Source: Filosporella fistucella
Taxonomy: Eukaryota; Ascomycota; Leotiomycetes; Helotiales
Direction: 5' to 3'
Assembly: GCA_030077755.1 (NCBI GenBank)
Contig: JAQJZZ010000010.1
Span: 5,332,001 to 5,396,000 of the forward strand
Length of the DNA stretch: 64,000 nt
Position numbers and translations under genes: made by a program. Within the stretch, counting starts at the first letter, position 1, and each line of letters begins with the position of its first letter. Under the pieces are notes generated by a model. The model did no database searches. It saw only the letters and a list, made by a program, of their open reading frames with translations, and was not told the origin of the DNA. Shown piece by piece: positions 1 to 64,000 of this stretch.

Positions 1-341
1 AGTGGTGAACTCCCTAAGGATGGACCTGAGCGTGAAGGATATGAAGCTTTCTTCGAGGAAGTTCCAGCTGCTTTCAGCGAAGAGGAACGCAATGAGTGGC
101 TTTCTAAGCTCAGCGGAGTTGCTGTTTCTAGTGATGCTTTCGTAAGTCTTCCGAGAATGTTTATGGCCTTGACTCACATTTCTAGTTCCCATTCATTGAT
201 AACGTCTACCGCGCTGGACGCTCGGGAGTCAAATACATTGCGGCACCAACTGGTAGCAACAATGATTCGGCGGTCTTTGAAACAGCTGAGAAGCTTGGTA
301 TTACCTTCATCGAGCAAAGTATCCGTCTCTTCCATCACTAG
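1..341 (+). CDS. ADE17: Bifunctional AICAR transformylase / IMP cyclohydrolase, C-terminal end (partial)
   Basis: This is the 3' end of the enzyme that performs the last two steps of de novo purine synthesis in the cytosol. Two exons are visible: 1-141 in frame 1, then an intron 142-185 (GTAAGT...TCTAG), then 186-341 ending in TAG. The joined tail contains [27 protein letters not shown] and ends in RLFHH, which are hallmark residues of the AICAR transformylase domain of the PurH/ATIC family; RLFHH is the usual C-terminus. The 5' part lies outside the window. Identification rests on the conserved tail and is secure. Confidence 0.95.
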
Positions 342-3300
342 AAGATTTTGGATGTATTGGAGAGTTTGGAGGATGAAAATGGAGTGACCAGAATAGATAC
401 CCCCTTATAGATTTGATCGTGGGGTAAGCAATGGTATTTGATGAGATACGCAGAGATTCTGGAGTATCAACTTCAACTTGTGAAATATCCACTTGGTTAC
501 GGTTCGTATTTGAGCCTACTGCATATTTGGCCATCTGCTCAAGTGAGCATCGGATATGAAGCATCTCGGTTCGAGTAGCAGTCCACGAAGCACACTTTCG
601 TTGGCAATACTAATCGTATCAATCTAGATTCATACATAGCAACGGCAGTGGGACTGAATTGGCACTCAGAATAACTTAGCTCGAGCGGCTCGCTGTTAGC
701 GGTGAATGGAACAGAGGTTCTATTCATGGAGCTTCAAGAACTCAAATAGCAGCCCAGGGGCGGGAATTCCATGATCTATATGGAGAGATTGTTCAGCATT
801 GACATTTGGTAGCCGTGCTCAATAAGTTGGTCCAATATGCCAGTACGGGAATGCATTGATCAGTTCTTCCACGCTTCCGAAATGTTGCTCAAATCTCGGC
901 ACGGCAGCGACGATTATTTTTGCACGCGACACGGCTGTTGTCGGAAACGAAAGATTTGCCAGAGGTTGGTATATTGCCACTTAATATCACACTTTATCCA
1001 GGACGTCGGAATGATCGCTCGTAAATTTCAGTCGAGTCGACGTCTCTACCCTAAATGATAATCATGAAAAGACTCTCCGACCCGTTTTACATTCATGGCA
1101 TGTTTATCTCTTCGGCATGCTGAAGTTGATTATAGATCAAGCGGAGAAGGATGTCAGATTCGCTGATCGCCTTCAAATAACTTTTTCTTTTCTTTCCTTC
1201 CAGCAGCCAGCATCCCGAGATACCTCTCCAGACCCAGCAATTGATCGAGTCCAGACCAGGATGCACGCCTCTCCCGCTGAGAAAGATCTGACAATCCACG
1301 TGCATGTCGAGCATGTTCAATCTCCAACGGCGATATGCTCCCGTTGATACCGCATCCATATCGAGGCCCCCTCTCAGCCGAAAATAGGTTTGACCAACCA
1401 CCTCGCTTCACACATTTTTTGCCTTTCTTTCCAGTCGAGAAGGCGAGATTCTTAAAATAGAGGTGGAAGTAGTGGTGGATGTGGAGTGAGTTTCCCGCCA
1501 TTCGCCAATCTTTGATAGGGTTCGCTTGGACTCTGACAGCACATCCAGGCCTGTGCTTTGCTGTGCTACCCTGAGGGTACATCAGCGCTAAAGCGTGGCA
1601 TCACCTCTTCATTCGAGATGGGAGGCCGTCTGACTAAGTCTTGCAGATGCTCTAGTATTTCCGGGTGTAATCAGGCAGATTGCCGCATAGAGAGAATTTT
1701 CATCTGGATGGGACCGTGTATGCGACCGGATCACATCTTCTAGAATGAGATGAGTGATGGGAGAGGGATATTTATTTATGGCGGTTTCAATTTCCGAGAT
1801 ATGAGTGAGGGTAAGGAAAGTGAGGTGAGGTGAGGTGAAGACAAGGTCGGTCTGGAAATACTCCATATCCGTAGCTTTAGTCTAGCTAGACCAACACAGT
1901 CTTTGTTCTTACCGCCCAGTCTACTGTACCAAGTTAAGATTGTGGGTCTGGGGGCGACTCTGCACATGATTCGTTGAAAGATTGGTGAAACGCATAAGCG
2001 AAGAGGAACAAGTTGAATCAAGTTTGGTGGAATAAACCAATTGAAGCTGCGGTGCTCGCATCAGTCCTTATCTGTCCTAGTCCGCGGGTGCGACCCCTCT
2101 GGTGGCTTGAGCTTTACCGCCAACCACGGCGCAGATCACCCTTGGTCTCACTCTCTGTGTGCAGGGATGCAGATGCAGTATCCAATAAACATGCAAGTCG
2201 CGATATTTCGCACAGTGGCAGATATGGCAGGCGCGAAGGGAGTCGGCTTTATTGGAAAGCAGACCTTGCGGACCCTGCTTTTCCTTTCCCCGCCGTTGAC
2301 CAGTCCCAGCCCTTTCCTACGCTCTCTCAAGGAAGAGACTTGGACCGGCGGATTGATTGAGTGCATTTGCATTTGCATGTCGAGGGCACGGCGCCAAACA
2401 AAGAACAATGCCAGTGGCCCATTCTCGACTCGACCGAACCTCCATTATTCTCTGATTGTTCTTCGCTGTCCGTCTGTCTGTTTGGAAGTGTCTGACTTCG
2501 ACGATAACTTGCAGCTGGGGCGGCCATCACGACCTTTTATGTTTTGTGGATTGTATCATTGCTGCGCATTTCCATCCTTCAGCTGAGCCTCTATTATTTC
2601 TCCCACTCAGCCTCAAAGTATATGCTCTCTTGTCGCCACAACTCAACCCGGATACATACTCGCCCAGCGGCCGCAATATCGTACAACACACACAAGACTC
2701 TCGCAAAAGAACTTTCTCTCCCCATTCCTCAGATACCTTACTCCCTTACTACCTTACTACCTACCCTTACCTTACCATATGCAACGCACGTCTTGGACTT
2801 CCTAGACTGATCTTAGACTCAAAGGCGTCTATTTTCGACCTCAAGTCTCCGTCTCTTCCCCGTTCGCTGCATCCAATTCCCCCCCGGTACCCTATCACAT
2901 CTCAAAGCCACCAAGCTACACATGCTCCAAAGTAAGACTTCCTGCCAATACCGTTCAGTCCGTACATCCACTCGTGGCACCTGTTGCTCCTTCCCCCCCA
3001 GTCACCCAGTCCACTCCCCATCTCCCTCCCAGCCATAAACTGTCTCTCTCCTCCCGTGTGTCTCGCTCTTACTGATTCTGGGTGTAGCCTCAAATCTCGT
3101 CTCAAATTAGACATATCTGCTGGCGCGCGCCTCTACAACAAAACCCGAGGCCTGCCCAGCCAGTTCAAGACCTGTCTGTTCTTTCCTCGATAGCTGGTCT
3201 CTATCTGTAATACTTTTCAATCTTCTTTTGCATCTATCTTACTCTACCTTACCTTCCAAGCCCCGAACATATCTCGTCAGCACTACTATCATCATCACCT

Positions 3301-3370
3301 CCACCTCCTCCTCCTGTATCGAGTTGCATTTGTTCTTTTCCTTTAGCATAGATTTTGTTTTCGTACCAAC
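342..3370. other. 3.0 kb intergenic region, no supported gene
   Basis: It holds the ADE17 3' flank and the promoter and leader of the gene at 3371. The last 700 bases (about 2640-3370) are strongly pyrimidine-rich on the + strand, as in many filamentous fungal promoters. Open frames of up to 181 codons on both strands (for example around 2041-2586) show no recognisable domain and no consistent splice pattern. A short GAGGT/GTGAG run lies near 1815-1840. I see no tRNA or rRNA. Confidence 0.6.
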
Positions 3371-5072
3371 ATGTCCAGTCAGTCTCCTGTGCCTGTCGCC
3401 TGGCCGTACAAACAACTTACACCTCCTTCAGCACCGAATGAGAAGAAACGTCCTGAACCTTTAACACGAGAACGAACATCGAGCTCCTCGTCAGCATCAT
3501 CCCTCAAAGTACCACGCACACCACGATTTGCCGAAGCAACAACTGTATATTCACCGATAGAAGCAAGTGAAGAAGGTCGTTCGCCATTTGCTGATCCTCC
3601 TGCTCCAAAAACACAATCATACATGGCTCAATCACAGCCTTCAGATATTGGCTTCGGCTATATCTCCAACAATGATGCCTCGAGGCATAGTCAAGGTGTA
3701 CCTGTGGAGATCCCAGTTACGCCCGGATCACCTTTAAAGAGTGCTATGAGAGTGCCAGGCACACCTGGGAGGAAGATCGATAACCCTCTGAGTCCGACAT
3801 TCAGGGAAGAGCAGATCTTGGAGAAGCATGAAGAGTTGACAGAAAAGGAGCAAGCAAAAGACTTAGTACGGATCCTCGCTCACACACCATATATATCCAC
3901 ATATACTAACATCATATAGAAAACAAAAACCAGAGTCAGAGTAGCAAAATTCATCCTGAGAGGCGTCAACTTTAGCTGTAGTCTTATTGTCCTCGCTATG
4001 GTCTCGATGACCTTCACCATCTTCAACACTACCAAACATCTCGCTCCTCGTAACAATCTCCCAGCATGGGCAGCAGGTACAGATCCATGGCCACAAAAGG
4101 TTCTTCTCGCAGTTGCCTGTGTCTCTCTAGCTCTCTGTCTGGTAGTCTTCTGGAATTATTTCCGAGGTGGACATCGAAAGGCAGAAAAGGTCGCAGTATA
4201 CTATACACTCTTTGCCGTCGCATTTTTCATTTTCAGTGTTGTCATGTGGGGTGTAGCTGCTGGTATTCTCCAGGGAGCTAAGAGTAACAGTGGAAATAAA
4301 GATATCTGGGGTTGGTCATGTGTCGATAACAAACGAAGAGAACTATTCTCAGAAGAAGTCGATTATGCACTGGTTTGCAGAATGCAGGTAAGTTACTACA
4401 TATATTTTGTATCAACCAATTTCTAACAACACACAGGATTGGTCTCTCGTTTGCTGTATCATCGAAATCGTCCTCGAATCAATTACTATCATCCTCTACG
4501 GTGTAGTCTTCTACAGATATTACTCCAAGCAACGCCTCCGCAAGTCAATGGATGTCCGTGACCGAGCCCGTTCAGATCTCTACCTTGCCCAACTCCGCTC
4601 TCAATCCGCACCCAACACACCCGGCTTCGGCCCAATGTCACCATCCTACAGCATGCACGCCAAATCCCCTCGTTTCCCTCCCTCAGCATACTCCACCAAC
4701 AATCCTTCCGCCGCAGCAGAAGAAGGTTTCGCCGGCACTCGCTTCGTAGAAGCTAAACCTGCTTCCACACTCGCAGCCAAACCATTCGCTCTCCAACCTC
4801 CTCCCATCAAAGTCCACAACGCTACTCCAAAGACACCACAGAATGGCTTCGATGCTCCAGCTCCTCGCAAAGAGAGAGTTATTGAACACGTGGCAGCTGC
4901 ACCAGGCGAGCAAACATACGCTGCTGTCCCAATTCCAGGCGCGTACGCTAGCCCACTGACCTCACCCGGTCTGCAACAACCGCAACATCAGCGGTTTGGC
5001 AGTGTAGGCGAGGCAATCACCAGTGATCGACGGATCGAGAGTCCGCCTGGGAGCCCGAGGGGATGGAAATGA
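3371..5072 (+). CDS. Four-transmembrane fungal protein with long disordered tails
   Basis: Three exons (3371-3865, 3920-4387, 4437-5072) give 532 residues; both introns have good GTACGG/GTAAGT donors and AG acceptors and keep frame. Residues 1-165 are Ser/Pro/Thr-rich and disordered, with repeated P-x-TPGSP/TPG motifs that look like phosphorylation sites. Four hydrophobic spans follow, near 178-200, 225-246, 256-282 and 322-350; the third-to-fourth loop contains WGWSC and a Cys. The C-terminal 180 residues are again Pro/Ser-rich and cytoplasmic in style. The layout (MARVEL-like core, long tails) recalls fungal multi-pass proteins such as the Neurospora hyphal-fusion HAM-6/HAM-8 group, but I cannot confirm that from memory. 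Plasma membrane location is inferred. The start ATG follows a long CT-rich leader (CAACATGTCC context). Confidence 0.8.
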
Positions 5073-7029
5073 GAGGTGTATGTTTAATTTGTGAAAAATC
5101 TTCTGTTTTGTGTTTAACTTCTTGGGGTGGCTGGCTATTTAGCTTTTTGGGTATATCTTGGCGTTTGGGGTATGAATTTTTGAGTGACGGGCTTTTTTTG
5201 AGCTGGATTATATATGAGGGATGAGAAGTGAATGGATAGGTCATTCGTTGAGATAAGCTCAAAGGGCTTGTTAATATGGGATATGGAATTGATATCTTAA
5301 AAGCTGCTTCTTGTGCATAGGAATGTGACTTCGTCTCGGGAAAACATTCGCGGTTTTGTATTTGATTTAGATGCTGTCTTGTCTAATCAAAGTCTTTAGA
5401 GATATTTCCCGATTTTTGAGAAGAAATTCTGAAATTAAGCCAAGTAGTCTAAAAACAAAAATTGCATATCTGAATTAGCTTTGTCTTCGACTTAGCAAGT
5501 TCTTAAGCCCTCTTAAACCAATATCCTCAGATTCACCAAGAGATTTATACCTACCTTTTACTCATCTATAAGTAACTTTCACATCTATTACTTAAGAGCT
5601 TTAATATATACTCTTTCACCCTTGAATTCATCTCCGCTTATAATAAACTTCTATATCCTACACGAAATCTTAGATCCTCAAATACCTTTTCTACCTTAAC
5701 TTCTCTTATTAGTATCTAAAATATTATAAAAGGATACGAAAAATGCTCGAGTTTACAGATACCTCTTATTTGATAAGCGAGTAAAATTTCTAGATCTTTA
5801 AAGAGAGAGAGAGAGAGTATAGAAAAAGGAGGTTTAGGAGAGGAGAGAATAATTAAGAGGTGAAGTTGTTTGTAGTTTTAAGTTTGTGATATAAGATAGA
5901 AATATTGAGTGGTGATTTTATAGTATAGTTTGTTGCATAAAGGTATAAGGAGAAAGTATATAATAAATGAAAGATACTTAGATAAGAGGCTAATGCTTAG
6001 ATAATACTCTCTCTGAATACTTTTATAATTGAGATTGATTAACTTTTAAGTCAATTACAAGCATAGGTATCTGACTTGAACAAAGAGCTTAGAAATTATG
6101 GAAATCTGAATTCTTTCTTCCGAGTATTACCAGGTATAATCTGTCTGACCTACTCTATCATATATAAATATCAAGAGGATAGAAGAAGGAATAAACTAGA
6201 TCACATAAGTAAGGAATAGGACAAGATATCATCTTATTCTTCTCGAATATTAAGACTTCCCACTATGAGATGTGGAATGGATTTGGAATGGAAATGGGGA
6301 AAAGATAACACAAGCAATAATAATCTCGTTTTAGGAGTAGGTGGACATAATAGAAGTCATTATCCAAATCAACAATAGTCGTCGCAGCGTAAATCCGACA
6401 TGAAAATCTGGTGAATAAATCCTTCACTTTATCACAGACAGTTACCAACCCGATGGGGCATTAGATTTAAGTACTAGATGAGATGGACGTATCGAAATCT
6501 TAGGTGCGAGTCGGTTATAGCTTAGTACGTGGGAAAAGGTGAGAGAAATGGGGATAGTATATTCTAAGACGAGTGTTTCCTGGGTTGGGAGATGTGCAGG
6601 TGGATTGAAAAGATCTTGCTGGGTGGGAAGAAGAAGGGAGGTGGTATGTTTTGTACGTAGTTCTGAGGGAGGTATTCTCTTTAATGGTGTTTTTACCAAC
6701 TTGGTAGAAGCGGGAGGGAGGAAAAGCTTATAGTGAGCAGTTGATGCATAGATCGAAAGGGGAAGAGATATCGGAAGAAGTGATTTAGTAGCCCCTTTTG
6801 GGGTTAATCGTATTTCGCGATGCATCCGCACCTGGTGGAGAACAGGATATAAACTCATAAGCAAGAAATCCATGCATTGAAATGCTGTCTGAAGAAGTGA
6901 TTCAGCAGCTTCTCCGTCTATCTCTGTGTCGTTTGTCTCTGTTATACAGTCCTCCTCACCCCAATCAAGCAATCATGGAAATCAACCCCTCCCCATCCTC
7001 CCATTTCCCTTCCCCTACATCAACATCCT
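5073..7029. other. AT-rich, ORF-poor intergenic block
   Basis: After the 3' flank of the membrane-protein gene, about 5280-6440 is conspicuously AT-rich and TpA-rich and contains no open frame above 60 codons between 5263 and 6262 on either strand. A GA dinucleotide run sits at about 5803-5818. The appearance fits a repeat decayed by repeat-induced point mutation, but no element ends or coding remnants are recognisable. About 6440-7029 is the 3' flank of MPC1. Confidence 0.5.
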
Positions 7030-7672
7030 CTACTTCCCAGCAACCTTCTCCTTCACACCCTCAACCACACCCTCCACCTTCTTAACCACGCTCTTCCCCT
7101 CCTTTTTCAACGCCTCCTCTCTCCCGCCCCACTTATGATACTGCATCCATCTATAACCCTGGGTCAACTGCGCGCCCTCGTTCACGAAATGGCAGGCGAA
7201 GAGGAGGTAGTTTCTAGGAGAGACGGCGAGAGCGTAGCGCATGAATGTCGCCGAGTAGATTACGAGGGCGCCTGTCATGCGACCGGAAATCCTAAGGGTG
7301 TTAGTTTGGTTGAAGATGAGGAGGAGATTAGGATTGGGATTGAAAGAGAGGGGAATGGAAAGGGAGAGGAGTCATAAGCTTACAAGTCAGGACTCTTCTG
7401 CGTATCCATCACAGCCGCAATCGGGATACCGAAATTCGAGACCGGTCCCCAGAAATCTGATTTCAATTAGCTTTTTACTTCTCTCTCTCTTTCTCTCCTT
7501 CAATTCCCAATCTATGCAATCACTCCATCCACCCACTCTCCCCATCCCATAGCTCCCCAATCGAAAACCAAACAGCTACTAAAGAGGAAGAAAACATACG
7601 TGTAGAACACACATAATTCAGCATAGGATTAGCGCGAATCTTCGCATTGACTGCTTTGACAAAGGCGGCCAT
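7030..7672 (-). CDS. MPC1: Mitochondrial pyruvate carrier subunit 1
   Basis: Three exons on the minus strand (7672-7600, 7456-7384, 7291-7030) encode 135 residues. The protein carries the MPC1 signature in order: [15 protein letters not shown], a short [20 protein letters not shown], then [23 protein letters not shown]. It forms the inner-membrane heterodimer with MPC2/MPC3 that imports pyruvate into the matrix. The family core is about 110 residues; here a Lys/Glu/Val-rich C-terminal extension ([14 protein letters not shown]) adds about 25. The start is the first ATG and gives the usual short N-terminus. The upstream region contains a 7-bp CGCTTTC triplet repeat at 7783-7803. It has a possible functional link to pyruvate carboxylase at 18-24 kb, since both act on mitochondrial or cytosolic pyruvate, but co-location is probably chance. 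Confidence 0.94.
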
Positions 7673-8123
7673 GGTTGAGTGGTTGTAGAGTGGAGAGAAT
7701 TGGTTGTGGAGAGTTGAGGAAGATAGGTATCTAGAATCCGATGTTGGGATTTCAGAAATTCAAGGTTTCTACTTTCTGACTCCGCTTTCCGCTTTCCGCT
7801 TTCCGACAGGTCAACAATCTGCGATTAGAGGATGTGTCACGTGCTGATAATGTCCCTCTCCAGATTCTTTTAGGAGATCTAGTGGGGTGGCTTTTTATGT
7901 TTCAGATGTGTGAATTGAGGCTGAGATGAGAGAGAGGTAGAAATTGAGACATCAAAGTTTTGAGGATTGATTTGCGTGGTTTGCGCTTGTCTATGCTACA
8001 AGGATTTCAATTTTTTGGTAGGTATGTAAAGCCAAACTCCCCTCAACGCCGTGACTGTGCTTGAATTTTCTCCGCCGACAGCCCGTTTCATAAATCCCTC
8101 CATCATCCAACGATACCCGTAAC
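7673..8123. other. Intergenic region between MPC1 and SmB
   Basis: It contains the MPC1 promoter, including three perfect CGCTTTC units (7783-7803), and the SmB 3' flank. No gene is seen. Confidence 0.6.
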
Positions 8124-9010
8124 CTAATTTCTTCTCGGCGGCGGAGCAAAGCCTGGTGGAGGTGGGCCCTGTCCTGGGAATCCTGGGGGTGGTTGAAAGC
8201 CGCCAAATCCTGGTGGTGGTGCTATCATACGTTAGTACAAATGCTATTATCTTTTAAAACGGATATCATACCTCCTCTCCCAAATGGAGGTGCTCCAGGG
8301 AATCCACCAAAATTTGGAGGTGCGCCAACACCAGCAGCAGGTCCCTTGATATAATTAGTCCACATCCCATAGAAAGAGTATCATAACAACTTACAGCCAA
8401 TCCAATAGGAGCACCTCTACCGGCAGGTCTTGCAATACCAGCTCCAGCAGCAAGTGTTGTAGCAATTCCACCTGGCGCACTAGCTCCTAATCTTGCAGAT
8501 GGGTCTGCAGGTGGAGGAGATTCGACTGATAGAGAGATGATATGAGCACCTCGAACAATTGTAAGACCTAATGTTCGCTTTTCTTCAGATTCCACCATTG
8601 GTGCTGATGTGCTTGCTGCGCCTGGTGCAGCTGATGTCTTTGCAGCCTTTCGCTTTACGCGTCTGAACTCTTCCGTATCTGCCAGAACAAGATTCATATG
8701 CTATTGCAAGTTAGCTGTTGATCCAAATCTAAGGATATATATTATCGGACCTTGTCGAAAGCCAACATCTGCCCAACCATTTGTCTTCCATCATTCATGG
8801 TCACTCTCATCCGGTAGTTGATCTATATCTCCATCAGCACGCGATTCCGCAACCCATTCGGTCGCAACAAGCTTAATGAGCTCGCGCATAGGGTATAACG
8901 TACGAGACCGGCCTGTAATGATAGCAAAAGTCAGCCTATAGTGTCAACATAGAGCTTGAAGAGCTGGGGAGAAGGTTTAAACTCACCATCTTTCCTTGCT
9001 TGTTCGCCAT
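8124..9010 (-). CDS. SMB1: Small nuclear ribonucleoprotein SmB (Sm core protein B)
   Basis: SmB is one of the seven proteins of the Sm ring around spliceosomal U1, U2, U4 and U5 snRNAs. I reconstruct six exons: 9010-8987, a 9-nt microexon 8912-8904, 8822-8751, 8700-8395, 8344-8272 and 8221-8124, giving 193 residues. The Sm1 motif ([30 protein letters not shown] split by an intron) and the Sm2 motif (GLTIVRGAHIISLSVE) are both complete. The C-terminal third is the Gly/Pro-rich GAPPPGFGGF-type tail that ends in PPPRRN. The microexon adds A-G-L and restores the family spacing KM-x-x-L-INYRM. One donor (GTCCGA at 8750) is weak. It is divergently transcribed from RPL11. Confidence 0.92.
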
Positions 9011-9320
9011 GATGAATGAGATGCGTGATAAATCAGCTTCTCTAAGTTTTCAAAGATTGGGTATTTGAAGTTCTGAGACTTCAATAAACTCTTATGCTCT
9101 TGCAAGCGTATGGAGTTCTAAACTTGATGTTCTTGAACTCCATCCTAGCTCTGAGGCTCCAAAGGGGAAATTTGTTGCCTATTCCCGAACAAGACTAGCT
9201 CGAAATTAGGGTACCGCGAGCGCACCACAACCATTTTCAAAAATTGAACATCGCGAACTTTTCTCATCGACAATTATCAATTCGACAACCCCTCCCACGA
9301 CAACTCGTCCAACATTCAAG
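9011..9320. promoter_or_regulatory. Divergent promoter between SmB and RPL11
   Basis: A 310-bp gap separates the SmB start (9010, minus) from the RPL11 start (9321, plus), so both promoters must lie here. A TTAGGGTACC motif is at about 9206-9215. The RPL11-proximal part is C-rich on the plus strand, as expected of a leader. No factor site is claimed. Confidence 0.6.
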
Positions 9321-9953
9321 ATGGCCGAATCAGGAGAGAAGACCGGAAACCCCATGAAGGAGCTCCGCATCCAAAAGCTCGTCCTTAACATCTCCGTCGG
9401 AGAGTCTGGTGACAGACTTACTCGTGCTGCTAAGGTGTTGGAACAATTGAGTGGTCAAACTCCAGTTTACAGTACGAAAACTACGAATGCAATATCAATC
9501 GAACACCTCTAATTATTTTTTTAGGCAAGGCCAGATACACTGTCCGTACCTTCGGTATCCGTCGTAATGAAAAGATCGCCGTTCACGTTACTGTCCGTGG
9601 CCCAAAGGCAGAGGAAATCTTGGAGCGAGGATTGAAGGTCAAGGAATACGAGTTGCGCAAGCGTAACTTCTCTGAGACTGGTAACTTCGGTTTCGGTATC
9701 AGCGAACACATCGATCTCGGTATCAAGTACGACCCAGCGATTGGAATTTACGGAATGGATTTCTACTGCTGCATGTGAGTATATGAAGATGAGAGGCGCA
9801 TTGGAAAGGTTCTGACCAATTTCTAGGACCCGTCCTGGTGAGCGTGTTGCCAAGCGTCGTCGCTGCAAGACCCATGTTGGATCTGCCCACAAGATCAAGC
9901 GTGACGAGACTGTCAAATGGTTCAAGTCAAGATTCGAGGGTATCGTCAGATAA
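9321..9953 (+). CDS. RPL11: 60S ribosomal protein L11 (uL5)
   Basis: Three exons (9321-9471, 9525-9774, 9827-9953) encode 175 residues, the usual length for eukaryotic uL5. Diagnostic stretches are [27 protein letters not shown] near the N-terminus, [37 protein letters not shown] and the C-terminal KSRFEGIVR. The protein binds 5S rRNA with uL18 in the central protuberance of the large subunit. Introns are short with TTTTTTTAG and TTTCTAG acceptors. Codon choice is biased to C-ending codons, as in highly expressed fungal genes. Confidence 0.97.
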
Positions 9954-10596
9954 ACGGTCAATGGATTTTGCATGACATGGAGTAAATGACTTTGTGGAGC
10001 AAGGGGGTTTCTTTGGCTGTACATTACTGAATCTAAGGATCAGAAACGAATGAAGCAGTCATCGTACTGTTCGGCTCTCCAAATTGGAGTTGCTGCGGCC
10101 TCAGAGACCGACCGGCTTGCCGGCTTTTGAATGTTTGTATGTGATATGTGATGTATGGCTTGTGGTGAAGCGATTGCATTCTGATACGTGCTGGCGTTGA
10201 ACTCAGTAGATGAATGCAGACGTCTCTTCCAAACACACAAGTTCCGGTGATTACCACTTGGTGGCATGCATTAGCCATGTGAGCTTCGAAGAGCCTTCCT
10301 AGAAACATTGTCCTATAGTATCATCATTGTATTGAAGACGAAGCAGGCGTCCATGGAAATAGGCCTTTCAATTGGAAACTTTCAACTGCTCGAGATTAAG
10401 CTCGCAGGCGCCCTCGAAGTTCCAATTACAAGTAGGTTAGTTGGACAAGTACATCTCTTTCCTTCGCCACCCTCACTTCGCGCTTCAAGTTGTTCTTGGA
10501 CTTCATACAGCTTCATGATATTTAGCAACGATTATTAGTAGTCAACCAAATTATCTGTCTTCCCTTAAATTCATGCGCCCATTTCAGCGAGCTCTA
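9954..10596. other. RPL11 3' flank up to the TIR element
   Basis: No gene is supported. Minus-strand frames at 10033-10308 have no family features. The TA dinucleotide at 10595-10596 is the left flank of the element that follows. Confidence 0.6.
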
Positions 10597-10647
10597 AGGT
10601 CTGTCCTTGCGTAGCGAGACGCACCCTGTAACGAGACAAACTATAGG
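10597..10647 (+). repeat. Left terminal inverted repeat
   Basis: It starts AGGTCTGTCC and contains the 19-mer TGCGTAGCGAGACGCACCC, which is identical in the right copy. It is preceded by TA at 10595-10596. Confidence 0.85.
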
Positions 10648-11252
10648 TACTTCGAGTTTAAGAGATTATAAATTTGTAAACGTATTAAAATTTCTATATG
10701 TTTTTATTTTAGCTGAAATATATACTTCTCCCAAACACTCCTAATGTACTAATTCTGAAAATTATCATCGGGTCGTCGCCGCTCCCTTGAATTTACAAAG
10801 GGCCTCCTTTTACACTATAATAGGCCTCTTGACTTACGACACTATTGTTAAGCTTCCTTCACCTTTTAAACTATAAAATAATTAGATATAGATATCCAGG
10901 TCTTATTGTAATGCTAAAAAGCTATTGCCGCTCTTGTGGCGGCCAGAGCATGCTATATTATACGACGTCGCCATATACATTGATATACCTCTTCCCATCA
11001 AGTGATCAAGGATCTTGATCAGCTGTGTGGTGGCTATAGTAAATCTCGGTAAAATTTATAAATGTGTGGCTGCGTTGTTTGTGGCTGCGCGTACCTTGCC
11101 GGGCAATTCCCGTTACCCGACATCCTCCGATTAAAGCAAAAGTGGCACTGTGCGCAACCAACAATACTTCTGTCACAACGTACTGCCGGCTTTTCACTTC
11201 CGGCTTTCACCTCCAGCCTTTCTTTTCTCTCAAATTATACATTTTAGTGCCT

Positions 11253-13518
11253 TCATTGAAGACATACTAAAGTTTCTTTTATGTCTTTAAAGCACTCCAT
11301 CGCGTCGTCCGTTCCGAAATAAGTCTTATGATTATGTACAGCAACCCCAATCCGTCGATATACACGAGGTGTTTTACTGGCAAGCTTAAGTAGAAGCATA
11401 AGTTCTATTTTCTGCTCTCCATTCTCTTCTGCCAGCAGAAGAAGTGTTACGACTTCAGTACCAGTGGGGGTAAATTCCAGCGACCTACTTCCATCAAGGT
11501 TTTCTCGCCAAACATGTTCGTCAAAGTAGAACTCTACTGTGCTTCCACTCTCATGTCTGGCTGCCCATGGATCAACGCTAGATCGATAAGCCCCTCTTGG
11601 TGTGTCAAAGGGCTGAATGTAGCAGGGTGGGATTTGTGTTTGGATGGTACTATTGTACAAGCCTGGAACACACACACCAAAATCATACCGTGCGGAATCA
11701 TAACGTGCGGAATCATAACGTGCGGAATCATAACGTGCGGTCTGCATAGTGCGAAGACGGCCCTTGAGGATGAGTTTGCTCGCCTTAAGGGTCGAAGTGA
11801 GTGGCTCTCCGGACCACTGTATATCTGTGCATACTACTTCCGCGGCATGTGTTGGGCTATTGCCGATTTCGAAAAGAAGAGGGTCAAATTCGCCATTAAA
11901 AGACAGCCAGGACCAGGAAGGAATAAATTCGTTCCTCGATCTGTCTAGCAAATCCGATGGTTTCCAGGCAAGCTGTCGAATAATATCTTTCGTCCACAAC
12001 CCAAGAACAGAGCTGTCTCCGGTCAGATCTTGGAAATATTTGGTCAAACCTGCAAAAGCCGCGATTTTGTCTCGCGAGTATGTCAATTTGCGGGATGAAT
12101 AGTGCCTTGCGGTCATATACCAAGTCTGGTAAATATCCTTTGAAGTCTGAAGCCTGTGAGGAGAAATCGCGCACCACGGCATTCCTCGCATATGCCTGGG
12201 ATTTTGGGTGAGGCTAGTCAAATTGCGATCGTGTGTTCCATCTTCCGACGCGAAGCGGGTCCGACACTGCCAGAAAACCTGGTCTTCCGTAAAATGAAGT
12301 ACACGAGTAGATAGCAATGTCTCTTGGAGAGTCCAGCCACGTTGATTGAGTGGAGCATAATTGATGGGAGTTGATGTAAGCACAGAGTTTCGAATGAAGG
12401 TCGTGCAATATGAGCTAGCTCCGTCTTTTGCATCAATTTGGCCACGTGAAGGAGCCAATGAGTCGAGGAAGCAACCGCCATGACAGTCAGCGGCAGACGT
12501 ACCCGCGATAGTGAGGTATGCGTTCTTGAAGATCGAAGCCATCTTGGCCGACTCCTTTTCCCAATCAAGAGGATCATCCTGAATAATACAGAGCGCATCG
12601 ATCCATAGATATCGGACGCCGAGGTTCCTTGTAATGATCATAGCATCGTAGAGTGTTTTCGGGACGTCCTTCGTGTCAATCTGAAGGCATTGCATGGCTA
12701 AATTCGTCTGCACAGTCTTAACACTAATCGTCGTTTGACCCCAGCAATAGGATAATGCACAATAAGGCCCAAATGGAAATTTGTACTTTTCGGTGATTAC
12801 CAAATGCGGAAGTAAAGGAGAATGTCCTTCCCCAACATCTATAAGTCGACTTGGTAACATTGAACCGTCAATAACACAGCTGGGATGGAAATTCTTACAT
12901 TCTTGCATCCAATCATGTATCAAAGGTACTCGATCTTTGAACCGAATTCGACCCATAGACGACCAAATTGCTCGATGGCTAAGTGTTCCTGTCAAATGTT
13001 AATTGACTGGGCGCCGATATATCTACTACTTTTGACGTCGAGAGCACAGATATGATGGCATGTAGAGATAGGTTCGTACCTTCACTCGTTGCTAGCGCGA
13101 ACGGCTTACTTCGCCAGCAGAGATTTAGGCCTACAAGATTGACCGAAGGGGATCTCGCCATGGATGTTCCAGCTTTGACGATGAAAGGAATTCTGATGAC
13201 TTTATGAACCGGCATATCAAGAGATTGGGTGAAATGATTGGTATTTAATGTCTCCAAGTATATCCTTTGACCAACAAGATTCTCTTCAGGCCTATCGCTC
13301 TTAAAGTCCAGAAGTCGGAGGAAGAAGTCGCACATCCAACATTGTGAGGCAGAGTCAATCAACCGAAGAATATCGTCAATGTGCTCAACACGATCTTTAG
13401 ATTTAAGCTCGTCAGCGTTCCATGGCCAATTTTGCGACTCCTTATGGTCCTTAGAAGGCAAACAAGTATCATCTGTTTTCAGAGTTCCGATCCGCTGACA
13501 GAATGAACAAATAGGCAT
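11253..13518 (-). CDS. HET-domain (heterokaryon incompatibility) protein
   Basis: Two exons (13518-13080 and 12988-11253, with a 91-bp intron) encode 724 residues. The HET domain is complete: YCALSYCWG near 222-230, RYLWIDALCIIQDD near 272-285 followed by DWEKESAKMASIFKNAYLTIAGTSA, and RGWTLQE near 363-369 followed by RVLHFTEDQVFWQC. HET domains trigger programmed cell death or growth arrest in fungal non-self recognition; partners are unknown here. The N-terminal 150 residues hold CSFC and CWMCDFFLRLL pairs and match no domain I know. Near the C-terminus four ARYDS-type repeats come from a 15-bp tandem repeat (11681-11740). The gene is intact and lies inside a TIR-bounded element, so it may be mobile. 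I chose the first ATG (13518) because the frame is open from there. Confidence 0.9.
11681..11740. repeat. 15-bp tandem repeat in the HET gene, four units
   Basis: Unit AATCATAACGTGCGG is repeated four times with one C/A change in the first. Each unit encodes A-R-Y-D-S on the minus strand. Being a multiple of three, it can change copy number without a frameshift. Confidence 0.9.
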
Positions 13519-14137
13519 AATAGGCAGATGTAAATCGACTATAATGAATGGACCGAGAAAGAGTTAACATTAAATCTACTAAATACTATAGATAGAAGGA
13601 GACGAGAAGACGGCGCTCCAGCGCCCAGGCACCAGCGTGCTGCTACCTGCCGATAGAATATTCGAGCAACCTGCTCTTACGCCACACGCGTGATTATTGT
13701 ACGCCATACACGTGATCAGGCTTAACAATCGTGGCTAAGTAAAATATAGCGATCCCGGGTGTGAACGTAGTATATTTTGACTAGGTTAATGCATATTACT
13801 AAGTACCGAAACATGTGGCTCCTCTTCTCGCAACGGCAAAACTCCCGGTCTGCATTCTTTCCCTTTCTGAGTGTCTTCAAGATTTGGAACCATATTCTTT
13901 GGATATAGAACCTTACCTTGGGTGCTCCGAATTCTAAATAGACTCCAATGGTCGCGATTAGGCAAGGGGGAACAGCCAAAGCAGCGATTAGTAGCGTGAT
14001 TAAAATGATTAATAGCATAATCAATCACAGTCTTTTCTCTATTGCTAAGTGGTCTCCTTAGGGGGGAATAGTTAAAGAAAGTGACATATTAGTAATAACT
14101 ACATAGACTTGCTAAGAAAAGATTTATAATTCCAAAA

Positions 14138-14188
14138 CCATAGGTTCGTCTCGTGACAGGGTGCGTCTCGCTACGCAGGGACAGACGT
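14138..14188 (-). repeat. Right terminal inverted repeat
   Basis: Read on the minus strand it starts ACGTCTGTCC and shares the 19-mer TGCGTAGCGAGACGCACCC with the left end. It is followed by TA at 14189-14190. Confidence 0.85.
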
Positions 14189-14472
14189 TAGTAGACAACA
14201 TCACTGCTAAGGGATAGAGCATGAAGTTGTTATTTGGGAACATCAGCAGTGTCTGATTTCATCGCCAAGAAATATCAAACTTCTGGCTAAGGATGAGAGT
14301 TGATTGAGGTACTGGCCTACTCTATTGTTCATCTTTCTAATAATACAATTCTCTTCTACCCACTCCTCCAGTCAACTTCAACTTCCTCTTCCTCTTCTCC
14401 AAACCCTAGTCCATTAATACCAATAGTCTAATATCACAACCATTCTCACACATCACCCTGTCCCTAACACCA

Positions 14473-14832
14473 TCACTTCGTCGAATCCGTCCCATTAATC
14501 ATATTATTAAACATCTTTCCCACAACCGAAGGCTATATTTCATCAGCTTAACTCTCCTTCTCACGCTCAAACAAACATACCTCCTGTCTCTGATCACTAT
14601 ACCCTTCCTTAAACTTTTGACTTCCTATTCCCTGGTGCTCACTCGCGCCAGCCTGTTCCTGGCTACCTAACTTGGAAGCAGAACCTGGTGTATGATTGTT
14701 GCTTGCTCCGGCTCTACTATACGCCTTCTCGATATTTTGGACAGCGGGTGTTTTGCCATCTAATAGGTTGGTGAAGAAGCCTTTGTTGCCACCTTGGTCG
14801 GTGGTTGTTTGGTGGGATTGATCTGTCGACAT
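14473..14832 (-). CDS. Small fungal protein with C-terminal GKMFNN motif, unknown function
   Basis: Exon 14832-14581 (84 codons), a 48-bp intron (GTATGT...ATATAG) and exon 14532-14473 give 103 residues. Without the intron the frame would run to a stop at 14548, but splicing gives the better ending P-S-V-V-GKMFNNMI-N-G. The protein is hydrophilic, with GFFTNLLDGKTPA near 17-30 and AYSRAGASNNHTPGSAS, and has no signal peptide or membrane span. The C-terminus resembles that of the neighbour at 15529-15880 (GKMWNN), so the two look like diverged tandem paralogs. I do not recognise a characterised family; small soluble proteins of this style are often stress- or conidiation-expressed in fungi. Confidence 0.72.
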
Positions 14833-15528
14833 TGTGTGTTGGTTTGTTTGTTCGAGGATGGGTGAATATTTGTGAGTAAAGAATATGCTAGAGGCATGTA
14901 TTGAGGTTGTATATCAAATATGAGGAGAGATTATATAGCAGGACGACTAAAAAACAAATAGCCCAATACCGGTACTTGACAACCATACAAGCCACACACA
15001 AGCAAAACTCACTAACCTAACTCAAAATCTCATCATACACTTTACCTAATCATACCTCGAAGCTCAAAGTCCCGACGACTACGAATCAGCGGGTTTTGAA
15101 GGGGTCCTCTGCCTCCCTAAGCCAGCAAGCGCAACCAAACGTCATCTCAGGGTCCTTCGAGGTACTAGCGTCAAAGTCGTTTGAAAATGCACTACTCATA
15201 GTGCAAATTGCTTCGAGATCTTCAGACAAGCATTTGAGTTGGGATGACTCGATGCCGCTTTGAGGAGTGGTGTATTCTTTCACATGTCAGCCCTACTGCT
15301 GTGGGCATGATTGTTAGCTGACGGATCTGGGATACATAAGTCACATATTCACGTTTATGACTTGACGATTAATAGAGTAAACTTCATGATATTTCTCAAT
15401 ATTCCAACGCTGCAATACATAAAAGTACATCCATCCATCCATAATACTCCCCAAAAAACACCACAACACCACCAGCTGTGCAGACAACTAAAATTGCATT
15501 TCTCACTCCCTTATCCATTCTGTCATAT
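14833..15528. other. Spacer between the two small GKM-motif genes
   Basis: It holds the promoter of the 14832 gene. A minus-strand open frame at 15086-15283 (acidic, about 65 codons) lacks an ATG, beginning at GTG just after a stop, so I do not call it. Confidence 0.5.
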
Positions 15529-15880
15529 CTACTTCTGAGGCGGTGACCCTGTGGTAAAGCTATAGGAAACCACCATTAGCATTCCTATCCCCTATCTGCA
15601 GACAGCCAAACATACTTATTCCACATCTTGCCAATGAAACCTGGAGCAGGCTTCATATCGTTGAAACTCTCTCGTCTGGCTTGTGCGGTAGCATCGGTGC
15701 TGTTTCGTTTCTGGTTCATGAGGCCTGAGAAGAGTGTTCCGGAGTTCTGTGGAGGGTCGTCAGATGGGTCATTTGAGAGGATGTACAGAGTGAACTTACT
15801 CTTCTATTCTCTCCAACATTGTTTGCAGGAGTAGAAGTAGCTCCTGTTCCTCCACTGACTGCTGATGGGTTTCCAGGCAT
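15529..15880 (-). CDS. Small conidiation/stress-type fungal protein with GKMWNN motif
   Basis: Three exons (15880-15800, 15746-15616, 15559-15529) encode 80 residues. The order is a Gly/Ser/Thr-rich N-terminus, GENRRNSGTLFSGLMNQKRNS, then ARRESFNDMKPAPGFIGKMWNNFTTG at the end. All three junctions keep frame and have GTAAGT/GTATG donors with CACAG/CTATAG acceptors. I recall similar small Pezizomycotina proteins labelled conidiation-specific (con-8-like), but that assignment is from memory and uncertain. It has no membrane span or signal peptide. It is probably paralogous to the gene just downstream at 14473-14832. Confidence 0.75.
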
Positions 15881-18190
15881 GTTGATATGGTTTACTTTCT
15901 TAAGAGTGAAGATGTATATTTGTTGTATGATGGTAGTAAGAATGACGAGGCAAGTCTGGATGCATTCCGAAATACGAAGAGGGGCAAACACCAATATATA
16001 ATCATCCCAGACCCCGCAACTCACACCCTCATGCTCGGAGCTCTCCTTGTACTCTCCCCCATAAAAAGCATTAATAATGACTTCATCAACCTCCCTCCCT
16101 ACCACTCAGCACCCACCAGGTCAGCCCCACAGCTGCCCACCCCGCACTTTACACTCGAACCCTCCCTCCTCCTTCCTAACCCCCCTTCCTTCTCACTCAT
16201 CAAGCCCCTCTACACCTTTGTACTCCCCTGCAAGACTCTCCATCCAGATCGTCCGCTTTTCTACATCCAATCGCCTGCCTTCCGGAAAAGATAAAACATG
16301 CCACTTTGTGTAGGAGGTGGAGGTGCAAGTCACAGCTGCGATTCTAGGTTTGTGTTAGCGATGAGCCCTGGTTCCATGACGATGACTGGAGGTTGCCGCT
16401 CGTCTGTTTTTTTCGTGAGGTCGGTTTGTTAGTGCGATCGCTGGGATCGACTGAGACGGTTCTGGTAGGGGAATGGTTTATCTTGTCAGATTCGAAGGGT
16501 TATGGTAATCTTGCACGTGGGTTATGTATCTAGTATCAGAGTGATTGAAGGATGTAGGTAGTTTTATAAAATAGGGAGGGTGTCGTATGAGATATTAATT
16601 TAAATTATATTTCAATCATACCGTTTGCACATGAGGATGCGATGGATCACTTACAGGAAGTGGCGAGTTATTGACCCCGCAATTCTGATATCTGAGAGCT
16701 TATCGAGATCGGATTCTGCGGAGGAGGATGTTTAGGTACAATGCAAATGGGTTCTATATTATTAAACGGTAATTGTCCATCTGTACTTACTATCAAAATC
16801 ACCGTCTAAGCTACGTGAGTAGGTATGTCTCAATCCTCTAAATCATATATATACGGATACTGTATCTCAAATTCACGAGCCCTGAATGTCGACTGTATTC
16901 CCAGCCATGTTCAAGCTATGCTCTTCGACTACACATGAAAATTATCAAAAAAGCGAGCAATATAGACTTGTAGATACTTCAAAGTACTAGCTAAAACTTC
17001 ATCTGGAATCTAACATCTAGAGAATATCTGTAAACCGGACAAAATTCAGTATATATCATTATCCTCTAATCCCTACCACCTCCTCCATTCAGACCCCTCT
17101 CAAACTCACACCACCTCTCCTTGCAAAGGAGACCTTGGATATAAAGTACCTACTACCTAGTTACAGCACCATGTGTGATCTAGTGAGCTTTACAACACCC
17201 AGCGCAGTCTGCATATACAACACCCTCTATCCCAACCTCAAAGTCCACATCCAACCAACTCCCTCAAAACCACACCACCACCTCCTTCCCCTCGCCCTCC
17301 AGCAAAGAGGCTGTCCCACCCACCACCTCAACCCCCCTACACCTCATTCGTCCGCCCTCCAACCAACGACAAAAACCCCTCAAAAAGTCGTTGTGAGAGG
17401 CCTCCTACAACGACGTGCAACAAAAAACACGCTCTACCCAATCAGCCACCTCCCCTCTCTCACCCCCCCCTCCTGCCTCCCAAGCCCCAAGAAGAGAACC
17501 AATCCCCATCCTCAAACACTTCATTCCCTTACAGAGAAACGTCGCCCTTTCCCATCGCGAAATGCAACAAAACCTTTCTTCCATCCCATTACCATCCTAA
17601 GGACAATTCTGATTCGTTGCTCACATATAGTGTGTGTGGTATGATAAGTCAATGCTAAAGTCAGTGATGACTGGGTATCTGGATACAAGGGCGAAAAAAG
17701 GGCGATGAAGATGTGCAACAGAGGGTAATAGAGAGAGATGATTGGGTGGAGGCTGGGAAAGCTAGGTGGGAAAAGGGCGAGAGGGCGAAAGTGGAAAAGG
17801 GCGAAAAGGGCGAGGTGGAGGGCGAAAAGGCAAGTAAGTGATGGTGGGTGATTCTCAGTTGGTTTGACATAATACTTACATTGATGAATTGAAAGTAAAT
17901 TGATTTGAGCACCGGATATGAGGTGGAATCCCCAATATATGACGAATCAATATCCATCCAAAATTCGGACATACTATGTCCTTCCATGAGGCATCCGTTA
18001 CACATCACATGCATGGCCAAAATGTAGTGGTAATCATAATATAGTTCAAAGGAATACTAGGTCATCAACGCACACAACCTGCCCATCCTATCCCTAATCC
18101 ATTTCCTCATCGATCGCTCGCCTCTCCCATTTCATCTATTCATCATCTTTTATCATTGCCTTCCTTATACTCCTCGGTACAATCAGAAAT
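15881..18190. other. 2.3 kb intergenic region with low-complexity tracts
   Basis: It holds the 15880 promoter and the pyruvate carboxylase 3' flank. Plus-strand C/A/T-rich tracts (about 16080-16270 and 17220-17580) create long but compositionally biased open frames that I do not accept as genes. A G-rich run with GGGCGA repeated at least seven times lies at 17689-17836. Confidence 0.5.
17689..17836. repeat. Imperfect GGGCGA-rich repeat tract
   Basis: At least seven GGGCGA copies are separated by short A/G-rich spacers, giving a purine-rich strand over 150 bp. Confidence 0.6.
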
Positions 18191-21100
18191 TTACTCTCCT
18201 GGCTTCACAATCTTACAGATGAGGTCGGACCCTCCAACAGAATCACCCTCCTTGATCTGAATGTTGCCTACTTTACCAGCATGTGGTGCTGAGATGACCA
18301 TTTCCTGTATCGTGTTAGATCTGTCACTCCACAACACACTTCGAGACTTACCATCTTCATAGCACTGAGAACAGCAAGTGGGTCACCCTTCTTAACATCA
18401 CCACCCTCCTTAACACGGAGTTCAACAACAACACCAGCCATTGGTGCACCAACTTGGCTGCTGTCTCCTGGATCGGCCTTAGGTCTGCTTGTGTTCTCAA
18501 CAGCAGCCTTGTTGTCATCAACTGTGACTTGACGGACCTCACCTACAATAATGTTAGTAGCTTCCAAATCAAACCGAGAACAGACTTACCATTCATTTCG
18601 TAGAACACTTCTCTTTGACCAGTGGTATCAGAAAGTGGTCCAACAGCGAGAAGCTTCAAGATCAAGACCTTGCCCTTCTCAAGCTCAACGTGGAATTCCT
18701 CTCCAATTTCAGGTCTGGACAAGAAGTATCTTGTTGGCAGAACGCTCAAATCACCATACTTCTGGATGAATTTTCTGTAATCCTCAAAAACCTTGGGGTA
18801 CATGGCATAACTGGCAACATCGCATTCGGTGACACTCCCATATTTGGTGTAGATGTCCTTCTTGATCGCTGCGAGATCAAGAGGTTTCAAGGTCAAACCA
18901 GGACGCTTATCAAGCTTAGTTCTGCCACGGAGAGCATTGGTTCTCAATGGCTCGGGGAAACCTCCGTATGGTTGACCCATAAGACCTTCGAAGAATTCAA
19001 GAACTGAACCTGGGAAATCAAGCTCGCCAGCCTTCTTTTGGACGTCATCGAAGCTAAGCTTGTTGGAGACCATGAATTGAGCCAAATCACCAACGACCTT
19101 GGAAGTTGGTGTGACCTTGACAATGTCACCAAGTAAGTCATTTGCTTGCTCGTAGGCCTTCTTGGTCTCGGCCCATTGAGCACCGAGGCCAAGTTGGGAT
19201 GCCTGGAACATCATATTGGTCAATTGACCACCTGGAATTTCGTGCTCATACACTGCAAAGAGTTAGCACAATTACTTGTCAAGAATTTGATAATAGAGAA
19301 AAACTTGCCGTCAGGGTCAGGTCCGTTCAAGCCAGCCTCAAATGGCGAGTATAGGAGTCTAAGTTGAGCCCAGTAGGTATCGATGGCTCGGACATGGCTG
19401 ACATTCAGTCCAGGGTAAAGATCGCTACCCTCCAAAGAAGCAAGAACAGCACCGACACTTGGCTGAGAAGTCATTCCGGAGAGACTGTCAGTAGCGGTAT
19501 CGACAGCATCGGCACCAGCATTTGCGCAGGCGACCATAGATGCAACACCAGTACCAGCGGAGTCGTGAGTGTGGACGTGGATTGGGAGATCTGGGTATTT
19601 CTTGCGGATGCTTCCGATCAACAATGTAGCAGCTCTTGGCTTCAAAACACCTGCCATGTCCTTGATACCAAGAACATGAATTTTCAAGGCAACAAGCTTG
19701 TCAACCATTCCCATGTAGTACTCGAGATTGTACTTCTTTTTGGGGTTCTAAGTGGATAATTAGTACATATCATGATGCTGTTTGATCAAATGGACAAAAT
19801 GAAATCTGATGACGAAGAAAAGAATGCGAAGGTCCAGATGTAAAGCATGATATAGCGATGTGATGTTGTCAAGAAAGTGCTTTTGATCGAGGTCGTCGAT
19901 GTCTTCCAAGATTCTTGCAAGGTAGCCAGAGAGATCAAAAGTACTTTGAAGCAGGGTAGAAATACTTCAGTTGGACAGCGTCCATACTGCTCCAAAATGG
20001 AAGTGTTGTGGAAGAGAGACGAGCTAAGAGCCCGACTTAGCCAGAGCTACCGCATTGGCATGCTTTGGCGTTTTGAGATGACTGTTGAGCTTCTGCTGAG
20101 TCTTTGCTGCGTAATCGCAAACACTGCAGTAGTATCTCCGAGCTGAGAGATTTCGGCTGAGGCGCTCCTTAGCAATAGGATTTTTGACAACTCTGGTGAT
20201 GCCAGCAGCATTATCTTTGTGCTTCTGAGTGCGTTTATGATTCTCGAGCTGATTGTTTGCACCGAAGGAGACATTGCAGAGGCTGCACGAGAAGCGACTT
20301 TCAGCCAATGCTTTCTCTCGCTTCCTTTTCGCAGCGCTGGCAGTGCGCACCGGACCACGTGTTACGGCATCTCTACGACTGTTCTTAAGCCTCCTCTCAG
20401 ACTCGATGGCGTCCATCTCTTCAGGAGTGAGAGTTTGATCACTCTCATGGATCTTTTCGAGCAAAGAGAGGTGTCCGCAGCAACCATCATATTCGAGAGT
20501 ATCAGCACCCCAAGGGCATAGATTTTGGTATCCGTAGCTGGTGGATCGATTCTTCAAAACCCAGAAGTATTGGGTGAAAGCAGCTTCAATCGTAAGGAGT
20601 AATGCGCGAAGCTGGACTCTCAGAGAAGCAGGAGGGAGTGGCAACCAGCAGAGAAGTCCCATGTGAACGATGACAAACCCATCATTCAGAGCATCTCTGA
20701 CATATCTGGGGTAGTTCTCTCCTCTCTTGTATTGACCAATACGTGTACTCGTACCACTCCTTTTTTCTGTTGAACAGCCAATGTATAGTTTTGGACGGCG
20801 TCCATCCTTTTCGAGTACAAGCACATATACACCCCAGATTTTGCTGAAGTTGGACGGCAGACTTTTGAAGTAAGAGATGCCAGGCGGCATCTTGGACTGT
20901 AGAACATCGAGAAGACCTGGGGCGAACTTGAATTGAGGACCTTGATTGATGATAATCTGACCAAGAGCCTCTCGAGTTGACAAGATGCTCGCGAATACCG
21001 GATTCTTCATGCAAGCAGGAGCGAGAGTGAGACATGTCCAGCAGAGCCATATGGTAAATTGGACAGCGTCCAAAAAGAATGGCACCGTGTCCATGTTTCA

Positions 21101-24100
21101 AACACAACCCTGAAGTAGATTGTTTTACAGTCGATGATGCTTGATGAAGGTCTGATGAGGTCTGCAGCCGGCAGAGTGACGGGGGTTTGATGAAGTGGAG
21201 GAGATGCTTGAAAAGAGTGAAGATTGGTAGAAGTGAGATTCAGATGAGGTTGAGCTCAGAAACCCGAATCCAGAGGAAGGAACCCTCATTGCAGATGTAG
21301 ACCCCGCATGCAGCTGCGTTGAATTGCTATGCTGAGGAAGGAGCAGCTCCCCGCAGCTGAGTGTTTGGCGAGCAGCCATGTGAGGAAAGAGCGTCTCCCG
21401 CACTCCCAAATTTGACGGCCGGAAATGCAAGATAAAATTAAATTTGATAAGGACAATTGCACTTTAGAGTCCATCCGTCGCTTGAGGTGGGAAGAATTGA
21501 GAACTAGGAATTTAACTTACGAGGAGATCTCCCGAATAGCACACTGTTCCTTCAACAACACCTCCAGCCTTGTGAACAGCGTTGATACCAACCTCAAGTT
21601 GGTCGATGTCATTCAAAGCATCAAAGACACGGAAAATATCAACACCGTGCTTCTTGGCTTGCTCCACGAAGTGATAAATTGCATTATCTACTCAACGTTA
21701 GCTACCTGGGTACGGTATAACAAAAACGTAAGCTTTTAGGAATTCACTCACCAGGAAGGGAAGAGTACGCAACACCATTGGCACCACGGAGGAGCATTTG
21801 GAATGGGATGTTGGGGATCAACTTTCTCATCTTTCGGAGTCTGTCCCAAGGATCCTCATAGAGGAAACGCATAGCGACATCGAAAGTTGCTCCACCCCAG
21901 CACTCGAGACTGTAAAGGTTGCTGTATGCGTGGCTGGTCTCCTTGGCAATGTTCAGAAGATCAACTGTTCGGACACGAGTAGCCAAGAGAGATTGATGAG
22001 CATCACGCCAAGTTGTGTCCATAAGGAGACAACCCTTGTTAGCTCTGACTGCCTTAGCGAAAGCTTCTGGGCCTTTCTCGACAATGATGTTTCTCCATCC
22101 AGTCTTGCATGGCTCAGTGGTATCAATCTTTTTGCCGGCATCATCAAAGAGCTCTGGCATAATAATGTCGCCCTTGAATTTGGGTTCACCAATTTGTCCC
22201 TTGATACTACTGCCATTGACGGCAACATCGCCGAGATAGGCAAGCTAACGAATAGTTAATAAAGGAAGCCGAGCGGATACAATTTGACTTACGAGTTTTT
22301 GTGCTCTGTTTTGAGAGCCAACCAAATCGAACAGTTCAGGGGTATCATCGATAAAGGTTGTCCAGCAAGTTCCCTCAATGAAAGTAGGGTGGGTGAGAAG
22401 AGATGCTAAGAAGGGGATGTTGGTCTTGACACCACGGATACGGAACTCGACTAATGCACGAAGCATCTTGCGTCGGACAATCTCGTAGGTAGAACCATGG
22501 CAAGTACATTTTACCAACATGGAATCGTAACTTGTATAAAGTCAGTACGGACTTGAATCTGTGAGGCACAAGTCGAGTAACTGTTGAGCATTGAAGTGGT
22601 TGTGAGTGTTCAGCAGCTGCCTCATATCCATACCCTTGCCAAATGTGTGATAAGTCGATTGACTTTGGGATGGAAAATAAAATCCAGGCAGCTGCTGAAC
22701 ATTCAAAATAATTGAATTGTCCATCCGCTACCCAGACTTCATCTCTTTGCAGAATGTACGGGAATATTTGACTTACTGAGGAGTGATGAGTGCACCTGCG
22801 AATCCATTACCACCGTCCAAACGAACTCCGTTACCACCAGCAGAACGGTACACCTCAATCTTTCCAGTATCTGGCTGGAATCCCTTGGCAGGATCCTCTG
22901 TAGTGATACGACATTGGATCGCGAATCCTCTGGTGGAGATACGATCTTGAGTAAGGCCAAGCTGAGCCAAGGTTGCACCAGCAGCAATCTGTATTTGTGC
23001 CGCAATGATATCAATGCCTGTGATCTCTTCAGTGATCGTATGCTCGACTTGAATACGAGGATTGATCTCAATGAAGTAGTATCGGTTCTTCTGATCAACC
23101 AAGAACTCCGCAGTTCCTGCATTGCGGTAGTTGACAGACTTGGCCAGTTTCACAGCGTCGTTTAAAAGGTTGTCTCTGACTTCTTGTGGTAAATCCTTGG
23201 CAGGTGCCAATTCAACCACCTTTTGATGTCTACGTTGGACAGAGCAATCACGCTCGTACAAGTGGACAATATTGCCATGGTTGTCTCCCAAGAGTTGAAC
23301 CTCAATGTGCTTGGGTTTATCGAGGAATCTCTCAACGAAAACTGTGCCGTTTCCGAAAGCAGATTTGGCCTCAGATGTGGCTCTCTGGAAAGAATCTTCC
23401 AAGTCCTCTTGCTTTCGCACAACTCTCATACCACGGCCACCACCTCCAAAGGCTGCCTTAATTATAATCGGGAATCCATATTCATCAGTAAACTTCTTGA
23501 CATCTTCGAATTTGTCCACAGCTCCCTCAGTTCCTGGGACGACTGGTACATTCGCCTTTATAGCAATTGCTCTGGCAGAGACTTTATCACCGAGGGCATC
23601 GATAACTTCGGGTGACGGACCGACGAACTAAGACTTAGATTAGTTTATGCCTAGCTTATGGTGTGCGAATAGACATACGATAAGACCAGCTTTCTCAACT
23701 TTCCGGGCGAAATCAGCGTTCTCTGAGAGGAACCCATAACCTAGAAGAATTAATTGTGTCTTCTGCGAGGTTGAATATTCTCATACCAGGGTGAATCATT
23801 TGTACGCCATGTTGCAGAGCGATCTTGATGATCTCGTCGCCCGCCAAGTAAGCCCCAACTGGTGTGTATTGACCGCGTTTTCCGATAACGTATGCTTCAT
23901 CGGCCTCTAAATTGGCAATGGAAATCAGTAAATGGTCTAAGCTTTTGAGGGAATTAAATGGCATAAAAAGTACTGACTCTGCCTGTGCATGCTGAGTCGG
24001 TCCTCATAACTGGAGCTACGTTAGCCTCTTCTCCTGCAGATGCGCCAATTCCAGCGTGTACCTGAAAACTGCGACCGTCTGTAGCGAAAGCTCATGAGCC

Positions 24101-24533
24101 TAGTTACGAGTCAGCATATGCATGATTCCCACAAGCTTGTAGGGTGGATTTCTTGGGGGTGTAACTCACTGTTCGGAAAATCTAGATATCGCTCAAGTCA
24201 GCAAGCTCAATTACCCCGCCAAGGTGGAGTACATACACGAATAGCTACACAACATCAGTATTTGACCTAACACAACAGGATTGAAGGAAGTGAACTTACG
24301 AATTTCTCCTCGATTGGCCACTGTAGTTTAACAAGATATCGTCAGCTTATACAGTCCCCGTTTAAGCTTCAATTGAGCATGAATGTGATCAGGGAGTACC
24401 CACCGAGGATCTTCTTCAATTGCATGATGCTTGAATTGGCACGGATGCGATGGATGGTTTGGGACTGTTGGGTGTCCTTCCCCTCCTCGAAAACCTCGCT
24501 GTAGGCGCCATTGGGACCATGATCTTCAGCCAT
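18191..24533 (-). CDS. PYC: Pyruvate carboxylase (biotin-dependent)
   Basis: It converts pyruvate, bicarbonate and ATP to oxaloacetate, the main anaplerotic step. I trace 16 exons from 24533 to TAA at 18191, about 1190 residues. Biotin carboxylase: [42 protein letters not shown] and [13 protein letters not shown]. Carboxyltransferase: [28 protein letters not shown] and HVHTHD metal ligands. The biotin domain has SAMKM, with the biotinyl-Lys codon at 18357-18355, directly before an intron. Oddities: a run of tiny 5' exons (21, 8, 12, 38 and 32 nt; 24320-24300, 24244-24237, 24181-24170 and on), a GC-AG intron at 19253-19308, an intron with a 20-bp inverted repeat (22531-22776), and a 1773-bp intron (19748-21520) between GDLL and NPKKKY that carries a nuclease gene. 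All other junctions keep frame. Confidence 0.95.
19971..19984. repeat. TTGGACAGCGTCCA motif, 3' copy
   Basis: TTGGAC and GTCCAA arms around AGC, here ending in T; identical over 14 bases to the copy at 21059-21072. It lies 40 bp downstream of the nuclease stop codon. Confidence 0.7.
20024..21094 (-). CDS. GIY-YIG nuclease with two U1-type zinc fingers, nested in a PYC intron
   Basis: This is a single-exon 356-residue ORF in the same orientation as its host gene. The GIY-YIG core is intact: W-GVY at 87-90, YIG at 104-106, Arg-containing helix TRIGQY near 117-122, RYVRDAL at 130-136, and the likely catalytic Glu in LLTIEAAF (E170). Two C2H2 fingers of C-x2-C-x12-H-x5-H type follow (C270, C273, H286, H292 and C323, C326, H339, H345), linked by a basic region (AAKRKREKA). 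The N-terminal 80 residues include a hydrophobic stretch. This arrangement, a nuclease head plus DNA-binding tail, is that of homing endonucleases such as I-TevI, though the fingers differ. Alternatives are a domesticated DNA-repair nuclease or a fragment of a larger transposon; no reverse transcriptase is nearby. It is homologous to the ORF at 28412-29506. Confidence 0.88.
   Translation of the reverse strand: MDTVPFFLDAVQFTIWLCWTCLTLAPACMKNPVFASILSTREALGQIIINQGPQFKFAPGLLDVLQSKMPPGISYFKSLPSNFSKIWGVYVLVLEKDGRRPKLYIGCSTEKRSGTSTRIGQYKRGENYPRYVRDALNDGFVIVHMGLLCWLPLPPASLRVQLRALLLTIEAAFTQYFWVLKNRSTSYGYQNLCPWGADTLEYDGCCGHLSLLEKIHESDQTLTPEEMDAIESERRLKNSRRDAVTRGPVRTASAAKRKREKALAESRFSCSLCNVSFGANNQLENHKRTQKHKDNAAGITRVVKNPIAKERLSRNLSARRYYCSVCDYAAKTQQKLNSHLKTPKHANAVALAKSGS
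20791..20804. repeat. TTGGACGGCGTCCA motif, internal copy
   Basis: It differs by one base from the copies at 19971 and 21059. It lies within the nuclease reading frame, in the segment between GVY and YIG. Confidence 0.6.
21059..21073. repeat. TTGGACAGCGTCCAA motif, 5' copy
   Basis: Inverted arms TTGGAC/GTCCAA around AGC. It lies within the first codons of the nuclease gene (start 21094). Confidence 0.7.
22531..22776 (-). repeat. PYC intron with a 20-bp inverted repeat
   Basis: The intron of 246 bp contains inverted arms at 22603-22622 and 22686-22705; the inner 15 bases (GTTCAGCAGCTGCCT) pair perfectly and the outer five have one mismatch, with a 63-nt loop. This would form a stable hairpin in the pre-mRNA, or it marks a small MITE-like insertion. 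The flanking exons join ALITPH to YDSMLVKC correctly. Confidence 0.75.
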
Positions 24534-25050
24534 AATTGCGTTGAGAATTGTTTGTTGCAGAGGAAAACAACAGGAACAACAGCAGAGCTCTCGATTATTA
24601 TGGATCGGGGGAGTTAGGAGCTATGCTGCTTTGGAGGAGCTACAGCCGAGCTACCGATGAAAAGCGTTGGAGGGGTTCGGCGAGCTTTGCAGCAACGGAG
24701 CAGAGGGGTTGGAGGGTAGGAGGTTCACGGAATCGATGTGTTGCAGCACCGGAATCAATTCGATGTGAGGTGTGAGAGGTAAAGATGATATGATTGAAAA
24801 GAAAGGAAAGGGTGAATTGGAAGGTTGCGAGGGAGTGCGGGGGTTTTGTTGAATTCTGCTCGGCTTTTATGATGCGCTTTGGGTGTGGAATTGTTTGGAT
24901 GTGATCCCATCTAGGTTTGGCATGGGCTGGGAAGGGGGAAGGGAGGAAGGTCTAGTCTGGCTTGTGTGTATGGAAATTATATTGCCCAGGGGAGTAAGGC
25001 ACGGTATGCATAGGTAGAGTTCACAGTACCAATTTGGTAGGGGAGCTTTA

Positions 25051-25086
<36 letters not shown>
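25051..25086. repeat. TCCTGC hexanucleotide repeat, six units
   Basis: Six perfect TCCTGC units are followed by TCC-rich variants to about 25098; about 520 bp upstream of the PYC start. Confidence 0.9.
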
Positions 25087-25090
<4 letters not shown>

Positions 25091-26292
25091 CCTCCTACTA
25101 CTCTACTACTTCACTTTCACCTTGAGTCTTGGGTCACAGGCAGTAGTAGCGTTGTTGTGTAGCGTCCTTCGTACGGCAAGGTAGGCAAGGTGAGGTAGTG
25201 TAGTGGGGTGAAATCCGTGCTTGTTTGCGGTTACTATTGCTATTGCTTGTGCGTACCATTACTCGAATGCTGTTACTGTTCCGCCGAGAGATTCACAGGA
25301 AGGGCTTCCAAGACGTTGTTTAGAATTGTCCCCGCCAATGAGGTCACAGCGATATAGAATAAAACTAATGTTGGATCGGCCCAAGATCTGAGCCCTGTCT
25401 GACTATACACGTCCCATGTCCCATACAAACTAACTGGACTCCACCGCCCTGGGTATTTGGAGGGAATCCTTACCTGTCCCTCTAGGCTCTTGTTTCTACC
25501 GTGCCGTACGTATGCAACAATACCACCAGATCTGACGGATAAAAAGATTCTGCACTGCAGGAAGTGGAAAAACATGACCCAGTCAAGTTTCAACGAGGTA
25601 GCGAGTGCAGTGGAGCCAGGGGAGAATGCAGAGTCAGGTTCAGGTTGGAGATTCAAGTTGATCTTGATATGTTCGGTTGGATTGTCATATCTAGGTTCAG
25701 TGTCAGGATCAGGTGTAGGCTGGCAGGCTGGCTCAGGTTCATGTTCCCCCACGATAAGCCCACCGAGAAGCTATGACATAAGTGAAGCTCAACACAGAAA
25801 GGCCCGAACGGCTGGTTATCAACCACCAGCAGATCACTGGCGGTAAGGTATGCGATGCCATGCTCTAAACAATCACACCCTAGCTTTTTCTAGCCGTGGA
25901 GATACGTAGTATCCATCCTCAATTTGTCCACTTGACTGCACATAGGAACTTGCACACACCTAGGTAGGGTAGGGTAGGTAAGTAACAGCAGCAACGACAA
26001 CAACAAATTTCTGCCATGGCATCACTCATTATCCCACCACCTGATACCAACAAATGGAACTGCAAATAGAACAGAAAATGCAAATCTTGCCACTGCGTTG
26101 CTTGTGAAAGTTTCTCCCTGCAGGGTCCCGTTCGGGAGAGTCACAGCCAAGAGTCACAGTTGCAGCCAAGTGCTAAGCTGTTTAACGCCAGGACCTCTGA
26201 ATGAGATATTTTTTCTATTTTTTCCTGTTACTCAGGTGGACCGCAAAGAATGGAAAAGAACAAGAACTAGACTGCCGGACTGACAGACTGGC

Positions 26293-26312
26293 CCTGTCCT
26301 GTCCTGTCCTGT
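26293..26312. repeat. CCTGT pentanucleotide repeat, four units
   Basis: Four perfect CCTGT units in intergenic DNA. Confidence 0.85.
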
Positions 26313-27179
26313 CTGAGGCGGCCTCGTCTTTTCGCCATTTTCACCCCCGACGCCGAACTCGGCTGCCCACTGCAAAGCAAGCAAGGGTGACGACAACGAG
26401 GCTGATAGACGAGGGGGGCACGAGTAGCTGGTGGAGGGGCAGAAATCGAAAACAATCAACGCATCTCGCGGCATCACCGACTCTAGCCGTGCAAAAGAAA
26501 CAATTTCTCCAGGTGGCATGGAGCCAAAATTAATTGCTGATCAGCGATGACTCTGCTGGGGAAACATGGTGGCGTCTGTCGAAAGACTTGTCACCCCATC
26601 TGTGGTCTTCAAGTCACCCCGCATTCTGATCCCGAAGATATATTTCCTTTTGCTCATGGCGCACCAAAGTCAGGCCAGCGCAGAAATCATGCACTTGGAA
26701 AAACGCCAGTGATGAGAATTTTATATACCATATAAACATGTGTGGGAGATCAATGTCACTGATTCAAGTCTGCCAAGACATGAGGCATATCCCCAAGGAG
26801 GTGGTCTTCGTCGTATCCAGTCACGGCAATTCACAACGAAATGTGTACCTTTTACCAAGTACACGGGCTGAAACATCTAGAGACTTGCACCCAAACCACA
26901 CAAGACAATCATGCAGATGTAAAAAGGCTTTTGTCAAAATACATCGAAGAATCTAGTAACCTAGCAAAGCAAACCAAGAACGCTCCTATCAGTTACAGGC
27001 GTGCCTCCATGAGTGGTGGACCAACAAGGAAACCACCCAAATGCATCTCGGCATACAAATACAGTCATGATGAGATATCCGAGACTCACTCCCATGGAAT
27101 AACCCCCGCTGTAGAAATCAAAAATGGTACATCCAGATGCCCCGTCATTATGTATATCGGTACTCATCTACAGACCATT

Positions 27180-30100
27180 TCAGAATCCCGAATACCCAGT
27201 TGGCTGAGGCGCAAATCCGTTGGTTTGAGCGAATGGAGCTGGTGATTGACGTCCAGCAGGACCAGCCGTAATCATCAGTCTGTTTCCACCAAGAATCGGA
27301 GCTTCATTTTCATCCTTCTCCTGTGATTTCTCACGGGATTTCCGCTCCTCATTATCCTTTACCAACGTCGAAATCACAGAGCTTTGTTGAGCAAGGTAAT
27401 TGATCATGAATGGCATAGTGAAATCGGTCAGGCCGTGACGCCATGAGATTTCCATGACCACGTGAACTGGGATCAAATCGTAGCAAGCGTAAAGCATACC
27501 AACATAGCATTCGCGGCTGCCAATATCGACGAACTAAATGCGATGTTAGTCCTACCCATTGTTAGGATGATTTTGCAACTTACGTATCTAAGGAGTTCTT
27601 CAACAACATCTGATTTGCTGGACATGGCTGCAGTTTCGATGGCATCTTTGAACAACTTGTCTTGCTTGGACAGCGCAATGGATTTCTCCCATCTCTTGTT
27701 CTTACGGTAGATGGCAGCGGCAATCTGGCGGAAGAAGACAAGATCATGACGCTCGAGTCGTTGAGCCAACTCGACAGGATCATAATTGTCGTAATTCTCG
27801 ACAGAGTCACGAAGAGTCTTGTAGTCCTCCTCCTCGATCAACAAATCGTTGATAGCGCTGTTGACGATCTTCTTGTTTTGTGTCTGAACATTCAGAAGGA
27901 ATGGCTTGATCAGTGGGATGTTATCGGATTTCTCGAACATCTTGACGACACGATTGACGTCAATTCGAGGGGTCAAAGCTTGAAGGAGATCAGTCAGGAG
28001 CGATGGCTGCTCTTGGAGGTAAAAATTGAGGGCACGGTAATAGATCTCCAGATTAGCGACCTTGACGATAATGTCCTTGAAGGAGTGGTGCTCCCAGGCA
28101 TCAGCAGCACGCTCCATCATGGCAAGAGCAGCATTGTCCCATTCATCATAATGACAGTAGAGGAAAACCAACTCGGGCCAGAGATGGGCATCTTCGGTGG
28201 CACGAATCATCTTAGGAATGTTTGAGCGACCCCAAAACAGTCTCAGATGCTCCATGACTCGATCAGGATGGTACTTGGAAAGAGCAATACCTAGTTCAGT
28301 GAAAATTCCCATGTGGCAACCTAGAAATGTTGATGTTAGAATGTTCGAGAGAGATGTTTTCGACAGAAGGAAAAATGGTGCAAAGTGGTGTTGAAGATTG
28401 TGTGAGACCAGCTATGAGCCAGCCTCAGCCACCCTCTTGAGGTGTCTGGTTGTCTTCAGGTGCTTCGAAAGACCTGATGGTGCTCCACAGGCAACATCGC
28501 AGGTGCTGCAGTAGAACTTCTTCGAAGCAACTACAGCAAGGTAGCGTTGCTGCTCCTCAGGCTTCTGAACAGCTCTGCGTGGTTTGGCATTGCGAACACC
28601 GGAGACTTTTGCGATGTGTGAGGCTCTGGTTTCGTGCCTGGTGAGTGCGAATCTGCTGTGGAAGGAGAGTTTGCAGGGCTCGCAAGACCATTTCTTCGAT
28701 GCTTTGACCTTCTCGTTGCTTTTCTTGAGCTGTGCATTCTTCCTTTGACGCCAGCCCTCAAAGTCTTGGGCATTGCGTCGAGCATAGTAGCGCTGACGAA
28801 TCTCCTTGTCTTGAATTGCGCGTCTAACCTCCATTTGTGCCTGTTTAGCAGCAATCTGTTCAGCAGTGAGACCATCCTCCTCGCCACAGACCATCTCTGC
28901 AATGGCAGCATGAGAGCAGCAGCCATCATATTGGACGCTGTCTAAATCCCATGATAGCAATGAAGGCATAGCATAGGTTTTCGTGCGGGACACCATAGAC
29001 CAGAACGCTAGTGAGAAGGTGGTTTCGAGAAGTATCATAAGGCAGCGCATAGAGAACCTTGATAAAGGAGGCGGGCGAGGTGTCCAGCACAGAATACCCT
29101 TATGTGTGATCGTATAGCCTCCAAGGACAGCATTTCGGACATAGCGAGGCATGCGGTGGACGTGATTGTAATCTCTCATCCTAGCATACATTGCCTGAAC
29201 CGATGATCCGGTTCCGGACCCGATGTAAACTCGTGGACGACATCCAGATTTCTCGAGAACGATGATGTAGACGCCCCAGAGACCATAACATTGCGTAGGT
29301 AAGGTCTTAAACCATTTGATTGTTGGAGGTATTGGAGCAAGGAATATGTCCAGAAGACCATCAGCGAAGGTGATATCCGAGAGATGCTTCTCCATGATTA
29401 CCATAGTGGTGAAGATCATGTCATGCACAGGATTTTTGAGGTCATTTTTGCATAGGGTCAAGAGACCCCAGCAGAGGAAGAGCATGAACTCGTGGATGGT
29501 GGCCATGATGAATGGACAGTGTCCAATCTGCTGTCGTACGAATCGACCACGTCGATTCGTGTATGATGCAGAGGTTCGCTACAGTAAGCATGCGTATCGA
29601 TGATTGCAGCTGCTGTACCGTGAAGAGATAGGTTGCTTGCTTGCACCAGTGTTGAAACCGAAGTAGAATCGTGGACAGCACGCGCACCTCTTGAGTGTGA
29701 TGAGGTATACACTACAAGAATTGATGCTTTGCGTATCAAAGTTCTTAATGCAGTGGGTTGCTGATGGTAGCGTAAAGAGTGTGGCCTCCAGCAGGTTGGC
29801 AGCACGGAGGTGTTTGGGAGATGTTGAGAGAAGGTCGAAAATTTCTCGAGATCGCGTCTTAAGGAACTACCTTGAGAGCAGGAAGGAGCCATTGTGCTCA
29901 TTGTGTGATGGTGAGGTGAAATGGGAAGGAGCAGCATGTCTGGGAGGGGGGGAAGGGGGAGGGGGAAGGGCCAAGACTAAGAAAGGAAGGAACTCTGGAT
30001 ACAAGTCAGTATGAGGCTCTGCCGAAGCCGAACATGTCCCGAATCATCGGAAACTATTCGCATCTTGTTCAGGATAAGTACTTACCACGTTCAAGACCAA

Positions 30101-33100
30101 GTCCTTTCTCAAGAACATCAATGAGTTCATCAAAATATCCATCTCGTTCATACTGTTTGACCAACTCTTGCAACTCCTCAGCATCGACAATCAAATTGAG
30201 ACCACAAATCTGGGCAAGTCGGAATTCCTTCTTTTGAACACAAGCAGCATTAACTTGCTTCCAGACCTTGATGTTGTTTGCCTTGCGAGCACACTCAACA
30301 GCTGCTTGATAATCTTCAAGGTACACAAGTGTTGTGGACAATTTCGACCAATTCGAGATGCTGGTGAAGAAGATCTTGGCAGCTTGATGATAACCTTCAG
30401 CAGCACACTTATCGCCGGACTCTTCTATGTCTGCAACGTTAGTTCCCCTCAGGAAGTCTTCCAATTCGCTCAATTGATCGGTGCGCGCATAAGCAAAAGC
30501 CAAAGCGGTATCGATAGGTGGCTCCCTAAGGGTCTTTCTTGACATTCGCAAGTACTTGATGAGATCCTCATCCTTGCCGGCATGTGTAGCGATTTCGATA
30601 ACTTCGTTGTAGTTGCTGGGGTCGTTTGCTCTTAGATAAGAAGCAATACCATCGCTGACTCGGAGACCATCCAGTTGAGCCTTGGCAACTCTGCTCCACA
30701 CTTCTGGAAGCTCCACGCGTTCTGCGAAGTCTTGAGCTCTATCTATGCTAACAATATGTTCCACCAGTACATTGACAGCATTGAGGTGATCATTGATCTT
30801 TTTGTAGACCTCAAAGGCTTCCTCGAAGAGACCAACCTCAATACAAATATTGGCAATGTCAGGAGCATTGTATGCATCGAGTTGCGAAATGTAGCCTTGA
30901 ACTCGGCCCTTGTCGGATTTCGTAGCAGTCAAGATCAATAAATTCTGAAGATTCTCATTGTCGGAGAACTGCGGGCAATCAGTCAATATTGAAGTGTCCT
31001 AAGAGAAAATGAGAAGAGGAGTCCAGTTACTTACAGGCGATGGCTCTAAGACGATCTTCTCAAGAAGTTCAATAAGTTCAGCAGGCAAATCAGCTTGCAG
31101 GAAAGCTGCAACAGCAACTGATACCTTGTCAGGTTCAGTAGACTCAGGAACTGCGGTCGAAATGACTTGGTCGATGACAGAACGGCGGTGCATATTGTTA
31201 GGGCTGAGTACAAATGCCCACAATTCTCGGTCAGCTCTCTCAAGGAGATATCGAGCTTGGGCCTTGAACATGGAGTTCGAAGTGGTGATTTCCACTAACT
31301 CGAGATCATTTTGTCCTTTGCGGTATGCGATGTAGGCCCTAATCAAGAGTTAGACTACTGTCGTTTTTAATTGAAACAAGGGACAATCAAAGATATGTTG
31401 AAATGGGTCGGAGTTTGGGACATTTGTTTCGAGACAATAGTACTCACAAATTTGGGTCTCTCTTCTCGCAATATTTGCCCACGGTGAGAGTATCATATTG
31501 ATCGTTCTCCTTTAGGAATTTTTCTGGATTGTTGTTAGAATCGATGTAGATCTTTGCAAGTGCGTTGTAGACAGCTTGCTGTTGGTTGCCAGCAGCCAGG
31601 GTTGCCTCGAGGAATGGCAGGAGAAGCTTCAATCGGTTTCGTGACTCAACCTCAGAAACGAGCTCGTCAATTGGGACAGACGCTGGGTTTACTGTCTGCA
31701 GAAGATTCTTGATGATCGATTCATCGCAGTCCACATCAAGGAGGCCACCGATAACAGCAGGAGTTCTTGCTGGATTGACACGTTGGACGTAAACCTCAAT
31801 CGATTTGAACTGTTGGTTTTGATAAAGGTAAAGAACAAGATCGTGGATGAAGTTGAAACGATCGCAGACAATGATGAGGGGGAGCTGCTCGGTCAACTTG
31901 GCTTCCTTCAAGAAGTTTTTCGTCTTTTCTGGGTTGTAGAAATCTTTTCCGGGCGTGATTAGCATATGACATTGGCATTGAAAATGTGTGACTTACTGTT
32001 GTCTCGGCAAATGCGCTCAACTTCATTGAACTGACCCATCTTGGTGGCAGCTTCAATGTATTTGAAAACGACATCTTGCTCTTCGCTGACGTTGACAATG
32101 CTTCCGAGGTAGTAGAAGAGACCTTCTGATGTCTTGTATTTCTCGAAGAGGTCAATCAGTCTGGTCGGACCGAGGAGATCTGAATATTTGGTAGCAATTT
32201 GTACAACAGCAGCCAGGTTTTGACGTATGTTGGTCTTCAGCATTGCATCCAAGCAGTCCAAAGATTGTTCTAAGGATAAGCGACCGAAGAAGTTGGTCAG
32301 CCATTCCTGACTGAAATTAGGAGTTGCCACAATGTTGACAATCACACGCTTCACAGACTCTGGATCATCGTAGTGCTCCAGGGCTCGCTGCGAAAGACCT
32401 GCTTGCTCACACAATTGTGCAACACGTGCTCGATCGTAATGAGAGAACATATCATTTCCAAGGATGGCGTCAGCGACCTGAGGAGCATTGATGAGATTCA
32501 TCTCAAGCAAGCGAGTTTGGAGATGGCCTTGCTCTGGTCGGTTGTCCTTCAGTGCATCCAACAAGAAGGCGGTTGCAGGTTGGACCATTCCTTGGGATTG
32601 GAAAACATCGACAACACGCTCAATATCAACCAGAGAGCCACCCTCATGATTGGCAAGTTGAGTAGCGAATTCAGCTCCCTTCTCAGGGTTGATACGAACG
32701 ACTGAATATGATTAGCATTTACTCCTGAAATTAAGGGGGGAATGGGCTGCTTACTGTTTTGCAACAGCACAACATAATCTGGCTGGTATCCCACTTGAGC
32801 TGAGTAAGGCAAGATCTTTTCGAACTGGCCAGTCTCCGCAAAAGCAGCAACAACTTTGGGTGCAACATTTGCCCTCAGGTATATAGAAAGGGCAAGGTTG
32901 AGATCATGTGGACGGACCACATCACCCAACTCCTCAGAACAATCAAGTTTGTTCTCCTTCATCCATTTCTCCAGCAGGTGCTTACGATTCTGAGCGAGAA
33001 CTGGTCGCACAAGCTCCAGAGTCTCGTGCTTATTCAAGGTTCCCTTGTCAAGGAGCATGCCAAAGTATTGAAGAATAACGGAGAGCTGTCCAGGTGCGGC

Positions 33101-34751
33101 CGGGATAGCCTTGAATCGCTCGATTGTTTGAGGTGTACGGAGGAAGCCTCGTGGGGAGTTCGCAGCAATTTTGGCAGCTTCAGCATAATTGCCAGCGTTT
33201 AGTAATTGGTCGAATTGTGTTGCGTACAAGTTGTCGGCTCCAGGTAAACCGGCCCTGGAAGCAAGCTTGACAGCAAGGCTCGAGTTGGCGGGATTTTGCA
33301 GCAGATATGGAATGATGGTGGTTTCATCTACAGAAACAGAAAGTACTTGACCCCTTCGGTTCACCCCAACTTTAATAAACTGTTAGCAGATACTCGTACA
33401 TAGTTACAGTATATGAAAGTCCCTAGGGAGGCTGTATAATCTGGGCTCCCAAAAGTACCGACGAGATGGGAAGAATGTATGTGAATCGGCGGAAGGAGCC
33501 AACGAGATAGACATAGAAAATGGGAACTTACCTAATCCTGATGATTCCGAGTCTGGTGCAGTAATGAAAATGGTCTCGCTCGAGATGCGGTTCATGAAAA
33601 TACAAGTACCACTCTCCAAATCATAAAGATGGATGAAACCGTACTTCGTGACAAGGTAAATGATGCTGTATTTCTGCGAAACCTGCATAGCAACTGGGAA
33701 ATCGTTGACAGCCTCAGCTGGGAAGTATACATCGACTGCCTTTTTCGTGAAGACCGGGTTCGAAGCTTGGTGGTCAACCTCAACGATATGAAGCTTTGCT
33801 CCAGTAGCAGTGCGCACTGAGAAAGTGAAGACCTTGGTATCTGCTGGAGCTCCTTCAAGTCGTAGTGTTCCAAATGCCGCGGCGTGTCCCTCGATAGCTT
33901 GGCTAATTCCACGATCTCGCGAATACAGTTGCATAGCACCAACCACACGGCCTTGTTGTTGTGTGATACCAACTACGACCATCCACTTTCCATCGTCGCT
34001 GACACGGTAGTTGATGATTTGGCATCCCTGAGAATAATTATCAGTATGATTGTAGCTCTGCAAGACCACCTTAACCTACCGCGAGATTTTGATTTCTCTT
34101 GAATACCTCAACTGGTGAAGCTTGATTTGGATCGAAAACGTCCCAGTGATAAACGGCTGTTTCTGTGACCAAACCCAATGTAGTCTCACTAAACCACTTC
34201 CAGAAGACCACATCCTCGTTCATTGTCGCCGACTTCAGCTTTTGTTTTTGTCCCAGGTCGAATATTTGGAGTGTTCGGGATTGTGCCTTGAGCGCAATAA
34301 TCTGCTTCGTCCAGTGCATGATGGCACTATCGGCCTTGATCGGTCGTCTGATGACATTATTATTGTTTTTGAGGTCGACGATTATGACTTCGGGGGATGC
34401 GGCTTCATCCTTCTTTTCGCGGACACAAATAAAGGAATCGGATTCGAGTGTCTAGTTCGAGGAGTTAGTTTCACCTCGAAGAATGTGCTTTCGCATAAGA
34501 GTTAAACTTACACATGAGTTGAATCCAATTGATGAAGCCTGTGATGGGAGATATTAGTTAAAATGTTCCCAGGCATCCGCTTCTGAGCAGGAAGCATGTG
34601 GTGGTCGGAGAAGGTGACAATCTCAACTTACCTGGACATTTACAGCAGTCAACTGAGTGAGAGTTAGTATTAGATCGGTAGAGATATCCACTTAGAGCTT
34701 TTTACACACCTGTAGAAGCTCCGTGAACTTGATGGGGAGTGCAGGCGCCAT
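27180..34751 (-). CDS. CHC1: Clathrin heavy chain
   Basis: It forms the triskelion legs of clathrin coats in endocytosis and Golgi/endosome traffic. Twelve exons run from ATG at 34751 to TGA/TAA at 27180, about 1680 residues as usual for the family. The N-terminal beta-propeller starts [21 protein letters not shown]; the long alpha-helical repeat leg follows, e.g. [55 protein letters not shown] and [15 protein letters not shown]; the trimerization region is [12 protein letters not shown]...[11 protein letters not shown], and the tail ends in a Gln/Pro/Gly-rich PQPTGYSGF. The first three exons are small (42, 21, 27 nt). One intron (28321-30085) is 1765 bp and holds a nuclease gene; splicing there with the best donor adds one residue relative to the conserved GLGLERAHMG (here ERGCHMG). 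The other introns are short. Confidence 0.96.
28412..29506 (-). CDS. GIY-YIG nuclease with two U1-type zinc fingers, nested in a CHC1 intron
   Basis: This is a single-exon 364-residue ORF, colinear and homologous with the one at 20024-21094. Core motifs are W-GVY at 77-80, YIG at 94-96, ARMRDY near 108-113, RYVRNAV at 121-127 and the putative catalytic Glu in LLETTF (E161). The segment YDGCC-H (193-199) is shared by both proteins. Two C2H2 fingers follow a basic, Arg/Lys/Gln-rich linker: C275, C278, H291, H297 and C333, C336, H349, H355. Every catalytic and zinc-binding position is kept, so the gene is apparently under selection or recently arrived. The ORF is intact with its own ATG (29506). 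A TGGACAGTGTCCA motif lies just upstream (29513-29525). Function as a homing nuclease is inferred. Confidence 0.88.
   Translation of the reverse strand: MATIHEFMLFLCWGLLTLCKNDLKNPVHDMIFTTMVIMEKHLSDITFADGLLDIFLAPIPPTIKWFKTLPTQCYGLWGVYIIVLEKSGCRPRVYIGSGTGSSVQAMYARMRDYNHVHRMPRYVRNAVLGGYTITHKGILCWTPRPPPLSRFSMRCLMILLETTFSLAFWSMVSRTKTYAMPSLLSWDLDSVQYDGCCSHAAIAEMVCGEEDGLTAEQIAAKQAQMEVRRAIQDKEIRQRYYARRNAQDFEGWRQRKNAQLKKSNEKVKASKKWSCEPCKLSFHSRFALTRHETRASHIAKVSGVRNAKPRRAVQKPEEQQRYLAVVASKKFYCSTCDVACGAPSGLSKHLKTTRHLKRVAEAGS
29513..29525. repeat. TGGACAGTGTCCA motif upstream of the second nuclease gene
   Basis: It differs by one base from the core of the motif repeated in the PYC intron, and sits 7-19 bases before the nuclease ATG. 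Confidence 0.6.
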
Positions 34752-35520
34752 GGTGATCGAATTGCGCTGCGCAAGGGGCGCTGATGACCCAGAAACGTAC
34801 GCGATATCAGCAAAAAGGGAGGCAGTAAGGGTGTTCAGGTAAAGAGCGTGAATGTTTAAAGCTCCCTGCAGGATTTGGGATGCTATCGTTGATTCAAGGT
34901 GTCGGATTGTATGTTGATTGCGTAGGGTGAACTGGCTTCGCGAAGCAACAGTTTCCCAAACGGCAAGGTCTTGAAAGCTAATTTAGACGATATCACGTGC
35001 AAGAAAGAAAAGGGGCCGCAAAATGGCAAAATACGGCCTTAACATCCTGTTAAGTTGGAAAATCTACAGCTTCACTACCGAATGAGGTATAAACATTTGT
35101 ATTGTTTCCTACTGCTTGAATTCTAATGATATCTTTCGCGTCCTCTGCCAGACTTCAATGTAGCTAGGACTAATCGATTTTTAGCACGATGCCTTCGATC
35201 CGATGGTCAACAAATTTAACTTTCTATCTACCTCCGGTTACAATTTTTCAAGTAGTTCAGTCAATACACTTAAATAGCATGTTTTGCTAAAAATATCCCC
35301 ATTTTATTATGTCTACCCATCCAACAGAGTTGTGAGGTTCTCTAGCCATATGTACCATCTGTCGGTTCCTTTCTATACACAGAGGGGTGATTAACTTAGT
35401 CCCTAATCTATCAACTCCCATGACATGCAAAATTAAAATGTTCTATCATATTACCGCCCAACGCCAGGGTATTCTGTCAAAGCAAATATCCGTCGAAAGC
35501 CGAATCAGTCAAGCCGCCGT
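34752..35520. other. CHC1 promoter and MFS gene 3' flank
   Basis: No gene is seen. The stretch 35040-35480 is AT-rich. The CHC1 start at 34751 has context CGCCATGG on the complementary strand (ATGGCG on the coding strand), a good initiation context. Confidence 0.55.
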
Positions 35521-37616
35521 TTAAGCAGCACCCATCTCTATTTTCTTGCCCTTCACCGATTTCCACTCGATAGCACCTGAACCAATAATGGTTAAGGAGG
35601 CCATGATGGCAGCGACTAGGAATGAATGGGTTAACGCGCTGTTATATGCGAGAATGACTCCTGGGAGGAGGTCTTTCTCGACACTCGATTGAAGATTGGT
35701 TGCTCCAATAGTGAGAACAATCTTCGGGTCAATTGATGGTGCGTATTTTGCCAAACCCTCGACAAGTTTGTTGGCAAATACATTCTGGGAAATCGAAACG
35801 AATAAAGCTCCACCAAGGGTCTGAACAAAAATGATCACAGAGGTTCCGATGGGGACATCCTTGATATCTAAAACAGTCTGAACTGCAATCATTGGTTGTT
35901 GCATTCCAAGGCCAATTCCGATGCCGAGTAGAGCTTGATAACCGATCCATGCTTGGTGATTTGACTCGGGGGTAAAGGTAGTCAAAAGTCCAGCACCGAT
36001 AGCTGAGATGATGGATGATACAATCATCAGCGGTGCGTCTATCGCTAATTAGCAGGCATTCATTTCGCGAGGCCAGTTTTACTTACAATATCCAACGACT
36101 GTTACACCAACTCCACCGAGGATTGATACAATGACAAGAGTCAAGACCATGGGGATGTTCATGATACCTGACTTAACCGCAGATGCCCCCTTTACTGCCT
36201 GGAACCAGATAGGAAGGAAGTAAACGAGTAGCATGAAGAATGAACCCATACAGAATGAGAAGAACGAAGCGGACCACATGCTTCTTTGCTTCATCATCTT
36301 AGGAGGAATAGTTGCTACATCTTGCTTCCAAAATTGGATAGCAGTAAAAATGCTGATCAAGATGCCAAACAAGACGAAAAGCATGATAATTCTCCAGCTG
36401 CCCCATGCATATTTAGTTCCTCCCCATTGAAGTGCGAGGAGGAGACAAATGATGGCTGGGATGAAAACGACGGTACCATACAAGTCAAACTCCTGAGCGC
36501 GGGCTTTCCATCCGATGCTGGTAGTGTCCTTTTGCTGGCCTGGTGCCTTGAAGAAGAAGAAGATGACACCCATGGTGATAGCTCCGATTGGAAGGTTGAT
36601 ATAGAAGCACCATCGCCATGTAGCTTTGTCGGTGAATGCGCCTCCAAGGAGGGGTCCAGCAACGGAGGCGATACCTAGTGCAAGTTAGAAACGAGATTCG
36701 AATATTCGCCAGTAGGTAATCCTTCTTACCATACATTCCACCAATGAAGCCAGTGTACATGGGTCTCTTTTGTAATGGAACAGAGTACGCAACAATAATT
36801 AAAGCTCCTGAGAAAATACCCGCAGATCCAAGCCCAGCAATAGCTCGGCCGACAATCAGGGCAATAGAGTTTGGAGCAGCACCACAGACCAGAGAGCCGA
36901 TTTCAAAGATGGCAATGGCGATAAGGTAGACATACTTGATCGAGAAGATCGAGTAGAATTTACCAAACAGTCTGATACATTGTTAGGAATATTTGACACC
37001 GATGGACTTGTTTGAACCTACAATTGAAAACTGGCAGTTGTTAGGAGGTATGATGACCCGTACCAACCAACGTCGGCGAGAGAATGAAAGTCGTCGGTAA
37101 TTTTTGGAATTGCGGTAGCCTAGTGTTGAATATCAGCGCCGGGCCAAACGTATATAGATATGGAGGAATTGTGGCGTCAAAATTGTGTGCGCAAATACAA
37201 GCATGCGACGATGCAGTAAGTTATGTAATCTGACATTGCGGGGAGTAGAATATAGGGTAATGTTGCTTACAATAATAGTATTGTCCTACAGCAGTTAGCA
37301 TATTGTTACATCCTATGTGGGGTGTACTTGGACATACCAATGCGATCAAGAAAACACTGAGACAAAGGGCAATGGAAATAAGTGTGAGCTTCATTCCAGT
37401 GGGATATTCGACTCCTTCTGCGCTGGTATTGATCTTTGTAAGCTCAGCGCCAGTTTCCTTGTTGGTAGCGCCATTGTCTCCCTCGACAATTACAGGAGCG
37501 TCGTTGGTTGGGGACTGAGAGCCTTGTCGCGACTCAAAGACTTTCTCAGTAATGCTGCCCTTAAGGGTCTCTGAGGCAGTGTCGTCTGCGACATTCTTCT
37601 CGCTCAAAGATGTCAT
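35521..37616 (-). CDS. Major facilitator superfamily exporter, DHA2 (14-TMS) type
   Basis: Six exons (37616-37338, a 15-nt exon 37285-37271, 37119-37022, 36971-36730, 36674-36087, 36038-35521) encode 579 residues. After an 80-residue acidic, Ser/Thr-rich cytoplasmic N-terminus come the hallmarks of drug:H+ antiporters: [17 protein letters not shown] in TM1, [36 protein letters not shown], the motif-C region [16 protein letters not shown], and [13 protein letters not shown]. About 14 membrane spans fit the DHA2 family. Such proteins export toxins, fungicides or secondary metabolites at the plasma membrane; the substrate cannot be read here, and no biosynthetic cluster surrounds it. The 15-nt microexon encodes exactly D-N-T-I-I of the TM1 motif. 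Confidence 0.92.
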
Positions 37617-39283
37617 AATGAAAGGAGTGTAGGAATTAAGTCGTAGGAGAATAGAAGAAAATTTGTTGCGCCAATTCGCAGAAGAAAGTGTGGTGAAGTA
37701 AAGATATGTAATGAGTCAATAGAGCTGCGGATTCAAGTCAATAAGTGTAAAGTCCCCCTTCGGTGTTCGCTTAGACTCCGGAGGTACAAGCACTCCCTGT
37801 CTAGCGGTAGTAAGCAACAATCTGAGCTTAATCCCAACTGAAAGGCTTACGACTGGCTCCGACTGAGCGGATGAAGGGTTCCCTCTGCTGAAATTATAGT
37901 GGAGTGGGGACAGAAAGACGAACACGACGCGGAGATAAGGCGGGTCGCTAAATTGTATGGGAATTTGATACCTCCGTACTTGGTAAAAAGGGGACGGTTA
38001 TGTTCTTTTTATCTACTTACCAAATTCCCAAACACCATCTTTTATGCAAGCTGTGGAATACCTTCAAAAAGGCCTTCGCTGCGTTATAGATGCTACCGCA
38101 AGAGCAACAATTAGCAGTTCTAGAGGCAAGACATAAACTCTGAAAGAGGGAGGTAAATGCGACCTCGAGTACATTTGGTGGTGTTTTTGAATCAGCGGCT
38201 AGAATTTGGTCCGTGTCCGGATGTCTAGACGTAATTTTATTCGCCAGGCACTCCGTTTTCCTCCTTTGGAATGCGAGAAATGTTCGACCGCCGGCGCGGG
38301 TGAGAAAGGTACAGTTTCAACCTTGGGTGCAGAGCTGAACGCCGAGTGTTGTGTCGACATTTTCGCCTTGAATCTTGTGACCTGCTATAGCCTGAAGTTT
38401 TCGGTGTTCAATTGTAATAGGCTTCGTCCCACTGTCTGTTGCCTGCAATTCTTGATGCAGTGTACGATATCAATTCAGCCAGTCAGCAAACTGGTCCGCA
38501 TATGGTTCCTAGAATACTTCGTCGCATACACCAGAAATCGGAACGCTGCTGGGCGAAAAGTTTTTGCTGAGAGTAAGAACAGGCTGAGTCGCAAGTGATG
38601 TTCGTCTTCAAGCCAGCTCGGCAGTCTGGCTCGTTGCTTATTAAAAAAAACACTAGGCACAATGCTATTTTCATTGCTGGTCTTGACATATCAAGACTTG
38701 TACATATGCAATACGCACTATGAGGTTCATCTGCCAAGCATTGTCAACAATTCCAGCACGAGCTTTTTGGGTCCTTACTTAGTCCTTCACATCTTCTGCT
38801 TCACATTTTCCCATCTGCTATATTCTTTAACTAAGTATAAGAATACCAAGAATGCCTTTCCTTTTTGCCCTATAAATGGAATGAGACCGCTGATTTCTAC
38901 ATAACTAATCTTACAAAATAGTGAGGGACTCATCCGCCTCACACCTTTTGAGTGGAAAGTGCACGCGACAATATCCGGACTCTTGAAACTCATATCTTAC
39001 AGTAAATGTCACTGAATCAAAATCATGTCACCGTCGAATTAAGGTTGCTGACTACATCCGGCAACTAACTTTTGAAGCTTGGAGCTTAAAGACTGGATCT
39101 TGATAACATAACGGCTTATTCAGCTCCTCCGTGTATCCTGAAAGTTGACTGAAGCTCACACGTATATTGATTCCGATGCACTGTGGTAAGATTTTCATTC
39201 ATGTATCACATCGAGCTAACTTTTGGCCCAATCTATCAACTCCCTCCCCTATGCATAGGCAGGATACAAAAACATGAAGAAAT
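37617..39283. other. Intergenic region upstream of the MFS gene
   Basis: It holds the MFS promoter and the eIF2-gamma 3' flank. The plus-strand frame 38206-38598 and others lack domains and splice logic. Nothing else is recognised. Confidence 0.5.
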
Positions 39284-40892
39284 CTAAGACGTGCTAGGAT
39301 CAAGTGTGTTACCGTTTGCAATCGTCGCCCATCCTATTAATCTCCAGTGCTTCTCGATACGACGACTCAGCGCAACCTTCTCGCCAACATTTGTGCATGC
39401 TGGGCTCGTGAGAACCAACTTTGCGGCATCCTGCTTCACAGCGACGACCTTTGCACCAGTAGCAGTTGAACCAATGTTTACCATAAGCACCTCGTTCTTG
39501 GCCAACTTAGCAACCTTTGCTTGCTTTCCATCAGCAGTCTTAACACCCAAAAGTCTTCGAAGGAGGTAGTAGTTGACTTCAATTTCGATGTAGATATCAG
39601 GGAGACGGCCCTTCAGTCCAAGAACGAAACCAACAAGACGATCGGCACGACATAGAGTGGGATCGATTCGAGTTCCAACTCCAATAAGTCCTCCTGGAAC
39701 AGCATATTTCAGCTCGTTGTTCTCCGAGTTCAGTGTAACGATTCGACTGAAAATTGGTGTGCACTTGATAGCTCCCTTCTCATCACGAGTGACAATTCCG
39801 GGTCTGATCTCAATTTCATCACCAAGCTTTACGACACCATGTAGAATACTTCCACCTGCAACACCTCCCTTCAGCTCCTCGATTTCAGCACCTGGTTTGT
39901 TGACATCGAATGATCGGATGACGATCATCTGAGGGTCCATGGTGAAATCTCTAGGGGGGACGGGAATGGTATTGACGATGGCTTCATTGACAGCATCGAT
40001 GTTGAATTTCAGTTGAGCAGAAATTGGAATGATCGGTGCTCCTCCAGCCACTGTTCCTCGAATGAATTTCAAGATATCTTGGTAATGTGAGCTCGCGCCT
40101 TCTTCTCTCATCAAATCCACCTTATTCTGGAGAATGATGATTTTGTCGAGTTTCATGATCTCGATGGCTGCAAGATGCTCCGAAGTTTGAGGTTGAGGGC
40201 AGGTTTCGTTTCCTGCAATGAGGAGGAGGGCGGCATCCATGACAGCTGCGCCAGACAACATAGTACTCATGAGAATATCGTGACCAGGGCAATCAACGAA
40301 ACTATAACCTTTGTCAGTCGCTACTTCTTCCACCTTGGGTGGTTACTCACGAGACATGTCTAAGCAACCTATATGTTCCAGAACATCCATCTCGCTCACA
40401 TGCCGGATCGACTTCTTTTTCACTCTTGTAACTCCTGAAGCATCCGGGTCGCGGGCACTCGTCATTATCGCACTTGTAGATCTTTGCGTTGGCATAACCC
40501 AGCTTAATGGTAATATTTCTTTCCAGCTCATTCTTAAATCGAACAGTCTGCACTCCTGAGATTGCTTTCACCACAGTTGACTTTCCGTGGGCGACATGAC
40601 CAATTGTTCCAATATTGATGGTGGCTTGCCTTGCGATAATTTCTGGTGTGAGCGGGGTCAAAGACTTGAGATCCAAGTCTTTGGGCTCCGTTTGAGGTGG
40701 AAGATATGGGCGTATTACCGCGGGAGCAGGCTCTTTGTGTGTAGATTTCTTCAGAACAGATTTGACGGGCTTCTCTTCAATTTCCTCGACGTTGTCATCA
40801 AACTCCTCCTTTGCGTATGGGTTTGGGGATCCGGGCGCAGAGTCAGAGTCAGAATCTTGATCGTTGCCGTATTTATCGCCGTTCGCCGCCAT
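39284..40892 (-). CDS. GCD11: Translation initiation factor eIF2 subunit gamma
   Basis: It is the GTP-binding core of the eIF2 ternary complex that brings Met-tRNAi to the 40S ribosome. Two exons (40892-40351 and 40301-39284) encode 519 residues. GTPase motifs are GHVAHGKST (G1), DCPGHD right after the intron (G3), NKVD (G4) and SAQ (G5). The Cys pairs [11 protein letters not shown] and CERDGC form the zinc ribbon typical of eIF2-gamma. The C-terminal beta-barrels include the [11 protein letters not shown] segment. The start is ATG at 40892 (ATCATGGCGG); the frame is open further upstream but has no ATG there. The N-terminal 70 residues are acidic ([13 protein letters not shown]) and fungal-specific. 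It is divergent from the gene at 41213. Confidence 0.97.
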
Positions 40893-41212
40893 GATGTCGG
40901 TTCTGCGCTTGGATTCCTCCAAGTCTTTCTCTAATATGTGAAGGGGGTTCAGAGGAGTGGCAATCGCAGGAATCGTGGTATTCGTAGAGGGGCGCGGTTT
41001 TGGTACTGTTCGAAGTTCGTCTTCACAAACCTAGCTGATAATATTCTGTGGGCAATCAAGCTAGCGGCGGGGCATCAAATCGAGTCACAGCCAATGTCAC
41101 ATGACGCTGTTCAAAAGTGGATCACATTCAACAAAACACCAGCTCAGACGGGAGTAAGAGAAGGCTGATACTTCAATCATTCTCAGATAATTTCGGTTCA
41201 ACAACGTCTACA
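40893..41212. promoter_or_regulatory. Divergent promoter of eIF2-gamma and the DUF1640 gene
   Basis: A 320-bp spacer between opposite start codons must hold both promoters. No specific factor site is claimed. Confidence 0.6.
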
Positions 41213-42112
41213 ATGGCCAACGCAGGACTAGCAACATCCCTTCCTAGATTTCTGCTGCCGCGACTTAGTTGGCAATCTGTGCCTCTCCACAGGAACGGGG
41301 TTCGAGCTCTAAGCTCTATCCCATTCAACCACGACTCTTCTGCGAAGCCCAAGGCTTCTGTCTCTTGCAGACCAATTACACAGAGTATAAACAAGGAGCG
41401 TCTGCCTTCAAAAAATAGTATCTTACGGAATGCCTCGTATCGCCGCGCTTTCCACGCGACAGCACGGCAGTCCCGAGACCACCACTTCGATACCCTGAAA
41501 TTTGTCCAAAGATTGCAAGAGGAAGGATTCACAGAAACACAAGCGGTTGCTATGATGAAGGTGCTTAGTGATGTTATTGAGGAGAGGTAGAGTCTGCCAA
41601 AGCTTCATCGGGAATCAACTGACTCCTCATAGTATTCAAAACCTCACTCGGACAATGGTTCTCAGGGAAGACCAAGCCAAAGCTACTTATACCCAAAAAG
41701 TAGACTTTGCGAAGCTACGCTCCGAACTTCTTTCTGCAGACTCTACAGAATCTTCTACCACCCGAGCTTCGCATGAGCGATTGACGAACGACCTAGCCAA
41801 ATTGAACAGTAGATTACGGGATGAAATTGGAAGAACTCAAGCATCTGTAAGACTAGATTTGAATCTGGAGAAAGGGAGGATCAGAGAGGAGGCCAATGTT
41901 CAGGAATTGAAGATCAAAGAGACGGAAACGAAGATCGAGCAAGAAGTTGCTGGACTGAGGGAAAAGCTGGAAGCTGTGAAGTTTCAAACTCTACAGTGGC
42001 TAATGGGTGTTTGCACAGGTAAGAACATGCATCACAGTATTCTGGTAGAACTATACTAACTTTGGCAGGTACCGCTGCATTGATTCTTGGTGCATGGAGA
42101 TTATTGATGTAG
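41213..42112 (+). CDS. Mitochondrial DUF1640 / MCUR1-FMP32-like coiled-coil protein
   Basis: Three exons (41213-41586, 41633-42018, 42069-42112) encode 267 residues. The N-terminus is Arg/Ser/Leu-rich with few acids (SLPRFLLPRLSW...), then RRAFHATARQSRD, which suits a mitochondrial presequence. The CCDC90/MCUR1-type core follows: FDTLKFVQRLQEEGFTETQAVAMMKVLSDVI, then long coiled coil with ETKIEQEVAGLREKLEAVKFQTLQWLMG and a C-terminal membrane span (TAALILGAWRLL). The family is anchored in the inner membrane and is linked to complex IV assembly (yeast Fmp32) or calcium uniporter regulation (animals). Start at 41213 (ACAATGGCC); the upstream frame is open but has no ATG. Confidence 0.88.
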
Positions 42113-42632
42113 ATTTCTCGGAATCTAAATTCTATTACAGATGAAACAATATTTGGCGCACTCACACGCTCCTGGTTCTCGTTCTTGCTCGATTGCTAGT
42201 CTTCCATGCACTTGACTTTAGCAGCTTATCCCGTGTTTCGGCACGCAAGTAGTGCTTGGATTGCACCTACAATCGATTTTCCTTGACTTTTGTTTTCGCG
42301 AGTTTCCAAGTGGCTGAAATCAAGGCTGCCAGATTTTATGCTTGTATAGTCAAACACGATTTTTCAATTGCAAGCGATATGAGACTAACAAAGCAAAGTC
42401 TCAGAATTAAGAAGTTTTTACTGTAGAATGAGTGCTGTTTAGGGGCCATTCTACCCCACGTCCTCCCTGAAAGCTGATACTCCACTTATTTGCTTTGTCT
42501 TTGTGTTTGATATCATTCCTCCTAACCCCAAAATATCCATGCCATGCTTCACTCACTCTACAACACAATTTTCTCTGCGAAAGTCCCCTGGCCCCCGTAT
42601 CCAAATCGGTTGGCTCGATCTGAATTCAAGGT
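42113..42632. other. Convergent 3' flanks
   Basis: The region lies between two converging genes (DUF1640-like, plus; CUE-like, minus). No gene is seen. Confidence 0.6.
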
Positions 42633-45306
42633 TCAAGGCGGGATTTCAAAATTCTTGCCGGTTAGAGGGTCCTTCATCCAAACCTTGATCTCTGTGACTC
42701 TACCCCGTTGGTTCGTGGTCTCGTCAGGTATTCTTCTCATGTGAGCAGCCGCCCATTTCTCAAGAATTTGATTCTTGAAAGGAGCACAGCGAAGCAGAGA
42801 ATTGTGCCACTTGAATTTTCTCTCTTGGAGGAATCTCTGTCTAGCAGCTCCACCCTTGGACTCGTCGTCAGATTCTGTCTCTATGCCTTGCTCGTTATCA
42901 TCCACTATCTCCGAGAGCAGTACAGCCACAGGATATCTGAATTCTTGGAAGGGTCTCACCAGGCTGTCGGTGAACATGTTGCAGATCGGATGACTAGAAG
43001 GAAGTGAGCCGAAAGCAGCGCTGATATTCTCGTTACGAATTCTGTTTCTATCGCTGATAATGATTCGTCTGAGGCGGCTCATAATATATGAATTCTCGTT
43101 TCGGAGGCCAAGATCCAGACCAGTCTGATGGGCGCAGACTGCGAGTGCAAGTAAAGTGGTAATTCCTTTTGACTTTCCATTTGTCTGATTCGGGGTCAGA
43201 CCAACTTTCCCGGTGTCAATGTATTGAATAGCGAGATCGAAGATGTCTTGAGTCACTTCTCTAACTCTCATCTTGTCTTGGCCATCAATGTCAGCCATGA
43301 TACTCAAGCTTCGAAAATTCTGTAGCAATGGTTCCGGAAACTTGAAAGGGTGAATTCCTACATCGAGTACGACCATGATGCCGTGTTTATCATCAGAGAA
43401 ATTATTTCTTATAGATCGTCAGTTGTCATGCCAAGATTTTAGTGATGCTTGCTACTCACTTGACAAAGTCCATTGCAGGCTCTAGTTCAGTACTGCTCCA
43501 TTCAGAACCTGAAAAACTTTGTGACATACGAGCCCTCTTTGCATGATCCCCTTGCTAAACAAACAGGTGTTAGTAAACTGGATTGATACCTTTATTTCCT
43601 CTAGGACGTACCATATCTTCAGCACCACGCTTCTTTGCCCGAGCTTGAGCAATACTTGTGGAAAAATTGCTTCGTTCATCGCCAACACTGTCGCTGTCGT
43701 TCTTTTTCTCATTATAAATATTTGGTTCCTTGTAGTCTCCTCCTTGTTGTCTTTCATTCCCTCCTACAGTTTCCTTTCCTCCCTGGTGATTAGAAGCAGG
43801 ATCAGAGAATTCGCCAGATAAAACTGCCTGAATCGTCTCCTCAAGATTGTCACAGCAGAGCTGAAGATCGATGCCACACTCGATCTCGGTCTTGTCTGGA
43901 AATATTTCTCGTAGACGTCTAATCTTCTGCTTTGTTGTAAGGCTTGCTGTATCATGGTTCTTCCTGGAGATTTGGCCACCGTGAGTCACATGTCTGTCAT
44001 TGTCAGAAGCACCACTGTTGTTTAACGTGCCACTTTGCCCACTTGTCTTTGATGGAGGGGGCTTAGGCCCTTTCAATGCAGGTGCTTTCTTGGTCGAATT
44101 TTGTTGGATGCTGTCCTCTGGCTCTGGGGAGGAATCGAGTGAGATAATTTCTGGGGCAGTAGATTGGCCAGATCGAAAGCTATTGCTTCTACCCTTTGTG
44201 TCCATGTTGTTCTGGCTTAGTACATATCCAGAAGTTCGATTGCTGCTGTGGCTCAGTACATGTTCAGCAGTTCAGATGCTAGCTTGGAATCCAATTACTT
44301 ACTCGCTCGCTTTCACGCTCGCGGCTGTACCCTGCTTTACTTTTGTCTCTGTTCTATGATCCTCACTTGATGTTGTTCTGAGAGCTTGTGAGTCATTCGA
44401 ATGACCAGCTGGGTTCTTGGCAGCAACTCTGAGATCCAAGACCATGCGGGGAATGATGCCGCCAGGATATCTTTCTGCCATTGTAGATCGAGTTATATTT
44501 GGGTTGGTGATCGAGACTGGTGTTGAAGTTGCAACGCCGTCTTGTGATTGTGGATGCGATGCCCATTTCACCAGACCATCCCCTGGTGACAAGCCGTTCT
44601 TACCTCCTAAACGTTTCAAATCTTTTGATTCACCTTTCGAAGAAGGCCTCATAGTGCTGCTTGACCTAGTTGACGATCTTGAAGTTTGATTTTGCAGGAG
44701 ATTCTCCAATCCCAAGACTTCTTTGAGCTTGCTTGCGACTTCCACAGAATCCAAACGGGATCTTTTTGAACCATCAATGCCCGAAGCTAGTGGGAGTGCT
44801 ACAACGAGATTGCTGATAAAGTCATAAAGTTCTGTTTCATTTCCATCATATCTTTCCGGAGATAGACTATAAATGCGTGTAGAATTGAACGGAGGAGATT
44901 CTACCACATCCTCATCGTTGGTTTGCCCTTTGATTTCACCCGGATATCTTTCAGCAGATTTCTTGTCGATAATGTCCCGGCTCTGAGGGATAGATCTATG
45001 GGAAGCTCCAGAAGAAGGTCTTTGAGATGGTGTTCGCGGTCTGGGAATTCCAAACAGTGGTCTGCGCTCGACGACTGCTCGCAGCTCCCCAGCCGATGAA
45101 GACTCCTGGATTGACCCAAGCAGATCTCCTGCTTCATCGATATCTCCGTTCGCTGCGACTAGCATGTTTCTTATTTCTGACGTGCTTCTCCTAGGGAAAT
45201 CGGATTTCAGCTCGACTGCTTTCTGCTCCAGATCCGGATCAGCGAGCCCGGGCTGCTCGAATATCCCCATAGGGCTGAGCGGCGGCTTTTTTCCGTAATT
45301 GTTCAT
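42633..45306 (-). CDS. Protein with two CUE/UBA-like segments, unknown function
   Basis: Five exons join in frame (45306-44303, about 44245-43612, a 25-nt exon near 43555-43530, a 49-nt exon, then from about 43410 to 42633), about 828 residues. Two helical CUE-like segments are visible: DLEQKAVELKSDFPRRSTSEIRNMLVAANGDIDEAGDLL near residues 25-65, and KQKIRRLREIFPDKTEIECGIDLQLCCDNLEETIQAVLSGE in exon 2. These ubiquitin-binding-type motifs suggest a role in ubiquitin signalling, which is inferred. The middle is Ser/Pro-rich and disordered. The C-terminal 250 residues (VLDVGIHPFKFPEPLLQNFRS..., SRLRRIIISDRNRIRNENIS...) form a globular part I do not recognise. The second exon has tandem CAGCAG acceptors. 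If the intron calls are wrong this may be two or three genes, but every junction keeps frame. Confidence 0.7.
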
Positions 45307-46794
45307 TTTTATTGACTACATGAAAAGGCTAGATAGAGACGCTTCAGGATCGCCGAATTTGGCAATTGAAACGTTTGACCTCTCTATGCGTGTTTTTGTC
45401 TCCACGGAAGGCCACAAAGTAGTGCCCTAGAGAGATGTCAGTGAATATACTAGATATGCAAGAATGAGGATCCAGTTCGAAAAAGTCTTCGTGGCGATGT
45501 TTGGACGTGGCAAGTTTGTTCAACGGACCCGAATTCGCACACTCCTTTCCCAGAATACTTCAGAGCAATTTGCTCTATCTTACCTGTGGTTTTGGGAAGC
45601 GCCCAAACTGTTGAAGCAGATAAGATATAAGCTCACAGTGTTTTGCAAAATAAAGGGTGAGAATACGCTATTTTGTGGTCCTGTGAGGCGGAAAGGGAGA
45701 GGATCTTACAAAGTTGAGAAATTTTGCATAGTATCGTGCAAATTTCGCTAGTCGGGTTCTATTCGGTCTAGTTATGGCGGTGAATTGAATAGAAAGATGT
45801 AAATTTGCTCGAGAGTCTGAGATGATAGCTCCCAAATCTGTCAAAGGGCGTGAGTGAGTATGGATTTTAAAAGAAGGTAACAGTTAACGACAAGCGAAAG
45901 CGGAGAGGCAACGACAAGGGATCGGAGTCGACGAACTTCTATACTTGACTCAACGCTGGCTCCTGGTTAAAGAACTCAAGTTCGGAAGTAATCCAAGGGC
46001 TACTATAATTCCCTTGGCCAAAACTCACGAAGTTAATTTGGATGCCCTCTTTGTAGAATAAACCACTTTTTTCAAACAGAAGAGTTTCTAGAATATAGAG
46101 GAAGAAAAAAAGTTAGCGATTGTGGATGAGATACAGAAGTCAATGATGTCCCTCTCCTTCTAACGAGATGAACTACTCACCCTTCACTGTAATACCGATG
46201 TTCACGACAGACGTAGAATCAGAGGTTTACAATCATAGAAAGTATGCATATACGGACTTTATACGCATAATTCTCACAAAAGCCATTAGTGACTTTGCAA
46301 TCATGCTGCAAGTCTCCAGATGTAGAAGAATTATAGGTTGATAGTTGTAGTTTTGAAATAAGCGAGAAGAAAGGGGTAAAAGTGCGTGGAAGAGACGAGC
46401 ATTTAAACGACATCAAACACAAGCATTATACCCCACCCTGGCACAAGTCATTTGCAAAGCTACTTCGGTATTTCCAGCACAAACACTGAAGCACTTGCAC
46501 TTCTGTCCAAATCACAGCGAGTCCTTACGTTCAGAATATTTTCCTTCGGACCTATGGGCGAAGGCACACTTTCAAACAGATGATGTAGCGATATGAATAT
46601 CAACCTATCGCAGAGTACATGCCTCAAAGCATTTCATTTCTAGGGTATTTACACTACGCTTTCCTATTCCACTCTTGATGCCTTCCTGCTCAATACCACT
46701 TTTTTGCCGCAACCAAAGACGCCATACAATGCCTGAAGCAGCACCCCACTCACACACTTGACAATTCGTTCTCATATCCTATTTCTTCGGCGGT
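45307..46794. other. Intergenic region, 1.5 kb
   Basis: It holds the promoter of the CUE-like gene and the 3' flank of the kinase. Frames at 45464-45751 plus and 46219-46422 minus show no domain. Nothing else is recognised. Confidence 0.5.
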
Positions 46795-49047
46795 CTACCT
46801 CTTCTCATCACCACCGTCATCGTCATCAGCAGGCTCGACCCTGACCAAAATCTCCTCCAACAGACCTTCCAAGAAAACATCAACATCTTTGCCCATGCCT
46901 ACTGGTTCCTGCTTGTCCCAATGATCAATCTCCTTGCAAACATGAGCGAGTTTATATACTAGCTTTCGCAACTTTTCATGCGCAGCTTGTGCTCGCTGTT
47001 GTTTTGGTGTTGTTCCAGTAGCACGGAACGCCTGCTGCAGACGGATTTGCCTGCGTTTTAGGGCTTCCTCAAGTGCGGGAAAAATAACATCGTTGAGAGC
47101 ATCAAGCTCACCATTTGGGCTAGCAGGAGTAGGAGAAGGCATAGCAGTGGGTGCCCGAGAATCGGAAGATAGACTGTCATGTGAAGGTGTGTTCTCACGT
47201 AATTTGGAAGGCAGAGCCGGTAATGGCTGCTGCCCCATTTGCCTCGGATTCATATTTTGGACAGGAAGAGGCTGTGCTTGCAGGCTCTGTTGTTGCCTAT
47301 ATGCGTTGTGGCTAGGCTGATTTGTGACCTTTTGGAGCGGCTGAGGCTGGCCTCTGAAAGGAGGTATCTCAGGTAATTGAATGGGACCGAGTTTAGGTAG
47401 TGGCTGTTGCGTCGATGGGCGAGCTATTTCAATCGCCTGAGGGTTTGTTGCGGGTCGAAATGGCGCTGGCGCGGCGCGCATTGCTTGAGGGGATGGTGTG
47501 TTTCCAAGATTTAAGAAGCCCATGTCCCTCTGTAGTTGCTCCTGCAACGATCGATCGTAGTCAGGAGAATCAGTAGGGTTTCTCATCGGTAGATTGGCTC
47601 TGGGAGTCTCTGGCGCAGCAGTTCGGTGCTTTTCTGGAGATGGAGGTAGTGGTATTTTAGCAGGAGAAGCCGGTTGCATGTTTGGAACAGGCCGTCGCTG
47701 TGGCGAAGACTGTCGAGGTTGTTCGGAAATCGGAGAGTTCATAGCCTTCACTGTGTCAGCATTTGAGACGTAACCCGAATCCTTCATCTTTGTTGGCGAC
47801 AAGCTTCTAGGGCGCTCTGCGTAGTCATCCCCATTCTCAGATGACCGTGACGATCTGGCATTCGTAGCTGATTCTCCCATGGCATTGAGACCCATTCTGG
47901 CGCCACCTCTGCCAACCACAGGTCGTACGGTTCCAAAGTCCCATAAATCTTCATTCGCGGGCGCCGATTGTGGGTATTCATCCCTTTCGTCGTCTGAATC
48001 ATCATTGTCACCTTTATGATGAACTGCCCACCGTTCGTATCGCTCGATTAATTCAGTGAGATACGAAGTTTTCTTGGCTCTTCGTACAAATGGATGCTTC
48101 AACAATTCTCTCGCAGATGGCCGCTTTCGAGGGTCCTTTTGCAGACATAGTTCGACAAATTCCTTGAATGCTTTTGTAAAATTACCCTCTAACTCTGGTG
48201 GCGGGTTTTTGGGTATTAGGAACAAGACTTTCATGGGGTGGATGTCTGAATATGGTGGCTCCCCGTTGGCCAATTCCAGAGCTGTAATCCCCAAAGACCA
48301 AATATCCGCTTTGTGGTCGTAACCTGACTGCTTGATGACTTCCGGAGCCATCCAAAACGGCGTGCCAACAAACGTGTTTTTCTTGGTCATTGTTGCAGAG
48401 AGTTGACCCGAAACTCCAAAATCGGCCAGCTTCACTTGCCCATTAGATCCTAACAATACATTGGCAGCTTAAACAACGTATTAGCTCGAAAGAATCGTGA
48501 ACCCATTCTGAATTCCTACCTTTAATATCTCGGTGCAACTTCTTATCTGTATGCAAGTAATCCAGTCCGAGCAGTAGTTCCCGGATGATTATTGCGATGT
48601 AATCTTCCCCAATCAACCCGGGCTTCATTAAATCTCCACAGCTGCCTCCGGAGCAGAATTCCATGACAATCCATAAGTCTGAGCCTTTAAGGTATGATCC
48701 ATGATATTGGGTAACGTATGGCGAGTGCAGTTCGGACAGAATGGAAATCTCCTGTATAATATCTTCGACCTCATCCTCGGCATTTTCGACGTCGATTACT
48801 TTGATAGCCACCGACTGACCAGTCCGTTTGTCCACTCTGCGAGAAATCAGCATCCTCGGATAAGGGTTAGAGTTTTGAGAAAGCGTACCCTTTGTAGACT
48901 TTTCCAAAACTTCCACCCCCTAGGACAGTCAGTATCGCCAGGTAAATAAAGTTGGCTCAGTGAAGAGAGCGTACCTATGCAATTCTGCTTCGTGTATAAC
49001 GTTTCTGGATCTACGACACCGCTCATTGCTTCCACACCACTTGTCAT
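46795..49047 (-). CDS. STE20-family protein kinase, germinal-centre (GCK-III, MST3/Kic1-like) type
   Basis: Four exons (49047-48975, 48919-48889, 48836-48520, 48467-46795) encode 697 residues. The kinase domain is N-terminal and complete: glycine loop [20 protein letters not shown] with the ATP-binding Lys, LHRDIKAANVLL catalytic loop, DFGVSGQL, the STE20 signature [12 protein letters not shown] and [19 protein letters not shown] Pro/Gln-rich disordered region follows, then a C-terminal helical stretch ([17 protein letters not shown]...[17 protein letters not shown]). The layout matches the fungal GCK-III kinases that act upstream of NDR/LATS-type kinases in septation and polarity; the exact orthologue is not assigned. 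The tail ends in an acidic [10 protein letters not shown]. The minus-strand start at 49047 begins [10 protein letters not shown]. Confidence 0.93.
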
Positions 49048-50134
49048 CTTGCCGGAGTGAAGTATATGAGGACGGCTTCAAGATTGGAGAGGTGCGAAGT
49101 TATGGTGCGCCTGTTGTAGCTCAAGCTGCTAGGATAAACCCAAGAATGACTGGTATTGGCAAGGATCCTGCCGCAGAGTCTGTTCGTAACAATCGTACGG
49201 TATGCTTTGGGATGAACCGCAAAGGCATGAGAAGTAAGCTGTGTCTGATCGTCTGGGAGAATTCGCTCGCCAGGGAACGGAGCTGAGTTCGTAACTTCGT
49301 AAGGCGCGTCCCGGTCGTTAACGTGGTGATGGTGGGGTCGATAAGAGGTCAAGCTGGAGGGCGACGGAAATTGACAATTGACAACGCAGCTTGTGGTGAA
49401 TACAGCTGCGAAGGAGATGTTGCCTTTGCAGACGAACGATGCTTGTTATCACTATGGAACTCTGCTAATTTAGACTCGGGAAGTTCTTCGGTGTTGCCGT
49501 TACTGGGAAACTTGGGAATGTGGAATTCATTTGGCGGTGTTTCAAAAATCCGGGGAAGGCAGGCACGATAGGGCACAAAACAAAAGTCAACAAGCGGAAC
49601 TTTCAGGTACCGTCGACGCAAAGGTTATCTGAATACCGTCCTGTAAATGGAACAATTTCCATTTGTCACAGGGGAGTGGACTCGGTATTGCTTTTTGACG
49701 GAAAGCAAGTGACGGCGTGTTTTGTTATGATATATTTACGCCAGAGACATTCACAACCAATCGCTGCAGACCTACTACCTGCTGCTGCTCAGGGGGTCTT
49801 ACTTGAACACCAGCTGCGCTGTGGCTGCAGATTGGCTGGCGAAAATCTGCTGCAAATCACATTAAATCAACCAAGCCATGAGGCTGCACGCACGTCAGCA
49901 CGGTACACTGTTGTAATTGGCTAGAATCTTCTTGCTCATGAGTCGAATTCTATGGTCATAATAGCAGGAGGTCCATCTAAATGCAGCAAAAAGGGGACAG
50001 AAAAGGGAATATGTGGACCAACGCCAACCCATGGAGATCATGTAAAGGATTCCAAGCCTATCATCAGATGCCCTTGAATGCCTCTGCCACCATCAACGCC
50101 ATCAATGTCATGGGATTGTCATTAGACTTGTCCT
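49048..50134. other. Kinase promoter and UBX gene 3' flank
   Basis: No gene is supported. The overlapping frames at 49044-49621 and 49520-49924 have no domains and probably reflect GC composition. Confidence 0.5.
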
Positions 50135-51832
50135 CTAGTCCTCAAGTAATTCCACCATGACCGTGCCATTAGCAAGTCCAGCATCTTGGATCGACTCATC
50201 CAGATAATCAATGAGATCCTTCCCCATTCCTTTCAAGTCAAATGCAACACCTGCTTTACCATCTAAGGGTTCTGCCTTGAGCCATTCATAAATACGTTGA
50301 ACCGGCTCGGTGAGACGGAATCGGCGTACCACTCGTCCATTTGAGTGACGAAATTGAATTCTGGTAATGCCAGGACCGGCAGCAGGTTCATCGTGAGGAT
50401 TCTGAGAGGAAATGCGGGAGAACTTGGACAGAGACGAACTGCTCTCATTTTCTGCTTCTTGATCAGGGGAATCATCGACTTCCTTGCCTTTGCCCTTGCC
50501 CACGTCCCCAAAACTCTTTGTCAAATCATCTGGGTCTTCATCTTTGGGAGCAGGACCACCGTTACTTTGAAGACTGTTTTGTAATGCCAAATCGAGCATT
50601 TCTTCTTCTGTAAGTCTGCCGACATCAAGAGACTTTGCCTTCTCGGGCTTCCGCTTAGCAACCGGGTTTTTCCTGGTAACATCGAGGCTGTATCTATCGA
50701 GAAACTCTACAAGTTGCATGAGAAATTCTCCTGGCTCGGGTGCTGGTGGTCCTGACCACACTTTCACCTGTTCTCCCGTTCTTGGGTCGACGATAGCAAT
50801 ATGAGGATAAGCAGCATCGCTATCTTTCAGCGGGAAATAGTAAGTGATATACTGGCTGCCTCTCGGGTCATCCTTAGAATATTGAATGAAAATAAAATTC
50901 TCCTTGACCAGCTCCTTAATACCATCATGCTTCCAGATATCTCGATTAAGTTGTTGGCAGTCGAATATAGAGGGGTCTTGGACATTGACCAGTATCCATT
51001 TTCCGTCTTCCTTCCCTTGATCGCGCGCAGTCTCCCAATCTACTTGATGCATGAGATCAAATGGAGGTCTGAAGAGCTCAGCAAGCCGAGCGGCTTTCGA
51101 TGAAGAATCCGAAGCCCCTCCGGTAGCTTGTGATAGGCCCTCCCGACGCGCTGTTGGATCAGCAGACTCGTCCCAAATAGAAGATACAGGCGCTTGATTG
51201 AAAACACCAAGTCGGCCTAGAATCATATTCACATTAGTATCAGATGCTTATATACATACAACTAAGGACTTCGTACCTGGTCTTGGCTGTTGTCTAGCTC
51301 TCATCTGTTGCAATACAGCTGAATGCATATCATCTGGGGACCAGTCTCCACCTGGTCCTCCGACGAGAGTTTCTGTTCTGCGCCCAATAGGTGCTCTGAC
51401 TCCATCTGCATCAAGTCCCCCACTAGCATCGCCGCCAGCATAAAGCTCCTCTTGCATTCTTCTTGCCATCGCCTCATCGTCCTCCAAGTCCGCTCTTCGA
51501 CTTGCAGCTGCAGCTTGAGTCACATCATTATCGTCGTCCTCAGCCTCATCCATATCCATCAGGTCCTCATCGTCTGAATCAGCGTGGCGCGCCCCTCCAC
51601 TGGTTCCAGTCCTGCCATCACCGGTGTTCGCTGGGTTCGGCCGAGTAGAGGAAGGTATAGGAGGCGGTGACGAATGTGAGGCATGCTCAGCGCTGGATGC
51701 AAGATCGGGAGAGTCATAAAAGAGCTGTACAGCTTGAATTGCATTATTGTCTGTGAGGCCCAAGTACCGTCTGGCTACATCCTCGCTGGCTTGGGTGAAG
51801 TTCACGAACTCCAAAACAGGATCTTCGGCCAT
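50135..51832 (-). CDS. UBX5: UBA-UAS-UBX domain protein (Ubx5/UBXN7-like)
   Basis: Two exons (51832-51277 and 51216-50135) encode 545 residues. Order: an N-terminal UBA-like helix bundle (LEFVNFTQASEDVARRYLGLTDNNAIQAVQLFYDSP), an acidic linker (DSDDEDLMDMDEAEDDD), then EAMARRMQEELY, a thioredoxin-like UAS domain (DWETARDQGKEDGKWILVNVQD...VKENFIFIQYSKDD...YPHIAIVDPRTGEQVKVW), a UIM-like TEEEMLDLALQNSLQSNG, and a C-terminal UBX domain (ITRIQFRHSNGRVVRRFRLTEPVQRIYEWLKAE). Such proteins link Cdc48/p97 to ubiquitinated substrates and cullin ligases. The start is ATG at 51832; the frame is open upstream but without ATG. Confidence 0.93.
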
Positions 51833-52591
51833 GTCTGCTGCTGTGGAGAATGACAGCTTGTGTGTTTGCAACAGTGCATGTAAATGTGGCGGGGTTGTTT
51901 TTGAAGAGGCTCGTAGGGTGACGTAGAAAATCTACCTAAAGGATCGTGGGCGTGGTGCGTGATTGATGCAGCAGCGAGTGCGGATGATCGAGGAGACAGT
52001 GTAGTTTAAGGGAATGACACTCCTGGCCTGGCAGTTCATAAATAAAGTGTCAGAAACCACTTGTATCTGCTATGATAGCTGATGCAGACATTGTGACATT
52101 TGGCCAATGTTTTTCATCAAACAGTTCGGAATTTGAAGGCGAGTTCTTGACACTGCACTCGGGTGGGGGGCCGTTCTTTGATAACGATACCTACCCACAC
52201 TGGCGAAAAGAAATAAGCAGGAGCAGGAGCAAGGCTGACAAACAACCGCAAGGCTGAGCTCTGCAAACAATCTCATGTTCACAATCATTAATTCCTTTCT
52301 CAAAAAGCGGAATGTGAGATTCGAGTCCGAACATTTTAAACTTCTGGACGGAAATGAAATTTGGTGCCTGATACAGATAGAATTTCGTTTAAGGTGACTT
52401 TGTGCAGCTTTCATGAGTTCACGGATCTTCAGAATCAAAATTTCTAATGTCTTGCTACCTATTCAATGATCGAATATCCAGGTATATTGCGCCTTCGCTA
52501 TGCTTATCAGAATCCGCAATGTAAGAGCCATATTCATCTAATATACATCAATCACACGGGCCACACCCACATTGGCACTCGAGATCGTTGA
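51833..52591. other. UBX gene promoter and transcription-factor 3' flank
   Basis: No gene is seen. The minus-strand frame 52070-52438 lacks domain features. Confidence 0.5.
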
Positions 52592-54946
52592 TCATAGCCA
52601 GTAAATGATCAACCGTAGTCCACTGCTTCCAACCTCATCCAGCCAGTCAATTGAGCTTGCATTGCCCGTTTGAAATGTAGCTATTTGTTGTTTGTGGTAA
52701 ATTGTCTCAAGCAACCTCTTGACGCTTCGTGTACTGCTGCCAAAGCTATATTGTTCCATTGTGGTCATCAATTCCAAGACCATTTGCTTCTGGCGGCCAT
52801 CAGTTGTTGCAAATCCAGCCATGAAAAGTGGGAAAAGAATGAACGAAATTTGGTCTCGGTTTTGGGACAGGAAGTTCTGAGCTGCTTGTATAATTTCCTG
52901 ACAACAGGTTGCAACATCTGAAGGAAAGTCGAGTCCTTGGTCCAGTAACTGCCCAGAGTACATACTCGTATAGGCGAACAAACTACAGGCCCGAAAAAGC
53001 ATATATGACTGTGCGTTACCCGTCAGAATTGATTTATGAATTTGGTAGAGCAATTAGGGTACGTACATGCTGAACCAAGGTGAACACTCTAAGAGGAGTC
53101 GGTTCAGGGCGGCTTAACCAAGTCCAGTAGTCGGGAAAGTTGGTCCGCCATGCTGATCGCGATTCGTGAAGCAGATTGTGTGCCTCTCGCACACGGTTAC
53201 GAAAATTCGCGTCCGCGGCAGGCTGGATATGGCCGTGGTAAATTATTTGGTTTGTCTCTGCCCTTAGGTCTCTAGCAATGTGCCCAATTTGCAACGCCAA
53301 TAACATAACTTCCTGATGTAGTCTTATAACGGCCGGAAAGTAAGGCTCCTCATCATGGGAGAATACATGAGGTAGATGTGAGATTGCAGAGGGCAGACAC
53401 TGGTAGGGTGAGGGCACCATATCTTCTCGCAACACAACATCGGCAAATGACCCGGATCCGCTGCCACTTAGCAGAGCATAGATATCAATACAATAGACTG
53501 CCCATACAATGAAACCATATCGCTCGCCAGCATTTGCTTGTCGCCGAAGGGTAATAATTCTCAAAAGCTGATCGCAATGATGCTGCCACATGTTCGACTC
53601 CCGGTTGACAGCCGCGATTTCGTAGAGGAGCAGGATAAAATGAGTAAACAACGCGCCATCTGAGTATGAGTCCTGGGAAGATTGCACAGTCATTTGGAGT
53701 GCCGGAATGACCTGCTGGTAGTGCTCCAGGGAGATGGATCTATGAACTCCCTGCCTGTGCGCTAAACTTAAGGCCGATAGAGCCATCATAGCATGGAAGA
53801 GAGGAGGGTAGTGTCGAGCTTGAATTTCGAAAATGTCCTCATCCCCTTCAGTCCTCTCAACTCTAATGATTCTCGGGGATATCATGTTGCGATAATGCTC
53901 CAAAAGTTCCCGATCTTTGCCGCCTTCGCGAGCTTCATCAAGCATTGAAACTCTCTGGTTTTCATTTTGGAGCGGATATGTTTGGACGGCTGTTGGCGAA
54001 ACATGACTGACTGATGAGCGTGAAGACCTGATAAGTGGAAACTGTGCTGGAGCTATTCGGGTCGCGGCAGAATCTTCGAATGTTCTAAGTATAATGGTGT
54101 TCGGGTCGTCCGAGTCATGAACTCGCTCCTCGAGATTTGGTATATCGCTGTCATCGTTTTGGTCAAAGGGCTTTGGGTTAGTGATTTCGAAGTTCCTTCG
54201 CACAGGCTCTTCTTTGTATTCTGGGAGCGACGCAAAACTATGTGGGTTGGCAATAACGTGGTAAGTTCCAGGTTCTTGTGACTCAGCTTTCCTCTCACGC
54301 TCTTCATCCGATGTGAGTGATGAAAATGGTGGCAGAGAGTCCTCTACTGATCTCGTACGTCTCAGATCTTCACCGGACAGATTGGCTTGCAAAATTCAGT
54401 AACAGTCCATCCGCGAATAAACAAGTACATACGGTCCCATATACTTCCAATCGTAGATACTTCCTGCATTCGCTCCACAATTCTAGGAGTATCGTCTCTA
54501 AACGACAGTCGAGCGCTGTAGTCACTAGGACTGGAAGTTAGCGTTTTGATTTAAGGCAAGTTTGAGAAACATTACCAGATATGACCCAAGCGCACACATT
54601 GCTATAATTTTGTCAGATATATTTTAATAGGGAAGAATCTTGCTTACGTCGCAGGCGGGTCGCTTCTCATCACATTTCACTTCTATACAGAATGTCAGCC
54701 AACAGAATCGGAGAGTAATTTTGTTACAAACTTCGCGTTCGACAAGTCCTGTAATTCTCGTTAGCATTGTGATAATAAGGGCTAGATACTCGTTTCATCT
54801 TACCAGCACCCACTCCTCGATCGAGGCGGTAATCTATTTCTTCGAGTTTCTGGCGAAGGGTTGCTCGGGTTATAATGACCTGGCTGGAAAGTCGCACCAC
54901 TTCGTGGCGCTATGATAGGCAATCGGCCTTGTTGTCCTCTCGACAT
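52592..54946 (-). CDS. Zn2Cys6 transcription factor with fungal-specific regulatory domain
   Basis: Seven exons (54946-54804, 54748-54732, 54682-54648, 54601-54576, 54530-54433, 54385-53067, 53008-52592) encode 684 residues. The binuclear zinc cluster has all six cysteines in C-x2-C-x6-C-x6-C-x2-C-x6-C spacing (GCWTC...KC, DEKRPACDQC...IC near residues 47-73) but is split over four small exons, one of only 17 nt. The rest is the fungal_trans_2-type regulatory domain (EHYRNMISPRI..., HYPPLFHAMMALSALSLAHRQ, GALFTHFILLLYEIAAVN, WAVYCIDIYALLSGSGSG). It acts in the nucleus as a DNA-binding regulator; targets are unknown. There is no obvious gene cluster around it. The start was chosen at 54946, the first in-frame ATG before the cluster; it gives a basic, Pro/Arg-rich N-terminus. 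Confidence 0.88.
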
Positions 54947-57900
54947 ATCATTACGTCGACCTTGCATTTGCAAGTTGGTCGAGAGTCATCGACCATGAGG
55001 ACGTTCGAATGGTAATGGAAAAGAAGTGGGCGACCGTCCCTAATATGAAGTATCTGTTCTGGCCCCAATTTCCCACACGCAGGGCCTCTACCGAGTATAA
55101 GTAAATGAACGAGGATATACGATCCTTTCCAACGGCCCCAGTGTTCGCAAATCATCAAGAAATTCCATGGGATGGGCAAGGAAGTATTCCAGTCTGAGGA
55201 ATCAAGGGATATTGTATAGAATCGTCGAGCCCTCGGAGTGGAAACTTCTCGGGGCGCCCCGGGGATGAATGGTAGAGGTTACCAAACGTAGGCACGGAAA
55301 ATTCCCAGGAGGCTTTTGTTGTCTTCGCCGTTAGGTATGGGTAGGTCAGGATTTTCCCATTGAAGGGATGAGCTCTAGACCACGAGCAGGTGGGATATTT
55401 TCAGTCAACGGTCAGTGACGAGCACACAGTATCAGAGAACTACGACCGGAAAATGGTCGACGCTAAAGCAGGGCGCGGTGTCTGTAGGAGCGAGCCACAA
55501 GCCTTAATATCGTATTTTCTGCCGTATCTCAAATAATAGTTTGGCAGATGAAATTATCTGATAGTCTCCGAGGTGGACGAACCACTAGCCTTGTGCTGAG
55601 TCTGACTGCAGGCGACCTCCTATAGGCCTTGTAGGGGGGACATCTGCCTAAGCATAGGCGATGAGAGGCACCTAAAGGATAGAGCCCGATTCGTGAATCA
55701 AACATTACAGCTTCAAGACGTTCGCTACCAAAGATCTTTCTGCTTGCTCGAAGGCACTAGGGGCAAAGAAATTCCATCATCAACACGCGGCTGGCGAGAC
55801 AAGCCTACATGTTAATATGCAGCTAGCTTGTAACAACCGGATTGGGATTTACCTTATCCGCATGCTATACATCCTACTGGTCAGTTGCCGTAGGAGTTCG
55901 TGGGTCGCCCTGCTCCGAATTTATTAGATCCGACGTTGTAAAACCTTGAAGCAGTCTAGCGGAGCCTAACCCTCCTCAGCTTTGGTTACAGCTACCAAGT
56001 AAGGTAAGGCAGTACTACGCAAGTGAAGATGTGTCAGGAAGAGAACTAATGATAATCCCTCCGACAATAATAATCCCATCTGAGGGTTTCTCAAATCGTT
56101 ATGGGTATGTCAGTGGATATGAACAACGCTACTTGTTTAGAGATCAATTTTAGTCAAATGTCGGTCAGCTAGACCTTAACGTCGGGGCCATCTGGAGCCA
56201 TCTTGCGCTTGCAATATCCGTAGTCGTACTAACAGCAGGATTATCGAGAGCCGCATCTGGCCAATCTCGTGTTTTGCTCACATCGGCTTTCATTCCCCAA
56301 ACTATTGGAAGCGAAACTCTATAGTCGAGCTTCGAGAACGTTTCGGTGCAGGAGATTGCTCGAGATTGACAAGCTGCATTTTTCCTTGGTCTCCAACTCA
56401 TCGATGGTGTTCCTGCCTCACAAGAGAGTATCTAGCAAAGGTAAATCGAGCATCCAGTCGAGCCAGATGTGGGGGAGTTGGTGGAGCAGAGAGGCAAAAT
56501 GCCAACAAGATAATAGGCAACGCACGCCTTCAGGATACTCGATAGTTTGGGATTTGAGTGCGAACAGATTGCTCAATGTTGCTAGCAGCAACTGTCACCG
56601 GGTGTGCAAGATACAGCCGACCATGTTCTAGAACTTGGGGTAATACACGAAGTAGCATGACGATTGAGCTACTCGTGGGCGGACAGTGGGTGAAGCTGGA
56701 CGCGATGAAAGGGCAGAAATCGTGGATGGTAGACGTGTCTCTCGCAGTATCATGATTTGGCTACTGTTCTCAAGTGCCTCCTACATCATGGCACAGTAAA
56801 GTCAACTGTTTCCGGCCTATTGTTTGATGCTGGCGTTCCGAATACGGGCGCGAAAAATACAGCGTTCCTGACTGAGCTGAACCCTAGTGGGACCCTTAAC
56901 TGCGTCATAAAAAAAGCCTAAGCCTAATACTTATACAGTACAGTCTGCCTGTAATTGTTGTCCGCCTCCAAGGGCGAAGCAGCATCATGCCTGGTCCAGC
57001 CCTGAAGCCTTTGAGTGTTCAGCCTGGTTCTCGTCACGGCCATATCCCATTCAACAACCTGAAGATTTGAGGCCTGTGCTGTGTATCTTCCAAATCATCA
57101 GTGACGCTGTTGTATGCAGCCAGCCAACTCGTTGGAATACCCAACAATGGATTTCGCTGATCATACTGAATATTTGCTTTCTTTTGTGGCCTCGGATGGT
57201 CGCAACGCTCGTGACAATTGCTTTTGGCAAGTGGACGGATTGCCACCAGAAAGCACAGTCTGGAATTCTGCCCTATCGGGCCAGGTTGAACTGCATGATA
57301 ACCCTTTTTTCGCAGAACATTAGCTGAGGAGCAGTAGTGACTCTAAACTGCCACAATGAAAGTTGAATAGATTTGCTTACTATAAGATCACTTGAAGCTG
57401 TGAGTAGATGTTGTGGCTACAATGGCATGGAAGTACGATATGTCCAGTATTGCAGCTCACTACTTACGGTCTTTCATCCATGTCAAAGCAGGGCGGAAAG
57501 ACTCGAACTAAGACAGATAAATGCAGCTGGCCAATTTGTGAATAAACACTCGAGGCTAAGAGCCAAAACAATGTCCGAGACGTTTGTGATCAACTTATAT
57601 TTCGTTCCTGCATCACATTTCAGTTTGGCAACTAGATGATGTATGTCTTGAATGACCAGCGGTTAAGATGGAGACGGAGGCGCACCAGAGTTCAGTCCAA
57701 ACATCCACAATGAGTAGGTAAGCTGGAGCTGCGGTCTTGGACAGTAATATTTTAGCCTGAGGCATTAACAGTGTTCCGATGTTGGTGCCTTACCGTACCT
57801 TCTTTCTCCAACTCGCCATCCAGGTTCTAGCTAGGAGTGTAGCGAAATGGAAGCGACAAGGCAAACAACGACACGAATTCTGAGAAGGCAAAAGTACTTC

Positions 57901-58032
57901 GTAATTGAATCATAGCTAAGCGGCAACCTGTTCATTTCACATTTAAATCGATCGTGTTTATCCAGAGTATGCAAACCACATCAATGAAATTCGACAAATA
58001 AAGTACACTCCTCTCTCGACTCAACCTTCGAA
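54947..58032. other. 3.1 kb gene-free region
   Basis: It holds the transcription-factor promoter and the ECM29 promoter. Scattered short frames on both strands (for example 56165-56401 minus, 57067-57327 plus) read like protein in patches, but each is interrupted and none matches a family I know. It may contain decayed genes or a relic of a repeat. Confidence 0.45.
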
Positions 58033-61000
58033 ATGTCTTCGGAAGCACGAGAGCTAGAGCTTTGTGGCAAGGTTGAGATGCGCATCGCAGTCGCAAAGGA
58101 TGATAAGCTCGAGGCCATATTGAAGCCTTACCTACCACCGCTGCTTCTGAAGCTTGCTAGTGACCATGCGTCTGTCCGCAACAAGGTACGGATAGATGCA
58201 ATGCTTGCTCACGTGAGAACACACTGACTTTATATCAAGGTCGTATCGATTTGCCAGCATGTCAAGGTTCGGCTTGCAGGAAACAAGTAGACATATGAAG
58301 TTGGTTTTTTAATTATGCGGGTTAATAATTTTTAGGGACATCGTACTTCCTGTCGCTGCTCTTCTCAAGCAGTATAAGGAGAATCCAGAGTCTTCCATGA
58401 TCAGACATTTTGATCTTATGTTCATACAGCAAAGTATTGGGAAATTGAATTCTTCGGTTGATTCCACTTCCTCCAAAGGATTTTCGTCTGTGCTAACCAT
58501 ATATAGGAGCAAATGGCGTTATTGCCAACAATATTACACGGATTGTCAAAAGATGCTGCAAGGCCCACTTGTGCAACAATTTTCAATTTGTTTCTTCGTT
58601 TACTTCCACAGCTCCGTATCCCATCACGAGGGAGCAAGGAAGACACCGAGCTTCGCCACGAACTTGGCCTTGACGAGCATGTCGAAGACGCAAAATTTGT
58701 GGCCTCGTGGTTTGCAAAACTTATCCTACTTTCTGTAGTGCATTCAGAAAGTTCTGGGGTAACCTGTCCTGGCCTCACTGTTCAAGAGTACGAATTTTTG
58801 ACTTTGAATGGTAAAAGACAAACCTGGGACCCAGCTGCTGAGGAGGGATTGAATTTGACACAAACAAAAATTGGCGTTCTTGCTTTTCTGGCAAGCGGAG
58901 CGTTTATAGATGACGAGAGGTTCCTCCCAGCGCTTTTCGCATCTGGAGATGCTAATTCTCGCATTTCTGGCATCGGCGATGACCTGCTAAAGCGCTCCAC
59001 AATGTCCTTGGAAGACCCCGAAATCATTCGTAATCTGTTGAGCATATATTTTTCTCTCAAACCAGCCCTTCAGACTAGGTTATTGATACTTTTCACGAAG
59101 TCCGCTGTATCAACTACATTTCCCCAACAAGTGGTCAAAATAGTGCAAGAAGCTCTCTCTCCTGACGACAATTCTAACCTTCCAGCTAAAGGATTAGAAA
59201 CGATAAAATTTCGAAATGCACTCTTCAATTATATGAACTGGGTGGCACGAACAAGTTCAAAGGACGACGTTGCACATGTTGCACCTCAACTAGTCGCCTT
59301 TTTGCGTACATACATCGAAGACCAAGGCTGGCCTGTCCCAGAAGATAAAAGTAGCGATGCAGCTTCACTGCGCGCCCTCGCATACGAAACTTTGGGTTCG
59401 CTGGCGAAGACAACACCATCTATAGTGCTTGTGGATGATTTATCTCTCGTTAAGTGGCTTTTCAGATCATTGACAGAAGAAGGCTCATCGGACACAATTT
59501 TTGTTAGCATTGAAGGTGCCCTAGCGAGTTTATTAAATACCTTCACGTCACCATTAAATCCAGGATTAAGGACCCAGCTACGTCTCTTACTTTTGAAGTA
59601 TATGACTTTAGACGAGGGAGGTGCCGTGGTGAGGAGTGCTCGCTTCGCAACGGTACGTTGGGCAAACCGTTGTCTAGAATATGGTGACATTGTTGGACGA
59701 TGGATAGATATTCTTGCTTTAGGAGGGCGCGTCGATGAACGAAGTGATGTTGTTGAGGAGGGAAAGAAAGGATTAGTGAGTATATTATTGGAAGTGCTTG
59801 GTTGTAGACTAATGTCGTGACAGGATCCCTACTGGTACCGACTTCTAAATTCGACTTCCGCATCATCTGAATGTCCTCTTCCTGACTGGAATGAGATGGT
59901 GAACATATTCTTCACTTCTCATACCATGATCGTAAATTCCCATGAGGCGAATAGCATGAAGAGTGGCATGGAAGTGGACGCTGTCTCTGTTTTCGGGAAC
60001 TTCTCTGGCTCGAAAATAAATGCATTTCCGGCAGCTATCAACTATTGTAGACGCATGCTGTTGATGACTGCTTTGGAAAAGTCAGATATGCCTCTCATTA
60101 TTGATGCAGATTGGGAACGACAACTAGATGTACTATTTCGTTCTGATAAGCAGGCCAGGAAAGCGATGAAAAATCATATCAAATCCGTGGATGAGAACGC
60201 TTTGACTACATATCTCACAGCGGCATTCGAAGGCATGCTGCGGAATGATGGGAATGGTCTTGCGGACTGTGCAAAATGCTTCCATGAGATAGCATCTTTA
60301 TCTCCGCGTCAAGCCATCAGTGAACTGGCTGAGAGATACTTGGAACTTCTCCCATGCATCAGATCTAACAACGTCACAACTCGCTTCCTTGCTGCTCAAG
60401 CTTTTGGTATTCTTGCCCCACACCCAGGCAACTCGGGACAAGATCTTGAGAAAATCATAGATTCCCTCCTGACAGACATCAAGTCATGGCCGACAGCTGT
60501 TGGCGCAGAGTCTAATAAAGTGCACGGATCAATTCTTGCACTTGGCTATCTCCTTAGTAGATCGTCATACTATGGTCGTCTTGATACGATAGATCCTTCT
60601 TTGATCCAAAATGCTGTCCGAAATCTGCTTGAAGTTCTGGTCAACGCTAAAGATATATCAACGAAGGAGGCGGTTCTCAGTGCGGTTGGACAGCTAAGTG
60701 CTTCTGGCGTTTTGAAACCCGGATTGTTGGAGCAATTTGTGACAAACGCCGAAGAGATAGTTACTTTGTTGGCAGCAGAAGCGAAGAAGGGAACTGAGAA
60801 AGCGATATCAACACTCGGCCTCTTTGCAACGATATTTGAGCAAGAGGATGGTCAAGTTGACGAACCTGACAGCCCTCTGAGCTCAGTTCTCTCAAATCTG
60901 TATAGTCTATTCGAGCTAAAACAAGCAGAGGTACAATTTACTGTTGGAGAATCCCTCAGTTGCCTTGCTGCTTGCTGGGATTCAGATGTCCTCCTGCTCA

Positions 61001-63741
61001 GTCTGGATGTCGATACTACTTTCGAAGGGCGCCGGAAACGATCAACTACACTTGAGGCCGTCCTTAAAAAACTCCTCCAGGACTGCAAAACCACGAAACC
61101 TTCTCTCAAGAAGGCATCTGGCATTTGGCTGTTCTGCTTGATCCAACACTGTGGCAATGCCATTGAGATACAGATTCGATTGAGAGAATGTCAAGCAGCA
61201 TTTATGGGCCTCCTGTCCGCTCGTGACGAGCTTGTGCAGGAAACAGCCTCACGAGGTCTCAGTCTTGTATATGAACAGGGTGATAAGGAACTTCGAGAAC
61301 GACTTGTCAAGGATTTGGTCGCCTCGTTTACTGGAACCAGTGCTCAACTGAAAGTTGACGAAGAGACGGAGCTGTTTGAACCAGGTGCTCTCCCAACTGG
61401 GGAAGGCAAATCAGTGACATCTTACAAAGACATTATCTCATTGGCAAATGAGGTCGGCGACCAGAGTCTTGTCTATAAATTCATGTCACTTGCTTCCAAT
61501 GCCGCGACATGGTCAACACGTGCAGCATTTGGCAGATTTGGACTCAGCAACATCTTGTCGGAATCCGAGATAGACCCAAAACTGTACCCGAAGCTGTATC
61601 GATATCGCTTTGACCCTAATCCAAACGTCCAGCGCTCGATGAATGATATTTGGAATGCGTTGGTCAAGGATTCTAGCGCGGTGATCAATCAAAATTTCGA
61701 CGAAATTTTAACAGACCTTCTGAAAAGCATACTGGCAAAGGAATGGCGTACACGAGAAGCAAGCTGTGCAGCCATTGCTGATCTGGTTCAGGGCCGCGAT
61801 TTTGAAAAATATGAGAGTCGCCTCCACGATATTTGGGAAGTTGCTTTCAAGGTTCTGGACGATATCAAGGGGTCGGTCCGAAAGGCAGCTTTGAAATTGA
61901 GTATGGCCTTGACTAATATTCTGGTTCGGCAGGTGGAAGCTGGTACATCTTCAAGGCATGCACAAGCTATGCTGAAAGAAGTTTTGCCTTTCCTGCTTTC
62001 TAGTCAGGGGCTGGAGAGCTCTGCAGAAGACGTCAGGATATTTGCAACTGTAACAGTGCTGAAACTTGTCAAGAGCGGCGGTAAAGCTTTGCTACCCTTC
62101 GTGCCAAATCTAGTCGAGCAATTATTGGGATTGCTGAGTACGATGGAACAAGAGGGAGTAGATTATATCTACCTGCGAGCTGCTCAGTATAACCTGACTG
62201 AAGGACAAATCGATAACGCGAGATCAAGAGCTGTCTCACAGTCTCCACTTATGGAATCTATTGAGCGTTGTCTCGATCTCTTAGATGAGCCTGCAATGAA
62301 AGATCTTGCACCACGCCTGGAAAACGCCATTAAGACAACTATTGGCATGCCCTCGAAAATGGGGTGCGCCGCCGTACTTGTCAGCCTAGCAACTAGACAC
62401 TCATTTGTTTTTCGGCCTTGTGCGGATCAGTTCATGAAGGTGGTCCAAAAGTCGGTCCTCGACAGGAATAATACTGTCAGCGCTGCCTATGCAAGATCGG
62501 CTGGCTACCTGTCCCGCTTAGGATCCGATGACGCTTTATTACGGCTTGCTGCTTATGCTAAAGAGCTATACTTCAAGGCTGAGGATGAGACCCGGCGTCA
62601 GGTAGCTGGCGAATTGGTTTACGCTGTTTCCAAATTTGCGACTGATCGGTTCAACGCACTTGCAGCGGAATTCCTCCCTTTTATATTCTTTGGAAAGCAC
62701 GATTTTGATGAACATGTAAAAGAGCAATTCGAGAAGACGTGGAGCGAGAATGTTGGTGGACCTCGCGCCGTCCTTCTCTATTCGAAGGAAATCAATGCTC
62801 TAGCTGTTGAGTGTCTTGAATCCCCAAAATGGGCAATCAAGCACACTGCTGCTCTGACAATAGCGGATGTCGTCACGTCGTCCGGGGCAGAACTCAGCCG
62901 GGAAAACGCAGCATCCATATGGCCCCCTCTAGAGAAAGCACTTTCGCTGAAAACCTTCGATGGTAAAGAGAAAGTACTGCAGGCATTCGTTAAGTTCTCT
63001 AAATCAGGCAAATCGCTTTGGGGTTCTGAGCCTGGCATTGCGGCTCAGATGCAGAAGATAGCTACTCGAGAAGCCAAACGCAACAATGATATCTATCGAC
63101 CACATGCCTTTGCTAGCCTTGGCGAATATGCAGAGCAGCGAACAGACATAGATATGTTTGCTGAGGTCTGCAGCGTTGTGGCACCATCTCTTGAGGAATA
63201 TACCAGCGAAGACAAAATGGATACATCTGACGATACCAAAACAGGCGAAAAGTCCCACGAAGCCTCGACAATCACATCTGGAGTTTCGGCTCTTTTCCGA
63301 GCTGTGAATATCAAGTGCCTTGATCCTTCGCCTACCAGCCATCTTCAACCCCTCCTGGACACCATTAAGAAAGTGGTAGGAGCTACTAATATCACTGTTG
63401 CTACGAGCCTCACAATCTACGAACGTGCCAAAGTTATGTTTGACGGTCTCCGGAAACAAACCCATTCTCGAGAATCTGACCAATATGAGGTGGCGCTTGG
63501 ATTTTACTCTGTTCTGGGTGTCCAAACTGGCGCTGGTACTGAAATCATGAGGCTGAAAAGAGCTCAAGCAGCCGAGATGATCGTAAACTGTCTCGACAGT
63601 GGTGTCTTTGGGATGCCTGGTAAAGAAAGAGATCAATGCAAAGGTGCAATGAAGGAAATGACCAGCGAAGGAAGAAGAAATGAGCGTTCCCTGGGGGTCC
63701 AGACAGTGATCGATAGAGTTTTGAAGGCATTGGAAATATGA
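58033..63741 (+). CDS. ECM29: Proteasome adaptor and scaffold protein ECM29
   Basis: Five exons (58033-58185, 58240-58286, 58336-58456, 58507-59775, 59824-63741) encode 1835 residues, close to the usual length for the family. The N-terminus has the family pattern ELELCGKVEMRIAVA...LEAILKPYLPPLLLKLASDHASVRNKVVSICQHVKVR, then LPVAALLKQYKENPESSMIRHFDLMFIQQSIGKL. The remainder is a solenoid of HEAT repeats (for example IWEVAFKVLDDIKGSVRKAALKLSMALTNIL and FLPFIFFGKHDFDEHVKEQFEKTWSENVGG). ECM29 binds the 26S proteasome at the core-regulatory particle junction and acts in quality control. One donor is unusual (GTTGAT at 58457), but the branch site and acceptor are good and the junction restores the frame. 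Confidence 0.94.
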
Positions 63742-64000
63742 TAGACAGATCGCATTAGATTTAGAGCATACTAGCCTAAAAATTAATATCATCGTTCATA
63801 ATTTATGCTATGCTTCGAGAGTTTGAGAGTTTTCCACACATAGCTCACAGCTCTACAGTCATGTTTCGGGTTGTAGTCGCATAAATCTCAATACTACACC
63901 CAATAACAATGACTTATTAGTGAGGTGTCTAAATAATATTGAATCTGCTCCCTCAGGCTCGGGCCAGCCCTAACGTAACTCGGAAAGATTCCGATTCCCT
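63742..64000. other. ECM29 3' flank
   Basis: AT-rich 3' flank; nothing else is recognisable before the end of the window. Confidence 0.6.

Follow-up and report, generated by a model that had tools for sequence, protein, structure and literature searches.

Homing-type nuclease genes in long introns of three conserved genes suggest that introns of a fungal nucleus can be mobile

Two long introns and the nuclease genes within them

The nuclear genome of Filosporella fistucella (45.77 Mb, 19 contigs) encodes pyruvate carboxylase (PC) and clathrin heavy chain (CHC) on the minus strand of the window, i.e., the 64-kb stretch of DNA that was analysed. The gene content appears to be that of a filamentous ascomycete. 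Each gene is interrupted by an intron of ~1.77 kb that contains a nuclease ORF in the sense orientation (Table 1); by comparison, the next CHC intron has 50 nt and a neighbouring PC intron roughly 60 nt. Both long introns have canonical splice signals, with GTAAGT at the 5' end, TACTAAT (PC) or TCTAAC (CHC) near the 3' end and a terminal AG. The first-pass annotation had placed two diverged members of one nuclease family, both in sense within long introns, in the interval 19748..30085; this description holds, and the two bounds are the 3' end of the PC intron and the 5' end of the CHC intron. With the exons joined, CHC aligns to solved CHC chains without a gap over the junction, and PC aligns to the best solved PC chain with one single-residue gap, 3 residues past the junction. 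The CHC 5' splice site is ambiguous by 3 bases: GAACGTG/GTAAGT gives LERGCHM, with one extra residue, and the alternative GAAC/GTGGTAAG gives the gapless LERCHM.

Table 1. Positions of exons, introns, nuclease frames and palindromes in the window
Feature	Position	Strand	Description
PC exon frame downstream of intron	19223..19747	-	HMGL-like domain
PC long intron	19748..21520	-	1773 nt, phase 0; GTAAGT...TACTAAT...AG
Palindrome 2, AAAGTACTTT	19938..19947	.	77 nt after ORF 1 stop; GCN1 copy, AAAAGTACTTTT, 71 nt after its stop
Palindrome 1, TGGACAGCGTCCA	19972..19984	.	~40 nt after ORF 1 stop
ORF 1 (356 aa)	20024..21094	-	GIY-YIG nuclease domain, long linker, two C2H2 fingers; sense, in PC intron
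Palindrome 1, TGGACGGCGTCCA	20792..20804	.	within ORF 1
Palindrome 1, TGGACAGCGTCCA	21060..21072	.	first codons of ORF 1
PC exon upstream of intron	21521..21688	-	ends ...VCYSGDLL; own 5' end approximate
CHC exon downstream of intron	27584..28320	-	HMGIFTEL after junction codon; lower bound is an ordinary 50-nt intron (27534-27583)
CHC long intron	28321..30085	-	1765 nt, phase 1; GTAAGT...TCTAAC...AG; alternative 5' site 3 bases upstream possible
ORF 2 (364 aa)	28412..29506	-	GIY-YIG domain within residues 62-205, helix 215-270, two C2H2 fingers; sense, in CHC intron
Palindrome 1, one-mismatch copy	28932..28944	.	within ORF 2
Palindrome 1, TGGACAGTGTCCA	29513..29525	.	directly upstream of ORF 2 ATG
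Decayed N-terminal nuclease remnant	29597..29842	-	CHC intron, upstream of ORF 2; genome search E 1.5e-5
CHC exon frame upstream of intron	30086..30998	-	ends ...GLGLER

A third intron of this kind lies in GCN1 (see below). As far as sequence can tell, all three introns are of the GT-AG type with ACTAAT or TCTAAC branch-like sites, and they are mutually dissimilar apart from splice signals and short palindromes; the PC and CHC insertion sites also differ, as had been claimed at the outset and in agreement with the junction sequences by eye. Continued from the upstream exon, the host frame runs into a stop codon immediately in the PC intron and after a few codons in those of CHC and GCN1 and, therefore, the nuclease ORFs are not fused to host exons. 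They start 426-693 nt from the intron 5' ends. No Rfam match to the ribozyme core of a group I or group II intron was found in the PC and CHC introns at E ≤ 1; at the same threshold, a scan of window positions 19000-31000 returned just two weak snoRNA-like matches, both below gathering scores.

ORF 1 and ORF 2 have a host-like composition and are longer than expected by chance: the longest sense frames span 357 codons in the PC intron and 388 in the CHC intron, while 500 mononucleotide shuffles of each intron gave no sense frame beyond 241 and 237 codons, respectively. The two proteins share 33% identity and 51% positives over 371 columns (E 1e-75), and the motifs and both zinc fingers noted in the first-pass annotation are visible in this alignment (KNPV, GVY, YIG, PRYVR-A, LCW, YDGCC-H and two C2H2 fingers). 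The annotation had also called the proteins intron-dwelling nucleases, and the modelled fold agrees: it is a GIY-YIG fold of the homing type and, of the solved chains compared, I-TevI comes nearest. In a 65-row family alignment, Y80, Y94, G96 and R109 are kept in at least 90% of rows and E161 is invariant; we take these to be the Tyr, Tyr-x-Gly, Arg and Glu of the GIY-YIG motif, with the roles generally attributed to them. The Asn equivalent of the motif was not identified in this alignment. The GIY-YIG Pfam profile is absent from the families matched at E ≤ 1 by ORF 1 (18 families) and ORF 2 (9 families), and from the best 25 of 66 families matched by 65 members at E ≤ 0.1. By predicted fold and motif residues, both proteins fit the GIY-YIG nuclease superfamily.

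A third copy, a remnant and relatives in other genomes

Four queries were run against the genome (ORF 1, ORF 2, the copy in GCN1 and a distant relative), and the best candidates were scored; three intact copies is, therefore, a lower bound. The third copy (385 aa, L012:4676-5833) lies in sense inside a 2232-nt intron (L012:3983-6214) of a gene with HEAT repeats and with matches to fungal GCN1 Pfam profiles. The joined exons of this gene align with no gap at the junction to a 2898-residue chain that its depositors named ribosomal protein L19; by its Pfam match, the host is GCN1. All three intact copies found lie in introns and in sense, and all three introns carry a homing-type nuclease gene. 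This extends the recurrence in sense introns of conserved genes that two copies had suggested, and family members outside introns or in random orientation, which would have spoken against it, are not seen among the intact copies here.

The CHC intron holds, in addition, a nuclease remnant that is open for 95 codons without a stop, the remaining protein being lost. The remnant matches two CHC-like relatives, P0004 (39% over 67 columns, E 7.1e-12) and P0015 (40% over 77 columns, E 1.8e-12; a fragment left out of the tree), more closely than it matches ORF 2 (34% over 85) and is, therefore, not a fresh duplicate of ORF 2. Outside the ORFs, neither the PC intron (best E 0.71) nor the GCN1 intron (best E 0.27) gave such a remnant.

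Other genome matches were not counted as copies. C16 (L018) matches by C2H2 fingers alone; C13 (L033) comprises ~40 residues with four stops (E 0.004; family profile E 0.27); and C11, C17, C3 and C12 are weaker than C13. A large frame with a GIY-YIG-like stretch (L039) has no match to the family profile and is not a member.

Two database searches returned 28 and 45 homologous proteins, 72 of them distinct. After exclusion of ten fragments, the alignment has 65 rows, including the three copies from this genome, and the tree has 64, one further row of <300 aa having been dropped. ORF 2 falls in a clade of 15 (support 100/99) and ORF 1 in a clade of 22 (99/97), and the GCN1 copy is joined by two further sequences (87/89, under the starred level). 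The three copies thus fall in three separate clades with relatives from other genomes, as expected of old paralogs rather than a local duplication, which is how the first-pass annotation had read the pair. Named relatives come from Fusarium lateritium (Sordariomycetes), Neophaeococcomyces mojaviensis (Eurotiomycetes), Coleophoma (Leotiomycetes) and Lipomyces (Saccharomycotina). The source of the Neophaeococcomyces protein names it carbamoyl-phosphate synthase cpa2, a name that would fit a nuclease residing in an intron of that gene. The word nuclease appears in none of the names listed for the relatives (28 and 45), and most rows have no informative name. For P0013 (CHC clade) and P0021 (PC clade), the same longest contig of 30409 bases is reported, a hint, not proof, that another species carries the two nucleases in PC and CHC genes that lie side by side. 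A second pair, P0046 and P0179 (both 159193 bases), was considered as a nuclease at the CHC site and rejected, P0179 reading through the window's CHC site. Related DNA was not confirmed in viral contigs (28 pattern matches) or genome contigs (12 pattern matches).

The CHC site in relatives and the palindromes

With CHC joined over the junction as query, 669 proteins matched at E ≤ 1e-30, and the best 120 of these were examined. The CHC site is unbroken in 120 of 120, including the six nearest at 89-94% identity; because an interruption at the site would lower a sequence's score, this best-120 set is biased. The seven nearest among those with ends examined run beyond the end of the next exon into intron-like residues, one by a few residues, and are thus unspliced frames. 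NCBI or UniRef entries, which may be spliced models, account for 18 of the best 120. Judged from these sequences, the nearest sampled relatives are without the CHC intron, pointing to an apparent gain at this site. Together with a decayed copy beside a live one, this is in line with the gain and loss implied by the first-pass annotation; a family history with no site-specific gain or loss would not agree with a CHC intron missing from the nearest CHC sequences listed.

Rare residues cluster at the exon edge of CHC. The window's CHC is unique against all 120 at three positions, D-19, K-7 and C0 (the last presupposing the gapless splice model), all ≤20 residues from the junction (hypergeometric P 0.0009, post hoc), and 4 of 11 residues seen in ≤5 of the 120 lie near the junction (P 0.017). 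Of five near relatives checked likewise, four lack such rare residues up to 25 positions from the site, and P0076 has three. Co-conversion of the exon edge may have occurred here; raised exon diversity beside mobile introns is described for fungal mitochondria (PMC5378118).

Two palindromes recur in and around the nuclease genes. In the three introns (5770 nt in all), palindrome 1 (TGGAC-N3-GTCCA) occurs 4, 7 and 16 times at 0, ≤1 and ≤2 mismatches; the 52,000 nt of window sequence on either side of 19001-31000 have 0, 2 and 19 occurrences. For the PC and CHC introns (3538 nt), the counts are 4, 6 and 11, compared to 0, 2 and 23 in the other 60 kb of the window. Over the whole window, 11 matches at ≤2 mismatches compare to 3.69 expected, and one of 100 shuffles reaches 11. 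Taken by itself, the GCN1 stretch has an excess that falls short of significance (2 vs. 0.52 expected; 21 of 200 shuffles); at this locus, a change on both sides preserves the symmetry (TCGAC-AGC-GTCGA). The exact form TGGACRSYGTCCA occurs at eight places in 45.77 Mb, four of them in the PC and CHC introns (reversed control, 2 per strand). The other four (C1, C6, C10 and C17) lie within open frames that are unrelated to the family by profile and were set aside as chance; a weak finger-like match (E 0.48) lies ~550 bases from the C1 place.

The PC and GCN1 copies have a common layout after the stop, palindrome 1 at +40 and +37, respectively, followed by AAAAGTACTTTT at +77 and +71, the PC version being one base shorter per side. 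Palindrome 2 occurs at 14 places in the genome, two in the GCN1 intron; four copies lie within 650 bp of intergenic DNA beside a glycosidase-like gene and, therefore, this motif may belong to host regulation and not to the element. As a guess from sequence, the palindromes might be sites where the nuclease controls its own gene.

Proposed mobile introns, alternatives and known systems

Three related homing-type nucleases in long introns suggest that nuclear introns can be mobile and self-copying. Specifically, each long intron is probably a homing spliceosomal intron. The intron anatomy, the modelled fold, the third copy, the absence of the CHC intron from near relatives and the remnant are the observations behind this reading. 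The nuclease would be made from its own transcript, enter the nucleus, recognise the intron-free allele of the host gene via its helix and fingers, and cut that allele. Repair of the break from the intron-bearing allele, in mating or in a heterokaryon, would then copy the intron together with the nuclease. The spliceosome would remove the intron from the host mRNA, so that the host would tolerate it. Each clade would be specialised for a single site in a single conserved gene, also in other species. After fixation, copies would decay and leave the site open to recolonisation; the remnant beside ORF 2 would be accounted for in this way.

Alternatively, a nuclease gene may have entered ordinary introns that already existed, such that the mobile unit is, or was, the gene rather than the intron. 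In favour of this scenario, the ORFs lie well inside introns that are unlike one another beyond splice signals and short palindromes; however, an old intron is not apparent at the CHC site, unbroken in all of the best 120 of 669, and rare residues cluster at its exon edge. We consider this scenario unlikely. Still somewhat less probable, in our view, is that the ORFs are host genes nested in introns, i.e., domesticated nuclease-like DNA-binding regulators that are no longer mobile. Intact frames, host-like composition, C2H2 fingers, the regulation suggested by rare palindromes within and near the genes, and the possible persistence of CHC-like and PC-like members together elsewhere (P0013 and P0021) would suit such regulators, but catalytic-type residues are conserved over 65 rows, the copies occupy three different host genes with one decayed copy and an apparent gain at CHC, and the named relatives are patchy, from Lipomyces to Fusarium. 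Finally, GIY-YIG nucleases occur in Penelope-like elements, yet a transposon or introner carrying such a nuclease (Penelope-like, DNA transposon or similar) is very improbable here, as the introns have, among the frames listed, none of >185 codons besides the nuclease ORFs, no target-site duplication or terminal repeat is seen by eye at their ends, and just three intact copies, a lower bound, were found, far diverged.

Homing spliceosomal introns would resemble several known systems in part. Fungal mitochondrial group I introns carry GIY-YIG homing endonucleases. The nucleases described here are like those of group I introns (I-TevI) in nuclease-domain fold, intron location and conserved host genes; unlike the I-TevI type, they lie in nuclear introns with spliceosomal signals and, for PC and CHC, no ribozyme family match, their DNA-binding part consists of C2H2 fingers behind a long helix, and their ORFs are unfused to the upstream exon. 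Nuclear rDNA group I introns with nucleases are likewise nuclear homing introns; these reside in rDNA, are self-splicing and use other nuclease folds. The nuclear genome of the fungus Ustilago maydis also has a GIY-YIG homing endonuclease gene, one that came recently from mitochondria, is inactivated and lies in a helicase gene close to a telomere (PMC7593156); by contrast, our ORFs are intact, intronic and host-like in composition.

The closest counterparts are the shintrons, spliceosomal homing introns of mirusviruses (Nat Microbiol 2025, PMC12768974). They, too, are GT-AG introns without group I/II signatures that carry homing-type nucleases, including GIY-YIG, and they have an apparent target-gene specificity (PMC12768974), which our three copies in three clades may share. 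Set beside them by description, the fungal nucleases combine a GIY-YIG domain with two C2H2 fingers and, unlike shintrons, which occupy mostly virion genes of large DNA viruses (PMC12768974), reside in PC, CHC and GCN1 of a fungal nuclear genome. That paper states that such endonucleases had not been observed with spliceosomal introns before its viral cases. Among the matches listed in open-licence PubMed Central, which is without most subscription journals, no other nuclease-bearing spliceosomal introns in cellular nuclear protein genes were found. Of the "possible new class" proposed by the first-pass annotation, the recurrent nuclear family stands; a new class is not fully supported because the mirusvirus introns had been described (PMC12768974). 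The new part would be the cellular, fungal, housekeeping-gene form of the spliceosomal homing intron, with a GIY-YIG/C2H2 nuclease.

We tentatively raise the further possibility of a mobile spliceosomal intron lineage in Ascomycota nuclei, in which each clade of divergent GIY-YIG/C2H2 nucleases would home to one site of one housekeeping gene (PC, CHC, GCN1 and perhaps CPA2), create an intron there, decay, be replaced, move between species and control itself via a private palindrome. The introns bear on the origin of new spliceosomal introns and on whether homing endonucleases can live in them. If the homing reading is true, intron gain in nuclear genes would have a drive mechanism, and a cellular fungal counterpart of the viral introns would make intron gain by homing directly testable. 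It would also bring to light, in housekeeping genes, a natural drive-like element overlooked by annotation.

Palindromes and a decayed nuclease in the nuclease introns

The rare palindrome TGGACnnnGTCCA is enriched within the introns that carry the nucleases. A second sequence, AAAAGTACTTTT, is present at only 14 places genome-wide; four copies cluster within 650 bp on the contig of the window, in an intergenic stretch that adjoins a glycosidase-like gene. The long intron of the clathrin heavy chain (CHC) gene also holds two nucleases in different states, i.e., the intact ORF and, immediately upstream of it, a decayed remnant.

Positions of palindromes, the nuclease remnant and neighboring frames
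Feature	Position
TGGACnnnGTCCA	window 19972, 20792, 21060, 29513
TGGACnnnGTCCA, one-mismatch copy and symmetric variant, GCN1 locus	L012:4357 and 5870
AAAAGTACTTTT, four-copy cluster	G000:C9:1106609-1107252 (L038:4610-5253)
Decayed remnant of second CHC-like nuclease, N-terminal part	window 29597-29842
HET-domain gene	window 11253-12998
Long frame with GIY-YIG-like stretch	L039:5968-7749

Neighboring genes

A heterokaryon incompatibility (HET) domain gene (Pfam HET match, E 1.2e-32) lies ~7 kb from the pyruvate carboxylase intron. The long frame 7-9 kb ahead of the window start contains a GIY-YIG-like stretch (YLLMFRS...YIGKT); it is unrelated to the nucleases by the family profile and was ruled out as a member.

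Relatives and candidate host genes

In the database CHC fragment P0179, the frame is uninterrupted at the site occupied by the long intron in the window and stops ~53 residues beyond it. The source contigs of P0179 and of the family nuclease P0046 are both given as 159193 bases. In its source, P0063, a relative from Neophaeococcomyces mojaviensis, bears the name carbamoyl-phosphate synthase cpa2; on this naming, cpa2 is perhaps an additional host gene.
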